DNA of 64,000 bases from Oscillospiraceae bacterium (GTDB taxonomy: Bacteria > Bacillota > Clostridia > Oscillospirales > CAG-272), in the NCBI GenBank assembly GCA_015064205.1, contig SVSR01000002.1, positions 1-64,000 on the forward strand, written 5' to 3'. Below the pieces are notes generated by a model, which saw only the letters and a program-made list of their open reading frames with translations, did no database searches and was not told the origin of the DNA. This document shows, in pieces, positions 1-64,000 of this stretch. The position numbers and the translations under genes were made by a program. Each line of letters opens with the position of its first letter. Within the stretch, counting starts at the first letter, position 1.

Positions 1-1
1 A

Positions 2-135
2 GCTACTGAAGACACAGAAGCTACTGAAGACACAGAAGCAACTGAAGATACAGAAGCTACTGAAGACACAGAAGCTGTTGAAGATACAGAAGCTGTTGAA
101 GATACAGAAGCTGTTGAAGACACAGAAGCTACTGA
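2..135. repeat. 18-bp tandem coding repeat (gaagctactgaagacaca and variants)
   Basis: Direct reading of consecutive near-identical units encoding EATEDT/EAVEDT. Confidence 0.85.
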
Positions 136-259
136 ACCCGTTGATGCTCCCGCTGAAGAAGCAGGCGCACCTGTTGGCATAATCATTGCTGTTGTTGCAG
201 CAGTTGCAGTTATTGCTATAGTAGCTGTTGTTCTTTCCAAGAAGAAGGCTGCTAAGTAA
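2..259 (+). CDS. C-terminal end of a repeat-containing, membrane-anchored protein (EATEDT repeats, Ala/Val TM segment, KKKAAK tail); 5' end outside window
   Basis: Frame 2 is open from the window edge and reads ATEDTEATEDTEATEDTE...EAGAPVGIIIAVVAAVAVIAIVAVVLSKKKAAK*, stop at 257-259, followed by a terminator. Confidence 0.8.
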   Translation, partial: ATEDTEATEDTEATEDTEATEDTEAVEDTEAVEDTEAVEDTEATEPVDAPAEEAGAPVGIIIAVVAAVAVIAIVAVVLSKKKAAK

Positions 260-270
260 TTTAGCTTTAT

Positions 271-302
271 AAAAAGACCTGCCCGTGCGGCAGGTCTTTT
301 TT
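271..302 (+). terminator. Rho-independent terminator
   Basis: aaaagacctgcc-cgtgc-ggcaggtctttttt hairpin with T-run. Confidence 0.9.
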
Positions 303-333
303 GCTCACTCGTTGAAGAATCACATCAAATATC

Positions 334-418
334 ACCGTAGGACGGGGGTTTACTCGAGCCGTTTTCATTATATTTGTACTTGAGGATAAGCGGCAGGAGC
401 AAGCCCCTGCCCTACAAA
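334..418. repeat. Dispersed palindromic intergenic element, family A copy 1
   Basis: gtaggacgggggtttactcgagcc ... ggcaggagcaagcccctgccctac; same ends as 36803-36880 and 61951-62035. Confidence 0.75.
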
Positions 419-483
419 ACATACATTTCCAGCCGTGAACAGATAAAGGTGAGATGTTTTTATAAATTTCATATAAAAAAGTA

Positions 484-512
484 TTGACAATTATAAAAGC
501 TTGTGTTATACT
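484..512 (+). promoter_or_regulatory. SigA-type promoter for ylxM-ffh
   Basis: TTGACA (484-489), 17-nt spacer, TATACT (507-512). Confidence 0.85.
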
Positions 513-549
513 ATGTAAAGCGTTTTACTTTACACCTAATGAGGCAGAT

Positions 550-897
550 ATGAAAAGTAAAGATTTGAGTCTCGGATTTCTTTTTGATTTTTACGGGGAG
601 CTTCTTTCAGAGCAACGTAAAAACGTGTTCGACCTGTATTATAATGAGGATCTTTCTCTGGCAGAGGTTGCAGAGCAGATAGGTATAACAAGACAGGGTG
701 TACGCGATATAGTAAAGAAGAGCGAAAAGCAGCTTCTTGATTTTGAAAGTAAGCTCGGGCTTGCAAGCCGTTTTATTGAGATATCCGAAAACTGCGAGTC
801 GATAGCTGAGAGACTGTCAAAGATAAAAGGCAGTGCACAAAACGAGAGCGAATTTGACGATATAATTAAAGACGTAAAACGCCTTTCACAGATTTGA
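550..897 (+). CDS. ylxM: YlxM/UPF0122 family HTH protein
   Basis: HTH sequence LSLAEVAEQIGITRQGVRDIVKK, directly upstream of ffh; start moved from 484 to ATG 550 (GAGG upstream) because the called TTG is the -35 box. Confidence 0.85.
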   Translation: MKSKDLSLGFLFDFYGELLSEQRKNVFDLYYNEDLSLAEVAEQIGITRQGVRDIVKKSEKQLLDFESKLGLASRFIEISENCESIAERLSKIKGSAQNESEFDDIIKDVKRLSQI

Positions 898-914
898 TAA
901 AAAGGGGAACTTAA

Positions 915-2264
915 ATGTTTCAAAGCCTTGCAGATAAACTTTCCGATGCCTTTAAAAAATTCAGAGGCAAAGGAAAGCTTACAGAAAAAGACGTTAAAGA
1001 GGGCATGCGTGAAATAAAGCTTGCGCTTCTTGAAGCAGACGTAAGCTTCAAGGTGGTCAAAGACTTTATAAAGACTGTAACAGAACGCGCCGTTGGCGCC
1101 GAGGTGCTTGAAAGTCTTATGCCTGCCCAGCAGATAGTCAAGATAGTTAACGAAGAGCTCACAGCTCTTATGGGAAGCACGAATACAAAGCTTACGATAT
1201 CCTCCCGCCCTCCCACAGTCGTTATGATGGTAGGCTTGCAGGGCGCAGGTAAAACAACTCATGCAGGAAAGCTTGCAGGTATGTATAAAAAGCAAGGTAA
1301 GCGGCCGCTTCTCGTTGCCTGCGACGTATACAGACCGGCGGCGATAAAGCAGCTTGAGGTTGTTGGTGAAAAGCTTGATATACCCGTATTTTCTATGGGC
1401 GACAAAGTAAGTCCTGTTGAAATAGCAAAAGCCGGCATTGAGCACGCAAAGCGCCACGGTCACGACATGGTATTTATTGATACCGCAGGCCGTCTTCACG
1501 TTGACGAAGTGCTTATGCAGGAACTCAAGGACATAAAAGCCGCAACAGATGCTATCGAAATCCTGCTTGTTGTTGACTCAATGACAGGTCAGGACGCAGT
1601 TAACGTTGCCCAAAGCTTTAACGAGCTTCTTGATATAACGGGGGTAATTCTTACAAAGCTTGACGGCGATACGCGCGGCGGTGCGGCGCTTTCGGTACGT
1701 CACGTTACGGGAAAGCCCATTAAATTTATTGGTGTTGGCGAAAAGCTCGATATGATCGAGCCATTCTATCCCGACAGAATGGCATCACGAATACTTGGCA
1801 TGGGCGACGTTCTCTCTCTTATAGAAAAGGCTCAGCAGAATTTTGATGAAAAAAAGGCTGAGGAGCTTGAGAGAAAGATGCGCGAACAAAAGTTTACGCT
1901 GACAGATTTTCTTGAGCAGTTTTCACAGATCCGCCAAATGGGACCGCTTGATCAGCTTCTCGGTATGATGCCCGGAGTTAAAGCATCCGATCTTAAAGGC
2001 GCGAACATCGACGAAAAGCAGATAGGCAGAGTTGAGGCGATCATACTTTCGATGACGCCCGATGAGCGCGAAAATCCATCTGTTATAAACGCTTCGAGAA
2101 AAAAGCGTATTGCACAGGGATGCGGAATGAAAGTTGAAGACGTTAACCGGCTTCTAAAACAGTACGATCAGATGTGCAAAATGATGAAGCAATTCACAGG
2201 CCCCGGAGCTAACAAGATGGCCCGCAGGCTTGGCAAAAAAGGTTTGTTTAATATGCCGTTCTAA
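915..2264 (+). CDS. ffh: Signal recognition particle protein Ffh
   Basis: [16 protein letters not shown]-loop, [20 protein letters not shown], Met-rich M domain. Confidence 0.98.
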
Positions 2265-2320
2265 GCTTTGTGCTTACGGTGATTAATATAAAAATAATTT
2301 TATTTTGGAGGTCATTTAAA

Positions 2321-2566
2321 ATGGCAGTAAAAATCAGACTCAGAAGAATGGGTATGAAGAAGAACCCCTTCTACCGCGTAGTTGTTGCAGACTCAAGATA
2401 TCCTCGTGACGGTAAGTTCATCGAAGAAATCGGCACATACAATCCCCTCGTGGATCCTGCTGAATTCAAGATCGACGCTGATAAGGCTAAGACATGGATC
2501 AAGAACGGCGCACAGCCCACAGATACAGTAAAGAGCCTTCTCAAGAAAAACGGCATAATCGACTGA
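2321..2566 (+). CDS. rpsP: 30S ribosomal protein S16
   Basis: [42 protein letters not shown]; ggaggt RBS at 2307-2312; ORF-track start 2270 is too long. Confidence 0.97.
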
Positions 2567-2595
2567 GCATCTCTTAGTGAAAAGGAGAAATAATA

Positions 2596-2835
2596 ATGCT
2601 CGATCTTAAAAAGATGCTTTGCGATATGGTTGCTCCTATCGTCAACGACCCTTCAAGCATCAGCATAACCGAAAATGAAGTTGAGCCCGGCGTTGTTGTG
2701 CTCGAGCTTTCGGTTGCGCCTGATGACATGGGTAAGGTCATAGGAAAGCACGGAAGAATCGCAAAGGCTATCCGCACCGTTATCAAGGCTGCGGCAAATT
2801 CGGCCGGCAAAAAAGTTACGGTTGATATAAAGTGA
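2596..2835 (+). CDS. khpA: KH-domain RNA-binding protein (KhpA/YlqC)
   Basis: GKVIGKHGRIAKAIRTVIKAAA KH motif, position after rpsP. Confidence 0.92.
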   Translation: MLDLKKMLCDMVAPIVNDPSSISITENEVEPGVVVLELSVAPDDMGKVIGKHGRIAKAIRTVIKAAANSAGKKVTVDIK

Positions 2836-2839
2836 TAAA

Positions 2840-2888
2840 GTTGTGATATTATACATCTTTAGGGTTTATAATATCACAGCTTTTCTTT
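2840..2888 (+). terminator. Probable terminator
   Basis: tgtgatattata / tataatatcaca stem followed by T-rich tract. Confidence 0.65.
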
Positions 2889-2931
2889 TATGAAAAAAGA
2901 GTGCGCATTATTTGAAAATAATGTGAATTTG

Positions 2932-2960
2932 TTGCAATTCATGCTCTTTTGTGGTATACT
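2932..2960 (+). promoter_or_regulatory. SigA-type promoter upstream of rbfA
   Basis: TTGCAA, 17-nt spacer, TATACT. Confidence 0.7.
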
Positions 2961-3011
2961 GATTATGTATATGTTTTAATATCAAAAGCATAATTCAGAG
3001 AGGTATTCAAA

Positions 3012-3416
3012 ATGGCAGGATACAGAAAAGCAAGAATAAACGATGAGACCCAAAAGGCTCTTTCCGCTATTATAAGAGAAGTTAAAGATCCGAGAGTTTC
3101 GGGCGCATTTTTAAGCATAACGGGCACAGAGGTAACGCCTGACTTAAAGTTTGCAAAAGTGTATTTTTCGGCGCTTGGGTCGGATAGTAAGGAAGTTAAA
3201 CGCGGACTTGAAAGCGCCGTCGGATTTATCCGCAAAAGACTGGCAGAAACACTTAATATGAGAATAACTCCCGAAATAAAGTTTTATGAAGACACTTCTA
3301 TGGAATACGGCGCAAATATATCAAGACTCCTTAATAAAATAGAGCCTGAGCTCAGAGCAGCAGAAAAGGCTGAAGAAGAAGCACGCGCGGTTCTTGAAAA
3401 CGAGGAAGAAAAATAA
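3012..3416 (+). CDS. rbfA: 30S ribosome-binding factor A
   Basis: Typical RbfA sequence (VKDPRVSGAFLSITGTEVTPDLKFAKVYFS), followed by nrnA and truB. Confidence 0.95.
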   Translation: MAGYRKARINDETQKALSAIIREVKDPRVSGAFLSITGTEVTPDLKFAKVYFSALGSDSKEVKRGLESAVGFIRKRLAETLNMRITPEIKFYEDTSMEYGANISRLLNKIEPELRAAEKAEEEARAVLENEEEK

Positions 3417-4411
3417 TGATACAGTTTAACAGCATAAACGAAGTTTGCGACAAGTTAATATCACAGGAAAGCTTTCTTTTGCTTACCCATAAAAATGCTG
3501 ACGGAGACGCAATCGGAAGCACAACTGCACTTGCGCGCCTGCTCATCAAGTCAGGCAAAAAAGTTAAGATACTTTTGTCTGAAGCACCAACAAAAAGGCT
3601 TCGGTTTATACTCGGAGAACTTGATTTTTACACTCCCGAAAATATGGGCGAAAGTCTTATTTCCCCATATATAGTCTGCCTTGACTGTGCATCATCGTCA
3701 AGACTTGGCAAGCTTGAAGAAAAATTCGGCCAGCGCGTTGATCTTTCAATAGATCATCATATATCAAACACTCCGTTTGCAAAATGCACTTATACAAAAG
3801 CAGACGCTTCTGCCGCAAGCGAGATAGTATACACGATAGCAAATGAATTTGCCGCAAGAAAAGTTATTGATAAAATAGATCCCGATATCAGCTTCCCGCT
3901 ATATGCAGGAATAGCTTCTGATACGGGAAACTTCAAATATTCAAACACAAGCGCCGATACTTTGAGAATATGCGCAGAACTTATAGAAACGGGTATCGAC
4001 ACGGCGCTTATATCAAGATTATTATTCGACACATTCCCTATAAATAAGCTTCGCGCAGAAGCTATAGGAGTCCAGAGGCTCGAAATTTTTGCAAACTCAA
4101 AGGCGGCTATAATATCCGTGCCGACTGAGCTTCTTGAAAAAGAAGGACTTACGTATGAGGATTTTGACGACGTTGTTAACGTTGCAAGAAAGGTTGAGGG
4201 TGTTGAGATAGGCGCATACGTGCACGTTTCAGACACAGGTGACTTTAAAATATCGCTTCGCTCAAACGACTACGCAGACGTTGCCGCGATATGCGAAAAG
4301 CACGCAGGCGGCGGTCATATACGTGCCGCAGGCTGCAGTTTATCTTCAGGCAGTATTGAAGAAGCCGTAAAGATCATAAAGAAAGATATAGAAGAAGCAC
4401 TTAAAAAATAA
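3416..4411 (+). CDS. nrnA: DHH/DHHA1 phosphoesterase, bifunctional oligoribonuclease/PAP phosphatase NrnA
   Basis: LTHKNADGDAIGSTTAL, DHHISNT, GGGHIRAAGC. Confidence 0.93.
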   Translation: MIQFNSINEVCDKLISQESFLLLTHKNADGDAIGSTTALARLLIKSGKKVKILLSEAPTKRLRFILGELDFYTPENMGESLISPYIVCLDCASSSRLGKLEEKFGQRVDLSIDHHISNTPFAKCTYTKADASAASEIVYTIANEFAARKVIDKIDPDISFPLYAGIASDTGNFKYSNTSADTLRICAELIETGIDTALISRLLFDTFPINKLRAEAIGVQRLEIFANSKAAIISVPTELLEKEGLTYEDFDDVVNVARKVEGVEIGAYVHVSDTGDFKISLRSNDYADVAAICEKHAGGGHIRAAGCSLSSGSIEEAVKIIKKDIEEALKK

Positions 4412-4428
4412 TTAAAGGTCGGTTTGAT

Positions 4429-5331
4429 ATGACAGAGGTATCGGGAGTATTACTTATAGATAAGCCCCAGGGGTTAACGTCGCACGACGTTGTGAATAAG
4501 GTAAGGCGTCTTTATAATACGAAAAAAGTTGGCCACACGGGTACTCTTGATCCGCTTGCAACAGGACTGCTGGTTATCCTTATCGGACGTGCGGCAAAGG
4601 CTGCCGAGTATCTCGTGTCAGACTCAAAGCGTTACACGGCAGGTTTGAAGCTAGGACTTACTACCGACACGGAAGATATTACAGGAAAAATACTGACAGA
4701 AAGTAACAATTTACCAACACAAGAACAAGTAGGCACTGTTATATCCGATTTTACCGGGGATATAATGCAGACTCCGCCCATGTACAGCGCTCTCAAGATT
4801 GGCGGGCAAAAACTTGTTGACCTTGCAAGAAAGAATATAACAATAGAGCGCGAAAGCAGAAAGATACACATTGATGCTATCGCATACAAGCGAATAAGTG
4901 AAAGCGAGTACACGCTTACAGTTGATTGCTCGAAGGGCACGTATATACGAACCCTTTGCGCAGATATTGGCGCAAAGCTTTCCTGCGGCGGTGTTATGAG
5001 CTCACTCAGACGTGAGAGATCGGGTAATTTCACGCTTGAAGGGGCATATACGCTTGATAAAATTGAAAAGATGAACGAAGACGGCAGAGTGTCTGTCCTT
5101 ATGCCCACCGAGAGCCTGTTTGAAGAGCTTGATATTATAAAACTGCCCGTTTTTTACGAGAGGCTTTGCAGAAACGGGGCTGAGATATACCAAAAGAAGC
5201 TTGGTGTCAGCTATGCTGTCGGCACAAAGCTCAGGATATACGGTAAAAACGGATTTTTCGCGCTCGGCGAAGTAATGGATTTTGAAGACGGTTATGCTAT
5301 AAAGCCGATAAAGCTTTTTGAAATACTCTGA
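4429..5331 (+). CDS. truB: tRNA pseudouridine(55) synthase TruB
   Basis: GVLLIDKPQGLTSHDVVNKVRR, GHTGTLDPLATGLL, SKGTYIRTL. Confidence 0.97.
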   Translation: MTEVSGVLLIDKPQGLTSHDVVNKVRRLYNTKKVGHTGTLDPLATGLLVILIGRAAKAAEYLVSDSKRYTAGLKLGLTTDTEDITGKILTESNNLPTQEQVGTVISDFTGDIMQTPPMYSALKIGGQKLVDLARKNITIERESRKIHIDAIAYKRISESEYTLTVDCSKGTYIRTLCADIGAKLSCGGVMSSLRRERSGNFTLEGAYTLDKIEKMNEDGRVSVLMPTESLFEELDIIKLPVFYERLCRNGAEIYQKKLGVSYAVGTKLRIYGKNGFFALGEVMDFEDGYAIKPIKLFEIL

Positions 5332-5345
5332 TTTGGAGGATATAT

Positions 5346-6161
5346 ATGTTTTACAGATGCACGCTTTCGGGTGCACCTCATTACAGATCAACACTCATAA
5401 CAACACCTCACGGATTTTCCACGCGCCTTGGCGGTATAAGCCGCGGCAAGTACACTAAAAGCATGAATCTTGCTTTCGGGCGCGGTGACGATGACGGTAC
5501 GGTTATAAAAAATTTTGAAATACTTGCAAAAAGCATAAGCGCAAATCCCGAAAACGGGGTTATGCTTGGTCAGGTGCATTCAAGCGATGTTATGACCGTG
5601 ACTAAAGATGATTTCGGTCTTGGCGTTTACAAAAAGACGGACAAATGCCTTGACGGATACGTATCGTGCGAGCCCGGAGCGCTTTTATGCGTAAGGATTG
5701 CAGACTGCATACCCGTTTTATTTCATGACAGTAAAAACAACGTGATCGGCGCAGTACATTCGGGCTGGCGCGGAAGCGTTGGCGCGATAAGCTCTGTTTG
5801 CATCGATAAAATGTGCAGTATCGGCGCAGAAAGGCAAAGCATCAAGGCGGCGATTGGCCCCGGAATATGTTTCGGGTGTTATACTGTTGGTGAAGATTTT
5901 GTAGAGTCATGCAAAAGTTCTTTATCCTCTGCTCTTTGCCAAAAATTTATAAACAAAAAAGGGAGAGTTTATACTGCCGATTTAAAAAAGCTTATATATC
6001 TTACTCTGCTTGAGTCGGGTTTAAAAGAAGAAAATATAGATATTTCAACACTTTGCACGTGTTGCAATCCCGATGAATTTTTTTCTCACAGATACCATAA
6101 AGAAAACAGAGGAACGATGGGCGCTATGATAGCCCTATCCCCGGAAAGGAATCACAAATGA
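5346..6161 (+). CDS. pgeF: PgeF/YfiH (LACC1) family protein
   Basis: QVHSSDV, ADCIPVLF, AVHSGWRGS, GPGICFGCYTVGEDF. Confidence 0.92.
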   Translation: MFYRCTLSGAPHYRSTLITTPHGFSTRLGGISRGKYTKSMNLAFGRGDDDGTVIKNFEILAKSISANPENGVMLGQVHSSDVMTVTKDDFGLGVYKKTDKCLDGYVSCEPGALLCVRIADCIPVLFHDSKNNVIGAVHSGWRGSVGAISSVCIDKMCSIGAERQSIKAAIGPGICFGCYTVGEDFVESCKSSLSSALCQKFINKKGRVYTADLKKLIYLTLLESGLKEENIDISTLCTCCNPDEFFSHRYHKENRGTMGAMIALSPERNHK

Positions 6162-7144
6162 TAAAAATAGAAAATCTTGTCAAGCGTTACGGGCAAAAAT
6201 ACGCTCTTGACGGCATATCGCTTGAGATAAATCACGGCGACGTTGTTGGCTTTCTCGGCCCGAACGGCGCCGGAAAATCAACGGCGATGAATATCATCAC
6301 AGGTTATCTATCGGCAAGCTCCGGAAACGTTTATATAAATGACATAAGCGTTCTTGACGATCCTATCCTTGTAAAATCAATGATAGGATACCTGCCCGAG
6401 CAGCCTCCGCTTTACATAGATATGACGGTAAGGGAATATCTTAACTTCGTGTTTGATCTGAAAAAATGCACGTACAGCCGCAAAAAGCATATTGACGAGA
6501 TATGCTCTGTTGTTAAGATAACCGACGTTTCAAACCGTGTTATCAGAAATCTTTCAAAGGGTTACAGACAGAGAGTCGGTATCGCTCAGGCTCTTATAGG
6601 AAATCCTCCGATAATCATAATGGACGAGCCCACCGTCGGTCTTGACCCGAAGGAAATAATAGAAATACGCAGTCTTATAAGACGGCTTGGCGAAAGGCAC
6701 ACCATAATACTTAGCTCGCACATTCTTTCCGAGATACAGGCTATATGCGAAAGGATCGTCATTATAGATTCAGGCCGAATAGTTGCCGATAAGCCAACAG
6801 ACGAACTTGCAAGATTCGTTCAGGCAAACAAGAAGTACAACGTAAAGGTTGCAGGCCCAAAAAGTGAGGTTTTAGCTCTGCTTATGTCGCTTGACGGCAT
6901 CAAGAGTGCACTCCACACGGGAGAGGAAGACGGCGGCGTTTATATCTACACCGTTGAAGCCGAAGCAGGCGTTGATGTAAGAAAGCTTATATTCTCTTCT
7001 CTTGCAGAAAACGGTTGGCCTATGATGGGACTTGAAGAGCAGACCGTAACGCTTGAGGATGTGTTCATCTCAATCGTTGATAACAATAATTACAAAAAGG
7101 AAAAATCAAAGCGTGCCTCATGGGACGACGATGATAACGCATAA
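6158..7144 (+). CDS. ABC transporter ATP-binding protein (GldA-like)
   Basis: GPNGAGKST, LSKGYRQRVGIAQAL, IIMDEPTVGLDP; followed by permease and GldG-like gene. Confidence 0.9.
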   Translation: MIKIENLVKRYGQKYALDGISLEINHGDVVGFLGPNGAGKSTAMNIITGYLSASSGNVYINDISVLDDPILVKSMIGYLPEQPPLYIDMTVREYLNFVFDLKKCTYSRKKHIDEICSVVKITDVSNRVIRNLSKGYRQRVGIAQALIGNPPIIIMDEPTVGLDPKEIIEIRSLIRRLGERHTIILSSHILSEIQAICERIVIIDSGRIVADKPTDELARFVQANKKYNVKVAGPKSEVLALLMSLDGIKSALHTGEEDGGVYIYTVEAEAGVDVRKLIFSSLAENGWPMMGLEEQTVTLEDVFISIVDNNNYKKEKSKRASWDDDDNA

Positions 7145-7157
7145 GGGGGTGCATTAA

Positions 7158-7865
7158 ATGATCGCTATTTACAAAAGAGAGATGCTCTCGTATTTTACGG
7201 GATCTATCGGATACGTTTTTATAGCCGTATTTTTGGCGCTCACGGGCGGCATGTTTTCTGTATGTACGCTCTTTATGGGAGAAAGCAGCAGCATTTCAAC
7301 ATTCTTTATCGGCGTTATGTTTATTTACAGTATCGTAGTTCCCCTGCTTACTATGAAAAGCTTCAGCGAGGAAAGAAAATCACGCACGGAACAGCTTCTT
7401 TTAACAGCGCCCGTTTCGCTGACAGGTATGGTTATGGGGAAATTTTTCTCCGCTTATACGATGTTTGCCGGAAGCTTTGTTTTATCGTGCGTAAACTTCT
7501 ATACCCTTTTCAGATTCGGCACGCCTAACGTTGCAGTTCTTGTAAGCTATGCTGTCGGTATTCTTCTCATAGGCGCCGCTTACGTTGCAATAGGCTTGTT
7601 TATATCATCTCTGACAGAAAATCAGCTTATAGCGGCTATCGCCACGATCGGCGCGCTTATAGTTATGCTCGTTATATCATTCGTTAATCAGTACATCGAC
7701 TTTTATCCCGTTCGCGCAGTTTTGGACTGGATATCAATATACAGCCGCTTTTCAAACTTTACGTTCGGCATACTTGATATAAGCTCGCTTTTCTACTACT
7801 TCTCTATCTGCTTTGTATTTCTGTTTTTAACGGTGCGAGTTTACGAAAAACGCCGTTGGTCGTGA
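7158..7865 (+). CDS. ABC transporter permease (GldF/ABC-2 type)
   Basis: Multi-TM; KSFSEERKSRTEQLLLTAPVS motif. Confidence 0.85.
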   Translation: MIAIYKREMLSYFTGSIGYVFIAVFLALTGGMFSVCTLFMGESSSISTFFIGVMFIYSIVVPLLTMKSFSEERKSRTEQLLLTAPVSLTGMVMGKFFSAYTMFAGSFVLSCVNFYTLFRFGTPNVAVLVSYAVGILLIGAAYVAIGLFISSLTENQLIAAIATIGALIVMLVISFVNQYIDFYPVRAVLDWISIYSRFSNFTFGILDISSLFYYFSICFVFLFLTVRVYEKRRWS

Positions 7866-7878
7866 CAGGAGGGCTGGT

Positions 7879-9351
7879 ATGAATAACAAAATTACAGCAT
7901 TTTTCAAAAGCCGTTCGTTTAAGCGCGGCAGTATGAGCATGGCACTAACGGTAGCCGTTATCGCAGCTGTCATTATACTTAATATTATCATTACGGCTCT
8001 TGCTCACAAATACTATCTCTACATAGATATGACCAAGGACAGCGTGTTCAAGCTTACAGACGAGGCGCTTGCCATCGTCGAGGGTATTGACGACGAGGTA
8101 AACATCATTTTCTGCGACGACTCAGACTCTCTGCAGTCTAATTTGTATCAGAAAACGGTGTATAACACCGCGCTTGAGCTTTCCTCTAAGTTTGATAACA
8201 TAAACATCAAGCACGTTGACGTATACAAAAATCCTTCTTCGGTTTCAAAATACAAGACTACGCAGGGCACGAAAATAACCGACCAAAGCATTATCGTTGA
8301 AAGCGGCTCGGAATCTATCGTATACACGCTAAACGCTTTCTTTACGTATAACGAATCGGGATACGTTTGGGCCTACAACGGCGAATACAAGCTTATATCA
8401 GGTATTTTACGCGTTACGGCGGATGAAAACCCTAAGGCTTTGTTTACAACAGGACACGGCGAAAGCCTTGTTGACGAGGCTCTGTGGGCGCTCTTTGCGG
8501 ATGCAGGCTATGAAGTAAATATTATAAATCTTATAGAAAACGACATTCCCGAAGATACTCGCTTTGTTATAATAAACGACCCTATATACGATTTTCAGGG
8601 AATAAGCGCAGATACCGAGGGCAAAAAATCGGAGATCGAGAAAATAGACGATTTCCTTGACGATTTCGGATGCCTTGCAGTATTTACCGATCCTGAAACA
8701 CCTGAACTTCCCGAGCTTTATTCTTTCCTTAAAGAATGGGGCATAGCGTTTGGAGAGCATACTCTGAGAGATTACAATCATTCTCTTACAACAGACGGGC
8801 TCTCGCTCGTTGCAGAGTACGCCAAGGGAGAAACAGAGGGGGCAACACTTATACGCGATATAACCAAGATTGCAGAACCCCCGAAGGCAATAGTGAAAAA
8901 TGCAAGGCCTGTTGATATTCTCTTTGACACAAGCGGTTCAAGAAGTGTTTCTCCAATACTGACAACGTCAAGCAAGGCTATGCTTGGAGATAAGAATGAA
9001 AACCTCGTTGACGGCGGTAGATTCAATCTAATGACTCTTTCAAGCGAAATGAGATATATTGATAATCAGGATAAATACTCGTTCGTTCTTGCATGCGGCT
9101 CAACAAATTTTGCAACTAACGAGTATATTGGCCAGAAGGCATACTCAAACAGCGACATACTCCATGCCGCAATGAAGCAGATGGGACAGGAGAGAATCCC
9201 TGTGAACCTTGATCTCAAACCATTTGATAATACATCTCTTGACATAACCGCAAGCGAGGCAACAAACTGGTCGCTTGCAATAATACTTATACTTCCGATA
9301 ACTGCGATAATATTCTGCACTGTAATTCTTATAAGGAGACGCCACGCATGA
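7879..9351 (+). CDS. GldG-like ABC-type uncharacterized transport protein
   Basis: N-terminal TM, LYIDMTKDSVFKLTDEAL, C-terminal TM; position after GldF-like gene. Confidence 0.75.
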   Translation: MNNKITAFFKSRSFKRGSMSMALTVAVIAAVIILNIIITALAHKYYLYIDMTKDSVFKLTDEALAIVEGIDDEVNIIFCDDSDSLQSNLYQKTVYNTALELSSKFDNINIKHVDVYKNPSSVSKYKTTQGTKITDQSIIVESGSESIVYTLNAFFTYNESGYVWAYNGEYKLISGILRVTADENPKALFTTGHGESLVDEALWALFADAGYEVNIINLIENDIPEDTRFVIINDPIYDFQGISADTEGKKSEIEKIDDFLDDFGCLAVFTDPETPELPELYSFLKEWGIAFGEHTLRDYNHSLTTDGLSLVAEYAKGETEGATLIRDITKIAEPPKAIVKNARPVDILFDTSGSRSVSPILTTSSKAMLGDKNENLVDGGRFNLMTLSSEMRYIDNQDKYSFVLACGSTNFATNEYIGQKAYSNSDILHAAMKQMGQERIPVNLDLKPFDNTSLDITASEATNWSLAIILILPITAIIFCTVILIRRRHA

Positions 9352-10916
9352 GCGAAAACAACGAAAAAAATGAAGGTATATTCGACGAGCCAAAGCCGAG
9401 ATATACCGCAAAGAAAAAACATCACGACGATTTCAGGCGGCAGGCAAGAATTCTTCTTATCGTGTTCCTTATTGCTATGATCTCTCTCTTTGCCTATCTC
9501 TTCGTTATTAAGCCTATAGTTGAGAAAACAGAAGAGATACCCGAAGAATTACCTGTGCTTCTTGACGGAGAAGTGCTTGGCCCGCAAAACAGAATACTCA
9601 TTATGGAGTATCTTAAAAAGGACGATATCGCATCCGTTGACGTTCATAACGAGCACGGCGACTTCGGCTTTGAATACAACGAAGAGGACGACGCGTTCTA
9701 CTTAAAGGGTAACAAATCAGCCGCATACAGCAAGGAAGTTTTCCAGAATCTGCTCTCTGCGGCAGGCTACACGCTTGCCATGGAGCGAATTACAGATTAT
9801 ACCGAAAACTTTTCTGAGTACGGTCTTTCAGAGCTTGATAATCCTGCATGGTATATACTGACGGGCAGAAACGGTACTTCTCACAAGCTCTATATAGGCG
9901 ACCCACTCCCGTCAGGCGCAGGCTACTACGTAAGATACGACGGACGAGACGCGGTGTACGTTCTTGACTACACTATATCCGAAACTCTTCTTGCTCCGAT
10001 CGAGGCAATAATCGCGCCTACCCTCGCTTTTCCTGCCGGTCAGAGCGGTTATTACATGCTTGATAACTTTGCTCTCAAAAAAGACGGCGAGATAGCCATA
10101 GCGTTGGAATATCTTGATGAAGAAACACGCAAGGCATCTGGGATTGCCACGATGCACAGATTCATCTATCCCGAAGAGTACGTTCCAAGCGACACCTCTT
10201 ATCTTGAAGTATTTGCCCATTTTGCCGATTATACAGGTATTTCAACTTTGGTATATCAACCTGATATCGATGACATAAAAAAATACGGCCTTGAAAAGCC
10301 GAAATACGATCTGTATTTTGAAGTCATGGGCATGCCGAATAATATCATCTTCAGTGAAAAGAATGAAAACGGCAACTACTATGCATATTCCCCTGTATTT
10401 GACATAATAAGCGAGGTTGAAGCATCAAAAGCCGACTGGCTTGAATGGGGTCTTTTGAACTGGATAGAAAGGCCTCTGCTTCAGGTTAGCATATTTAATA
10501 TTGATGAGATCTCTATTGAAAGTGAAAAAGCCGATTACCGTTTTGTTTTAGAAAGCGATGAAGCAGGTGTCAAGTCTGTGTATGAAGCAATAAGCCAAAG
10601 AGACATTACAGATATTGATAACTTCAAGAAGTTCTATCAGACGATACTTATGACAAATCTTCAGGACTATGCAGAGCTGACAGAAGATAAGACAGCTTCG
10701 CTCGAAGAAGAAGGCCCATACATGACGATGACGGTAAAAATGAAGGACAATACTTCAAAGGTATACAAATTCTATCCTTATGAAACGCGCCGTGCATACT
10801 ACACCACAAACGGGGTTGGAGACTTCTATATTATCCGCGACCGTATGGTAAAGATAATTGATGACGCTGCAAAGGTTGTTGCGGGCGAGACCGTTGTTCC
10901 CGAAGCTAATAACTGA
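9348..10916 (+). CDS. DUF4340-type membrane-anchored protein
   Basis: N-terminal TM, YYVRYDGRDAVYVLD, position in Gld-like operon, 4-bp overlap with upstream gene. Confidence 0.7.
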   Translation: MSENNEKNEGIFDEPKPRYTAKKKHHDDFRRQARILLIVFLIAMISLFAYLFVIKPIVEKTEEIPEELPVLLDGEVLGPQNRILIMEYLKKDDIASVDVHNEHGDFGFEYNEEDDAFYLKGNKSAAYSKEVFQNLLSAAGYTLAMERITDYTENFSEYGLSELDNPAWYILTGRNGTSHKLYIGDPLPSGAGYYVRYDGRDAVYVLDYTISETLLAPIEAIIAPTLAFPAGQSGYYMLDNFALKKDGEIAIALEYLDEETRKASGIATMHRFIYPEEYVPSDTSYLEVFAHFADYTGISTLVYQPDIDDIKKYGLEKPKYDLYFEVMGMPNNIIFSEKNENGNYYAYSPVFDIISEVEASKADWLEWGLLNWIERPLLQVSIFNIDEISIESEKADYRFVLESDEAGVKSVYEAISQRDITDIDNFKKFYQTILMTNLQDYAELTEDKTASLEEEGPYMTMTVKMKDNTSKVYKFYPYETRRAYYTTNGVGDFYIIRDRMVKIIDDAAKVVAGETVVPEANN

Positions 10917-10924
10917 TAACTCAA

Positions 10925-10960
10925 AAAGAGGTTGTTCCTATTTATGTCAACAACCTCTTT
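10925..10960. terminator. Bidirectional terminator between convergent genes
   Basis: aaagaggttgtt ... aacaacctcttt stem flanked by A/T tracts. Confidence 0.85.
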
Positions 10961-10962
10961 CT

Positions 10963-11178
10963 TTATTCACCCATTTTCTTTATCAGGTATATATTCTGCA
11001 ATATGCAAAGCTCACAGTTTAATATTTTGCACAGATTATCAAGTGTATATGTTGTAACGCTTGCATTTTTTCTAAGCTTATCAAGCATTCCGAAGCTTAT
11101 TTTATATTCTTTATTTAACTTATACTGCGATACACCGCGTTTTTTCATCGTATCCCAAAGCTTATTATAAACTATCAT
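10963..11178 (-). CDS. Small HTH (Cro/C1, YozG-like) regulator
   Basis: 71 aa HTH: KLWDTMKKRGVSQYKLNKEYKISFGMLDKLRKNASVTTYTLDNLCKIL. Confidence 0.75.
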   Translation of the reverse strand: MIVYNKLWDTMKKRGVSQYKLNKEYKISFGMLDKLRKNASVTTYTLDNLCKILNCELCILQNIYLIKKMGE

Positions 11179-11239
11179 CTATTGCACCTCCACAATTTTA
11201 CAAATTTATTATAATATGTAATCTTATACTTGACATAGT

Positions 11240-11270
11240 AAAAAAGCAAGCTTTTTGAGCTTGCTTTTTT
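11240..11270 (-). terminator. Terminator of MFS gene
   Basis: aaaaaagcaagctttttgagcttgctttttt. Confidence 0.85.
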
Positions 11271-11277
11271 GTTTGTA

Positions 11278-12576
11278 TTATGCATTTATTGTTTCTGCCT
11301 CTTTTTCTGCCGCTTCAACATGCTTTCTTTCCTTATGCGCAGCCGTTATAACATACTGCATTACAAGCGTTGCAATAATCATGAGCCCGCAGCTAATGTA
11401 GATCGCTATATTGTAGCTGCCCGTTTTATCGTAGCATAAGTTTGCAACCGGTGCACCTAGTGCATAGCCTGCAGTATTTACAGATACGAACAAACCAAGA
11501 ATTTTATTGTATGACTTTTCGCCGAACAAATCATTTGAATAAATGGGAAGCATGATCGTTTCAAGCGGAAGCGCGAGAGAGGAGAATATTCCGTATATCA
11601 TTGCAAGAAGCTTGCCCATCGGGGAGTTTGTTACGTTTGCAAGCATAAACATTACTATAATTGCTGTAATTGCACAAAGGTTAGAGGTTTTTCTAAGCCC
11701 GAATTTATCATATATTATGCCAACTCCGAATTTAAATACTGTAAGTGCAAGCGAATGAGCGCTAAGTACAAGCGCAACGTACGACTCATCAAGTCCAACG
11801 TCTCTCAAAAGAGGAGCAGCTATTCCGCTTATACCCTGTAAAAGCATACCCGTTATAAAAATACATACTGCCGCGGCATAAAAATATGTTCTTTTCATTG
11901 CCTGACTGTATTCAATTCCCGACCACGTCTGACCTCGCGCCTTCTTTTTATGCTTTACAAAACCGGTATCCTCTGCTCCCTTAGGATTATTTTTGAAGAA
12001 TACCATTACTATCGCACCGACAACAAGAAGAATAAGTGCAACAAGACGGTAAGCGTCCTTATATCCGTCTGTTATACCTTCCTGGTATATTATAGGGGAT
12101 ACTATCTGTACAGATATTGCCGCGCCTATGCCGTTAGCGGCAAGAACCGCACCCATGATAGTTCCGCGGTTTTCGGTAAACCACTTATTTATAACAGAAC
12201 CTACCATTGTTGTAGTAGTCCAGGAGAGCCCGAGGCCGAGGAAAATACCGCCTATGTAAAATATAAAAACGTTGGAAGCAAACGAGTATATCAGGCAGGA
12301 CGCTATAAGGCAAACAAATCCGGCTCCGATAAGTTTTTTTGCTCCAAAACGAGTAATAAGTGTTCCAAAGAAGATGTTTACAACTGCTGTTGTGATAAAT
12401 CTGCAGCTGTCGTTAATAGAAAATGCACTTCGCGAAATTCCAAGATGCTCGGTTATAGCCGCAACGTACAGGCTCTTTGACGAACTGCAAAATCCAAGCA
12501 CCGTGCATACCATTAAAAAGCACAACCCCATGATCACCCATTTGTAATCAAACCTTTTTTTATCCGGAATATTCAT
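11278..12576 (-). CDS. MFS transporter (OFA-like)
   Basis: 12-TM-like sequence; start moved from 12792 to 12576 (MNIPDKKRFDYKW) with GGAGGT upstream (acctcc at 12582-12587). Confidence 0.85.
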   Translation of the reverse strand: MNIPDKKRFDYKWVIMGLCFLMVCTVLGFCSSSKSLYVAAITEHLGISRSAFSINDSCRFITTAVVNIFFGTLITRFGAKKLIGAGFVCLIASCLIYSFASNVFIFYIGGIFLGLGLSWTTTTMVGSVINKWFTENRGTIMGAVLAANGIGAAISVQIVSPIIYQEGITDGYKDAYRLVALILLVVGAIVMVFFKNNPKGAEDTGFVKHKKKARGQTWSGIEYSQAMKRTYFYAAAVCIFITGMLLQGISGIAAPLLRDVGLDESYVALVLSAHSLALTVFKFGVGIIYDKFGLRKTSNLCAITAIIVMFMLANVTNSPMGKLLAMIYGIFSSLALPLETIMLPIYSNDLFGEKSYNKILGLFVSVNTAGYALGAPVANLCYDKTGSYNIAIYISCGLMIIATLVMQYVITAAHKERKHVEAAEKEAETINA

Positions 12577-12783
12577 GTTATACCTCCGATACTCCAAACG
12601 CGCTGTCAAAAGCTTACTTGTTTTATTTCTATACATATATTTTACCACAATAAAAATTTTATGGCAATGTAAGTTATTCCAAAATACCGGAAAATATTTC
12701 TGTATTTTTGTTAAATTTATAGCAAAGACGATAATACAACGTGCGGTCCGACCAGTTCTAGTCCGTTTTATAGATATAAAAAA

Positions 12784-12811
12784 GAAAAACACGCCTTTTG
12801 GCGTGTTTTTC
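12784..12811 (-). terminator. Terminator downstream of tRNA
   Basis: aaaaacacgccttttggcgtgttttt hairpin. Confidence 0.85.
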
Positions 12812-12815
12812 TTTC

Positions 12816-12892
12816 TGGTGGGCCAACAGGGACTCGAACCCCGGACCGACCGGTTATGAGCCGGTGGCTCTAACCAACTGAGCTATTGGCCC
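12816..12892 (-). tRNA. tRNA with CAU anticodon (elongator Met, or Ile2 if lysidine-modified), CCA encoded
   Basis: Reverse complement GGGCCAATAGCTCAGTTGGTTAGAGCCACCGGCTCATAACCGGTCGGTCCGGGGTTCGAGTCCCTGTTGGCCCACCA folds as a complete cloverleaf. Confidence 0.95.
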
Positions 12893-13050
12893 TCATTTGG
12901 TGACTGATAAATTATATCACAGTTAACTTACTTTGTCAAGACTATTTTTTCAGATTTTTTATATTTTACACTACTTTTATGCTATTGCCATTTAAGAAAA
13001 TATATGATAAAATTATATTATATAGTTTTATGTCACAAAGGAGTTTTTTT

Positions 13051-14178
13051 ATGAGCTTTGATTTTTATATGCCCACAAAAATCTATTCCGGCGAAAATGC
13101 ACTTACGTCTGCCTCAGGCGAATTCTCAGGCTTTAAGCATGCTATTATTGTAACCGGTAAGCGCAGCGCAAAGCTTTGCGGTGCGCTTGACGACGTTACA
13201 GGTATGCTTGACTTGTTAAACGTAAAATATACACTTTTTGATAAAATCGGAGAAAATCCCCTTCTTTCCGTTTGCTATGAGGGCGGACAGACGGCGATTA
13301 CAGCCGGTGCTGACCTTGTTATCGGTATCGGCGGCGGTTCTCCTCTGGATGCCGCTAAGGCTATTGCGGCATTCGGGGCAAACAGCACATTAAAAGAAGA
13401 TGAGATATTTAATGCTTCCATAAAAACTATGCTCCCGCTTATTCTTATACCGACTACTGCAGGCACGGGAAGCGAAGCCAACAATTACTCCGTTCTCACA
13501 CTTGATATAGATAATGTTAAGAAGACGTTCAAGAATGATAAATCATATGCAAAAGCCGCTATTCTCAACCCGAAATATACGTACACACTCTCTTATGACT
13601 ATACTATGAGCACTGCACTTGACGCATTCTGCCATTGTATTGAATCCTATCTTTCTCCCAAGTCAACAGATATTTCTTCAATGCTTGCTCTATACGGTGC
13701 GAAAAAAATATGGAACGCATTCAAGGCGATTAAAAACAGACCCGACGCGCTTTCAGACACGTCAGATCTTGCCGTCAGAGCTATCCGCGCCGATCTTATG
13801 TCTGCGGCATGTGCCGGCGGTATTGCAATAAACACTACAGGCACCGGTTTTCCACACCCTCTCGGATACAGTCTGACACTATACAGTAACATACCTCACG
13901 GTAAAGCCTGCGCCTGCTTTACGGGCGAATATATAAAATATAACGCAAAAGAGGAGCTTGGCAACAGAAAGATATGCAATTTCGCCGCGCATCTTGAAAC
14001 AACACCTGATGAGATCGCATACGTTATACCAGAGCTTGCAGGCATCTCACTCAGTCTTAGCAATGAAGAAATTGAAAGATACGTGAACTCCGTAAAAAAT
14101 GCAGCAAATTACACTAACAGTCCGTACGTAATAAACTATGAAGACATGATCGATATTTATAAAAGACTGTTTATATGA
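13051..14178 (+). CDS. Iron-containing alcohol dehydrogenase
   Basis: GIGGGSPLDAAKAIAA, TTAGTGSEAN, DAFCHCIESYLS, HGKACACF; start moved to 13051 after AAAGGAG. Confidence 0.92.
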   Translation: MSFDFYMPTKIYSGENALTSASGEFSGFKHAIIVTGKRSAKLCGALDDVTGMLDLLNVKYTLFDKIGENPLLSVCYEGGQTAITAGADLVIGIGGGSPLDAAKAIAAFGANSTLKEDEIFNASIKTMLPLILIPTTAGTGSEANNYSVLTLDIDNVKKTFKNDKSYAKAAILNPKYTYTLSYDYTMSTALDAFCHCIESYLSPKSTDISSMLALYGAKKIWNAFKAIKNRPDALSDTSDLAVRAIRADLMSAACAGGIAINTTGTGFPHPLGYSLTLYSNIPHGKACACFTGEYIKYNAKEELGNRKICNFAAHLETTPDEIAYVIPELAGISLSLSNEEIERYVNSVKNAANYTNSPYVINYEDMIDIYKRLFI

Positions 14179-14186
14179 ATAGATAC

Positions 14187-14219
14187 AAAAACCGCTTCGG
14201 GTTGACCGAAGCGGTTTTA
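14187..14219. terminator. Bidirectional terminator
   Basis: aaaaccgcttcgggttgaccgaagcggtttt. Confidence 0.9.
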
Positions 14220-14223
14220 TATA

Positions 14224-15228
14224 TTAAAGTAAGCTTATTCCGTTTTTCTTGCAAACATTTATCGTATTATCGTCCCATATTGACGACTGTACCTCTCCGA
14301 TGTGCGCCTTCTGCAAGAAGAACATGCACATTCTCGACTGACCGATACCGCCGCCTATCGTATACGGGAGCTTTCCTTCAAGAAGCGCCTTGTGGAAATC
14401 AAGCTCTGCTCTCTCAGGGCAGCCGCGCTCGTTAAGCTGTGATATAAGAGCTTGTTCATCAACTCTTATTCCCATTGACGAAAGCTCAAGCGCAATATTA
14501 AGAAGCGGATAATATACGATTATATCGCCGTTCAAGCTCCAGTCGTCATAGTCGGGTGCTCTGCCGTCATGTATCTTACCGGACTTCAGCTTTCCTCCTA
14601 TCTGCATTATAAACACGGCCCCGTATTTTTTAGCAGCCGCATATTCGCGCTCCTTTGCGCTCATATCGGGATATTCGTCTTCAAGCTCTTGTGTTGTTAT
14701 AAACTTTATATCATCGGGAAGCTGTCTTTTTATAAACGAATACTCGTATGAAATATAATACTCGGTATGAAGAAGCGCGCGGTATATACGCTTAACTGTA
14801 AGCTTAAGTGTGTCAAGCGTACGTTCTTCTTTTTTTAGTATCTTTTCCCAATCCCACTGGTCAACAAATACCGAATGAATATTATCAACGTCCTCGTCAC
14901 GGCGGATGGCGTTCATATCGGTATAAAGTCCCTCACCGGGATTAAAGTCGTATATGCTCAGCGCATACCTCTTCCATTTCGCAAGCGACTGTACTATTTC
15001 GGCATTATCGCACACATTCTTTATGTCAAATCCAACAGGACGTTCAATGCCGTTTAGCGTATCGTTGAGTCCCGACTCACGCTTTACGAAAAGCGGCGCT
15101 GACACGCGCGTAAGATTAAGCTGTATAGCAAGGTCGCGCTCGAAAAAGTCCTTGACCTTTTTTATTGCAACCTGCGTCTGACGAAGGTCTAAAAGCGGCT
15201 TATAGCCGTCCGGTATAAAAAACTCCAT
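14224..15228 (-). CDS. asnA: Aspartate-ammonia ligase
   Basis: QTQVAIKKVKDFFERDLAIQLNLTRVSAPLFV; TIGGGIGQSRMCMFFL. Confidence 0.97.
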   Translation of the reverse strand: MEFFIPDGYKPLLDLRQTQVAIKKVKDFFERDLAIQLNLTRVSAPLFVKRESGLNDTLNGIERPVGFDIKNVCDNAEIVQSLAKWKRYALSIYDFNPGEGLYTDMNAIRRDEDVDNIHSVFVDQWDWEKILKKEERTLDTLKLTVKRIYRALLHTEYYISYEYSFIKRQLPDDIKFITTQELEDEYPDMSAKEREYAAAKKYGAVFIMQIGGKLKSGKIHDGRAPDYDDWSLNGDIIVYYPLLNIALELSSMGIRVDEQALISQLNERGCPERAELDFHKALLEGKLPYTIGGGIGQSRMCMFFLQKAHIGEVQSSIWDDNTINVCKKNGISLL

Positions 15229-15248
15229 TATAGCATTCCTTTCACGGA

Positions 15249-15875
15249 TTATTCTTTTATTAAAACTGTATTTACGTATGTACTGACGTCAAACTCGTCA
15301 AGCAAAGAGTCCTTTTTCAGATAAAGAGGATGGTGCGGATGCCCTGCTTTTGAAATCTTGCCCGACGTGTACCACTTAACTGAGTATTCGCGGCCTAGGT
15401 CTATCATATCGGCAACGCATCCTGCAAGATAGTCTCTTTCTTCTATTATTGCACCCCATGCCGCCCACAAAGACGGCGACTTGCTTCTTTCAAGCACATA
15501 TCTGAATGCCTTCATATTTTCTCTGTGCAAGTGCAAGTTGCACTCTTTATCCATATCCGAAGGCTTGGTTGCACGCTCGGCGTACACGTTGAACATAATA
15601 AAGCTGTCATATCCGTTATGCTTTGCTATACGCTCAACGCTTTTAAGCGTATTATCAAGATTTCCCGGTACAGCCGTTGAGGGATTTATTCCGATACATA
15701 TAAGCGGATTTTCCCCTTTTGTTCCGAGTATGTATCTGTACTCAGAGTATCTTGGCGGCACATACAGCCAGTCTTCAGGGGAGAACTCTCCTTTATTATA
15801 GCTTTCGTATTCCAAAAGCGTACTTTCAAACGAGTCTATTTCAATATTTACGGTGTCTGTACGGGGTATATGCAT
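15249..15875 (-). CDS. DUF1643 domain protein
   Basis: ICIGINPSTAVPGNLDNTLKSVERIAKHNGYDSFIMFNVYAERAT. Confidence 0.82.
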   Translation of the reverse strand: MHIPRTDTVNIEIDSFESTLLEYESYNKGEFSPEDWLYVPPRYSEYRYILGTKGENPLICIGINPSTAVPGNLDNTLKSVERIAKHNGYDSFIMFNVYAERATKPSDMDKECNLHLHRENMKAFRYVLERSKSPSLWAAWGAIIEERDYLAGCVADMIDLGREYSVKWYTSGKISKAGHPHHPLYLKKDSLLDEFDVSTYVNTVLIKE

Positions 15876-16094
15876 AATAACACCTCTTAACTATATCAAT
15901 GTTTTTATTGTAGCATTTATTAGTTAAATTGTCAACAAAAAGAGTTTCTTAATAAAATAATTGGCTCAAGCCCTCTATTTTTACTCTAAATTCGGGGAAA
16001 ATACACAAATATTCCCCGCAAGTTTTTACAACCGTCAAAAAACCGTCACATTTGTCAAGTAAAATTATCCCAGTAAATTACAGGAGGGATAGTT

Positions 16095-17867
16095 TTGGAA
16101 AATCAAAAATCTGACATCATCGAAGAAAACGGGCAGAAAGAATCATCGTCCGGCCCGAAAAGGAAAAGAAAGATGAATATGAGCAAAAAGAAGCTTATAG
16201 TAATTATCGCAGTTATTCTTGTTGCTGTTATCGTTATGTCACAACTGTTGCCGTTTGGCAAAGTAAAAGCTCCAAGCGAAATAACATATACGGAAAGCTT
16301 AGTCGAGCGCAGAACTGTGCAGACAACACTTTCATCAAGCGGAACTTTGCAGCCTGCAGACTCATATACCGTTACGGCTTCTGTTGACGGCGATATCCTG
16401 GAGTGCTTCTTTGAAGAAGGCGACACAGTAAGCAAAGACGATACTCTCTATATAGTTGATTCCACAGATATGGAAAACACTATTGACCGCGCACAGATAT
16501 CATACGATAAAACTCTGCGCAGCTATAACAAGATCGTCGAGTCTCTTCAAGACCTGAATGTTTATTGCGACTATAACGGTATTATAACAAACGTATACGT
16601 TGAAGAGGGCGACGAAGTGCAAAACGGAGCCAAAATTGCAGATTTCAGAGATTCTGATGCCATGCATCTGACCGTACCTTTTTCATACGCAGATACAGCG
16701 GCATTATACAAGGGTCAGCTGGGAACGGTTATAATTGACGGCTCTTTTGAAATGCGTGACTGTATTATAGATGAGATCGACTCGTTCGAATCAAATCTTG
16801 ACGGCAGAGCTGTAAGATACGTGAAAGTAAAAGTTGATAATCAGGCAGGCGGTATTTTCAATACCACCAAGGCAAGCGTTGCTTTCGGTGATATTTCATG
16901 CCTTGAGCTTGGTACGTTTGAATACAACAAAGAGGGCACTATAACCTCAAAGATTTCGGGAACTGTCACGAGCGTTATTTCAAAGGGCAGCCGTGTAAAA
17001 TCGGGCGAAACTCTCGTTTGCGCGCTTGAAAGCGAAACTCTTGAGGATAATTTCACAGACGCCCAGGCAACTCTTGACGATGCCGAGCTTTCCTTTAACA
17101 ATACTAAAGAAAAGCTTGACGATTATAACATAAAAGCTCCGATCACGGGAACTGTTATAGAGAAATATTCAAAGGCAGGCGACACGCTTGATTCAACACG
17201 CGGACAAACGTCTATGGCTATAATATACGACCTTTCTTACCTTAAATTCGATATGGCGCTTGACGAGCTTGATATAAGCCGTGTCGAGGTTGGTCAGAAG
17301 GTTATCATTTCCTGCGATGCGCTCGATCTTACAGGTATTGAGGGTGAGATCACAAAGGTCAGCGTTGTGGGAACAACGTCTTACAATTCAACGACATATC
17401 CCGTTACAGTTAAGGTATATAATCCTCCCGAAGGTCTTCTCGCAGGCATGAACGTTGATGCCAAACTCGTTATAGAAGAGGCCCAAAACGTACTCACCAT
17501 TCCGAGCGCGGCTATTCAGCGCAGCGGTGTTGTATACGTAAAGGATGACGGAACGAAAGCCGAAAATGATAATGCTCCCGAGGGTTATATGTCCGTGCGT
17601 GTTGAAACGGGCATATCCAACGAAAACTACATTGAGATCAAGTCGGGCGAGCTTGAAGAGGGCGATACGGTCTATATTCCTCAGGCTGTACGCGCTACGA
17701 CAGACAGCTCTTTGGCAGGTATGTTCGGTATGGGCGGCATGGGTACGATGCCAAGCGGTATGCCAAGTGGTGGTATGCCAAGCGGTATGCCAAGTGGTAT
17801 GCCTAGCGGAGGAGGAATGTCAGGTTCAGGCGGCAGACCCTCGGGTATGGGCGGTGGCATGAGATGA
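16095..17867 (+). CDS. HlyD/MacA-family efflux adaptor with Gly/Met/Pro/Ser-rich C-terminal tail
   Basis: N-terminal TM; paired lipoyl/barrel-sandwich sequences (VTASVDGDILECFFEEGDTV, IKAPITGTVIEKYSKAGDTL); TTG start after caggagg; followed by MacB-type ABC genes. Confidence 0.9.
   Translation: MENQKSDIIEENGQKESSSGPKRKRKMNMSKKKLIVIIAVILVAVIVMSQLLPFGKVKAPSEITYTESLVERRTVQTTLSSSGTLQPADSYTVTASVDGDILECFFEEGDTVSKDDTLYIVDSTDMENTIDRAQISYDKTLRSYNKIVESLQDLNVYCDYNGIITNVYVEEGDEVQNGAKIADFRDSDAMHLTVPFSYADTAALYKGQLGTVIIDGSFEMRDCIIDEIDSFESNLDGRAVRYVKVKVDNQAGGIFNTTKASVAFGDISCLELGTFEYNKEGTITSKISGTVTSVISKGSRVKSGETLVCALESETLEDNFTDAQATLDDAELSFNNTKEKLDDYNIKAPITGTVIEKYSKAGDTLDSTRGQTSMAIIYDLSYLKFDMALDELDISRVEVGQKVIISCDALDLTGIEGEITKVSVVGTTSYNSTTYPVTVKVYNPPEGLLAGMNVDAKLVIEEAQNVLTIPSAAIQRSGVVYVKDDGTKAENDNAPEGYMSVRVETGISNENYIEIKSGELEEGDTVYIPQAVRATTDSSLAGMFGMGGMGTMPSGMPSGGMPSGMPSGMPSGGGMSGSGGRPSGMGGGMR
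17716..17864. repeat. Coding micro-repeats (ccaagcggtatg-type) encoding GMPSG units
   Basis: GMGTMPSGMPSGGMPSGMPSGMPSGGGMSGSGGRPSGMGGGMR. Confidence 0.85.
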
Positions 17868-18568
17868 CACCTATAATAGATCTTAGAAACATTTACAAAA
17901 TCTATCAGATGGGCGACTCAGAAGTCCATGCCGCTGATGACGTTTCGCTTAAAATATACAAAGGTGAATTCGTTGCAATAGTAGGTCAGTCGGGCTCGGG
18001 AAAATCCACGCTCATGAATATAATCGGCTGCCTTGACGTACCTACCTCGGGTAAATATTATCTGAACGGCGAGGACGTCAGCGAGCTTGATGACGACAAG
18101 CAGGCGGCAATACGTAACAAAACGCTCGGCTTTATATTTCAGCAATACAATCTTATCGCAAAGTTAAACGTTCTTGAGAACGTAGAGCTGTCTCTTTTGT
18201 ATGCAGGAATATCAAAGGCTAAACGCAATGAAATGGCTAAATCAGCCCTTGAAAGAGTCGGACTTTCGGATAAACTGAAGAATTTCCCCAACCAGCTTTC
18301 GGGCGGTCAGCAGCAGCGCGTTTCTATTGCGCGCGCTCTTGCAGGTAACCCCTCTATTATACTTGCCGACGAGCCAACGGGCGCGCTTGACTCAAAAACA
18401 AGCCGCGAGGTGCTTGACTTTCTGAAAAAGCTGAACGAAGAAGGAAACACCATAGTTCTCATCACGCACGACCAGAGTATTGCCCGTGAGGCAAAGCGCA
18501 TTGTGAGGATAATGGACGGAAAAATAACGTATGACGGCGACGCTGAGTGCGCGTTTGAAACGAGGTGA
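17864..18568 (+). CDS. MacB/LolD-type ABC ATP-binding protein
   Basis: GQSGSGKSTLMNIIGCLD, LSGGQQQRVSIARAL, ILADEPTGALDS. Confidence 0.96.
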   Translation: MTPIIDLRNIYKIYQMGDSEVHAADDVSLKIYKGEFVAIVGQSGSGKSTLMNIIGCLDVPTSGKYYLNGEDVSELDDDKQAAIRNKTLGFIFQQYNLIAKLNVLENVELSLLYAGISKAKRNEMAKSALERVGLSDKLKNFPNQLSGGQQQRVSIARALAGNPSIILADEPTGALDSKTSREVLDFLKKLNEEGNTIVLITHDQSIAREAKRIVRIMDGKITYDGDAECAFETR

Positions 18569-18572
18569 GTCT

Positions 18573-19742
18573 ATGGGATTTTATCAGGCATTCAAGCTTG
18601 CCTTAAAAAGTCTTGCCGCAAATAAGATGCGCGCATTTCTTACAATGCTCGGCATAATCATAGGTGTTGCGGCGGTCATTATCCTCGTCAGCCTTATGCA
18701 AGGTCTGACAGGCGAGGTTACCTCAATGTTCTCGGATCTCGGAACAGAAGTGCTGACCGTATCCGTGCAAAGCAGAGGCGCAACGCGTACTCTTGACGAC
18801 GATGATTTTTATGAGTTTTACGAAGAAAACAGTTCTCTGTTTTCTTATATGTCGCCAAACGTTACGGTTTCGGGTACGGTAAAGTACAATAACACCGAAT
18901 ATTCTTCAAGCGTTAAAGGCGTTTCGGAGCAATATATGGCCATGGAGGATTACACGCTTACAGACGGCCGATTCATTTCATACGCGGATATAGAAGGTTA
19001 TCAGAAAATCTGCGTTATAGGCTCATACCTCAACCGTGACGTATATGGGGGAAGCGGAGTTGGCAACACGATAAAGATTGCAGGAAACAAGCTTACAATC
19101 GTTGGTGTTCTTGACGAGATCGACGACTCCACCGAGGGCTCGGGCGACGATATCATACTCTTGCCGTACAGCACGGCGTGCAAGATAGGAAACACTCAGA
19201 TATCAAGCTATAGCTTTTACGTTAGTGACACTAACAATATAAGCTATGCTGAAAACGTGATAGACAATTATCTGTACGGCATTTTCAATTCCGAGGACTA
19301 CTACAATATAACCAACATGCAGTCTCTTATAGATCAGATGGAAGAAATGATAGGCATGATGACTATGGTGCTCGTTGGTATTGCGGGGATCTCCCTGCTT
19401 GTTGGCGGCATCGGCATCATGAACATTATGCTCGTATCGGTAACGGAGCGAACAAGGGAGATCGGTATCAGAAAATCGCTTGGCGCAAGGCGGCGCGATA
19501 TAATGAGCCAATTCGTTATCGAGGCAGGAACTACCTCTGCGGTTGGCGGAGCTATTGGCATTTTTCTTGGAATAGTTATAGCAATAACGTTGGGAAACGT
19601 TATCGGAATAAACGCAACACCAACATTTTTAGCAGTTGGTGTCAGCGCCGGAGTTTCAATATTTATAGGCGTCCTGTTCGGATATCTTCCGGCAAGCAAA
19701 GCGTCAAAGCTTAATCCTATTGACGCCCTCAGACATGAGTAA
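18573..19742 (+). CDS. MacB-type ABC permease (FtsX fold)
   Basis: MLGIIIGVAAVI; VTERTREIGIRKSLGARRRDI; start moved to ATG 18573 after gaggtgag. Confidence 0.94.
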   Translation: MGFYQAFKLALKSLAANKMRAFLTMLGIIIGVAAVIILVSLMQGLTGEVTSMFSDLGTEVLTVSVQSRGATRTLDDDDFYEFYEENSSLFSYMSPNVTVSGTVKYNNTEYSSSVKGVSEQYMAMEDYTLTDGRFISYADIEGYQKICVIGSYLNRDVYGGSGVGNTIKIAGNKLTIVGVLDEIDDSTEGSGDDIILLPYSTACKIGNTQISSYSFYVSDTNNISYAENVIDNYLYGIFNSEDYYNITNMQSLIDQMEEMIGMMTMVLVGIAGISLLVGGIGIMNIMLVSVTERTREIGIRKSLGARRRDIMSQFVIEAGTTSAVGGAIGIFLGIVIAITLGNVIGINATPTFLAVGVSAGVSIFIGVLFGYLPASKASKLNPIDALRHE

Positions 19743-19766
19743 TAACAGAAAGGCATGGTAATATAA

Positions 19767-22085
19767 ATGAGCAAAAAAATTATAACGCTTACGTTATGTT
19801 TAATAATGGCTCTTTCGCTTATGGTAAGCACACACGCCGCGGTGTCAGACGATGATGCGCAGCGTTTGCTTGGTGTGCTCGGTATCATGAATGGAGATGA
19901 AAACGGCAATCTCAATCTTGAAAAAGAGGTAACGAGAGCCGAATTTTCCAAAATGCTTGTAAATGCATCAAGCTACAAGGGCAAAATTTCAAGCGTGGCA
20001 ACCTCGACAGGCTTTTCGGACGTTGCCTCAAGCCACTGGGCCGCGCCGTATATCAGAGTCGCATCAGACAATAAGTGGATATACGGCTATTCAGACGGAA
20101 CTTTTGCTCCGTCAAGCAATATAAAGCTTGAAGAGGCGGCAACAATGCTTTTGCGCCTGCTTGGATACTCCTCAGCCGATATGACGGGCGTATACCCTAA
20201 CGGTCAGCTTGCACTATACGAAGCTCTCGGACTTAACGAGGGGGTTGATGCAAAAAAGGGAAAGTTTGTAACACGCGGCGATTGCCTGGGGCTTTTCGTT
20301 AATCTTATGAATGCAAAAGCTAAAGACGGAAAAGTTTATGCGCAGGCACTGGGATACTCTCTTGGCTCAGACGGCAAAATAGACATACACAAAACCGTAT
20401 CCGACGAAATGAACGGACCGTACGTTATAGAAAAGGGTCTTTCCGATATTCCCGTTGACATTGAAGGCTACATCGTTTATAAAGACAACAAAAGCACTAT
20501 GCCAGCCGCAATAGAAAAATACGATGTAATATACTACTCGGCTAATCTTCGTACAGTCTGGGTATATGACGATGTTGTTACAGGCAAATACGAGTCGGCA
20601 ACACTTTCGGGTTCTGTTCCCTCAAGCGTTACAGTAGGCGGCAAAGCATATTCATTTGAAGACGCTTCAGCCGCAAGCTCTATGTCCGTTTACGGCAAGT
20701 TTAATGAGGACGATATTGTAACGCTCCTTCTCGGCAAGGACGGAAGAATAGTTAAGGTATTAGACGCATCGGAGCACTATAATATTGATTCCGATAATTA
20801 TCTTGAAATTGTTGAAAATACGCTTGAAGGACCTTATATAGTAACGAAAAGCTATGCAGCTCTCGGTCTGCCAAGTAGCGGTATAACCGTTATAAAGAAT
20901 AATCAGGCGGCTAAAATTGACGATATAAAGCCGTATGACGTGGTCTACTATTCATCCGTTGCAAAAACGGCGATGGTATATTCAAAAACTGTAAGCGGCA
21001 CCTATAAGTCGGCATCTCCCTCGCTTGATGCACCGGCTCAGGTAACGGTTGCTTCGGGAACATATACGATTGACAGCACGGATGCTGCAGTAGCGCTCTC
21101 AAGTATTGGCAAGTTTACTCCCGGCGACTTTGTAACGCTCATTCTCGGAAGAGGCGACAAGGTCGTAGGTGTTGTCCCCATGAGCGAATTTGCAAACAAC
21201 GTATACGGTATAGTGCTCGGTGTATCAAGCGAGCTTTATACTGATGCAGGCGGTCAAAGCTACAGCGCAAGAACGGTTTCGCTTATGACAACTGAGGGCG
21301 AAAATATGTCTGTTGAGGGGGTACTTAACACCCTCTCAGCAGGCGATGTTGTAAGAGTAAATTATGAAGACTGTGTAAGTGTTGAAAGAATGACTCTTCG
21401 TTCTGTAAAGGGCGAGGTAAGTGAGAACTCTATTGGCGAGCTTGAGCTTGCAAGCACGGTTAACGTGCTTGATACGGACATGTACGGCAAAAATCCATAT
21501 CCGCTTTTTTTCAGCCGACTGACCGGAGTTAAACTCAAGGATGGCGACGTTAAGTATTACGCCGTTAATTCCCAGGGGAAAATCACAGACCTTATCCTCA
21601 GTGATTTTTCAGGCGATAGCTATAAATACGGCATTATGATAAGCGCCGACAGCTCGCAGAGCTTCGTGTCAGATAAAGAGGATTTTGATTATTCCGACGT
21701 TGTAACAAATAATTACGTATACAAATATCAAACAGGCATACAGTCAACGCAAATAACAACTCTGACCCAGTTTACCTCATCAACAGGACCGTGTGTTTTT
21801 AAGTATAACGGCAACAGCTTAGAACAGATTAAAATGCTGCGCAGTCTTCCCGGTATAGATACATACACTCCCTTTGGTATTCTTTTTGCCGGAGAGTTTT
21901 ATCTATACTCAGACGATATTACCGTATATACACCAAACACAAACAAAAAATCCGATCTGAAATACAGTGTTATGCCGCTTTACGAGCTTACCGAAAATAT
22001 AGAGTCATACAATATCAGGGCATACTTCGATAACGCTCCGGAAAACGGAGGAAGAGTAAGAATAATTATCGCAACAAAAAAATAA
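19767..22085 (+). CDS. Secreted S-layer-homology (SLH) domain protein
   Basis: Signal peptide; SLH-like FSDVASSHWAAPYIRVASDNKWIYGYSDGTFAPSSNIKLEEAATMLLRLLGY; internal duplicated ~120-aa module. Confidence 0.85.
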   Translation: MSKKIITLTLCLIMALSLMVSTHAAVSDDDAQRLLGVLGIMNGDENGNLNLEKEVTRAEFSKMLVNASSYKGKISSVATSTGFSDVASSHWAAPYIRVASDNKWIYGYSDGTFAPSSNIKLEEAATMLLRLLGYSSADMTGVYPNGQLALYEALGLNEGVDAKKGKFVTRGDCLGLFVNLMNAKAKDGKVYAQALGYSLGSDGKIDIHKTVSDEMNGPYVIEKGLSDIPVDIEGYIVYKDNKSTMPAAIEKYDVIYYSANLRTVWVYDDVVTGKYESATLSGSVPSSVTVGGKAYSFEDASAASSMSVYGKFNEDDIVTLLLGKDGRIVKVLDASEHYNIDSDNYLEIVENTLEGPYIVTKSYAALGLPSSGITVIKNNQAAKIDDIKPYDVVYYSSVAKTAMVYSKTVSGTYKSASPSLDAPAQVTVASGTYTIDSTDAAVALSSIGKFTPGDFVTLILGRGDKVVGVVPMSEFANNVYGIVLGVSSELYTDAGGQSYSARTVSLMTTEGENMSVEGVLNTLSAGDVVRVNYEDCVSVERMTLRSVKGEVSENSIGELELASTVNVLDTDMYGKNPYPLFFSRLTGVKLKDGDVKYYAVNSQGKITDLILSDFSGDSYKYGIMISADSSQSFVSDKEDFDYSDVVTNNYVYKYQTGIQSTQITTLTQFTSSTGPCVFKYNGNSLEQIKMLRSLPGIDTYTPFGILFAGEFYLYSDDITVYTPNTNKKSDLKYSVMPLYELTENIESYNIRAYFDNAPENGGRVRIIIATKK

Positions 22086-22088
22086 ACT

Positions 22089-22117
22089 TCGGCACAGGGT
22101 AACACCTGTGCCTTTTT
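22089..22117 (+). terminator. Terminator
   Basis: ggcacagggtaacacctgtgccttttttg. Confidence 0.9.
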
Positions 22118-22179
22118 TGTATAAATAAGCTTCCCGGATCTGACAAATATGCCAAAACTGTTGATCTCTATACTCGCTA

Positions 22180-22208
22180 TTGAATTTTGTGTTTTTTGTT
22201 GGTATAAT
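22180..22208 (+). promoter_or_regulatory. SigA-type promoter upstream of YgiQ-family gene
   Basis: TTGAAT, 17-nt spacer, TATAAT. Confidence 0.7.
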
Positions 22209-22268
22209 ATACATTAGATAATGTTACTTCAGAAAGGGATACGGGGAAATACCCGTTTGTATACACAC

Positions 22269-24206
22269 ATGGCTGATTCTGCAATAAAACAAGGCTTTTT
22301 GCCCTTATGCCGCGCCGATATGGACGAGTGCGGTTGGGACAGGCCCGATTTCGTATACGTTACGGGGGATGCGTACGTTGACCACCCTAGCTTTGGTACG
22401 GCTATAATATCCCGCGTGCTTGAAAACGCCGGTTACAGAATTGCCATACTCGCCCAACCCGATTATAAAAGCGCCGACGCGTTCAGAGAATATCCGCGCC
22501 CCAGGCTTGGTTTTTTAGTCAGCGCCGGCAACATTGACTCTATGGTGGCGCACTACACGGTATCAAAGAAAAAGCGCAACTACGATTATTATTCGCCCGG
22601 CGGTATCATGGGCAAGCGACCCGACCGTGCGGTTATTGTTTACTGCAACCGCATACGAGAGGCGTTTGGCGACGTGCCGATACTCATCGGCGGTCTTGAA
22701 GCATCTCTGCGCCGTCACGCACACTATGATTATTGGGACAACAAGGTGCGCCGCAGTATCCTCGTTGATTCACGCGCCGACATTCTTACCTATGGAATGG
22801 GCGAAAACATAATACTTCGAATCGCCGCGCTTCTTGACAAGGGTGTTCCCGTTAAGAAGATCCGCGACGTACGCGGCTCCGTTTACCTTGCAAAAAAAGG
22901 CGAGCGCGTACATTTTGATGTTGCGGGCGAGTTTGATTACAATGACCTTAAAAGCTCAAAGGAAGCTTATGCAAAGGCTTTTGGAGTTCAGTATAAAAAC
23001 ACAGATGCTGTAAGTGGTAAGGCGATAATTGAATATTACGACGATAAGCAACTCGTTGCAAATCCGCCCATGCCGCCGCTTGAGAGGGAGGAGCTTGACC
23101 GTGTGTATGCGCTGCCTTATACACGCCGTGTTCACCCCTCATACGATGCTCTCGGCTCGGTTCCCGGAATAAATGAGGTGAAATTTTCGATAACGCATAC
23201 GCGCGGCTGCTTCGGCGCGTGCAATTTCTGCGCTATCGCGTATCATCAGGGCAGAACTGTACGCTCGCGCAGTATAGATTCTGTTTTAAGGGAAGCTGAA
23301 ATTATAACACAAATGCCCGATTTCAAGGGATATATACACGACGTTGGCGGACCTACTGCAAACTTCAGATACCCGTCGTGTGAAAAGCAGTTAAAGGACG
23401 GCGTTTGCTCTAACAGAAAATGCCTTGCGCCAAAGCCCTGCAAAAATCTCGAGGTTGACCACAGCGAATATATCGAACTCTTAAAGCGAATTGAGGCTCT
23501 GCCGCGCGTTAAAAGGGTGTTTATCCGCTCAGGTATACGCTTTGACTACGTTATGTACGACAAAAATGAGGAATTTTTCAAGAGGCTCGTATCACATCAT
23601 GTCAGCGGTCAGCTCAAGGTAGCGCCCGAGCATTGCTCCGCAAACGTGCTCTCCTGTATGGGTAAGCCCGATATCAGCGTATACGAAGCGTTCCGCAAGC
23701 GCTTTTTCGAGCTTACCAAAAGCTTTAATCTTGAGCAGTACCTTGTACCGTATCTTATGTCGAGCCATCCCGGCAGCCGTCTTGAAGATGCCGTTGAGCT
23801 GGCGCTTTATTTAAAGAGCATCGGCATGAAGCCCGAGCAGGTTCAGGACTTTTATCCGACTCCCGGAACGGCATCAACCGTAATGTTCTATACGGGCATC
23901 GATCCTATAAGCGGCAAAAAGATATACGTTTCAAGTGACTATGAACAAAAGAAGATGCAGCGCGCGCTTTTGCAGTACACGAAAAGCGAAAACGCCGAGC
24001 TTGTCAGACATGCGCTAAGAAAATGCCACAGAGAAGACCTTATCGGATACTCTAAGGACTGTCTTGTACGCCCCGGGTACACGAAAGCTTTGACAAATCC
24101 TGCAAGCGACAAGGGCAAAACCAAAGCGGGCAAACGGACATCAGATACAACAAAGCGCAAAAGCAAGGCAACAATTGTTAAAAACAAAAGCAAAAAGAAG
24201 CGCTAA
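22269..24206 (+). CDS. YgiQ family (UPF0313) radical SAM protein
   Basis: TRGCFGACNFCAIAYHQGR (CxxxCxxC), LIGGLEASLRRHAHYDYWD; exact start uncertain (22221 by ORF track, 22269 by protein family N-terminus). Confidence 0.92.
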   Translation: MADSAIKQGFLPLCRADMDECGWDRPDFVYVTGDAYVDHPSFGTAIISRVLENAGYRIAILAQPDYKSADAFREYPRPRLGFLVSAGNIDSMVAHYTVSKKKRNYDYYSPGGIMGKRPDRAVIVYCNRIREAFGDVPILIGGLEASLRRHAHYDYWDNKVRRSILVDSRADILTYGMGENIILRIAALLDKGVPVKKIRDVRGSVYLAKKGERVHFDVAGEFDYNDLKSSKEAYAKAFGVQYKNTDAVSGKAIIEYYDDKQLVANPPMPPLEREELDRVYALPYTRRVHPSYDALGSVPGINEVKFSITHTRGCFGACNFCAIAYHQGRTVRSRSIDSVLREAEIITQMPDFKGYIHDVGGPTANFRYPSCEKQLKDGVCSNRKCLAPKPCKNLEVDHSEYIELLKRIEALPRVKRVFIRSGIRFDYVMYDKNEEFFKRLVSHHVSGQLKVAPEHCSANVLSCMGKPDISVYEAFRKRFFELTKSFNLEQYLVPYLMSSHPGSRLEDAVELALYLKSIGMKPEQVQDFYPTPGTASTVMFYTGIDPISGKKIYVSSDYEQKKMQRALLQYTKSENAELVRHALRKCHREDLIGYSKDCLVRPGYTKALTNPASDKGKTKAGKRTSDTTKRKSKATIVKNKSKKKR

Positions 24207-24319
24207 TCTTACAATTATATTACAAAAACATCAAATTTCTTGATATTGTGTGCCACTTTGGTGTATCCTAAGAATAGGAAAATTTATCTAAGCCGTGAGC
24301 GGCAGAATGGAGGACCACA

Positions 24320-24574
24320 ATGCAATCAAGCGATACGATCACCTTTAAACTTCACGATGACCGTGAGGGTGAGATCAAGGAAATTCTACTCCAGGTTTAC
24401 GCGGCGCTCAGCGAAAAAGGCTACAACCCCACAAACCAGATAGTCGGCTATATTCTTTCTGAGGACCCGACGTATATCACAAACCATAACAACGCACGCA
24501 GTCTTATTCGCCGCATCGACCGCGACGATCTTCTTAATATGATGCTCAAAAACTATCTTGGGCTTTCAAAATAA
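24320..24574 (+). CDS. ireB: IreB family regulatory phosphoprotein (UPF0297)
   Basis: [56 protein letters not shown]. Confidence 0.92.
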
Positions 24575-24588
24575 GGTTTGATTTTCCA

Positions 24589-25512
24589 ATGATTATTTGT
24601 AATATTTACGATAAAGAGGCAGATGTATCAGGCACATCCTCATGTGTTATTGCTCTTGGCAATTTTGACGGTGTGCACGTTGGTCATACTGCCCTTTTGT
24701 CTAAAACAGTAAAGCTTGCCAAAAAGCTTGGAGCTGTGCCTGCAGTATTTACCTTTTCAAAGCATCCCGAAACGGTGCTCGGTTCAAGAAGCGCGCTTAC
24801 TATAACAACCCTCGCCGAAAAGCTTGAATTGTTTGAGTCTATCGGCATACAGAGAGTTTTTCTTGCAAAATTTGAAGATATAAGAGATTTCACTCCAAAG
24901 CGTTTTGTTGATGAAGTGCTTAAAAACCGCATCGGTGCCGTTATGGCGGTTTGCGGTTACGATTTCAAATTCGGCGTTCGAGGCAGCGGCACGCCCGATG
25001 ATCTCGTTGCTCTTATGAACGGTGACACCGTTGTTATAGACCCGGTCATACGAAGAGGCAGGGCGGTCAGCTCAACGCTGATACGTACGGCAGTTGAAGA
25101 GGGCGACATGGAATATGCAAGAGAGATGCTGGATCGGCCGTTTTTTATTGAGTTTCCCGTTGTTCACGGAAAGGCATTTGGCAGAACGATTGGTATTCCG
25201 ACAATAAATCAGATTTTTCCCGTCGGGCACGTTATCCCGAAGAAAGGGGTATATGCCTGCAAGGTCCTCACGGACTCGGGAGAATACATGGGTGTTGCCA
25301 ACATCGGCCTGCGCCCCACCGTCAAGGACGACAAAGGCATCAACTGCGAAACGCACATTATCGGTTTTTCGGGCTGGCTTTATGAAAAAACGATACGCGT
25401 ATCCTTTTATAAAAGGCTTCGCGATGAAGTGAAGTTTCATTCAACAGAAGAACTTAAGATTCAGATCAAAAATGATATTCAAGATACTTTAAATTATTTC
25501 AACAGGGTGTAA
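24589..25512 (+). CDS. ribF: Bifunctional riboflavin kinase/FAD synthetase
   Basis: ALGNFDGVHVGH, GYDFKFGVRGSG, GKAFGRTIGIPTIN, GVANIGLRPT. Confidence 0.96.
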   Translation: MIICNIYDKEADVSGTSSCVIALGNFDGVHVGHTALLSKTVKLAKKLGAVPAVFTFSKHPETVLGSRSALTITTLAEKLELFESIGIQRVFLAKFEDIRDFTPKRFVDEVLKNRIGAVMAVCGYDFKFGVRGSGTPDDLVALMNGDTVVIDPVIRRGRAVSSTLIRTAVEEGDMEYAREMLDRPFFIEFPVVHGKAFGRTIGIPTINQIFPVGHVIPKKGVYACKVLTDSGEYMGVANIGLRPTVKDDKGINCETHIIGFSGWLYEKTIRVSFYKRLRDEVKFHSTEELKIQIKNDIQDTLNYFNRV

Positions 25513-25558
25513 TTTAATCTGCCCGGGAGGGTGGCACACAGCATCATGGAGAATAAAA

Positions 25559-26863
25559 ATGAAAAGATGTTATATATTTCTGATAACGGCAATACTACTT
25601 GCCGTTATTTCTTCAACAACGATTTATGCCGCAGGCAACGACCTGCCCGATACAACGCTTGCACGCTCGGTCTACGTTTATAATACAGACAGCGGCATAG
25701 CTCTTTTTTCAAAAAATGCACAGGAAGCTATCGCACCTGCCTCCAGCGTTAAGCTCATGACGGCTATACTTGCCTATGAGCATTATCAGAATGATTTTGA
25801 CAAAAAAATAAGCGTGCCAAAGGAAGCAATTGATATAACCGTTGGCAACAACATCGGGCTTGTGCCCGGTGAAGAGGTAAGTGTCCGAGAGCTTCTTATT
25901 GCGCTTATAGCAGGCGGAGCGAACGACGCGGCCAACACATTTGCAATAGAGATTGCAGGAAGTCTTGATGTCTTTTGCGAGCTTATGAACAAAAAAGCCA
26001 AGGAGATCGGCGCGCTTGACACGGTTTATAAGAATGCGAGCGGAATCGATGCGGACGGTATGGTAACTACAGCTAAGGATACCGCGCTTATAACCGCATA
26101 TGCATACAAGCTGTCAGGCTTCAGGGAATATGCTATGATAACGCGCTACGTTATGGACAAGACCAACAAATCTGCCTCACGCGTTATACATAACAGAAAT
26201 TATCTTCTCTCTACCCACATTGAGCCAAGATATTACGATCCCGACGCGATAGGTATGAACTCGGGGTACACACAAGAGGGCGGTTTTTGCACGGTATGCG
26301 CCGCCGAAGAAGACGGACTTACGTATATATTCGTAATTTTAGGCGCTGCCAAGGACGAAAACGGTAACAATTCCTCGTTTAACATGGCAAGCGAGCTTAT
26401 AGACTGGGCTACTTCGAACTATGGATACATAAACGTTCTCGATCCGGGCGAAATAGTATATGAAGTCCCCGTACGGCTTGCAAAAAACGTTGACTACGTT
26501 ATAGTATCGCCGCAAACAAAACTTGAATACTTCCTTCCTCTTGATACGGATATAAAAAACGAAGTATTATACGAGATACACCTTGATGAAAAAGAGCTGA
26601 CCGCCCCCCTTTATGAAGGGCAGGTCGTTGGGAAAATAGACGTTATATATAAATCAGACGTAATAGCAAACGCCGATCTTATTACCAAAAGCAGCGTCAG
26701 CGCAAGCACGTTTCTCAGAATGATTGATTATTTGAAAAATCTATTTAAAAGCAAGCAGGTCAGAGTTGCGCTTATCGTCTTTGCGACACTCTTTATCTCA
26801 TATCTTTTTTTAAGCTACGTTCAATTCAAAAATACGTACAGAAACAGAAATAACAGAAAATAA
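25559..26863 (+). CDS. D-alanyl-D-alanine carboxypeptidase (DacF-like)
   Basis: Signal peptide, PASSVKLMTAILAYE (SxxK), C-terminal TM anchor. Confidence 0.92.
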   Translation: MKRCYIFLITAILLAVISSTTIYAAGNDLPDTTLARSVYVYNTDSGIALFSKNAQEAIAPASSVKLMTAILAYEHYQNDFDKKISVPKEAIDITVGNNIGLVPGEEVSVRELLIALIAGGANDAANTFAIEIAGSLDVFCELMNKKAKEIGALDTVYKNASGIDADGMVTTAKDTALITAYAYKLSGFREYAMITRYVMDKTNKSASRVIHNRNYLLSTHIEPRYYDPDAIGMNSGYTQEGGFCTVCAAEEDGLTYIFVILGAAKDENGNNSSFNMASELIDWATSNYGYINVLDPGEIVYEVPVRLAKNVDYVIVSPQTKLEYFLPLDTDIKNEVLYEIHLDEKELTAPLYEGQVVGKIDVIYKSDVIANADLITKSSVSASTFLRMIDYLKNLFKSKQVRVALIVFATLFISYLFLSYVQFKNTYRNRNNRK

Positions 26864-26867
26864 AAAA

Positions 26868-26898
26868 TATGCCGCACGCCAAAGCGTGCGGCATATTT
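26868..26898. terminator. Bidirectional terminator
   Basis: atgccgcacgccaaagcgtgcggcatattttt. Confidence 0.9.
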
Positions 26899-26899
26899 T

Positions 26900-27874
26900 T
26901 TATCCACGGTCTTTGAATATCGGTTCTTCACCCTCGTCTTCGGGTTCTTCTTCGTAGTACGGGTCTATCATATACTCTTTCACTTTCGGGAAAGCCGCAT
27001 ATGCAGACATGTACGCGCAGGTTGAAAATAGAAATACAAACGGAATTATAACTCCAAGCGGTATAAAAAAGCCAAACACCATTGCCGTTAAAAAGAGCAT
27101 GGCAACTGTTCCAAGCAGCGCCATTATATTGCGCTTGAAGCCAAGAAACGAAAAAATAAGCGCATTTTTAAGTATCTTTACGATCGAAAGGTCAAAGGTG
27201 ACCATTACTATATAGATATAAAAACGCATGAAATAATACAAAACTGCAAGAAACAGGCTAAACCAGAAGAACATATTCATCATAAAATTGCCCGTTGATG
27301 TTGTATAGTAGTAGAAAATAATATCTCCGGCAAGCACTGAAATAAACACCAAATCCAATATTCCAAACAGTATCCCCTGCTTAAAATTACGCTTTATCGC
27401 ATACCAGAAATCGCCCCACATGAATATCGGTTCACCCTTTACCATGTTTCTTAAAATATACGTCGTCCCGACGTTTACAAGTCCGAACGTTACAAATATC
27501 AAAAGCGAAAGACCCCAGAAAATATTCGTTGCAAGCGTTGGAACCGACATATCGCCTCTGAGCCCGAACACTCCGTTTATTGCCGAAAGTACGGGTGAAT
27601 GTGCATCGCCGAGAATTCCGTAAAGCACTGTATAAAGCTTTGTTGCAGGCGCTCTTAAATGTATATTCAGATTCCCGCTGAGCGCAAGAAGCGCAAACAA
27701 AACGGGAAAATTTCCGAGTATCATATAAATATTCACAGTTACAAGCTGAGTGAACTTTCTGAAGTAACTGATAAAAAAGTTCTTCAGCCCTTTAGGCCCC
27801 TCAGGCTCTTTTTTTACGCCCTTACCGTCGGCATAATAATTAAAGAGCTTTATTTCCTTACCGAATATTTTCAT
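26900..27874 (-). CDS. DUF624/YesL-like membrane protein
   Basis: Multi-TM with YesL-like NIYMILGNFPVLF ... YILRNMVKGEPIFMWGDFWYAIKRNFKQG. Confidence 0.75.
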   Translation of the reverse strand: MKIFGKEIKLFNYYADGKGVKKEPEGPKGLKNFFISYFRKFTQLVTVNIYMILGNFPVLFALLALSGNLNIHLRAPATKLYTVLYGILGDAHSPVLSAINGVFGLRGDMSVPTLATNIFWGLSLLIFVTFGLVNVGTTYILRNMVKGEPIFMWGDFWYAIKRNFKQGILFGILDLVFISVLAGDIIFYYYTTSTGNFMMNMFFWFSLFLAVLYYFMRFYIYIVMVTFDLSIVKILKNALIFSFLGFKRNIMALLGTVAMLFLTAMVFGFFIPLGVIIPFVFLFSTCAYMSAYAAFPKVKEYMIDPYYEEEPEDEGEEPIFKDRG

Positions 27875-27903
27875 TTTTTACATCCTTGCCTTTCATACTG
27901 ACC

Positions 27904-28542
27904 CTACATAAAGTTTATAAGAACAAGCGTGAGAATTACAGTTATAAACAAAACTCCTGCAGATATTACAAAATCAAAAAAATAAGCCCTCGAATCGTCG
28001 CGCTTGAATATGTCAGGAAGCCTTACATCTCCCTTTAAGAATTCTGCACTGTAAAAATACGCTCTTATCGCTACCGTTGCATTTATTGATATTATCGCTA
28101 TCTGGCACGCTAAATATATAAGCGATTCAACGAATATACCGGTTTGCCCTGTAAACTCAAGCATACATATTGCAAACGAGCATATCGCCGCTTTATATAC
28201 ACATATCGCCGCGCAAAAGATCGGCGCAAACACAGTGTATCCCATTATAAACACAAGCGCGGGAAAAGCGATCTCATGATAAAATGAAGACATTATAACG
28301 CCAAGCTTATCTGATGCAGAGCCTGCTTCTGCAAACATTCCCCTGAAATAGCTCCCGATAAGAGAATCTGCGTCCATATCAATGCTATCTGCCGATATCC
28401 TATATAATATCACCCCGAGCGCCAGCCCTATAAAAACGAGCATAGCACATACTGCAACTGCCGCTCTTGCCTCTCTTCTGCCTCTGTATGCCCTCATTGT
28501 TCTATATAACGATTCGTCCGTATACATGTCCTCATATTCCAT
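27904..28542 (-). CDS. Membrane protein, possibly SpoIIM-like
   Basis: Multi-TM; topology and Gly/Lys placement resemble SpoIIM; not proven by motif. Confidence 0.4.
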   Translation of the reverse strand: MEYEDMYTDESLYRTMRAYRGRREARAAVAVCAMLVFIGLALGVILYRISADSIDMDADSLIGSYFRGMFAEAGSASDKLGVIMSSFYHEIAFPALVFIMGYTVFAPIFCAAICVYKAAICSFAICMLEFTGQTGIFVESLIYLACQIAIISINATVAIRAYFYSAEFLKGDVRLPDIFKRDDSRAYFFDFVISAGVLFITVILTLVLINFM

Positions 28543-28683
28543 TTTGACTGCCTCCTATATTTTTTCACTCACTTAAATATATGAAAAACAGTCTTTGATA
28601 TAGAACGAAGTATACATTAGTATGATACCACAATTTTTTCTATTCTTCAACATATTTGAAAATAGTTTACAATTTTAACAAAA

Positions 28684-28716
28684 CAAGGTCTGCCGAATAT
28701 TTCCGCAGACCCCGTT
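28684..28716 (-). terminator. Terminator
   Basis: ggtctgc...gcagacc stem, T-run on minus strand side. Confidence 0.65.
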
Positions 28717-28717
28717 T

Positions 28718-29512
28718 TTATTTCTTTATTACGATTACGTGGTTATATGTAAGAATCGGCATGGTTTCCTGCAATTCTTCAAAGCCTTCTTCGCCGTTTT
28801 GAAGATCAAACGATCCCATTGCAAAGTCTGCAATACCCATTCTGAGGCTTGCCTCAAGAGATGAGCCTGAGAGCGGCAGAAGAGTATATGCGCAGCCTAA
28901 ATGTTCGCATATAGCGTCTATAAGCGCAAGGCCGATTCCGCCGGGCATCTCGCGCGACTCATCTTGAGCAAACACGTACGGCACCTGAGAGGGGTCTAAT
29001 ACTACGGTAAAACTACCGTTTGAGCGCTCAGCACTGTCCGCATAGTCATATACGTAGTTTGGATCTTCAAGGTAAGCATTTACGATCTCATCGATCTTAC
29101 CGCTTGCGCTAAGCGCTTCAAGCGCTTTATTTAACATTACGTTATATACTCTCTTACTCTTTACTGTCGAAAAGGTAAGCGTATCCTGTCCAAGCGGCTC
29201 TGAAGCTATCTCTATCTGTGCCCCCTTCTTTATTCTTGTTTTTGCAAGATTTTCATCAACAACCGCACAGTCAATCTCGCCTGCTTCAAGCGCTTTTTCA
29301 AGACCGATATATGACGGGTATTTTATTATCTCGCAACCGCTGTCTGTATATTTGCCTGCAAAAACATCGCTTTTTGTTGATTCGATAACGCCTATTTTAC
29401 GGTTTTTCAGATCATCCTCGCCTTTGATACCCGTGTTATTGGCGGCGCAGGACACAAGGCTTAACACGATAAGCGCAAGACAAACTATAATTGAAACAAC
29501 CTTTATTTTCAT
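28718..29512 (-). CDS. Lipoprotein, periplasmic substrate-binding protein (amino-acid type)
   Basis: VLSLVSCAAN lipobox; LKNRKIGVIESTKSDVFAGKY; SBP_bac_3-like. Confidence 0.82.
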   Translation of the reverse strand: MKIKVVSIIVCLALIVLSLVSCAANNTGIKGEDDLKNRKIGVIESTKSDVFAGKYTDSGCEIIKYPSYIGLEKALEAGEIDCAVVDENLAKTRIKKGAQIEIASEPLGQDTLTFSTVKSKRVYNVMLNKALEALSASGKIDEIVNAYLEDPNYVYDYADSAERSNGSFTVVLDPSQVPYVFAQDESREMPGGIGLALIDAICEHLGCAYTLLPLSGSSLEASLRMGIADFAMGSFDLQNGEEGFEELQETMPILTYNHVIVIKK

Positions 29513-29532
29513 GGCAGGCTGTCACCTCCGAT

Positions 29533-30927
29533 TTACTTATTTATCTTAAACTTTGTTCCGTTTGGCGTATCCTCAAGAACAACGCCCATATTCAAAAGCT
29601 CTGCTCTGATGCGGTCTGCTTCAGCGTAATTTTTGGCCTTTTTCGATTCTGCACGAAGCTCTATCATCTTCTTTATCTCTTCCTCAAATGCAGAGTCGAG
29701 CTCTTCGCGCTTAAATCCCATAACGCTTGTCAGCTCAACCAGCAGCTCATATGCGTATCTGACAGAAGCCGCGCTTGCCTTATACTCGTTTACATAAGAG
29801 TTGATATCGCGTACAAGGTCAAATATGACCGATATTGCATCTGCGGTATTAAGGTCATCGTCCATCTTGGAAATAAACTGCGCGCGTCTGGAATCGGTAT
29901 TCTCGCGAACATTGTCCAAAATGTCCCCGCCCGTTGCACTTTCAAGATAAAATTCAGCGCTGTCAAGGCAGTTAAAGATTCTCTCAAGTGCAGTTTTGGA
30001 TTGCTCGATTATATCCTGAGAGAAGTTTATCGGGCTGCGGTAATGCGAGCTGAGTATAAAGAATCTTATCGGCATGTATCCGTATTTTTCGGATATTTCA
30101 CGAACTGTGAAGAAGTTGTTTGCTGATTTCGACATCTTTTTATTATCAACGTTGATATATCCGTTGTGCATCCATCTTGCCGCAAAGGGTGCGCCCGTTG
30201 CGCACTCCGACTGCGCTATCTCATTTTCATGATGCGGGAAAGTAAGATCCTGTCCGCCGCAATGGAAATCTATGCTCTCGCCAAGGTATTTGAGAACCAT
30301 CGCTGAGCATTCAATATGCCAGCCCGGTCTTCCTTTTCCCCAGGGGCTGTCCCAGCTCGGCTCGCCCGGCTTTGCAGCTTTCCAGAGTGTAAAATCAAGC
30401 GCGTCTTCCTTTTGCTCGCCAACTTCTATTCTTGCGCCGGCTTCAAGCTCGTCTATCGGCATATGCGAAAGCTTGCCGTACTCCTTAAAGGTCTTTGTTC
30501 TGAAATAAACGTCGCCGTTTGATTCGTACGCATGGCCTTTTTCAACAAGCGTGCTTACTATTTCAATTATTTCTTTGATATTCTCGGTTGCTCTGGGGTG
30601 AACGGTTGCAGGAATAACACCAAGCCCCTTAGCATCTGTAAAGTATTCGGCGATATACTTTTCTGCTACGTCTTTTACTGTTGTACCCTCTTCGTTTGCG
30701 CGCTTTATCATCTTGTCGTCAATATCGGTAAAATTCTGCACAAACTTTACGTTATATCCTCTGTATTCAAGATATCTTCTGAGCATATCAAAAACAACGA
30801 AGCAACGCGCGTTTCCTATATGGAAATAGTTATAAACTGTCGGTCCGCATGCGTAAATTTTTACGCACGACTGGTCTATCGGTGTAAATTCTTCCTTTGT
30901 TTTGGTAAGCGTATTATAAAACTTCAT
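29533..30927 (-). CDS. cysS: Cysteinyl-tRNA synthetase
   Basis: YACGPTVYNYFHIGNARCFVVFD, GWHIECSAM, KKMSKSANNF. Confidence 0.98.
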   Translation of the reverse strand: MKFYNTLTKTKEEFTPIDQSCVKIYACGPTVYNYFHIGNARCFVVFDMLRRYLEYRGYNVKFVQNFTDIDDKMIKRANEEGTTVKDVAEKYIAEYFTDAKGLGVIPATVHPRATENIKEIIEIVSTLVEKGHAYESNGDVYFRTKTFKEYGKLSHMPIDELEAGARIEVGEQKEDALDFTLWKAAKPGEPSWDSPWGKGRPGWHIECSAMVLKYLGESIDFHCGGQDLTFPHHENEIAQSECATGAPFAARWMHNGYINVDNKKMSKSANNFFTVREISEKYGYMPIRFFILSSHYRSPINFSQDIIEQSKTALERIFNCLDSAEFYLESATGGDILDNVRENTDSRRAQFISKMDDDLNTADAISVIFDLVRDINSYVNEYKASAASVRYAYELLVELTSVMGFKREELDSAFEEEIKKMIELRAESKKAKNYAEADRIRAELLNMGVVLEDTPNGTKFKINK

Positions 30928-30947
30928 ATCTTTCCCTCTGTTATATT

Positions 30948-31589
30948 TTAGTCGTTTTTATTTTCAATTTCGCTAAGCTTCTTTTCAAGAGCTTCAAGCT
31001 TAGCGTGAAGTCTGCAGAATTCCTGCGATACCGGGTCGGGAATATGTACCTGGTCAAGGTCGTTAACCACTTTCTGCTCCCCTCTCTTTATTACCCTTGC
31101 AGGAATACCGACTGCCGTTGAGTTTTCAGGTATCTCGTCAAGAACAACGGCTCCTGCCGCTATTTTGGAGTTATCTCCGACCTTGAACGGCCCGAGCACC
31201 TTAGCGCCCGCTCCTACCATAACGTTATTGCCAAGAGTGGGGTGCCTTTTACCCGTATGCTTGCCAGTACCGCCGAGCGTTACTCCCTGATATATCGTAC
31301 AGTTATCTCCGATAACCGCCGTTTCGCCTATAACAACACCGCTTCCGTGGTCTATAAACAAGCCCTTGCCTATCGTTGCGCCGGGATGTATTTCAATACC
31401 CGTAAAAAATTTTGTTATCTGGCTTATCATGCGCGCAAGAAAATACCACTTCATCCTGTAAAGCCTATGCGAAAGCCTGTGAAAAAGCACTGCATGAAAG
31501 CCGGGATACAAGAGTACTACCTGCAAGCTTGACGTTGCGGCAGGGTCTCTTTCCCGTATGACCTTTATTGTATTTCTTAGATCTCCCAT
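30948..31589 (-). CDS. cysE: Serine O-acetyltransferase
   Basis: Left-handed hexapeptide repeats IHPGATIGKGLFIDHGSGVVIGETAVIGDNCTIYQGVTLGG; start moved from 31817 to 31589 (MGDLRNTIKVIRERDPAA), the upstream ORF being the T-box leader. Confidence 0.95.
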   Translation of the reverse strand: MGDLRNTIKVIRERDPAATSSLQVVLLYPGFHAVLFHRLSHRLYRMKWYFLARMISQITKFFTGIEIHPGATIGKGLFIDHGSGVVIGETAVIGDNCTIYQGVTLGGTGKHTGKRHPTLGNNVMVGAGAKVLGPFKVGDNSKIAAGAVVLDEIPENSTAVGIPARVIKRGEQKVVNDLDQVHIPDPVSQEFCRLHAKLEALEKKLSEIENKND

Positions 31590-31614
31590 CAAAATTCTCC
31601 TGATATAATTACTG

Positions 31615-31649
31615 AAAAAGCCGCCTTTATGTTTCAACATAAAGGCGGC
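31615..31649 (-). terminator. T-box regulatory terminator
   Basis: Minus strand GCCGCCTTTATGTT-GA-AACATAAAGGCGGC-TTTTT. Confidence 0.92.
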
Positions 31650-31838
31650 AGAGTCGCGGTTCCACTTTAATTTATAACTTTTGATCCTTAACGCGGATAT
31701 ACGTGCAGAGTTTTGCTCTGCAGGCTCGCGGATGCACAGCCCGTTTTGCCCGCATACGCTTTCAGCCTCTGACGTATTTCTCTGAATCGGACAACTGTAC
31801 GGTTTCTTCCCGGTCACAGCCTTTAATTATTTTCTTCT
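31615..31838 (-). promoter_or_regulatory. T-box leader (Cys-type inferred) controlling cysE-cysS
   Basis: Minus strand AAAGTGGAACCGCG T-box sequence (31655-31668) just upstream of terminator; CAGAGA and GGCTGAAAG stem I-like elements; candidate UGC specifier at 31736-31734; downstream genes cysE/cysS. Confidence 0.9.
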
Positions 31839-31844
31839 TGCTAT

Positions 31845-31873
31845 ATTATATTACATAAAACCGGTTTTGTAAA
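31845..31873 (-). promoter_or_regulatory. SigA-type promoter of the T-box/cysE-cysS transcript
   Basis: Minus strand TTTACA, 17-nt spacer, TATAAT. Confidence 0.8.
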
Positions 31874-31890
31874 CAGTTTTACAAAATTTT

Positions 31891-32439
31891 TTATTTTTTG
31901 ACAAATCTGCCTATATACTTATCGATCCTAAGCCGCGTACGAAGCCTGAAAAAATAAAGGAGCACAAGCCTTGAAAGCGCAATATCAAAAAGGATAAACG
32001 CCGCGTTTCCAAGGACAAAGAGCGAAAGCATAGCTATCATACCCTCATCGGGCAGCAAAAATATATATTTTGCAAGTAATACGGCGATTATAAGCCCTGC
32101 ATTAAAATATACAAGCTTTACGATCCACGAAGCTATTCGGCCCAAGCGCTCTATCACGCTTTTTATTATAGAATAAAGCGCCATAAACACATACGCGAGC
32201 GCGGAAAATTTATTTGGCAATATCAATAGAGACAGCAAGGCCGCAGCGCTGTATACTGTCAGCGCATACCCTCTGCCGAACTCGATAAGAGCAAAAACCG
32301 CAACAAGGCTTGCCACGGCGCAAAGCGAAAGATCAAGTATTTCCGTTATCGAGCCTATATACAGAAGAACAACAGACAGAGCGACAAGCATAGCTCCGAG
32401 CGCTGTTGTTTTAGTATTCATGCCTCTGTTTTGTGACAT
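31891..32439 (-). CDS. Multi-TM membrane protein of unknown function
   Basis: Hydrophobic segments; start moved to MSQNRGMNTKTTALGAM (32439), avoiding overlap with dnaJ-like ORF. Confidence 0.65.
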   Translation of the reverse strand: MSQNRGMNTKTTALGAMLVALSVVLLYIGSITEILDLSLCAVASLVAVFALIEFGRGYALTVYSAAALLSLLILPNKFSALAYVFMALYSIIKSVIERLGRIASWIVKLVYFNAGLIIAVLLAKYIFLLPDEGMIAMLSLFVLGNAAFILFDIALSRLVLLYFFRLRTRLRIDKYIGRFVKK

Positions 32440-32453
32440 CACTTGCCCCCCAA

Positions 32454-33047
32454 TCAACAGCAGGGTATCAGATCTCCCCCGCAACACTCGCAAAGGCAGT
32501 CGGCACATATGAGATTTGCGCATATATCGCACGGAGAGAGCGCCGCACCTGAGCTTCTGTATCCGCCGCCGTATGAAGCTGCCGTATTTCTTAAATTATT
32601 AAGCGCGTTCTTGTATTCTGCGTTATCAGGATCCATATAGCACGCAGTTTCAAGATACTTTTGCGCATCTATATACCAACCGCGCTTTGTCAGAACAACG
32701 CCCTTTAAGTAGTTCCACTCGGCGTTTCTGTCGCTCTGCGAAACGGCATCTATCATCAGCTCGGCCTCGGAGTATCTTCCCATATTGATAAGGTTACGTA
32801 TATGCACAAAGCCGCTGGACGTGCCGCCCTGATTGCTATATGAGCCATGAGTATTCCCAGCTCTCTCCCTTTGTATCTGGTCGTAGGCCTCATTAACCTC
32901 TTTCATCTTCTCCTGAACAAGGTCTGCAAGCGGGTTGCCTGCGTAATTATCGGGGTGGTATTTTCTCGCAAGCTCTCTGTATGCTTTTTTTATTTCTTCG
33001 TCTGTTGCATTTCTTGCTACGTTAAGTACTTTATACGGGTCCTTCAT
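32454..33047 (-). CDS. J-domain protein with Cys-rich C-terminus
   Basis: [33 protein letters not shown] (HPD), tail [25 protein letters not shown]. Confidence 0.9.
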
Positions 33048-33056
33048 ACAAACTTT

Positions 33057-33926
33057 TTACCTTTCATCTGTTTGCTCAAGCTTCTTTATTATACTGTCAA
33101 TTTTCCCCGGCATTCCAAGGTATATGATGTTGTTTACTATATTTCCGTATCCGGTGCATGTTGAGAAATCCACAAGCGCAATCGCCGCTTCAAGTCCTTT
33201 AAGTCCAAGCAACACCGCCGTTTTTATATCTCCAAGATGGCTTAGCACATCATTTTTACCATAAAACGAAACAAATGGATTAAACTGCCGATACTTTATA
33301 TCATAGTCTATATCGTCAAGCGCGTCTGCCAAATATATGTATCTGCCAACGTGCCGTCCGAGCTCCTCTGCTATGCGCACGCTCTTTTCATCATTTAGCC
33401 TATACGCGAATATCTCCCTCATTATTTCCCCAAAGCACTCGGCAAGCATATCAGGCGTTGGCGACTCTTCCTTTTCAAGCTCTGCCATGTCACAAAGATA
33501 TTCTGCTATCTTCCCGCCTGCCGCAGAAATGTCTATGCACCTTTTTACAAATGACGAACAGACAGGCTTTATAAGCATCGATGCAAGCTTTTTAGCACCC
33601 CTTGAGTCGTTTATATTGTCAATAACCTTATGATAGGTAAGCAGGGCGCTTACCTCGGCGCAGTATTCAAGCGCCGCATCGCTTTTGACTATTGCACGTT
33701 TTTTTGTTGGATGAACAAGGCAGAAGCCCGGTTCTATTTTGGGTGAAATACCAAGTAATGCACTACGTATCATTGCAAGGAAAACATAGTCATAGTTAAG
33801 AGAAAGCCTTGATAAAAGGCCCGTCTTCTTGCCCATGGTTTTGCAAAGACCGCAGTACACGCCACGGTATTCTTCATATTCCCAAAGCCTTAGCTCAGGC
33901 TTTTGGGGCTCTACGTATCCAAACAA
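33057..33926 (-). CDS. DUF5685-like protein
   Basis: MFGYVEPQKPELRLWEYEEYRGVYCGLCKTMGKKTGLLSRLSLNYDYVFLAM; upstream of J-domain gene. Confidence 0.7.
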   Translation of the reverse strand: MFGYVEPQKPELRLWEYEEYRGVYCGLCKTMGKKTGLLSRLSLNYDYVFLAMIRSALLGISPKIEPGFCLVHPTKKRAIVKSDAALEYCAEVSALLTYHKVIDNINDSRGAKKLASMLIKPVCSSFVKRCIDISAAGGKIAEYLCDMAELEKEESPTPDMLAECFGEIMREIFAYRLNDEKSVRIAEELGRHVGRYIYLADALDDIDYDIKYRQFNPFVSFYGKNDVLSHLGDIKTAVLLGLKGLEAAIALVDFSTCTGYGNIVNNIIYLGMPGKIDSIIKKLEQTDER

Positions 33927-34156
33927 TCTGCACCAGACCTTCCGTTTTCACCGTGCGGGCGAAAACATAATGATAATCATAGATATTTTACTACCTAATA
34001 TTATATTTACGCTAAATTTCTCGTTAACTTTTTGTAAAATACCACGCTTTTTCTAAAAAACGATTGACACGATGCTTTAATTTGCACTTACGTGTTGATT
34101 TAATATAAATAATTGTGTATAATATTATATATTGCCGCGTGAGGGTGATTATTAAG

Positions 34157-35068
34157 ATGAATTATTTAAAGTATTTTGAAAACGGATGCAGCCTTTGCCC
34201 GAGAAAGTGCATGGCAATAAGAACAGACAAGTCCTCTCGCGCTTATTGCAGGGCGGGCGCCGATATAATAGCTGCAAGAGCATCTTTGCACCTCTGGGAA
34301 GAACCGTGTCTTTCGGGCAACAGAGGCTCGGGAACTATATTTTTTTCAGGGTGTCAGCTAAACTGCATATTTTGCCAGAACTCCGAGATCTCCCACAATG
34401 CCAAGGGTAAGAGCATCTCACCAGAGAGGCTGTCCGAAATATTTTTTGAGCTTAAAGAAGCGGGAGCTCATAATATAAATCTCGTTTCTCCAACGCCCTA
34501 CATACCGCATATTATCAAGGCGGTAACTCTCGCAAAAAATCAGGGGTTTGGGCTTCCGATAGTATACAACTCTTCAGGATATGAAAGAGCAGAGTCCTTA
34601 CAATTGCTTGACGGGCTTATTGATATTTATTTGCCCGACTTCAAATATATGTCGGCAAAGCTTGCGAAAAAATATTCGGGCGCCAAAGACTATCCCGATG
34701 TTGCAAAGGTGGCCATTTGCGAAATGGTAAAGCAACAGCCCATGTGTGTTTTTGATAAAAACGGTATGTTGAAAAAGGGCGTTATCGTGCGCCATCTTGT
34801 ACTTCCCGGGTGTATCGGGGACTCAAAAGAGATAATAAAATATCTGTACTCGGAATACGGAGACAAGATATATTTCAGCATAATGAGCCAATACACGCCT
34901 CACGGCGAGCTTTCGCCTTATCCCGAGCTTGCGCGCAAGCTAAGCATAGAAGAGTATGAAAGCACCGTGAGCTTTGCTCAAGATACCGGCATAACGCAAG
35001 GCTTTATTCAGGACGGCGAAGCGGCAGAGGAAAGCTTTATCCCTGCCTTTGATTTTCGAGGAATATAA
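34157..35068 (+). CDS. Radical SAM protein, pyruvate formate-lyase-activating-enzyme-like
   Basis: GCSLCPRKC, FFSGCQLNCIFCQN; start moved to 34157. Confidence 0.9.
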   Translation: MNYLKYFENGCSLCPRKCMAIRTDKSSRAYCRAGADIIAARASLHLWEEPCLSGNRGSGTIFFSGCQLNCIFCQNSEISHNAKGKSISPERLSEIFFELKEAGAHNINLVSPTPYIPHIIKAVTLAKNQGFGLPIVYNSSGYERAESLQLLDGLIDIYLPDFKYMSAKLAKKYSGAKDYPDVAKVAICEMVKQQPMCVFDKNGMLKKGVIVRHLVLPGCIGDSKEIIKYLYSEYGDKIYFSIMSQYTPHGELSPYPELARKLSIEEYESTVSFAQDTGITQGFIQDGEAAEESFIPAFDFRGI

Positions 35069-35086
35069 ATTAAGAGGATTTGTAAA

Positions 35087-35839
35087 ATGTCAGATCAATA
35101 CACAAGCATAGCTTCTCTTTACGACAGGCTGAATATGGAGACCGACTATAATGCGCTTGCCAATTTTCTTATTAAGAAGACAAAAGAGCACTATAGAAAT
35201 CCCGAAATGATACTCGACCTTGCATGCGGCACTGGTAAGCTGACCGCATGCCTTGCAGGGCGCGGATATGATATGACGGGCGTTGACCTGTCAGAAGAAA
35301 TGCTCCAGATAGCAAGCGAGCGTGCCCAAAAGAGCGGTCTTGACGTGCTCTTTCTTTGCCAGAACATGTGTGGCCTTGACCTTTACGGCACGTACGACGC
35401 CGTCTACTGTTGCTTTGACAGCTTAAACTACCTTACACGTCCGCATGAGCTTGCAAAATGCTTCAGTCTGGTACATAATTATCTCAACCCAGACGGAATA
35501 TTCATTTTTGACATGAATACACCCTACAAGTTTGAAAACATATATAAAGACAACAGCTATATACTCGAAGCAGAAGGGCTTTTCTGCGCATGGCAGAACT
35601 ATTATAACCCAAAAAGCAAGATGTGCGATTTTTACCTCACGTTTTTTGAAGAAACAAAAAACGGCGGGTATATCAGAAGCGACGAGGTTCAGAGAGAGCG
35701 CTGTTACAGCGAAAAAACAATACTCAAGGCGCTGAAAGACTCAAAGCTTGAGCTTATTGAAATAATCGGCGAGGACAAATCGTCTGCTCCGTCTGATACC
35801 GACGGCAGGCGCTATTATATAGCTCGCGCAAAAAAATAA
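35087..35839 (+). CDS. Class I SAM-dependent methyltransferase
   Basis: MILDLACGTGKLTACLAGRGYDMTGVDLSEEML. Confidence 0.92.
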   Translation: MSDQYTSIASLYDRLNMETDYNALANFLIKKTKEHYRNPEMILDLACGTGKLTACLAGRGYDMTGVDLSEEMLQIASERAQKSGLDVLFLCQNMCGLDLYGTYDAVYCCFDSLNYLTRPHELAKCFSLVHNYLNPDGIFIFDMNTPYKFENIYKDNSYILEAEGLFCAWQNYYNPKSKMCDFYLTFFEETKNGGYIRSDEVQRERCYSEKTILKALKDSKLELIEIIGEDKSSAPSDTDGRRYYIARAKK

Positions 35840-35855
35840 ATCAGAGGATAAAATA

Positions 35856-36746
35856 ATGGCAGATAAAAAATCAAGAATACTTCGCGTTATGACGCGCGAC
35901 GGAAGCGCACGCGCTTTCGCAATAGACTCAACAAGTATTGTAAACGATGCACTTCGCTTTCACAATACCGCACCGACGGCAACAGCGCTTTTGGGCAGAA
36001 CTCTCACGGCCGCATCCATGATGGGTACGCTCCTCAAAGACCCCGGCAATACTCTCACACTCACGATAAGAGGTGACGGCCCTGCCGGCACAACTCTTGC
36101 CGTTTCCGATTACAGCGGTAACGTTAAGGGGTATATTGCTAATCCTGAGGTGGATATTCCGAGAAAGCCAAGCGGTAAGCTTGACGTTTCGGGTGCAGTT
36201 GGCTACGGCACGCTCAGCGTTGTAAAGGATATCGGTCTGAAAGAGCCGTACAGCGGCATGATAGAGCTTGTCAGCGGCGAGATAGCCGAGGACGTTACGC
36301 AGTACTTTATGGTCAGCGAGCAAACACCGAGCGCATGCGCTCTCGGCGTTCTTGTAAGCCCCGACCGCACGTGCCTTGCGGCAGGCGGACTGCTTATCCA
36401 GCTTCTGCCCTTTGCAGACGATGAAACGGTTGGCAAGATCGAAAAGAACCTTGCGTATTTTAACAACATCTCCGCGCTCGTCGCCGAGGGCAAGAGCGTT
36501 CACGAGCTTATAGCACTCGCTCTTGAAGGTGTTGAATATGACGTTTTTGACGAGATAGAGGTAGGATATGCCTGCGATTGCTCCCGAGAGAGAATGGAGC
36601 GCGCAGTTATCAGCGTTGGCAAAAAGGACATTTGCGAGATTTTCGAGGAATGTAAAGCAGAAAATAAGCCTGAAGAAATTGAAATATGCTGCCAGTTCTG
36701 CGATAAAAAATACAAGTTCGGCAGAGAAATTTTAGAAAACTTTTAA
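35856..36746 (+). CDS. hslO: Hsp33 redox-regulated chaperone
   Basis: RNIRGDGPAG-type region TIRGDGPAGTTLAVSDYSGNVKGYI; YACDCSRERM and CQFCDKKYKF zinc motifs. Confidence 0.96.
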   Translation: MADKKSRILRVMTRDGSARAFAIDSTSIVNDALRFHNTAPTATALLGRTLTAASMMGTLLKDPGNTLTLTIRGDGPAGTTLAVSDYSGNVKGYIANPEVDIPRKPSGKLDVSGAVGYGTLSVVKDIGLKEPYSGMIELVSGEIAEDVTQYFMVSEQTPSACALGVLVSPDRTCLAAGGLLIQLLPFADDETVGKIEKNLAYFNNISALVAEGKSVHELIALALEGVEYDVFDEIEVGYACDCSRERMERAVISVGKKDICEIFEECKAENKPEEIEICCQFCDKKYKFGREILENF

Positions 36747-36802
36747 ATAATACTCCCGACCTGATAATATGTTGCCGTTCTAAATTTGTAGTGTTTTTCG
36801 CT

Positions 36803-36880
36803 GTAGGGCGGGGGTTCACTCCCGCCGGTTCGTACGATGTAAGCCTTTGTTGCGGCAGGAGCAAGCCCCTGCCCTACAAA
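36803..36880. repeat. Dispersed palindromic intergenic element, family A copy 2
   Basis: tgtagggcgggggttcactcccgcc ... ggcaggagcaagcccctgccctaca. Confidence 0.85.
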
Positions 36881-36936
36881 AATGCGATGTGCTTAATTTG
36901 GAAGACAAAAGGCTGTTGGGATTGATAATAAAATAA

Positions 36937-36966
36937 GCGCTTCCCGATAACGGGAAGCGCATTTTT
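36937..36966. terminator. Terminator
   Basis: gcgcttcccgataacgggaagcgcattttt. Confidence 0.85.
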
Positions 36967-37421
36967 TACATTGATTTGCTCTTGTTCTGGTTATACTCAG
37001 ACGTGGGATTTACAAATTTACGCCAATCAAGTCCGCCGCTTTCAAGCGCCATTACAAGTATTTCCGCCGTTGCAATATTCGTTGCTATCGGCACGTTTGA
37101 AACATCGCACATTCTCAGAAGATGATCCTCAATTTCCGTTTCCGCCATCGATTCATTCATCTCTGCTGTAGTATCTCTGAAAAAGAGTACAAGGTCGATC
37201 TCATTATACGCAATTCTAGAGGTTATCTGCTCGGCTCCGCCGTATGTTCCCGACAAAAGCTTTTCGATAGTAAGTCCTGTTGCTTCTTCAACGTATTTGC
37301 CTGTTATTCCTGTTGCACATATCTTGTGCTTACTGAGTATTCCGCAATATGCTATGCAAAACTGAGCCATCAATTCTTTTTTCTTATCGTCTGCAATTAT
37401 AGCTATAACCATTTGATTCAA
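36966..37421 (-). CDS. mgsA: Methylglyoxal synthase
   Basis: IADDKKKELMAQFC, TGITGKYVEEATGL, SGTYGGAEQITSRI, LVLFFRD. Confidence 0.93.
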   Translation of the reverse strand: MNQMVIAIIADDKKKELMAQFCIAYCGILSKHKICATGITGKYVEEATGLTIEKLLSGTYGGAEQITSRIAYNEIDLVLFFRDTTAEMNESMAETEIEDHLLRMCDVSNVPIATNIATAEILVMALESGGLDWRKFVNPTSEYNQNKSKSM

Positions 37422-37441
37422 CCCTTTCCTAAATACTTGTA

Positions 37442-38248
37442 TTACTCGCCTGTTGATTTAAGAACTTTTTTATAATCCTTGCCCGAAAAATCCTCAAACA
37501 GGGGTATCTGCCTGCCGCACAGCCTTTTTGCGATATTTATAAAAGCCGCACGGGCGTTATTGTTTCTTTTAAGCTTGTTTATGAGCTCTCCGCTCTCCTG
37601 ATGTATCATAAGCGCTCTGTCGTAAGGCACGATTCCCAAAAGCATCGTTTTTGAAGAATCTATCATCTCTATTATGCCCGATCTGTCGGACATAAGTGCG
37701 CTTTTTACGTCAAAGCTGTTGATAATAAGCCTCTGCTTTGCCACACCGAATTCACCAAGCAACTCGCTTGTGAATATAGCGGCGCGTATAGCCGACGGCA
37801 TATGAGAGCATACGATAAGCGCCTGGTCACATACGGGAGCCGACAAAGCAATAGATTCGTCGTCCGCCGCAGGCGCGTCGATAATGATATAGTCAAAGCC
37901 CTTTCCTTCCACCCTGTATTCACGTGCAGCTTCTACAAGTGATGCAAAAGCTTCGGGTGAAACTTCGGCATGCCTGTCTCCGGGAGCTGAGAGAAAATAA
38001 AGAGAGGGAAATTCAGTATCACAAACAATAGCACGCTCAAGCGTACATCTTTCATTTACAACGTCGTACAGATTGAACACCGCGCTGTTTTCAAAGCCCA
38101 TTATCAGATCAAGGCATCTCATTCTGAAATCGCAGTCGATAGCAAGAACACTATATCCTGCCATAGCCAGCGCCATTGACAGATTTGCGGCAACGGTTGA
38201 TTTACCGATTCCGCCTTTACACGATGTTACAAGAACTGTTTGTGACAT
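37442..38248 (-). CDS. MinD/ParA-family ATPase
   Basis: VTSCKGGIGKSTVAANLSMALA deviant Walker A; DYIIIDAPA; start moved to 38248. Confidence 0.88.
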   Translation of the reverse strand: MSQTVLVTSCKGGIGKSTVAANLSMALAMAGYSVLAIDCDFRMRCLDLIMGFENSAVFNLYDVVNERCTLERAIVCDTEFPSLYFLSAPGDRHAEVSPEAFASLVEAAREYRVEGKGFDYIIIDAPAADDESIALSAPVCDQALIVCSHMPSAIRAAIFTSELLGEFGVAKQRLIINSFDVKSALMSDRSGIIEMIDSSKTMLLGIVPYDRALMIHQESGELINKLKRNNNARAAFINIAKRLCGRQIPLFEDFSGKDYKKVLKSTGE

Positions 38249-38424
38249 AATTCTCTCCGCTATATCATATACGCATACACACTTGCATTTACTATAATAT
38301 GATACCATATTCCAGGTAACATTGTCAATAGCACATTGGTGATTTTCTAACAAATGGAGAGATTATTTTAATTATTTTTGCTCAAAAGTAACAAATGAAA
38401 AAAGTATTTCGGAAAATTGTGTGA

Positions 38425-38691
38425 TCAGGAATCAAAGCCCAATGCCTCACACATAAACGAAGCCGCAAAGCGCACGCCTTTTATAAAAGCTTCTTTTTGA
38501 GAAAGGTCGTTTAATTCTTGTATGCAATTCTCAAGCTTTGTGAGGGTATCCATTTCTTTTTCATTGAGAGTTTCTTTGAGCTTATCTTCGTTTCTGACGA
38601 TCAAACCCAAAAGCTCGCTTCTTTGCTCTTCGTTTTCATTGGTATCTGTCATATCGTACGAATACCACAATTCTTCAAGTAAATTTTTCAT
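38425..38691 (-). CDS. Small acidic protein (possibly DUF6809-like)
   Basis: MKNLLEELWYSYDMTDTNENEEQRSELLGLI...; own divergent promoter and RBS. Confidence 0.7.
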   Translation of the reverse strand: MKNLLEELWYSYDMTDTNENEEQRSELLGLIVRNEDKLKETLNEKEMDTLTKLENCIQELNDLSQKEAFIKGVRFAASFMCEALGFDS

Positions 38692-38708
38692 AATTTTTCC
38701 TCCTTAAC

Positions 38709-38724
38709 GCAACTTTTAAGTTGC
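38709..38724. promoter_or_regulatory. Operator 1 (gcaacttttaagttgc)
   Basis: 16-bp near-palindrome in 38425/38812 divergent promoter. Confidence 0.8.
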
Positions 38725-38738
38725 CAAACGCTATTATA

Positions 38739-38754
38739 GCATCTTTTAGGTTGC
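38739..38754. promoter_or_regulatory. Operator 2 (gcatcttttaggttgc)
   Basis: Near-palindrome inside the spacer of minus-strand promoter TTGACA-18-TATAAT. Confidence 0.8.
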
Positions 38755-38764
38755 ATTGTCAAGT

Positions 38765-38780
38765 GCATTCTATAAGATGC
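38765..38780. promoter_or_regulatory. Operator 3 (gcattctataagatgc)
   Basis: Near-palindrome directly upstream of plus-strand extended -10 TGGTATAAT (38782-38790). Confidence 0.8.
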
Positions 38781-38811
38781 ATGGTATAATGAACAAAAAG
38801 GAGGCTATAAA

Positions 38812-39036
38812 ATGAATTATTATCAAAGAATAAAAGATTTACGAGAAGATCACGATTATAAACAAACAGATATTGCAAAAATTTTAGGAACATCAAGACA
38901 ACAGGTAGGAAGATGGGAAAATGGTCTTCAAATGATGGGGGTTGATAAATACATCATTCTTGCCAAATTTTACAACGTATCTGCCGATTATCTGCTCGGT
39001 CTTATCGACACGCCCAGAAAACTAAGAGAAGAATAA
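38812..39036 (+). CDS. XRE-family HTH regulator
   Basis: IKDLREDHDYKQTDIAKILGTSRQQVGRWENGLQMMGVDKYIILAKFYNVSADYLLGL. Confidence 0.93.
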   Translation: MNYYQRIKDLREDHDYKQTDIAKILGTSRQQVGRWENGLQMMGVDKYIILAKFYNVSADYLLGLIDTPRKLREE

Positions 39037-39084
39037 AGACTTGGATTTATTCAAAGCCTTCTCCGTCCGAGAATGCTATTGCTC

Positions 39085-39114
39085 TTGACACTACGCGTGC
39101 AAAGATGATATACT
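39085..39114 (+). promoter_or_regulatory. SigA-type promoter of fic gene
   Basis: TTGACA, 18-nt spacer, TATACT. Confidence 0.75.
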
Positions 39115-39148
39115 ATGAATAATGAAACGTCAAAAAAGAGGATTCATT

Positions 39149-39811
39149 ATGAACTATGAAAACAAATATACGCTTACGCCCGAGCAAAGCCTTTTTCTTG
39201 CAAAAAAGAAATGGGATGAAAACGTATACTGCGGCATGAGAATGGAAAACCGCGCTGTCACCTTTCCGCAGACTCAGACCATATTAAACGGCGTAAACGT
39301 TCCAAACGTACACCTTGACGATATTCAGGCTATTCTGAATATGCGCGACGCGTGGCGCTATCTTATGAGCAGTATAAACGAGCCTTTGAACGTTGAGTAT
39401 ATGTGCACGCTGAACGAGTATATAGCACGCAATGAAGCTCTCGAATGGGGAAAGTTAAGAAACGGAGCTGTCGGCATCTCGGGAACAGATTATCAACCGC
39501 CTTTGCCCGAATATGATACTGTGTCATCAGAACTTGAAAGCATACTCTGTGCCGATACAACAGCCACAGAAAAAGCATTAAACGCTTTCGCTTGGGGCGC
39601 AAGAGGACAATTCTTTTGGGACGGCAATAAGCGGACGAGTCTGACGGTAGCCAACAAAATACTCGTCTCTGCCGGTGTCGGAATACTGACAATTACCGAC
39701 AAGCATATGGAACGATTCAACGGGTATTTACTTGATTTCTATAATACAGGTGAAGCAGAAGTGCTTAAACGGTTCTTGTATGATAACGCAATTCAGGGAC
39801 TCGCGCTATAA
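39149..39811 (+). CDS. Fic-domain protein with substituted catalytic motif
   Basis: Fic-like fold sequence with GQFFWDGNKRTSL at the Fic motif; start moved to ATG 39149 after agagga. Confidence 0.85.
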   Translation: MNYENKYTLTPEQSLFLAKKKWDENVYCGMRMENRAVTFPQTQTILNGVNVPNVHLDDIQAILNMRDAWRYLMSSINEPLNVEYMCTLNEYIARNEALEWGKLRNGAVGISGTDYQPPLPEYDTVSSELESILCADTTATEKALNAFAWGARGQFFWDGNKRTSLTVANKILVSAGVGILTITDKHMERFNGYLLDFYNTGEAEVLKRFLYDNAIQGLAL

Positions 39812-39819
39812 TAAAATGA

Positions 39820-39850
39820 CAAAAAGGCATCCTTGCAGATGCCTTTTCTG
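39820..39850. terminator. Bidirectional terminator
   Basis: aaaaaggcatccttgcagatgccttttct. Confidence 0.85.
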
Positions 39851-39858
39851 TTGTCTTA

Positions 39859-41103
39859 TCAGATATAAAGCGGATATTTTTCGCAGATCTTCGTTACTTC
39901 GGCTCTTATATAGTCTGCGCTGTTGTCAAAGTCCTTAGCCGCAAGTGCGATAAGCTCGCCGAGCTTTACCATTTCTTCTTCTCCAAGTCCGCGTGACGTT
40001 ACTGCGGGCGTTCCTACTCTGATGCCGCTTGTGATAAACGGGGACTGTGGATCATCGGGAATTGCGTTCTTGTTTACTGTGATGTACACTTCGTCAAGGC
40101 GCTTTTCGAGGTCCTTACCCGTAACTCCTACGTTTCTGAGATCAAGGAGTATAAGGTGATTGTCAGTACCGCCCGATACGAGATCAAGTCCGTTCTTCTT
40201 TAAGGAATCTGCAAGAACCTGTGCGTTCTTTACTATCTTCTGCTGATATGCCTTAAACTCAGGTGTGAGCGCTTCGCCGAAGCATACCGCCTTTGATGCG
40301 ATAACGTGCATAAGCGGTCCGCCCTGTGTTCCGGGGAATATCGCCTTGTCTATCTGCTTTGCAAGCTCTTCACGGCAGAGTATCATACCGCCGCGGGGTC
40401 CGCGCAGGGTCTTATGAGTTGTTGTTGTAACAACGTCGGCATATTCAACGGGGTTCGGATGAAGTCCTGCGGCAACAAGTCCTGCGATGTGCGCCATGTC
40501 TACCATGAAATATGCACCGACGCTCTTTGCTATCTCGGAAATACGCTTGAAATCGATTATTCTCGGGTATGCAGACGCGCCTGCAACGATGAGCTTCGGC
40601 TTGCACTCGCGTGCGGTCGCTTCAAGCTTATCATAGTCGATACGGTGTGTTACACTGTCAACGCCGTAAGGTACGAAATTATAATTTTTACCTGACATAT
40701 TAACGGGGCTTCCGTGCGTAAGATGTCCGCCGTGAGCAAGATTCATACCGAGTACGGTATCGCCCGTTTCAAGAAGTGCAAAATATACGGCAAGGTTCGC
40801 CTGCGCTCCGCTATGGGGCTGAACGTTAGCGTGCTCTGCTCCGAAAAGTTTCTTTGCACGTTCGCGCGCTATATTTTCTGCAACGTCAACACATTCGCAA
40901 CCGCCGTAATAACGCTTTGAGGGGTAACCCTCCGCGTACTTGTTTGTAAGAACGGTTGCCATTGTTGCCATAACTGCGGGAGAAACAACGTTTTCGGAAG
41001 CGATGAGCTCAAGGCCTCTCTGCTGACGGGCAAATTCGTTCTTGACTGCAGCGCCTACTTCCTTGTCGTTCTCGCAGATAAAATCCATAATATTTCTTAT
41101 CAT
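39859..41103 (-). CDS. glyA: Serine hydroxymethyltransferase
   Basis: [37 protein letters not shown]. Confidence 0.98.
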
Positions 41104-41302
41104 GATGCCATTTCCTTTCAGGGATTATAAAAAATTCCCTTTAATTATAACATAGTTATTGACTTTTGGCAACAGTATTATTATAAATTATCATTTAATT
41201 CTGTATTTTACTTGAATTTTGGGAAAATATATGGTATAATCTTTGGGTATTGCAATAAGTCTCAGGCGAAAACGTCTCGCCTTTGGAAAGGAAGATTTTA
41301 GT

Positions 41303-42952
41303 ATGGCAGAACTTAAAAAGCTCAACTCTTTTGAGGGCGCTCAGGGCCCTGTTGTAACGATCGTTATGGACGGTATAGGTATCGCAAAGGAAGGCATTGG
41401 TAACGCAGTCGAAAGCGCATACACTCCGACTCTCGATATGCTTCGTGATAACTATCCGATGTTAAAGCTCAAGGCTCACGGTATGGCAGTCGGTCTGCCC
41501 TCTGATGATGACATGGGCAACTCCGAAGTTGGCCACAACGCGCTTGGTGCAGGTCAGGTATTTGCACAGGGCGCTAAGCTTGTAACCCAGTCTATCGAAA
41601 GCGGCAAGATATATAATTCCGACGCGTGGAAGGCTGTTATAAGCAACGTTAAGAATAACGGAACGCTTCATTTCCTCGGTCTTTTCTCCGACGGTAACGT
41701 ACACTCGCATATCGATCACTTAAAGGCTCTTATAATCAAAGCAAAAGAAGAAAAGGTGAGCCGCGTAAGACTTCATATACTCATCGACGGCCGTGACGTT
41801 GGCGAAACGTCGGCACTTGACTATATAGTTCCTTTCGAAGAATTTCTCGACTCACAGAGAAGCGCTGATTTCGACATCATGATAGCTTCGGGCGGCGGCA
41901 GAATGAAGATAACCATGGACAGATACGAAGCCGACTGGAGCATGGTTGAGCTCGGCTGGAAAACACACGTTCTCGGCGAGGTAAGACAGTTTGCTTCAGC
42001 AAAGGAAGCCGTTGAAACATACAGAAGTGAGCTTAAGGTAATCGACCAGGATCTTCCGCCTTTCGTTATCGCAAAGGACGGCAAGCCCGTCGGTACAATA
42101 AACGACGGCGACAGCGTTGTTTTCTACAACTTCAGAGGCGACCGTTCGATCGAAATATCCAAGGCGTTTGAAGACATTAAATTTGATAAGTTCGACCGCG
42201 TACGCTTCCCCAAGGTAGTTTACGCAGGTATGCTCGAATACGACGGCGACCTTCACATCCCGAGCCGTTACCTCGTATCTCCCCCCGAGATCACGAACAC
42301 AATGGGCGAATATCTTGCCGATATGAAAATCCCTCAGCTTGCTATTTCCGAAACCCAGAAATACGGCCACGTAACTTACTTCTGGAACGGAAACAAATCG
42401 GGCAAGTTCAGCGAAGAATATGAAACCTATATTGAAGTTCCCTCAGACGTCATTCCCTTTGAGCAGAGACCGTGGATGAAGAGCGCAGAGATAACCGACA
42501 AGCTTATCGAGTGCATCGAATCGGGCAAGTACAAGTACCTCAGAGTCAACTTCCCCAACGGCGACATGGTTGGACACACGGGAAATCTTCTTGCAACGAG
42601 AATCGGCGTTGAATCGGTAGATCTTGAGCTCAAGAGACTTCTCGAAGCTATCGACAAGGCTCACGGCGTTGCTCTTATCACGGCAGACCACGGAAACGCT
42701 GATGAAATGTATGAGGTAGACAAGAAAACGGGCGAGCCCAAGGCTGATAAGAACGGCAACTTCAAGGCTAAGACGAGTCACACGCTCAATCCCGTACCCT
42801 GCTTTATTTACGACAACTATTACAAGGACTGTTATACCGTAAAGACAGACGCAGGAGAGTTCGGTCTTTCAAACGTTGCCGCAACAGTTGTAAACCTTCT
42901 GGGTTATGAAGCTCCCTCAATGTGGGATACCTCTCTTATAGAAGCAAAGTAA
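41303..42952 (+). CDS. gpmI: 2,3-bisphosphoglycerate-independent phosphoglycerate mutase
   Basis: DDDMGNSEVGHNALGAGQ, LFSDGNVHSHIDHL, HILIDGRDV, ITADHGNADEM; start moved to 41303 after aaaggaag. Confidence 0.97.
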   Translation: MAELKKLNSFEGAQGPVVTIVMDGIGIAKEGIGNAVESAYTPTLDMLRDNYPMLKLKAHGMAVGLPSDDDMGNSEVGHNALGAGQVFAQGAKLVTQSIESGKIYNSDAWKAVISNVKNNGTLHFLGLFSDGNVHSHIDHLKALIIKAKEEKVSRVRLHILIDGRDVGETSALDYIVPFEEFLDSQRSADFDIMIASGGGRMKITMDRYEADWSMVELGWKTHVLGEVRQFASAKEAVETYRSELKVIDQDLPPFVIAKDGKPVGTINDGDSVVFYNFRGDRSIEISKAFEDIKFDKFDRVRFPKVVYAGMLEYDGDLHIPSRYLVSPPEITNTMGEYLADMKIPQLAISETQKYGHVTYFWNGNKSGKFSEEYETYIEVPSDVIPFEQRPWMKSAEITDKLIECIESGKYKYLRVNFPNGDMVGHTGNLLATRIGVESVDLELKRLLEAIDKAHGVALITADHGNADEMYEVDKKTGEPKADKNGNFKAKTSHTLNPVPCFIYDNYYKDCYTVKTDAGEFGLSNVAATVVNLLGYEAPSMWDTSLIEAK

Positions 42953-42960
42953 CATATATT

Positions 42961-43004
42961 ATAAACACCGCAAACATATAGCGCTATATGTTTGCGGTGT
43001 TTAT
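42961..43004. repeat. 44-bp perfect palindrome (possible terminator hairpin)
   Basis: ataaacaccgcaaacatatagc|gctatatgtttgcggtgtttat. Confidence 0.9.
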
Positions 43005-43054
43005 GCAATTTTACGGTAAAATTTGCGTTTTTGTGTACCGTGCGACGATAATTA

Positions 43055-43083
43055 TTGATTTTTTGTATGTATAGTGCTATAAT
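43055..43083 (+). promoter_or_regulatory. SigA-type promoter upstream of DAHP synthase
   Basis: TTGATT, 17-nt spacer, TATAAT. Confidence 0.75.
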
Positions 43084-43120
43084 CAGATATAATAAGAGAA
43101 AATAAGAAAGAAGAATATTT

Positions 43121-44149
43121 ATGAGCATGAATTTCGAAAGAAAGCTCCCGATACCGCAGGACGTAAAAGAGCAATACCCGTTATCCGACGAGCTTGCAAA
43201 GACCGTAGAGTCAAGAGCCGCAGAGCTAAAGGATATTTTCACAGGCAAGTCTGATAAATTTGTTCTTATCATAGGGCCTTGCTCGGCGGATAATGAAGAC
43301 AGCGTTATAGACTATATATCAAGGCTTCGCAAAGTCCAGCAAAAGGTTGCTGACAAGATATTTATAGTTCCCAGAATATATACCAACAAGCCGAGAACGA
43401 CCAGCGACGGCTACAAGGGCATGCTCCACCAGCCTAATCCCAATGAAAAACCCGACATGTACAAGGGTATCGTCGCGATCCGTGAGCTTCATATGCGCGC
43501 TCTTAAAGAAACAGGATTTTCATGTGCTGACGAGATGTTATATCCCGAAAACTACCGCTATTTAAGCGATGTTCTCGGTTACGTTGCGATAGGTGCGCGC
43601 TCTGTTGAAAACCAACAGCACCGGCTTGTATCAAGCGGTCTTGATATACCGGTTGGTATGAAAAACCCAACGAGCGGCGATATTTCGGTCATGATGAACT
43701 CGATAACCGCGGCTCAGCACAAGCACACGTTTATATACAGAGGCTGGGAAGTGCACTCAGACGGAAACCCGTACGCGCACGCTATTTTGCGCGGATACGT
43801 AAACCGTCACGGCCAATCGATGCCGAACTACCACTTTGAAGACCTTCTTCATCTTGCAGAGTGTTATTCCGAAAGCGGACTTGCAAATCCCTCGGTTATC
43901 GTTGACACAAACCATGCAAACTCAGGTAAAAAATATCTTGAACAGATAAGGATAGCAAAAGAGGTCCTGCACAGCTGCCGACACGACGCACAGGTTAAAA
44001 AGCTTGTAAAAGGTCTGATGATCGAAAGCTATATAGAAGACGGCGCACAAAAGATAGGCGAAGGCATATACGGCAAATCCATAACAGACCCATGCCTTGG
44101 ATTTGAAAAATCCGAAAGACTTATATATGATATAGCGGAGCTTCTTTAA
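43121..44149 (+). CDS. 3-deoxy-7-phosphoheptulonate synthase, class I (AroF/G/H type)
   Basis: IIGPCSADNEDSVIDY, RIYTNKPRTTSDGYKGMLHQPN, GARSVENQQHR, VDTNHANSGK. Confidence 0.95.
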   Translation: MSMNFERKLPIPQDVKEQYPLSDELAKTVESRAAELKDIFTGKSDKFVLIIGPCSADNEDSVIDYISRLRKVQQKVADKIFIVPRIYTNKPRTTSDGYKGMLHQPNPNEKPDMYKGIVAIRELHMRALKETGFSCADEMLYPENYRYLSDVLGYVAIGARSVENQQHRLVSSGLDIPVGMKNPTSGDISVMMNSITAAQHKHTFIYRGWEVHSDGNPYAHAILRGYVNRHGQSMPNYHFEDLLHLAECYSESGLANPSVIVDTNHANSGKKYLEQIRIAKEVLHSCRHDAQVKKLVKGLMIESYIEDGAQKIGEGIYGKSITDPCLGFEKSERLIYDIAELL

Positions 44150-44159
44150 ATAAATATAA

Positions 44160-44202
44160 TAAAAAAGCAGGCGAATGATTCAAATAACGCTTGCTTTTTT
44201 AT
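44160..44202 (+). terminator. Terminator
   Basis: aaaaaagcaggcg ... cgcttgctttttt (one G-U). Confidence 0.75.
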
Positions 44203-44299
44203 TGACTTTTATTTTATTACATAGTATAATTATAATGATATATAATGCTTTTTCAAACTGATCTGATACTCTGTATCCGAGATATATGGAGGTGAAAAA

Positions 44300-45883
44300 A
44301 TGCCGCAGAATAAAAAAGAAAACGAAGTTGCCAAAACTCCCTCTGATCTGTTTTTACGTCTTGAAGAGGATGAGACTCTGCTTGACTACTCATATACTGC
44401 TCAGAATGAGGAATTTGAACTCCTTCTTCCTATAATCGGCGATGAACCGGAAAATGAGAGCGATGAAGAACCTGCAATAAATAAATACGCAGAAGATCCT
44501 GCGCCTTCAGAAGAAGAAAAGGAGTATTTTTCAAGGAAAAAAGAAAAAAAGAAAAAAGAAGCTTCTAAAAAATCTGCAAAGAAAGATATCAAGAACAAAG
44601 ATAAAAAGGAAAAGAAAACAAAAAAATCCGATAAGAAAACCAAGAAAAAAGAAGAGAAAGACAAGACAGAGAAGAAAAAAGAAAAGTCTGCAAAGAAAAC
44701 GGCACATGTTTTCCCGGTGATATCAAAGGTCTTTATAATACTTATCTCGCTCGTGCTTGTTCTCGGCGCGGCTTATCATCATTACATAAAGCCGGCGGCA
44801 GAGGCGCGTGAGCTTGAACAAAAGCAAGCTATGACCGGCGCTCTTGTTCAAGAAATATTTGGAAATGACGCGGACTTTGAGTCGGTTGAGCCTTCATACA
44901 GGTCGGTTGACGAGCTCTACAAGGTTACGTCTGAAAACATCACACATCCTCTCGGTTATTGCGCTCTCGTATCACCTGAGGGCAAAAACGGCGAGATCAG
45001 CATGATGGTCGGAGTTAGCTTTTCAAAAACGGTTATCGGCATCAAAGTCTTATCCCACAGCGAGGACGAAAAGAGAGGCGCAGGGGTACTTTCGGGCGAG
45101 TATCTGAGCAATTATATAGGCCTTTGGGGCGACAGCATTCCTTTTGAAGAAGATATAAACGCCGTATCAAGCGCGACTGTAACGTCAAGAGCAGTTAACG
45201 ATGGTATCAACTCGGCGCTTTCGGTATATAACGACATATTTACCGATTTCACAAAGCCTGATACTCTTAGCGTTAAAGATGCGATGTTTGAGCTTTTCGG
45301 CTGGATATACGACGAACATAAAATTGTCAACACAGACCCGACAACCCATCCGTTTCGCGATATGTATGCGCTTTCGGTAAGATCGGGAGACGATAACAAA
45401 TTTGTAGGTTATGCGGCACAGGTAAAAGCGGTCACAGACAGCGGAAGCGCCGACCTGCTTATCGGTATTTACTACGACACGATACTCGGCGTAAAGGTTC
45501 TCGATTACGAAGGCTCAGGATTTTCAAAGCTTGCCTCTGACACAGAATATCTTGAACTACTTAAAACTGACAGAGAGCGACCTGCCGATCCCGAATACGG
45601 CGTAAGCATACCCGAATATCCCGAGCAGGAAAACGAAGCTCGCGCCGTTACACAAAAGGCGGCTGAAGCACTTGACTTCTATTCTTATTTTTACGACACG
45701 TACAATGCCGTTTCGGAGGATGCCGAGGTAACAAGCGAGGCAGAGGCAGAATCAGAAACTGTATCCGAAGCAGAAACTGAAACTGAGGCGGAGCCCGCAA
45801 CTGTATCCGAAACAGAAACTGAAACTGAGGCGGAGCCCGCAACTGTATCCGAAACAGAAACTGAAACTGAAGTTGAAGCATAA
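44300..45883 (+). CDS. FMN-binding domain (RnfG-like) protein with Lys-rich N-terminus and Glu/Thr repeat tail
   Basis: EKKKEASKKSAKKDIKNK... then TM, then paired FMN-binding-like domains (INAVSSATVTSRAVNDGINSAL). Confidence 0.82.
   Translation: MPQNKKENEVAKTPSDLFLRLEEDETLLDYSYTAQNEEFELLLPIIGDEPENESDEEPAINKYAEDPAPSEEEKEYFSRKKEKKKKEASKKSAKKDIKNKDKKEKKTKKSDKKTKKKEEKDKTEKKKEKSAKKTAHVFPVISKVFIILISLVLVLGAAYHHYIKPAAEARELEQKQAMTGALVQEIFGNDADFESVEPSYRSVDELYKVTSENITHPLGYCALVSPEGKNGEISMMVGVSFSKTVIGIKVLSHSEDEKRGAGVLSGEYLSNYIGLWGDSIPFEEDINAVSSATVTSRAVNDGINSALSVYNDIFTDFTKPDTLSVKDAMFELFGWIYDEHKIVNTDPTTHPFRDMYALSVRSGDDNKFVGYAAQVKAVTDSGSADLLIGIYYDTILGVKVLDYEGSGFSKLASDTEYLELLKTDRERPADPEYGVSIPEYPEQENEARAVTQKAAEALDFYSYFYDTYNAVSEDAEVTSEAEAESETVSEAETETEAEPATVSETETETEAEPATVSETETETEVEA
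45745..45875. repeat. Coding tandem repeat (ETETEAEPATVSE unit)
   Basis: gaaactgaggcggagcccgcaactgtatccgaaacagaaactgaaact repeated nearly exactly. Confidence 0.85.
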
Positions 45884-45906
45884 ACGAGTCCTGAAAGGAA
45901 GATTCC

Positions 45907-46542
45907 ATGAGAATGAGAAAAAAGAAGCACGCGGACGAGAGAATAGAGGCGTGCAGCGATATATTATTAAAGCTTGACGAAAACGGCGAGCTTGCAGATG
46001 AATTCTTATCGCAAGATAAAATACATATGGAGATCGGATGCGGCAAGGGCACGTTTATATGCGAAACGGCAAAGGCCAATCCCGATATAAGCTACATAGC
46101 AGTTGAGAAGATATCAAACGTTATGGTAAGCGCACTTGAGAGAGCTAAGAGCGAAAACATAGAAAATATCCGTTTTATAATCACGGACGCGGCGAAGATC
46201 TGCGAAAAGCTTAAAGAGCATTCGGTTGAAAGGCTCTATCTTAACTTTTCAGACCCGTGGCCCAAAAAGGGGTATGCAAAGCGAAGGCTTACTCACAGAG
46301 GGTTTCTTCAAATGTACAAAAGAATTTTAAAGCCGGGCGGAGCAATATTTTTTAAGACAGACAACCGACCTCTGTTTGATTTTTCGCTTGAAGAGTTTGC
46401 CGCAGAAGGATTTAAGCTTGAAGCTGTTACAAACGACTTACATTCAAGCGAATATGCAAAAGACAATATCATGACAGAATATGAAACAAACTTTTCAAGC
46501 ATGGGTATTCCGATCAATCGGGTTGAGGCGTATCTTGAATAA
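45907..46542 (+). CDS. trmB: tRNA (guanine-N7-)-methyltransferase
   Basis: MEIGCGKGTFICETAKANPDISYIAVE, LYLNFSDPWPKKGYAKRRLTH. Confidence 0.97.
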   Translation: MRMRKKKHADERIEACSDILLKLDENGELADEFLSQDKIHMEIGCGKGTFICETAKANPDISYIAVEKISNVMVSALERAKSENIENIRFIITDAAKICEKLKEHSVERLYLNFSDPWPKKGYAKRRLTHRGFLQMYKRILKPGGAIFFKTDNRPLFDFSLEEFAAEGFKLEAVTNDLHSSEYAKDNIMTEYETNFSSMGIPINRVEAYLE

Positions 46543-46544
46543 TC

Positions 46545-46583
46545 AAAAAAGTCCGCAGAAAATCTGCGGACTTTTTTGATTAT
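46545..46583 (+). terminator. Terminator
   Basis: aaaaaagtccgcagaaaatctgcggactttttt. Confidence 0.92.
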
Positions 46584-46695
46584 TTTTAAAAAACAATTCA
46601 TAATGTTGCGATAATTATTGACATATTGTGACGTGCATGTTACAATTTAATCATACAGTATTAACTGTATATATTATTTTTCCAGGAGGTCCCCT

Positions 46696-47349
46696 ATGGA
46701 CAGAGTAAAAATTAAAGAACAATCGAAACAGCAGATCAAGGGTAAGATCGGAATTTTATTCGTTATCTCTTTGATCATCGGTGCCATCTCTTCTGTAGCA
46801 ACTGCTGTTCTCTACTTATTCGTTCCTTTTGGATCTATCATATCTGCAGTACTTATAACACCTGCGTTCTCGCTCAGCTTGATTCGTGTTTATCTCTCAG
46901 TTACAGCTGACAAAAAACCCGAAGTGAGCGATGCTTTCAGCGGATATGACGATTTCTGGAGCGCATTTAAGGTAACGTTCTTTGTTGGCCTTTTCACATT
47001 CCTCTGGTCATTGTTATTCGTAATACCCGGCATTGTAAAATCCTACGCATATTCAATGTCTATGTACATTCTTGCTGAAAACAAGGGTATGGGCGCGTTT
47101 GAAGCTATCAACCGTTCCAAGGAAATGACAAACGGGCACAAGATGGATCTCTTTGTTCTTACCCTTTCGTTCATTGGTTGGGCACTTCTTTGCAGCATTA
47201 CGTGCGGAATTGCATACATTTACGTTGGTCCGTACATGAACACAACATTCGCTAACTACTATCTCGCACTTAAAGGTGCAGCAGCTACGGCAAAAGCAGA
47301 GCCTTCAAGCGAGATCGAAGCCCAAGCAAATGAGCCTGTCAGCGAATAA
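46696..47349 (+). CDS. DUF975 family membrane protein
   Basis: MDRVKIKEQSKQQIKGKIGILFVISLIIGAI; SYAYSMSMYILAENKGMGAFEAINRSKEMTNGHK. Confidence 0.88.
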   Translation: MDRVKIKEQSKQQIKGKIGILFVISLIIGAISSVATAVLYLFVPFGSIISAVLITPAFSLSLIRVYLSVTADKKPEVSDAFSGYDDFWSAFKVTFFVGLFTFLWSLLFVIPGIVKSYAYSMSMYILAENKGMGAFEAINRSKEMTNGHKMDLFVLTLSFIGWALLCSITCGIAYIYVGPYMNTTFANYYLALKGAAATAKAEPSSEIEAQANEPVSE

Positions 47350-47360
47350 ATTATATAAGC

Positions 47361-47393
47361 AAAAAGAGTGCAGTAAATACTGCACTCTTTTTT
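47361..47393. terminator. Bidirectional terminator
   Basis: aaaaagagtgcagtaaatactgcactctttttt. Confidence 0.92.
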
Positions 47394-47394
47394 A

Positions 47395-48840
47395 TTAACC
47401 TGTTCGTTTCTTTAAAATTTTCATAGCGCCTGCAAGTATCGGCTTTGCGTTGAGCGCAAAGATCAGGATAATTGAAATCGCCTGAATAGGATAAGCATAT
47501 GCATGCTCTGATATGAGAAATATCGACTGCATTATTATCAGGGCGGTGTTTACGCTTACTTTAACCGTATGCTGGTTAAATGGTATCATACGTCTTGTTG
47601 TAATTGCCCGTATAACATAAACTATAACGTAGCAGGCAAGCGTTGCAAATGCCGCGCCGTTTGCGCCATACGGGACTATAAGCACTATGTTGAGCACTAT
47701 ATTCACAAGTGCGCCCATAAGCGCGGTTATAAAGGAAAGCATACTTTTCTTATCAACGAGATAAACGCTTCCCATAAAGGTTACAAGGCTTGAATATACC
47801 GTTGCGCAAATAAGCAGGGGCATATAGCGCCATGCATCAAAATATGAGGGGGCGAAAAGTATGTCTGCAAAAATCTGCGAGAGCGCGATAAGTACTGCAG
47901 CGCTCATAAAAAGCATAGACTGAAAGCTGTTGAATACCACGCCGAAAAACTCTGCATGCTCTTTTTTGTCTGCGCCATCCTTTTCAACCACAGCCGAAAA
48001 CTGCCATGCCTCAGTAAACACGCTTGACAAGAGAAGGAGTATCGTCGGGATCTTGAACGCGGCGGCGTAAAGTCCGTTTATATCGTCGCCAATAACCGCG
48101 CGTATGATGTAGCGGTCAGCAACGTTCGTTACCCACCAGAACACCGTTGTTGGTATAAGCGGAACACTGTATTTAAGCATAGTTCCAAAAAGCTCCCTGC
48201 TGAAATTTGAGGGGGCGATTTTTTTTAAAAGTCCAAGCTTTATAAACAAAAACAGCGAAACGAGAAGATCGGATACTATAACCGAGAGAACATATCCGGT
48301 AACGCCCATATCAAATCCGATCAGAAAAATGATGTTGAACGTTATATTGAGCGCCGTTGATATTATGCCCTGAAGCGCAAAGAGCGTGTTCTGCCCGATT
48401 GCGCGGGTGTATCTTGAAACCAGGTAATGCACGCTTGCGCAAAAAACGTAAAGATACACGAGAGGGAAATATCCGTCAAAATACCCTATTTTGCAAAGGA
48501 GGGGCAAAAACAGCGCAAATATTACACAACCCGCAAGCGTTACGTAAAGGCCTGTTGTGAGTACTTTTTCACTCTTTATATCCTTATCCATGGCAAAGCG
48601 GAAAACCGCTTCGTACATGCCAAGCGAAATAAGCGGTATGAGCAGATTCGCCGTTTGAGAGATAATGTCGGCAGTACTGTACTGCGCGCTTGTAAGAAGC
48701 CTTGTATAGAGAGGCATCAGCAAAAACACGAGTATTTTCGAGCCAAGCGTACCAAGCGCGAGCACCGCCGTGTTTGTTATCAGCTTTTTATACTTATCCA
48801 AATTTATACTTTCCTTTATTTTATCATAATATCGGCGCAA
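47395..48840 (-). CDS. Polysaccharide/oligosaccharide flippase family protein
   Basis: 14-TM-like; NTAVLALGTLGSKILVFLLMPLYTRLLTSAQYSTADIISQTANLL. Confidence 0.9.
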   Translation of the reverse strand: MRRYYDKIKESINLDKYKKLITNTAVLALGTLGSKILVFLLMPLYTRLLTSAQYSTADIISQTANLLIPLISLGMYEAVFRFAMDKDIKSEKVLTTGLYVTLAGCVIFALFLPLLCKIGYFDGYFPLVYLYVFCASVHYLVSRYTRAIGQNTLFALQGIISTALNITFNIIFLIGFDMGVTGYVLSVIVSDLLVSLFLFIKLGLLKKIAPSNFSRELFGTMLKYSVPLIPTTVFWWVTNVADRYIIRAVIGDDINGLYAAAFKIPTILLLLSSVFTEAWQFSAVVEKDGADKKEHAEFFGVVFNSFQSMLFMSAAVLIALSQIFADILFAPSYFDAWRYMPLLICATVYSSLVTFMGSVYLVDKKSMLSFITALMGALVNIVLNIVLIVPYGANGAAFATLACYVIVYVIRAITTRRMIPFNQHTVKVSVNTALIIMQSIFLISEHAYAYPIQAISIILIFALNAKPILAGAMKILKKRTG

Positions 48841-50353
48841 AGACCTTTAATAAGCTCATCAGAAGTCCGTGACGCTTTACAATGAGCTCTACCTTAGTTT
48901 CGGTTATTTCCTCACAAAGCTCTTGGGTTTTTATAAAATCGTCGGTTATATCCCCGATGACTGTACTTCCGCTTATAAAAATGGCACTTTCGAAATGCAG
49001 ATAGAGACTGCGGTAGTCAAGATTTATTGAGCCGACAACGGCGCGTTCGGAGTCTACTGCCATAGTTTTTGAATGAATAAATCCCGGTGTATACTCATAT
49101 ATCTTCACGCCGTTTTTGACAAGCTCAGAGTAAAACGAGCGCGTTACCGTGTGAACGTACCACTTATCAGGTTTGTGCGGCACGATTATACGAACGTCAA
49201 TTCCGCTTTTAGCCGCAACGCAAAGCGCGCTCACAAGCTCATTGTCCGGAATCAGGTAGGGAGTTGTGATGTATATGCTCCGTTTAGCCCTTGATATCAT
49301 CGAAAGATACGTTCTCTCGCCCGTATTTTCACGGTCGAGAGGAGAGTCGCAGTAGGGCTGAAGAAATCCGTCGGTGTCCTTCTCATCATACATTATATCT
49401 ATATACTTACACATATCGGCATCGATCGGGTTTTGCATATACCACGTTTGCAAAAACATGAGCACAAACGAGCGCACAGCTTTGCCCTCTATCATTATCG
49501 AGCTATCCTTCCAATGACCGAATCTCTCAAGCCTGTTTGCATATTCGTCGGCAATATTGATGCCTCCCGTTATGGCGATCTTACCGTCAACCACGAATAT
49601 TTTTCGGTGATCGCGATTGTTCTGCATTACGGTGGCTACGGGGATAAAAGGGTTAAACTCCATTGTTTTTATGCCAAGCGCCGCCATTCTTTCGGGAAAA
49701 TCCCTTTGCAGTGTTGCTAGGCTTCCCATTCCGTCGTATATGATACGAACCTCGACGCCCATCTTCACTTTATAAGTAAGCTCTTCGAGCAATTCCGTAA
49801 AAAAGCTATCCTCTCTTATAATAAAGGATTCGATAAAAACGTAATTTTGCGCGCTCTTTATCGCCTGCTTCATAGCCTCAAGGCACTCCTCGCCGCTTGC
49901 AAGATACGTTTGTTTTCCCCCTCTGTAAAGAGGAAAACCTGCGTTTTCAAGATATTTTGATATAAGGCCCGAGGCTTCGTCTGACTTCAAAAGCTCATCC
50001 TTTACGCTTTTATCAAAGCTATACAGCGATTTTATTCTTCCGAGTATCCTTTTTTCCGTTTTTGCGAAATCCCTTGTTGACGACTGCCCCTTAGATATGA
50101 TATAAAGCAGCCCTCCGAAAAGAGGAAAGGAGAGTATCGGTAAGGTCCACGCAAGCTTATAGGCGGGATTGTAGTCTTTATTGAGAATATAGATAACAAC
50201 TGCAATGCTGACAATCGCCATAACAACGTTAAAGAATATAATATAGTCGCTCATTATCGCAACGGCAACGCAGAAAAATACTATCTGCAAAAGCGCAAGC
50301 AAAGCTATAAGAATAAGCCTGCCCGTCAGCGTTTGTATATACTTTCTTTTCAC
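48824..50353 (-). CDS. cls: Cardiolipin synthase
   Basis: Two HKD motifs: NNRDHRKIFVVDGKIAITGGIN, IHSKTMAVDSERAVVGSINLDYRS; N-terminal TMs. Confidence 0.95.
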   Translation of the reverse strand: MKRKYIQTLTGRLILIALLALLQIVFFCVAVAIMSDYIIFFNVVMAIVSIAVVIYILNKDYNPAYKLAWTLPILSFPLFGGLLYIISKGQSSTRDFAKTEKRILGRIKSLYSFDKSVKDELLKSDEASGLISKYLENAGFPLYRGGKQTYLASGEECLEAMKQAIKSAQNYVFIESFIIREDSFFTELLEELTYKVKMGVEVRIIYDGMGSLATLQRDFPERMAALGIKTMEFNPFIPVATVMQNNRDHRKIFVVDGKIAITGGINIADEYANRLERFGHWKDSSIMIEGKAVRSFVLMFLQTWYMQNPIDADMCKYIDIMYDEKDTDGFLQPYCDSPLDRENTGERTYLSMISRAKRSIYITTPYLIPDNELVSALCVAAKSGIDVRIIVPHKPDKWYVHTVTRSFYSELVKNGVKIYEYTPGFIHSKTMAVDSERAVVGSINLDYRSLYLHFESAIFISGSTVIGDITDDFIKTQELCEEITETKVELIVKRHGLLMSLLKVFAPIL

Positions 50354-50532
50354 ACAAATCCCTCCTTTTTTATCACACTTTACTAATTATTGTAGCACAT
50401 ATTCAAAAACAATTCAAGTATACATATTCAGATTTTAATATGCCGAAAATCGTATCATATATTATGAGATAATACGACCGCATACACTATAACACAGCAA
50501 AGTCTGCGGTATTGGGCATAAACTGATCTTTT

Positions 50533-50539
50533 TTCGACA
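50533..50539 (-). promoter_or_regulatory. Candidate Spo0A box 1 (TTCGACA, reverse complement TGTCGAA)
   Basis: Exact 7-mer upstream of spoIIE. Confidence 0.7.
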
Positions 50540-50556
50540 GTATTTTGCAGTCATTC

Positions 50557-50563
50557 TTCGACA
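50557..50563 (-). promoter_or_regulatory. Candidate Spo0A box 2 (TTCGACA, reverse complement TGTCGAA)
   Basis: Exact 7-mer overlapping the -35-like region of the spoIIE promoter. Confidence 0.75.
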
Positions 50564-50590
50564 GACTGATGTTTTCCTTTGTTGTAAAAT
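50558..50590 (+). promoter_or_regulatory. spoIIE promoter with long spacer
   Basis: TCGACA -35-like (50558-50563), 21-nt spacer, TAAAAT (50585-50590). Confidence 0.7.
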
Positions 50591-50622
50591 GTTTACAAAT
50601 CATAGCAAAGGATGTGTAAGCT

Positions 50623-53058
50623 TTGGCTGACAATAACAGGCAGTACAAATTAACTGATATCGGTTCGCTTATCGAAAAAAGAGCGAAAAAGAAAATAGAA
50701 GGCATAGGAAAGTCGCTTTCAGATATAAAAGAGAGCCTCCCCCGAGAGCTTCTTTTTAAAAAAATAATTGTTTTTCTTGCAAAAAAATGCTCTGTTTTGC
50801 TCATTGCCTATCTTTTTGGCGGGGCAAGTATTGTTTTCGACACTTATCCGTTCGGTATTGCACTTTTATGCGGTGCTGACGATAATATTTTACTTCTTTA
50901 CATAGGCTTATTGTTATCTGCGCTTGAACGCCGCAGTGAGGCAACTGCCCTCTTTCTTGTATATACCGCGTGCATCGTTATGCGATTTGCTTTTTCAAGA
51001 TGGATATCGCCTCCAAAAGAAAAACCGCAAAAAAACGAAAAAGGTGCATTATTACCCGACAAGCTGTTTTGTGAGCCCTTTTCTCTCAGATTTATAACAG
51101 TTCTGATTTGTTCGCTCTCACAGGGCCTTGCAAGGCTTATATCAGACGGATTTTTATATTACGATCTCTTTGGCTTGTTTGCTTGCGTTCTTGCCGCGCC
51201 CGCTCTGTTTTCGGCATTTTACTGCCTTACTCACGTAAGAAAGCGCACGGGGCATCTCGTTTTCCTCTCCGCGTGCGTATTCGTATTCAGCATAGTATAT
51301 TCTATAAGGCTATATTATATTCTGGGCTTCTCTGCAGGAGTTATCGCGGCATATCTTATAACCTTATACGTTGCAAAAAAATTCGGCGTTATGCAGGGGT
51401 GCGTGTTCGGCCTTTTTGCAGGGTTGGCGTGCGGGCTTTCAATGGGTCCTGCTTTTGCCCTGATAGGCTTTGTTTTCGGCACTCTTGTTACCTATTCGCT
51501 TTTTGCCGGCGTTTCGGCCGCCTTGCTTACGGGGCTTTTCTTCGGTGTTGCGTCAAACGGATTTCCCGCTTTTTCAACGCTCCTTCCTGAGCTTGCTCTC
51601 GCAAGCTCGATCTTTCTGCCGCTTTCATACTATAATCTCTTGCCGAAGGCGGAGATTTTTACCCCGGAAAGAATTACAATATCGAAAAAGCTTGAAGAAG
51701 CTATTATAAATGATGAAAAAATAAAGGACAGCGCGATAAGGCTTGAATCGGTTTCAGAATCGCTTGACTCACTTTCTCGCACGATCGCTGCGCTGTCGGA
51801 CAAGCTGAAAAGGCCTGACGTGCTTGATCTCAAGCGTCTCTGCGAAGACAGCTTTCAGAACCATTGCCAGAGATGCTCGCTTGCAGGCGTCTGCTATGGC
51901 AAGGACTGTGCAGGGACCTTTGACCTTATGGGTAAATTCACAAGCGCTCTGAGCACTAAAGGGCGCATAGACATGACTGACGTGCCCGAGCACGTGGCAA
52001 GCAAATGCTTCAACATACTAAAAATTGTAAGTGAAGCAAATATATCGTATTCGAAGCATCTTGAGAAATTGATACGCTCCGACAAAACGTCTGTTTTCGC
52101 AATAGATTACAAGGCTATGTCAAAGCTTATTCTTGACGCTTCAAAAATAAACGACGAGGAATATGAGCCAAATCCGGAACTTGCTTCAAAGATAGTTCAT
52201 GCGCTTAAGTATATGGATATTGATGCAGACGGTGTTTTCGCATACGGTAAACGAAATCTTAAAATATCTCTTACGGGAATGAACCTATCTCAGATAAAAT
52301 ACAGCGCGCCGCAGATACGCACCGCGCTTGAAAATATTTGTAATGCAAGGCTTACTCTTCCGACCTTTGAGCTTGATGAGGACAGGCTTTCAATGTCTGT
52401 GAGAAGCGAACGTATTTATAAGGTAAGCTTCGCTCATGCAAGCACAAAAATGGAAAGCAGCGATTATAACGGGGATACGCACAAGGCTTTTGAAAACAAA
52501 AACGACTGTTTCTACTATCTTATCTCCGACGGTATGGGAAGCGGCAGAGACGCAGCTATGACCTCAAGACTTTGCTCGATGTTTTTATCAAAGCTTTTAT
52601 CTGCAGGATGCGCTAAAAATATCGTTATAGAAATGCTTAACGGCTTTATAAGAAATAAAAGCGAGGAATGTTCTGCAAGCATTGACCTTGTTGAGCTTGA
52701 CCTTCTTAGTTCAAAGGGCTGCTTTGTTAAAAGTGGCGCAGCTCCTTCTTATATACTCAGGGATAAGAATTTATACAAGCTTCAGTCAAAAACTCTTCCC
52801 ATCGGTATACTCAAGGAAACCGATGCCGAACTTATTGATTTTGATATTCACGATAACGATATAATCATTATGTTCAGCGACGGTGTTGCCGCTTCTCTTG
52901 AAGACGGCATATGGCTGACAGGTATGCTATGTTTCGAGTTCGATGATGACATAAACAAAATGGCTGATAAGATTCTTGAGCGTGCGCTTGAATGCAACAG
53001 TAAAGCCGATGACATGACCGTGGCTATTATAAAAATTGAGAAAGAAAAAAGAGAGTAG
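50623..53058 (+). CDS. spoIIE: Stage II sporulation protein E (multi-TM PP2C phosphatase)
   Basis: N-terminal multi-TM, C-terminal YYLISDGMGSGRDAAMTSRL and IIMFSDGVAASLED PP2C motifs; TTG start. Confidence 0.92.
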   Translation: MADNNRQYKLTDIGSLIEKRAKKKIEGIGKSLSDIKESLPRELLFKKIIVFLAKKCSVLLIAYLFGGASIVFDTYPFGIALLCGADDNILLLYIGLLLSALERRSEATALFLVYTACIVMRFAFSRWISPPKEKPQKNEKGALLPDKLFCEPFSLRFITVLICSLSQGLARLISDGFLYYDLFGLFACVLAAPALFSAFYCLTHVRKRTGHLVFLSACVFVFSIVYSIRLYYILGFSAGVIAAYLITLYVAKKFGVMQGCVFGLFAGLACGLSMGPAFALIGFVFGTLVTYSLFAGVSAALLTGLFFGVASNGFPAFSTLLPELALASSIFLPLSYYNLLPKAEIFTPERITISKKLEEAIINDEKIKDSAIRLESVSESLDSLSRTIAALSDKLKRPDVLDLKRLCEDSFQNHCQRCSLAGVCYGKDCAGTFDLMGKFTSALSTKGRIDMTDVPEHVASKCFNILKIVSEANISYSKHLEKLIRSDKTSVFAIDYKAMSKLILDASKINDEEYEPNPELASKIVHALKYMDIDADGVFAYGKRNLKISLTGMNLSQIKYSAPQIRTALENICNARLTLPTFELDEDRLSMSVRSERIYKVSFAHASTKMESSDYNGDTHKAFENKNDCFYYLISDGMGSGRDAAMTSRLCSMFLSKLLSAGCAKNIVIEMLNGFIRNKSEECSASIDLVELDLLSSKGCFVKSGAAPSYILRDKNLYKLQSKTLPIGILKETDAELIDFDIHDNDIIIMFSDGVAASLEDGIWLTGMLCFEFDDDINKMADKILERALECNSKADDMTVAIIKIEKEKRE

Positions 53059-53092
53059 ACAGGGCGGAGAGTATCACGCAGGCAAGGCGCTC

Positions 53093-53288
53093 AGCCTTCC
53101 GAGGCTCCCCTTTAAAAAGGGGAGCCTACTTTAACTTAACATGAACGCGCTGCCTCTGTTTGCCTCCACTTTTCCAAAGGGGAGGGGGACCGCGTAAGCG
53201 GTGGAAGGGTTACATTAACAAGTACTTTTGTCTGATTTAAACCCTTCAGTCACCTTCGGTGCCAGCTCGCCTTTAAAAAGGGGAGCCT
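53093..53288. repeat. Composite intergenic palindromic element (family B): one short hairpin plus two inverted copies
   Basis: aggctcccctttaaaaaggggagcct (53102-53127); cctccacttttccaaaggggagggggaccgcgtaagcggtggaagggtt; aacccttcagtcaccttcggtgccagctcgcctttaaaaaggggagcct. Confidence 0.85.
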
Positions 53289-53360
53289 AAAATATAGTCG
53301 TTTTCCTTATGCTAAGGCTTTGACAAAAGAGCTTTGTTAACAAACACTTTCATAAAAATA

Positions 53361-53392
53361 GAGGCACTCCAGACGGAGTGCCTCATTTTTTA
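53361..53392. terminator. Terminator, probably of the hydrogenase operon and/or bidirectional
   Basis: gaggcactccagacggagtgcctcattttt. Confidence 0.8.
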
Positions 53393-53396
53393 CAGA

Positions 53397-55133
53397 TTAA
53401 AGACCGCGCTTAACGTATGTTGTATGGAGAATTTCGTGAGCCTTGTGGCTGTTGGGCTCGCCGAAGAATTCGTCATACAGCTTCTTAACTGCGCTGTTCT
53501 CGTGAGACTTTCTGAGGTCCATGTTCTTATCAGCTGTGTAAAGAACGGAAGCTCTGAGCTCTCTGAGATTTTTTGTGCTTCTTACAGTTGCATCCTGAAC
53601 AGGCTGACCACCGCCGTTTACGCATCCGCCGGGGCATGCCATGATCTCTATGAAGTCAACTTCAACTTCACCGCTCTTAACCTTGTTAAGAAGCTCCTTA
53701 GCGTTCTTTGTTCCGCTCGCTACTGCAACGCGCACCGTCATATCACCAAGGTTGTAAGATGCCATCTTGATGCCCTCTATACCGCGAACATCGTCAAATT
53801 CGAGCTTTTCAAGCTTCTTGCCGAGAATAACCTCTGCTGCTGTACGAAGTGCCGCTTCCATAACACCGCCCGTTGCGCCGAAGATAACGCCGGCACCTGA
53901 ACCGATGTCGAAAGGATTATCAAACTTTTCGTCTTCAAGTCCTCTGAAGTTGATGCCTGCACGCTTGATAAGTCTTGCAAGCTCACGTGTTGTGATTGCT
54001 ATATCAACGTCCGAAACGCCTGCAGCATTCTGATCGTCACGTGTTACCTCGAACTTCTTAGCTGTACAGGGAATTGCAGATACGAATACGATATCTTTGG
54101 GATCAAGACCCATCTTCTGTGCGTAATATGTCTTATAGAGCGCACCGAACATCTGCTGAGGGCTCTTGCAGCTTGAAAGATTTTCTGTAAATTCAGGAAA
54201 GTAGTGTTCGCAATACTTGATCCATCCGGGTGAGCAGGATGTGATAAGCGGAAGCGCTCCGCCGTTCTTTACTCTACCTAGAAACTCTGTTGCTTCTTCC
54301 ATGATCGTAAGGTCAGCTGTGAGGTTCATATCGTATACACCGTCAAAGCCGAGGCGCTTCATTGCAGCAACCATCTTGCCTTCTACGTCGGTACCCGGCT
54401 CGTAATCAAAGCATTCGCCGATTGTTGCACGAACCGAGGGAGCCGCGCAGATAGCAACGTGCTTTGTGGGATCTGCGATAGCGTCGAGTACCTTCTGTGT
54501 GTCGTCCTTTTCATAAAGAGCTCCAACAGGGCAGGCTACTACGCACTGTCCGCATCCGATACAGCTTGTTTCTGCAAGCTTTCTTTCAAATGCGTGTCCG
54601 ATGCATGAATCAAAACCTCTGTTTGTTGCTCCGATAACGCCGATAGCCTGTACGTTCTTACAAGCGCCTACGCAACGGCGGCAAAGGATACATTTATTAT
54701 TATCGCGAACGATAAAGGGTGTGCTTGTATCAAGCGCATAACGCTCGCTTGCACCTCTGAAGTGTGTTTCGTCGCATCCGTATTCCTGAGAAAGCTTCTG
54801 AAGCTCGCATGTTGTGCTGCGGATACATGAAAGGCACTTCTTTTCGTGGTTGGAAAGAACAAGCTCGAGGTTCGTCTTTCTTGCCGCAAGCACCTTAGGT
54901 GTGTTTGTGAACACCTCCATACCTTCGTTAACAGGGTAAACGCAGGCTGTTACAAGTCCGCGGGCGCCTGTTACCTCAACAAGGCAGAGACGGCATGCGC
55001 CGATTTCGTTTACGTCCTTGAGATAGCAGAGTGTAGGAATATCGATTCCTGCATATCTTGCAGCTTCAAGAACAGTTGAATTCTTCGGCACAGAATATTC
55101 TCTGCCGTTAATCTTTATATTTACTGTTTCCAT
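53397..55133 (-). CDS. hndD: NADH-dependent-type FeFe hydrogenase catalytic subunit (HndD/HydA)
   Basis: 2Fe-2S and 4Fe-4S N-terminal clusters; H-cluster motifs TSCSPGW, IPCTAKKFE, IMACPGGCVNGGGQP. Confidence 0.95.
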   Translation of the reverse strand: METVNIKINGREYSVPKNSTVLEAARYAGIDIPTLCYLKDVNEIGACRLCLVEVTGARGLVTACVYPVNEGMEVFTNTPKVLAARKTNLELVLSNHEKKCLSCIRSTTCELQKLSQEYGCDETHFRGASERYALDTSTPFIVRDNNKCILCRRCVGACKNVQAIGVIGATNRGFDSCIGHAFERKLAETSCIGCGQCVVACPVGALYEKDDTQKVLDAIADPTKHVAICAAPSVRATIGECFDYEPGTDVEGKMVAAMKRLGFDGVYDMNLTADLTIMEEATEFLGRVKNGGALPLITSCSPGWIKYCEHYFPEFTENLSSCKSPQQMFGALYKTYYAQKMGLDPKDIVFVSAIPCTAKKFEVTRDDQNAAGVSDVDIAITTRELARLIKRAGINFRGLEDEKFDNPFDIGSGAGVIFGATGGVMEAALRTAAEVILGKKLEKLEFDDVRGIEGIKMASYNLGDMTVRVAVASGTKNAKELLNKVKSGEVEVDFIEIMACPGGCVNGGGQPVQDATVRSTKNLRELRASVLYTADKNMDLRKSHENSAVKKLYDEFFGEPNSHKAHEILHTTYVKRGL

Positions 55134-55150
55134 GTTGACAAGCTCCTTTC

Positions 55151-56947
55151 TTATTCCTTAATGATTGCGCCGAACTTACATTTTTCCATACAAGCTCCGC
55201 ACTTGATACACTTGGATGTATCTATAACGTGAGGCTGCTTTACGCTACCTGAGATAGCGCCAACGGGACATACGCGTGCGCACGCTGTACAACCCTTACA
55301 CTTATCCTCAACGATCTTATAGCTGAGAAGCTTCTTACATACGCCTGCAGGACACTTCTTATCCTTAACGTGTGCAATATACTCGTCACGGAAGTAACGG
55401 AGTGTTGAGAGAACAGGGTTCGGAGCTGTCTGACCAAGACCGCAGAGAGATGCGCTCTTGATGTATTCGCTGAGTTCTTCAAGACGGTCAATATCTTCCA
55501 TTGTACCGTTACCTGAAGTGATCTTTTCAAGTATTTCAAGAAGTCTCTTTGTACCAACACGGCAGGGTGTGCACTTACCGCAGGATTCGTCAACCGTGAA
55601 TTCAAGGAAGAACTTTGCAAGGTCAACCATACATGTGTCTTCGTCCATTACGATAAGTCCGCCCGAACCCATCATGGAGCCGATTGCGATAAGGTTATCG
55701 TAGTCGATAGGAGTATCGATAAGAGAAGCAGGGATACATCCGCCGGAAGGACCGCCCGTCTGTGCTGCCTTGAACTTCTTGCCGTTAGGTACGCCGCCGC
55801 CGATGTCTTCAACAACCTCGCGAAGTGTTGTACCCATAGGAATTTCAACAAGACCTGTGTTGTGGATCTTACCGCCGAGCGCAAATACCTTTGTACCCTT
55901 GGACTTTTCTGTTCCCATGGAAGCAAGCCATTCGGGTCCGTTAAGTATGATCTGAGCGATATTAGCGTATGTTTCAACGTTATTGATAATGGTGGGCTTG
56001 CCGAAAAGTCCCTTTACTGCCGGGAACGGAGGACGGGGACGCGGCTCACCGCGGTTACCTTCGATAGATGTGAGAAGCGCTGTTTCTTCGCCGCATACGA
56101 AAGCACCTGCACCGAGTCTGATCTCGATATCAAAATCAAAACCTGTATCAAAAATATTCTTGCCGAGAAGTCCGTATTCACGCGCCTGGTTAATAGCAAC
56201 CTCAAGACGGTTTACCGCGATAGGATACTCAGCTCTTATGTATATGTAACCCTGGTGTGCACCGATTGCATAACCTGCGATTGCCATTGCTTCGAGAACC
56301 GCGTGCGGGTCACCTTCAAGGATAGAACGGTCCATGAACGCTCCGGGGTCGCCCTCGTCCGCGTTACATACAACGTACTTTGTATCGTTAACCTGGTCAG
56401 CTGCGAACTGCCACTTTCTGCCTGTGGGGAATCCGCCGCCTCCGCGTCCGCGAAGTCCGCTGGCAAGAATAGTATCGATAACGTCCTGAGGCTTCATTTC
56501 GGTAAGAACCTTACCAAGTGCTTCGTATCCGCCTGTTCCGATGTATTCGTCAATGTTTTCAGGGTCGATAACACCGCAGTTTCTGAGAGCAACTCTCTTC
56601 TGCTTCTTATAGAATCTTGTGTCTGCAAGAGCAACTGTTTCGCCTTCTGCAAGCTCGTGGTCAGTTTCGTTATAAACGAGTCTTTCAACGAGTCTTCCCT
56701 TAAGAAGATGCTCTTCAACGATTTCGGGAATATCTTCAGCAGTTACTCTGCTGTAGAATGTGCCCTCGGGATAAATTATCATTACAGGGCCGAGTGCGCA
56801 AAGTCCGAAGCATCCTGTCTTAACGATCTTTATTTCATCGGTAAGACCCTTTGCCGCGAGCTCTTTCTCAAGTGCGTCGCTTACAGCTATACTTCCTGAC
56901 GAAGTACATCCTGTTCCGGCACAAATAAGTACATGAGAACGTATCAT
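55151..56947 (-). CDS. NuoF-like hydrogenase flavoprotein subunit (HydB/HndC)
   Basis: CAGTGCTSSGS, GLRGRGGGGFPTGRKWQF, CNADEGDPGAFMDR, ESCGKCTPCRVG, C-terminal 2x4Fe-4S. Confidence 0.96.
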   Translation of the reverse strand: MIRSHVLICAGTGCTSSGSIAVSDALEKELAAKGLTDEIKIVKTGCFGLCALGPVMIIYPEGTFYSRVTAEDIPEIVEEHLLKGRLVERLVYNETDHELAEGETVALADTRFYKKQKRVALRNCGVIDPENIDEYIGTGGYEALGKVLTEMKPQDVIDTILASGLRGRGGGGFPTGRKWQFAADQVNDTKYVVCNADEGDPGAFMDRSILEGDPHAVLEAMAIAGYAIGAHQGYIYIRAEYPIAVNRLEVAINQAREYGLLGKNIFDTGFDFDIEIRLGAGAFVCGEETALLTSIEGNRGEPRPRPPFPAVKGLFGKPTIINNVETYANIAQIILNGPEWLASMGTEKSKGTKVFALGGKIHNTGLVEIPMGTTLREVVEDIGGGVPNGKKFKAAQTGGPSGGCIPASLIDTPIDYDNLIAIGSMMGSGGLIVMDEDTCMVDLAKFFLEFTVDESCGKCTPCRVGTKRLLEILEKITSGNGTMEDIDRLEELSEYIKSASLCGLGQTAPNPVLSTLRYFRDEYIAHVKDKKCPAGVCKKLLSYKIVEDKCKGCTACARVCPVGAISGSVKQPHVIDTSKCIKCGACMEKCKFGAIIKE

Positions 56948-56969
56948 TTCTTAATCCTCCGTTTTGCTA

Positions 56970-57335
56970 TTAGTTTTCTTTAAGAGCGTATTCGCTGACA
57001 ACTTTGCCGCCCTTGATGTGCTGTTCTATTATCTTTGCAACCTTTTCAGGTGTCATATGAACGTATGTCACCTTGTCTTCGCCTGCCTTGTATACCTCAA
57101 CAACAGGCTCGCTCTGACAGATGCCGATGCATCCTGTCTGCGATACGGTTACTGTGTCTGTAAGACCTTCTTTGCTGACCTGTTCAACAAAAGCGTTAAG
57201 AACGGGACGTGCACCTGCGGCAATTCCGCAGGTTGCCATTCCGACAACTATACGGATATCATTACTTCCTTCGCGCATCGATACCTTGTCCTTCATCTTT
57301 TCTCTGATGGCAGCAAGTTCTGCTAAACTTTTCAT
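56970..57335 (-). CDS. Thioredoxin-like 2Fe-2S ferredoxin (HndB-like)
   Basis: VVGMATCGIAAGARPVLNAF, VTVSQTGCIGICQSEPVVEV; start moved to MKSLAELAAIREK (57335). Confidence 0.9.
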   Translation of the reverse strand: MKSLAELAAIREKMKDKVSMREGSNDIRIVVGMATCGIAAGARPVLNAFVEQVSKEGLTDTVTVSQTGCIGICQSEPVVEVYKAGEDKVTYVHMTPEKVAKIIEQHIKGGKVVSEYALKEN

Positions 57336-57351
57336 CTTTGTTTCCTCTCTT

Positions 57352-57906
57352 TCATTTATGTGTATTATATTGTTCACTTAAATATTGCCGTATCCACTCA
57401 AGAACCTCAGGTTCTGAAAGGCTTATTTCTTCTCCAAGCACCTCTCTCAGTTCTTTCGTATCAAGGCTCACGTCAATTTCAGGCGTCTTGTGCGTATAAA
57501 CTATATCTATCCTTCCTGCCCCGTGTATCAGCGTACAGATTGATGATATTATATCACCAAGCGGTATAAAATCGATGTGATTTTTATAAAACGTAGCACT
57601 CGTAACGGTTCCGTGGTCATCGGGATATTCTTTTTCGCTTTTTGACTCTATCGAAAAGTTGCCTCCCGTCATCTCGGCTTCCATTTTTAAAAAGGGAATT
57701 CCAAGCCCGACCTTTCTCGTTTTTCTCGTTGTACAAAACGGGTCGGTTACGCTTTCTACCATTTCCTTACTCATTCCGCATCCGTTATCCCTGATGCTGA
57801 GAGTAAGCGTTTCATCGCTCTCAAGAATATCTATGTTTATAAGCGTTGAGCGGGCTGTTATGGAATTTTCTGCGATATCAAGTACGTTTAGAGATAATTC
57901 CTTCAT
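57352..57906 (-). CDS. HATPase_c (histidine-kinase-like ATPase) protein
   Basis: LDIAENSITARSTLINIDI (N box), IRDNGCGMSKEMVESVTDPFCTTRKTRKVGLGIPFLK (G boxes). Confidence 0.88.
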   Translation of the reverse strand: MKELSLNVLDIAENSITARSTLINIDILESDETLTLSIRDNGCGMSKEMVESVTDPFCTTRKTRKVGLGIPFLKMEAEMTGGNFSIESKSEKEYPDDHGTVTSATFYKNHIDFIPLGDIISSICTLIHGAGRIDIVYTHKTPEIDVSLDTKELREVLGEEISLSEPEVLEWIRQYLSEQYNTHK

Positions 57907-58646
57907 TAGCCTTTCCCGCCTCTCAGATATTCAAACAGCTGATGTCTTACATAAGCGCTGCTATACGGCTCATCATCAAGCTCTATATAATTTTCTGCTT
58001 CGTTTATATCCCATAAATAGTGGGCATCTGAGTTTACAACACGCTTTTTCCCTGCAAGCGACGGTATCTTTTTTATAAGCTCATCTTCCATTGCGCTGTC
58101 TTTATATTCAACGCAAACAAAGTCGGGCTTATCGGGAAGAGTTCCCAGCGTTTCGACTATTCCGTTTGCACTGCGGTCGATATGCGCAGGATAAACAAGC
58201 GCTTTATACTCAAGTGCAAGTTCATACGCCGATTCAAGCGAAAGCGTGGTTGCTATCGGAAGAAAGTTTTCTTCTTCCCCAAGAACCTCGTCTTTTTCAT
58301 CAAGATACAACTGCCGCCCGAAAATATCAACTCGGTTAGGAAAGGGGGTCCGATACTCTTTCATCTTCTCGCTGAATGCAAGCGCGTCTTCTAAAAACTC
58401 AAACAGACAAACTATATGTATGTCTTCGCTTGTTGTAAGCTCCATTCCTGCAATTCCGATAAGGCCGTTGGTCGAGGCCGCTTTCATAAAGCTTTCACAG
58501 TTGCCGCAGGTGTTATGGTCTGTTAGTGCAACTATCTGAAGCCCTTTAAGCGCCGCCATACCGCATATGTTTGCGGGTGTCATATCGTCGTCGCCGCACG
58601 GCGACAGGCAGGAATGAATATGCAGGTCATAATAATATTTGTTCAT
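57906..58646 (-). CDS. PHP-domain metal-dependent phosphoesterase
   Basis: DLHIHSCLSPCGDDDMTP, LTDHNTCGN, VNSDAHYL. Confidence 0.92.
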   Translation of the reverse strand: MNKYYYDLHIHSCLSPCGDDDMTPANICGMAALKGLQIVALTDHNTCGNCESFMKAASTNGLIGIAGMELTTSEDIHIVCLFEFLEDALAFSEKMKEYRTPFPNRVDIFGRQLYLDEKDEVLGEEENFLPIATTLSLESAYELALEYKALVYPAHIDRSANGIVETLGTLPDKPDFVCVEYKDSAMEDELIKKIPSLAGKKRVVNSDAHYLWDINEAENYIELDDEPYSSAYVRHQLFEYLRGGKG

Positions 58647-58647
58647 T

Positions 58648-58980
58648 TCAGATCATACCTGAAAGCTTTACGCAAAGCTCATAAGCTGAAAGCGGTGAGG
58701 AGAATACGTTTATCTCCTTTGACTTTGCGGCTTCAATAAATCCGCCGTCATACTCCGCTTCTTCTGCAAGTATAACGCACGACAGATCAAGAAGCGACGC
58801 TACTGCAAGCACGTTTATGTTGGACATTATAGTAACAAGCGCCTGCGAGCTTTTCGCATGCCCCATTACCCAGCTAAGAAGATCTCCCGCATATACACCG
58901 TCGATCTCTCTTTCGCCGTTTGCAATATTCAGCACCTTCAGTCCAAGCGCTTCACACACAGCATTTACCGTCATTTTCAC
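58648..58980 (-). CDS. DRTGG-like domain protein
   Basis: YAGDLLSWVMGHAKSSQALVTIMSNINVLAVASLLDLSCVILAE. Confidence 0.75.
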   Translation of the reverse strand: MKMTVNAVCEALGLKVLNIANGEREIDGVYAGDLLSWVMGHAKSSQALVTIMSNINVLAVASLLDLSCVILAEEAEYDGGFIEAAKSKEINVFSSPLSAYELCVKLSGMI

Positions 58981-59000
58981 TGCTTCCTTTCACTGCCATT

Positions 59001-60272
59001 TCAAGTATTACTGCTATTTTCTTCATCGCTTTTGTTCAAAAACACGCAGTCATCAAGCAATGAAGCCTTCTTTATAACGTCCTCGGCAAAGGCACGGCAG
59101 GTTGGCGACCCGCATGCTCCGCAGTCAAAGCCCGGAAGCTTTTTTTCAAGGCTGACTATTTCCTTCATTAAGCTCATAGCCGTTTTTCTGTCCGAATCAA
59201 GCTTTGATGCCGACTCGTATTCCGGCTGCCTGTATTCATACTTTTTCGGTATGCTCTTAACCTCATCAACCGAGGGCCTGTTTTGCATAACAGGCAGATA
59301 TCTTTTAATATTCTGTATCTTAACCTTTGCAAGATACGGGTTGCCGACGTTCATTACTCCCCCCACGCAACCCGAGCTGCATGCGTTGAGCTCTATGTAA
59401 TCAAGAAACGGAAAGCTTCCCGTTTCAAGCTCGTCAAGCACCTTGATTATGTTTTCAATACCGTCTGCGGCAAGATACCGGTCGTTTAAAAGCGCCGACG
59501 CTTCTCCTCCGCTGAGGGCCCAGCTCATTCCTACCATTCCCGTTTTCGATATCGGGGCGATATCTTCTGATTTGCCCATGGCGCCAAGTAATTCAAAATA
59601 AATTTCGTTCACGGCTACAACAAAGTCAACGTGACTTTCATAACCGTCTATATTATTTTTAACTGCGCTTATTTTCGCAGGGCAAGGTGAGATGAACACC
59701 GTTACGATATCTTCTCTTTTTAATTCGGGGTGCTTTGCCATCGCTTCCTCGATCGCCTTTTCGGCGGCGATCTCCATCGGCGAGAGCATCGGAACGAGGT
59801 TGTCGCGCAGATATGGGAATCTGAGCGCTATGAGTCTGGTTACAACAGGACACGCCGAGCTTATGACCGGGCGTCTGATGTCGTCGCGCTTTAAATACTG
59901 CCTCGTATATTCGGTTACGAGCTCTGCCGCTCTTGCAACCTCGTACACGTAGTCAAAGCCGATTTTCAAAAGTCCGTCCATTATATAGTCGGCATCGTCA
60001 AGATTTTCAAACTGTCCGTACAAAGACGGAGGCGGGAGCGCAATTACAAACTTCTTGCCAAACGGCAGATCTGCCAGCTTGTCTGCAACGGCGCGCTTTG
60101 CCTTATGCGGACACTGTCTGATACATTCGCCGCAATCGATACAACGCCCGGAATCTATAACCGCATGCCCGTTTTTTATGCGTATCGCTTCAGTCGGACA
60201 TCTTTTTAGGCAGGTTATACATCCCTTGCACTTGTCGTAATCGAGCGCAACAGAATGCTTGTAAGGAGCCAC
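59001..60272 (-). CDS. HydS-like FeFe hydrogenase/sensor protein with C-terminal Fe-S domain
   Basis: CKGCITCLKRCP and CIDCGECIRQCP; ISSACPVV, ISPCPAKISAV, LNACSSGCVGG; DCGACGSPTCRAFAEDVI. Confidence 0.88.
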   Translation of the reverse strand: MAPYKHSVALDYDKCKGCITCLKRCPTEAIRIKNGHAVIDSGRCIDCGECIRQCPHKAKRAVADKLADLPFGKKFVIALPPPSLYGQFENLDDADYIMDGLLKIGFDYVYEVARAAELVTEYTRQYLKRDDIRRPVISSACPVVTRLIALRFPYLRDNLVPMLSPMEIAAEKAIEEAMAKHPELKREDIVTVFISPCPAKISAVKNNIDGYESHVDFVVAVNEIYFELLGAMGKSEDIAPISKTGMVGMSWALSGGEASALLNDRYLAADGIENIIKVLDELETGSFPFLDYIELNACSSGCVGGVMNVGNPYLAKVKIQNIKRYLPVMQNRPSVDEVKSIPKKYEYRQPEYESASKLDSDRKTAMSLMKEIVSLEKKLPGFDCGACGSPTCRAFAEDVIKKASLLDDCVFLNKSDEENSSNT

Positions 60273-60281
60273 TTTATCACC

Positions 60282-60710
60282 TCATATGTTTACTGACATT
60301 GTAATTTTTGTTCCTTTTCCTACTTCGCTTTCTATATTGAGCTCATCCGTATATCTCTTGATATTAGGAAGCCCCATTCCGGCGCCAAAGCCAAGTGACC
60401 GGATATTATCGGGAGCCGTTGAATAGCCCTCTCTCATTGCAAGCTCAATATCTGCGATTCCGGGGCCGCGGTCGGTCATAACGAGCGTCACCTTATCGTC
60501 TGTGATAAAAAGCTCAGCCTCGCCGCCGCCTGCATGTATGACCATGTTTATCTCAGCTTCATACATCGCTATCGACACACGTCTTATCGCTTCGGAATCT
60601 ATGCCTATTCGCCTGAGGATCTTTTTTACCTGTACGGATGCTTCTCCCGCAGAGGTAAAATCGTTCCCATCCACGTCAAAGTGAAATGCAAGCGGACTTG
60701 CGTTATCCAT
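60282..60710 (-). CDS. RsbW-like anti-sigma-type HATPase
   Basis: YEAEINMVIHAGGGEAEL, VMTDRGPGIADIELAMREGYSTA, GFGAGMGLPNIKRYTDEL. Confidence 0.88.
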   Translation of the reverse strand: MDNASPLAFHFDVDGNDFTSAGEASVQVKKILRRIGIDSEAIRRVSIAMYEAEINMVIHAGGGEAELFITDDKVTLVMTDRGPGIADIELAMREGYSTAPDNIRSLGFGAGMGLPNIKRYTDELNIESEVGKGTKITMSVNI

Positions 60711-60713
60711 GGC

Positions 60714-61073
60714 TTACACCTCCTGAGGCATAAGTCCGCCCGAATAAAGCCTTCCGCAAGCCTCAAACATTCGCATCTTCGTTGCTAAAACAACGATCGA
60801 TGCGTCTGCCGCAAGCTCAAGCATTTCAGGCGAGGGCATCTTATTGCGTACGAATACGATGCAGCGCATATCCATCATCTCAGCCGTTCTTATTACCTGC
60901 GGGTTAACAAGACCCGTAAGTAACACCGCCTGATTCTTTACGTATGCAAGAACGTCGCTCATCATATCGCTTCCGCAAGCCGAATGAACCTCATGCTCGA
61001 TAAGCTCTTCGCAGCATAGTACCTTCGCGTCAAGTAATGACGCAATTTCGGACATTTTCATATAAATCTCCAT
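60714..61073 (-). CDS. DRTGG-like domain protein
   Basis: KMSEIASLLDAKVLCCEELIEHEVHSACGSDMMSDVLAYVKNQAVLLTGLVNPQVIRTAEMMDM; exact start uncertain. Confidence 0.78.
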   Translation of the reverse strand: MEIYMKMSEIASLLDAKVLCCEELIEHEVHSACGSDMMSDVLAYVKNQAVLLTGLVNPQVIRTAEMMDMRCIVFVRNKMPSPEMLELAADASIVVLATKMRMFEACGRLYSGGLMPQEV

Positions 61074-61108
61074 GCCGGTCCTGCCGGCCGATCAAATTAA
61101 GTATTTAC

Positions 61109-61606
61109 TCAGTCTATGTACGGAGCAAGGATCTTGTCTACGTCTGCAGTTACAAGTCTTCCGTATACTTCGTCGTTTATGGTAAGTACGGGAGCAAGTC
61201 CGCATGCACCGATGCAACGGGTTGCATCAATGCTGTACTTTCCGTCGGGGCTTGTCTGGCCTACGCCAACTCCGAGCTTTTCCGAAATCTTTTCGATAAT
61301 GTCGCCCGAACCCTTAACGTAGCATGCAGTTCCAAGGCATACCGCAACTGCAACCTTTCCCTTCGGGTTGAGCACGAACTGGGAATAGAACGTTGCTACT
61401 CCGTATACTTCGGCAAGAGATACTCCCATTGACAAAGCTATATGGTTCTGAACTTCGATAGGGAGATATCCGTAGATATTCTGCGCGCCCTGAAGTATGG
61501 GCATAAGCGCACCCTTGTCGTCCTTGTGCTTTGCAATAAGTGCATCAAGCTTAGCTTCCTGCTCCTTGGTTCCTGCAAAAGCAACCGTGGTCAAATTCTT
61601 CTTCAT
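61109..61606 (-). CDS. NuoE-like 2Fe-2S hydrogenase subunit (HydC/HndA)
   Basis: GVSLAEVYGVATFYSQFVLNPKGKVAVAVCLGTACYVKGSGDI, CIGACGLAPV. Confidence 0.95.
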   Translation of the reverse strand: MKKNLTTVAFAGTKEQEAKLDALIAKHKDDKGALMPILQGAQNIYGYLPIEVQNHIALSMGVSLAEVYGVATFYSQFVLNPKGKVAVAVCLGTACYVKGSGDIIEKISEKLGVGVGQTSPDGKYSIDATRCIGACGLAPVLTINDEVYGRLVTADVDKILAPYID

Positions 61607-61950
61607 TGAATCTGTTCCTCCTGATTTGATTTATGAAATATACCCCGGGGAAAAGTATGATTGTTAAATTTTTGGCAATTATATCGCGTTTTTACCCCAA
61701 GAGTCGCATTCGCCATTTCATTATACTACATATTAAAGAAAAAATCTATAGTTTTTGCGAACTTTTTTAAAGAAAATCAAGGATTTTTTGATTTTTTTGT
61801 CATTATAACGTATCTCATCCCTCTTTTGGACTGCAAAAACGACACCTCAGCCCGCCGACTCTCTTATAAAACTATGGATAAACAGCACTTTATATTACAA
61901 ATCGTAATAACTCTCATATCCGAAGGTGGCTGTTTGATATTTCTTCGGTT

Positions 61951-62035
61951 TCGTAGGGCAGGGGCTTGCTCCTGCCGTCTATATGGTTAAAAATTGCACG
62001 AAGCGGCGGGAGCAAGCCCCCGCCCTACGAAAATT
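61951..62035. repeat. Dispersed palindromic intergenic element, family A copy 3
   Basis: cgtagggcaggggcttgctcctgcc ... ggcgggagcaagcccccgccctacg. Confidence 0.85.
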
Positions 62036-62039
62036 TTTA

Positions 62040-62088
62040 CAAAAAACAAGCGCGAGAGGTGTACTTCTGACAAAAGTACACCTCTCGC
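62040..62088 (-). terminator. Terminator of obgE
   Basis: gcgagaggtgtactt-ctgacaa-aagtacacctctcgc followed by T-rich tract on minus strand. Confidence 0.88.
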
Positions 62089-62095
62089 ATAGAAA

Positions 62096-64000
<1,905 letters not shown>

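Follow-up and report, generated by a model that had tools for sequence, protein, structure and literature searches.

Predicted operators of a 74-residue XRE protein between divergent DUF6809 and XRE genes of an Oscillospiraceae bacterium

Genes, palindromes and promoters at the locus

The window, i.e. the whole stretch of 64,000 nucleotides that was analyzed, contains a DUF6809 gene and a small XRE gene that diverge from a 120-bp gap (38692–38811), with ParA-like, Fic and glyA-like genes as the further neighbors of the locus. Three 16-bp near-palindromes are found in the gap. The features of the locus are as follows.

38332–39817, no strand: DUF6809-XRE-Fic segment of ca. 1.49 kb, which three congeners lack at this position; boundaries approximate
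38425–38691, minus strand: DUF6809 gene, 88 aa (PF20648, E 7.4e-15, 56 bits, cut-off 27, full profile length); predicted regulatory target
38709–38724, no strand: site 1, GCAACTTTTAAGTTGC, predicted operator; 7/7 outer pairs; shortly after the position where DUF6809 transcription is predicted to start
38733–38762, minus strand: DUF6809 promoter, TTGACA-18-TATAAT; 12/12 consensus; near-consensus in relatives, with a 17-bp spacer
38739–38754, no strand: site 2, GCATCTTTTAGGTTGC, predicted operator; fills the −35/−10 spacer of the DUF6809 promoter; position kept in relatives
38765–38780, no strand: site 3, GCATTCTATAAGATGC, predicted operator; covers the stretch between −35 and −10 in the weak XRE promoter; in most relatives located at about +25 relative to site 2
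38782–38790, plus strand: XRE extended −10, TGGTATAAT, one base after site 3; TGnTATAAT recurs in relatives
38812–39036, plus strand: XRE gene, 74 aa, Cro/C1-type HTH_3 (PF01381, E 4.8e-13, 49.4 bits, cut-off 23)

The XRE protein has no sensor domain, and its recognition helix, SRQQVGRW, corresponds to residues 28–35. Its top NCBIfam match was the RstR family (NF041951), with 44 bits over residues 1–66 against a curated cut-off of 80 bits, a score that does not place it in that family; weak matches to PezA were also observed. The structural model of the DUF6809 protein consists of three helices (mean pLDDT 87) and gave no match in the PDB with E up to 10. A profile search found no HTH family match for this protein, and a search of the available literature for DUF6809 returned no paper.

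The coordinates (38709, 38739 and 38765) and sequences reported for the three near-palindromes in an earlier note on this DNA were exact. Compared to GCAnCTTnTAAGnTGC, sites 1, 2 and 3 carry zero, one and two mismatches, respectively, and the 64 kb contain no other match with up to two mismatches. Symmetry is highest in site 1 and equal in sites 2 and 3, and the centers are 30 bp (sites 1–2) and 26 bp (sites 2–3) apart. When the 120-bp gap was shuffled 20,000 times with its dinucleotides preserved, three GCA-N10-TGC sites appeared once. No RNA family was found in the region by Rfam search, and no terminator was called at the palindromes.

Both divergent promoters are closely associated with these sites, as the earlier note had also proposed. 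The promoter of the 38425–38691 gene, with all 12 hexamer positions matching the consensus, is composed of TTGACA (38762–38757), an 18-bp spacer (38756–38739) and TATAAT (38738–38733), the −10 element being preceded by TG; 16 of the 18 spacer bases are occupied by site 2, and the length of the spacer is 1 bp off the family norm. On the plus strand a single base separates site 3 from the extended −10 (TGGTATAAT) of the XRE gene, for which no good −35 was seen in the window. Two other near-consensus promoters flank the locus, both without the operator: TTGACA-18-TATCAT for the ParA-like gene (38299–38328, minus strand) and TTGACA-18-TATACT for the Fic gene (39085–39114, plus strand).

Operators and recognition helices in relatives of the XRE protein

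Relatives of the XRE protein were searched in genome contigs, which yielded 80 loci, nearly all from gut Clostridia; none was confirmed in viral contigs. A DUF6809 gene divergently adjoins the XRE gene in 43 of the 80 loci, and in 28 of the 34 closest. The upstream regions of the relatives have a common scaffold, consisting of ATTATA, operator, TGTCAA, operator and TGnTATAAT, in which the position of the operator stays fixed while its sequence varies between loci. Among close relatives the operator reads GCACCTTTTAAGGTGC, and other relatives carry at the same place, in idealized form, AGTTCAAATGTGAACT, ACAGCTTATTAGCTGT, TACAACATAGGTGTTGTA, AGTAAATTTATTTACT, GCATTCATTTGAATGC and more. Sequence comparison of these regions shows that the positions of the sites relative to the two divergent promoters are fixed. 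About half of the XRE family has the same scaffold without DUF6809, and these loci appear to drive various other genes through it.

To relate operators to proteins, 47 loci with a clear site-2 palindrome (42 after duplicate removal) were chosen from 94, including 27 of the 43 DUF6809 loci. With the rest of the protein removed, recognition-helix distance predicted operator distance with a partial r of 0.74, a value that none of 5000 permutations reached (maximum 0.27). When 8-residue sliding windows were used, the signal peaked at residues 26–35 and the best windows all overlapped the recognition helix, as compared to 0.01 for the median window. At the level of single positions, residue 29 paired with operator base 2 in the half of site 2 away from the −10 (Gln with A in 27 of 28 cases, Arg with G in 13 of 13) and likewise at site 3 (Gln–A, 40/42; Arg–G, 24/24); the loci are not independent, so that p-values derived from counts are inflated. 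In a tree built without the recognition helix, the Arg29 label required 7 changes, at least 3 of them forced by well-supported branches. The Gln29–A pairing at the start of the recognition helix resembles that of Gln28 with A1 in the 434 repressor.

Taken together, the comparison strongly supports the view that the XRE protein encoded next to the palindromes (38812–39036) uses them as its operators. The predicted operators, one at each of the two divergent promoters, had been put forward in the earlier note, which held that a lack of conservation upstream of homologous loci would refute them; the layout proved to be conserved there, and the sequence of the sites covaries with the recognition helix. 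The protein would in this respect behave as a Cro/C1-type HTH_3 regulator, with palindromic sites at its own promoter that covary with its recognition helix. The family holds a natural record of operator and recognition helix changing together many times on an unchanged layout, and copies would therefore be expected to coexist without cross-talk. About ten natural repressor–operator specificities on one fixed promoter scaffold should aid work on the Cro/C1 recognition code, and the series offers candidate orthogonal repressors.

Not all three sites are equally general. Site 3 matched the site 2 of its own locus in 23 of 27 DUF6809 loci and in 17 of 20 others, as compared to 8–9% for control operators taken from other classes, and its distance from site 2 was exactly +25 bp in 32 of 42 loci. 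Site 1 was present in 19 of the 27 DUF6809 loci versus 5 of the 20 others (controls, 11% and 5%), at −31/−32 from site 2, i.e. near three helical turns. Since site 3 is found in most loci and site 1 mostly together with DUF6809, the conserved core consists of sites 2 and 3, 25 bp apart center to center, site 1 being an optional addition at the DUF6809 start. The 26- and 30-bp spacings of the window are each 1 bp off the family norm, site 2 being shifted by 1 bp. Of the 27 DUF6809 loci, 21 have the more symmetric palindrome at site 2 and 3 have it at site 3. The order of affinities suggested by the relatives might fail in the window, where site 1 is the best palindrome and no difference in symmetry separates sites 2 and 3.

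Matches to the operator elsewhere in the 1.65-Mb genome were sought by a mismatch pattern search, the scan with the 16-bp consensus that the earlier note had called for. The sole match with up to one mismatch outside of the locus, at C13:32909, carries one mismatch and falls within the leader preceding a metK-like gene. This match is probably coincidental and the predicted regulon therefore local; no convincing additional site was found to support a wider regulon in this genome.

Mobility of the segment and distribution of DUF6809

In three congeners the ParA-like and glyA-like genes are immediate neighbors, with a gap of about 150 bp in two genomes (G144 and G044). Absence of the DUF6809-XRE-Fic segment from this place indicates that it was probably acquired horizontally, a direction deduced from three congeners whose genomes are incomplete. 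A search for target-site duplications at the insertion, where identity to the congeners is roughly 70–84%, found none. Elsewhere, the neighbors of the DUF6809-XRE pair differ from locus to locus. Across the bacterial family, 82 of 146 genomes contain DUF6809, a single genome having as many as seven matches; TnpV, integrase and HTH genes occur in the vicinity of other copies. The genome studied here has a second DUF6809 gene (contig C21, 23120–23365), which contains an in-frame TAA and has no XRE gene that could be found beside it.

The Fic-family gene (39122–39811) encodes the motif GQFFWDGNKRTS, in which Gln occupies the position expected for the catalytic His. Two viral contigs, L167 and L168, carry homologues (79 and 70% identity, respectively) that retain this Gln and are preceded by a small gene whose product is ribbon-helix-helix-like by appearance.

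Regulation of the gene pair and comparison with known systems

It is highly probable that dimers of the 74-aa XRE protein bind all three palindromes, repressing DUF6809 strongly and their own gene more weakly; the gene pair would form a unit that stands alone and spreads horizontally. XRE bound to site 2 would obstruct RNA polymerase at the DUF6809 promoter, a very strong one; bound to site 1, it would pose an extra roadblock where the DUF6809 transcript begins. On site 3, usually the poorer one, it would repress its own weak extended −10 promoter, and the amount of repressor would thereby stay low and steady. DUF6809 would be off by default and expressed in bursts once the repressor was lost, diluted, inactivated by a signal or not yet made, e.g. 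when the unit has just reached a new cell. From the positions of the sites we infer repression, the order of affinities and the dynamics, and self-repression by XRE is read from the position of site 3. Graded control is plausible, site 3 being usually the poorer palindrome in DUF6809 loci. The regulatory element is real and of a familiar kind, its target family is new and uncharacterized, and the record of specificity switching is clear. For DUF6809, a family so far uncharacterized, this means that a regulator can be predicted and that the logic of its expression can be tested.

The best analogies among studied systems are ImmR of ICEBs1 and RcoLS20 of pLS20, XRE repressors by which mobile elements are kept silent from divergent promoters, and phage Phi11 with its three-operator region. 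In Phi11 of S. aureus, three homologous operators lie between divergent repressor genes (PMC3991615). As in the C1–Cro regions of phages 434, lambda and Phi11, a small HTH_3 domain protein is found here together with several similar palindromes between divergent promoters and, presumably, self-regulation. Unlike those regions, the present locus has one HTH protein, of 74 aa and without a C-terminal cooperativity or cleavage domain; an operator lies inside the promoter spacer, the third site is optional, and there is no recognizable prophage. In ICEBs1, the repressor gene and the regulated genes are divergent, with promoters about 130 bp apart (PMC4207663), and ImmR, which has six binding regions, is inactivated by the protease ImmA (PMC6540685, PMC4207663). 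The XRE protein shows sequence similarity to the ICEBs1 XRE structure 7t8i (E 5e-5), and the neighbors of the locus include no gene for an ImmA-type metalloprotease. RcoLS20 is an XRE master repressor with overlapping divergent promoters that regulates its own synthesis (PMC6540685, PMC4207663); in contrast to the situation here, it is a tetramer and acts by DNA looping between two multi-site operators, with a Rap antirepressor.

DUF6809 itself might bind XRE as an antirepressor or co-regulator, a burst of it inactivating the repressor in a positive loop. This reading, which we regard as unlikely, is favored by the frequent pairing of DUF6809 and XRE genes, by the action of RapLS20 on the XRE repressor RcoLS20 (PMC6540685), and by loci L090, L115 and L118, at which DUF6809 precedes 112-aa HTH_3-type proteins in operon order. 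However, most of the top-scoring DUF6809 genes have no XRE gene close by, and the half of the XRE family that uses the scaffold without DUF6809 indicates that XRE does not need it. In the three loci with 112-aa proteins both genes lie on the same strand, and two of these loci are possibly near-copies.

A broader proposal, to which we would give a similarly low probability, extends repression by XRE to a minimal self-contained mobile switch resembling immunity: DUF6809 would act on the regulation of the host or of competing elements, or on XRE, bursts would occur in a repressor-free cell, and paralogues would diversify their operators against cross-immunity, like phage immunity groups.

Somewhat less likely still is a bistable switch similar to lambda OR, in which XRE and a second regulator compete at three cooperative sites, or XRE, bound at site 2, activates its own promoter, to give two stable states. 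The earlier note had pointed to such a three-site layout. What stands of that claim is the presence of three similar operators between divergent promoters, together with the near three-turn spacing of sites 1 and 2 in relatives, which could allow same-face contact. By contrast, the core comprises two sites, site 1 being absent in many relatives, so that a third site is no general feature of the family; ca. 2.4 turns separate sites 2 and 3, which therefore lie on roughly opposite faces; and no second divergent DNA-binding regulator equivalent to Cro was found, the divergent product being DUF6809, with its three-helix model and no HTH match. Autorepression by itself gives no bistability, for which a feedback would be required; no sign of one was seen here. 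Lambda-like and bistable control are therefore beyond the evidence.

XRE antitoxins are common, and the weak PezA matches and the downstream Fic gene would fit a toxin–antitoxin system, with XRE as the antitoxin of the Fic protein or of DUF6809. This is very improbable: the conserved pairing of antitoxin and toxin that characterizes type II systems was not observed among the 80 XRE relatives, for which gene clustering found no Fic cluster common to any of them; the Fic gene has its own promoter-like site at 39085, its motif has Gln in place of the catalytic His, and its homologues in viral contigs lie behind a different small gene; and DUF6809 is divergent rather than in operon order. The Fic gene is best explained as separate cargo, not part of the DUF6809-XRE unit. 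Finally, that the palindromes are due to chance, or are RNA hairpins or terminators, is hardly credible, because, although palindromes can form hairpins and site 1 lies in the DUF6809 leader, the shuffle test, the Rfam and terminator results and the covariation of site sequence with the XRE recognition helix all speak for protein sites.

Two further loci show variations on the layout considered here for repression by XRE. An XRE relative with the same operators (L015:436–726) diverges from another XRE gene, a true two-repressor arrangement. In the genome of the window itself, a second 74-aa XRE gene (L166:347–571, contig C36) lies next to a gene for a predicted membrane protein and has a similar layout with a different repeat, the divergent gene being preceded by TTGACA-17-TATAAT with a TATCCC..GGTA repeat in the spacer.
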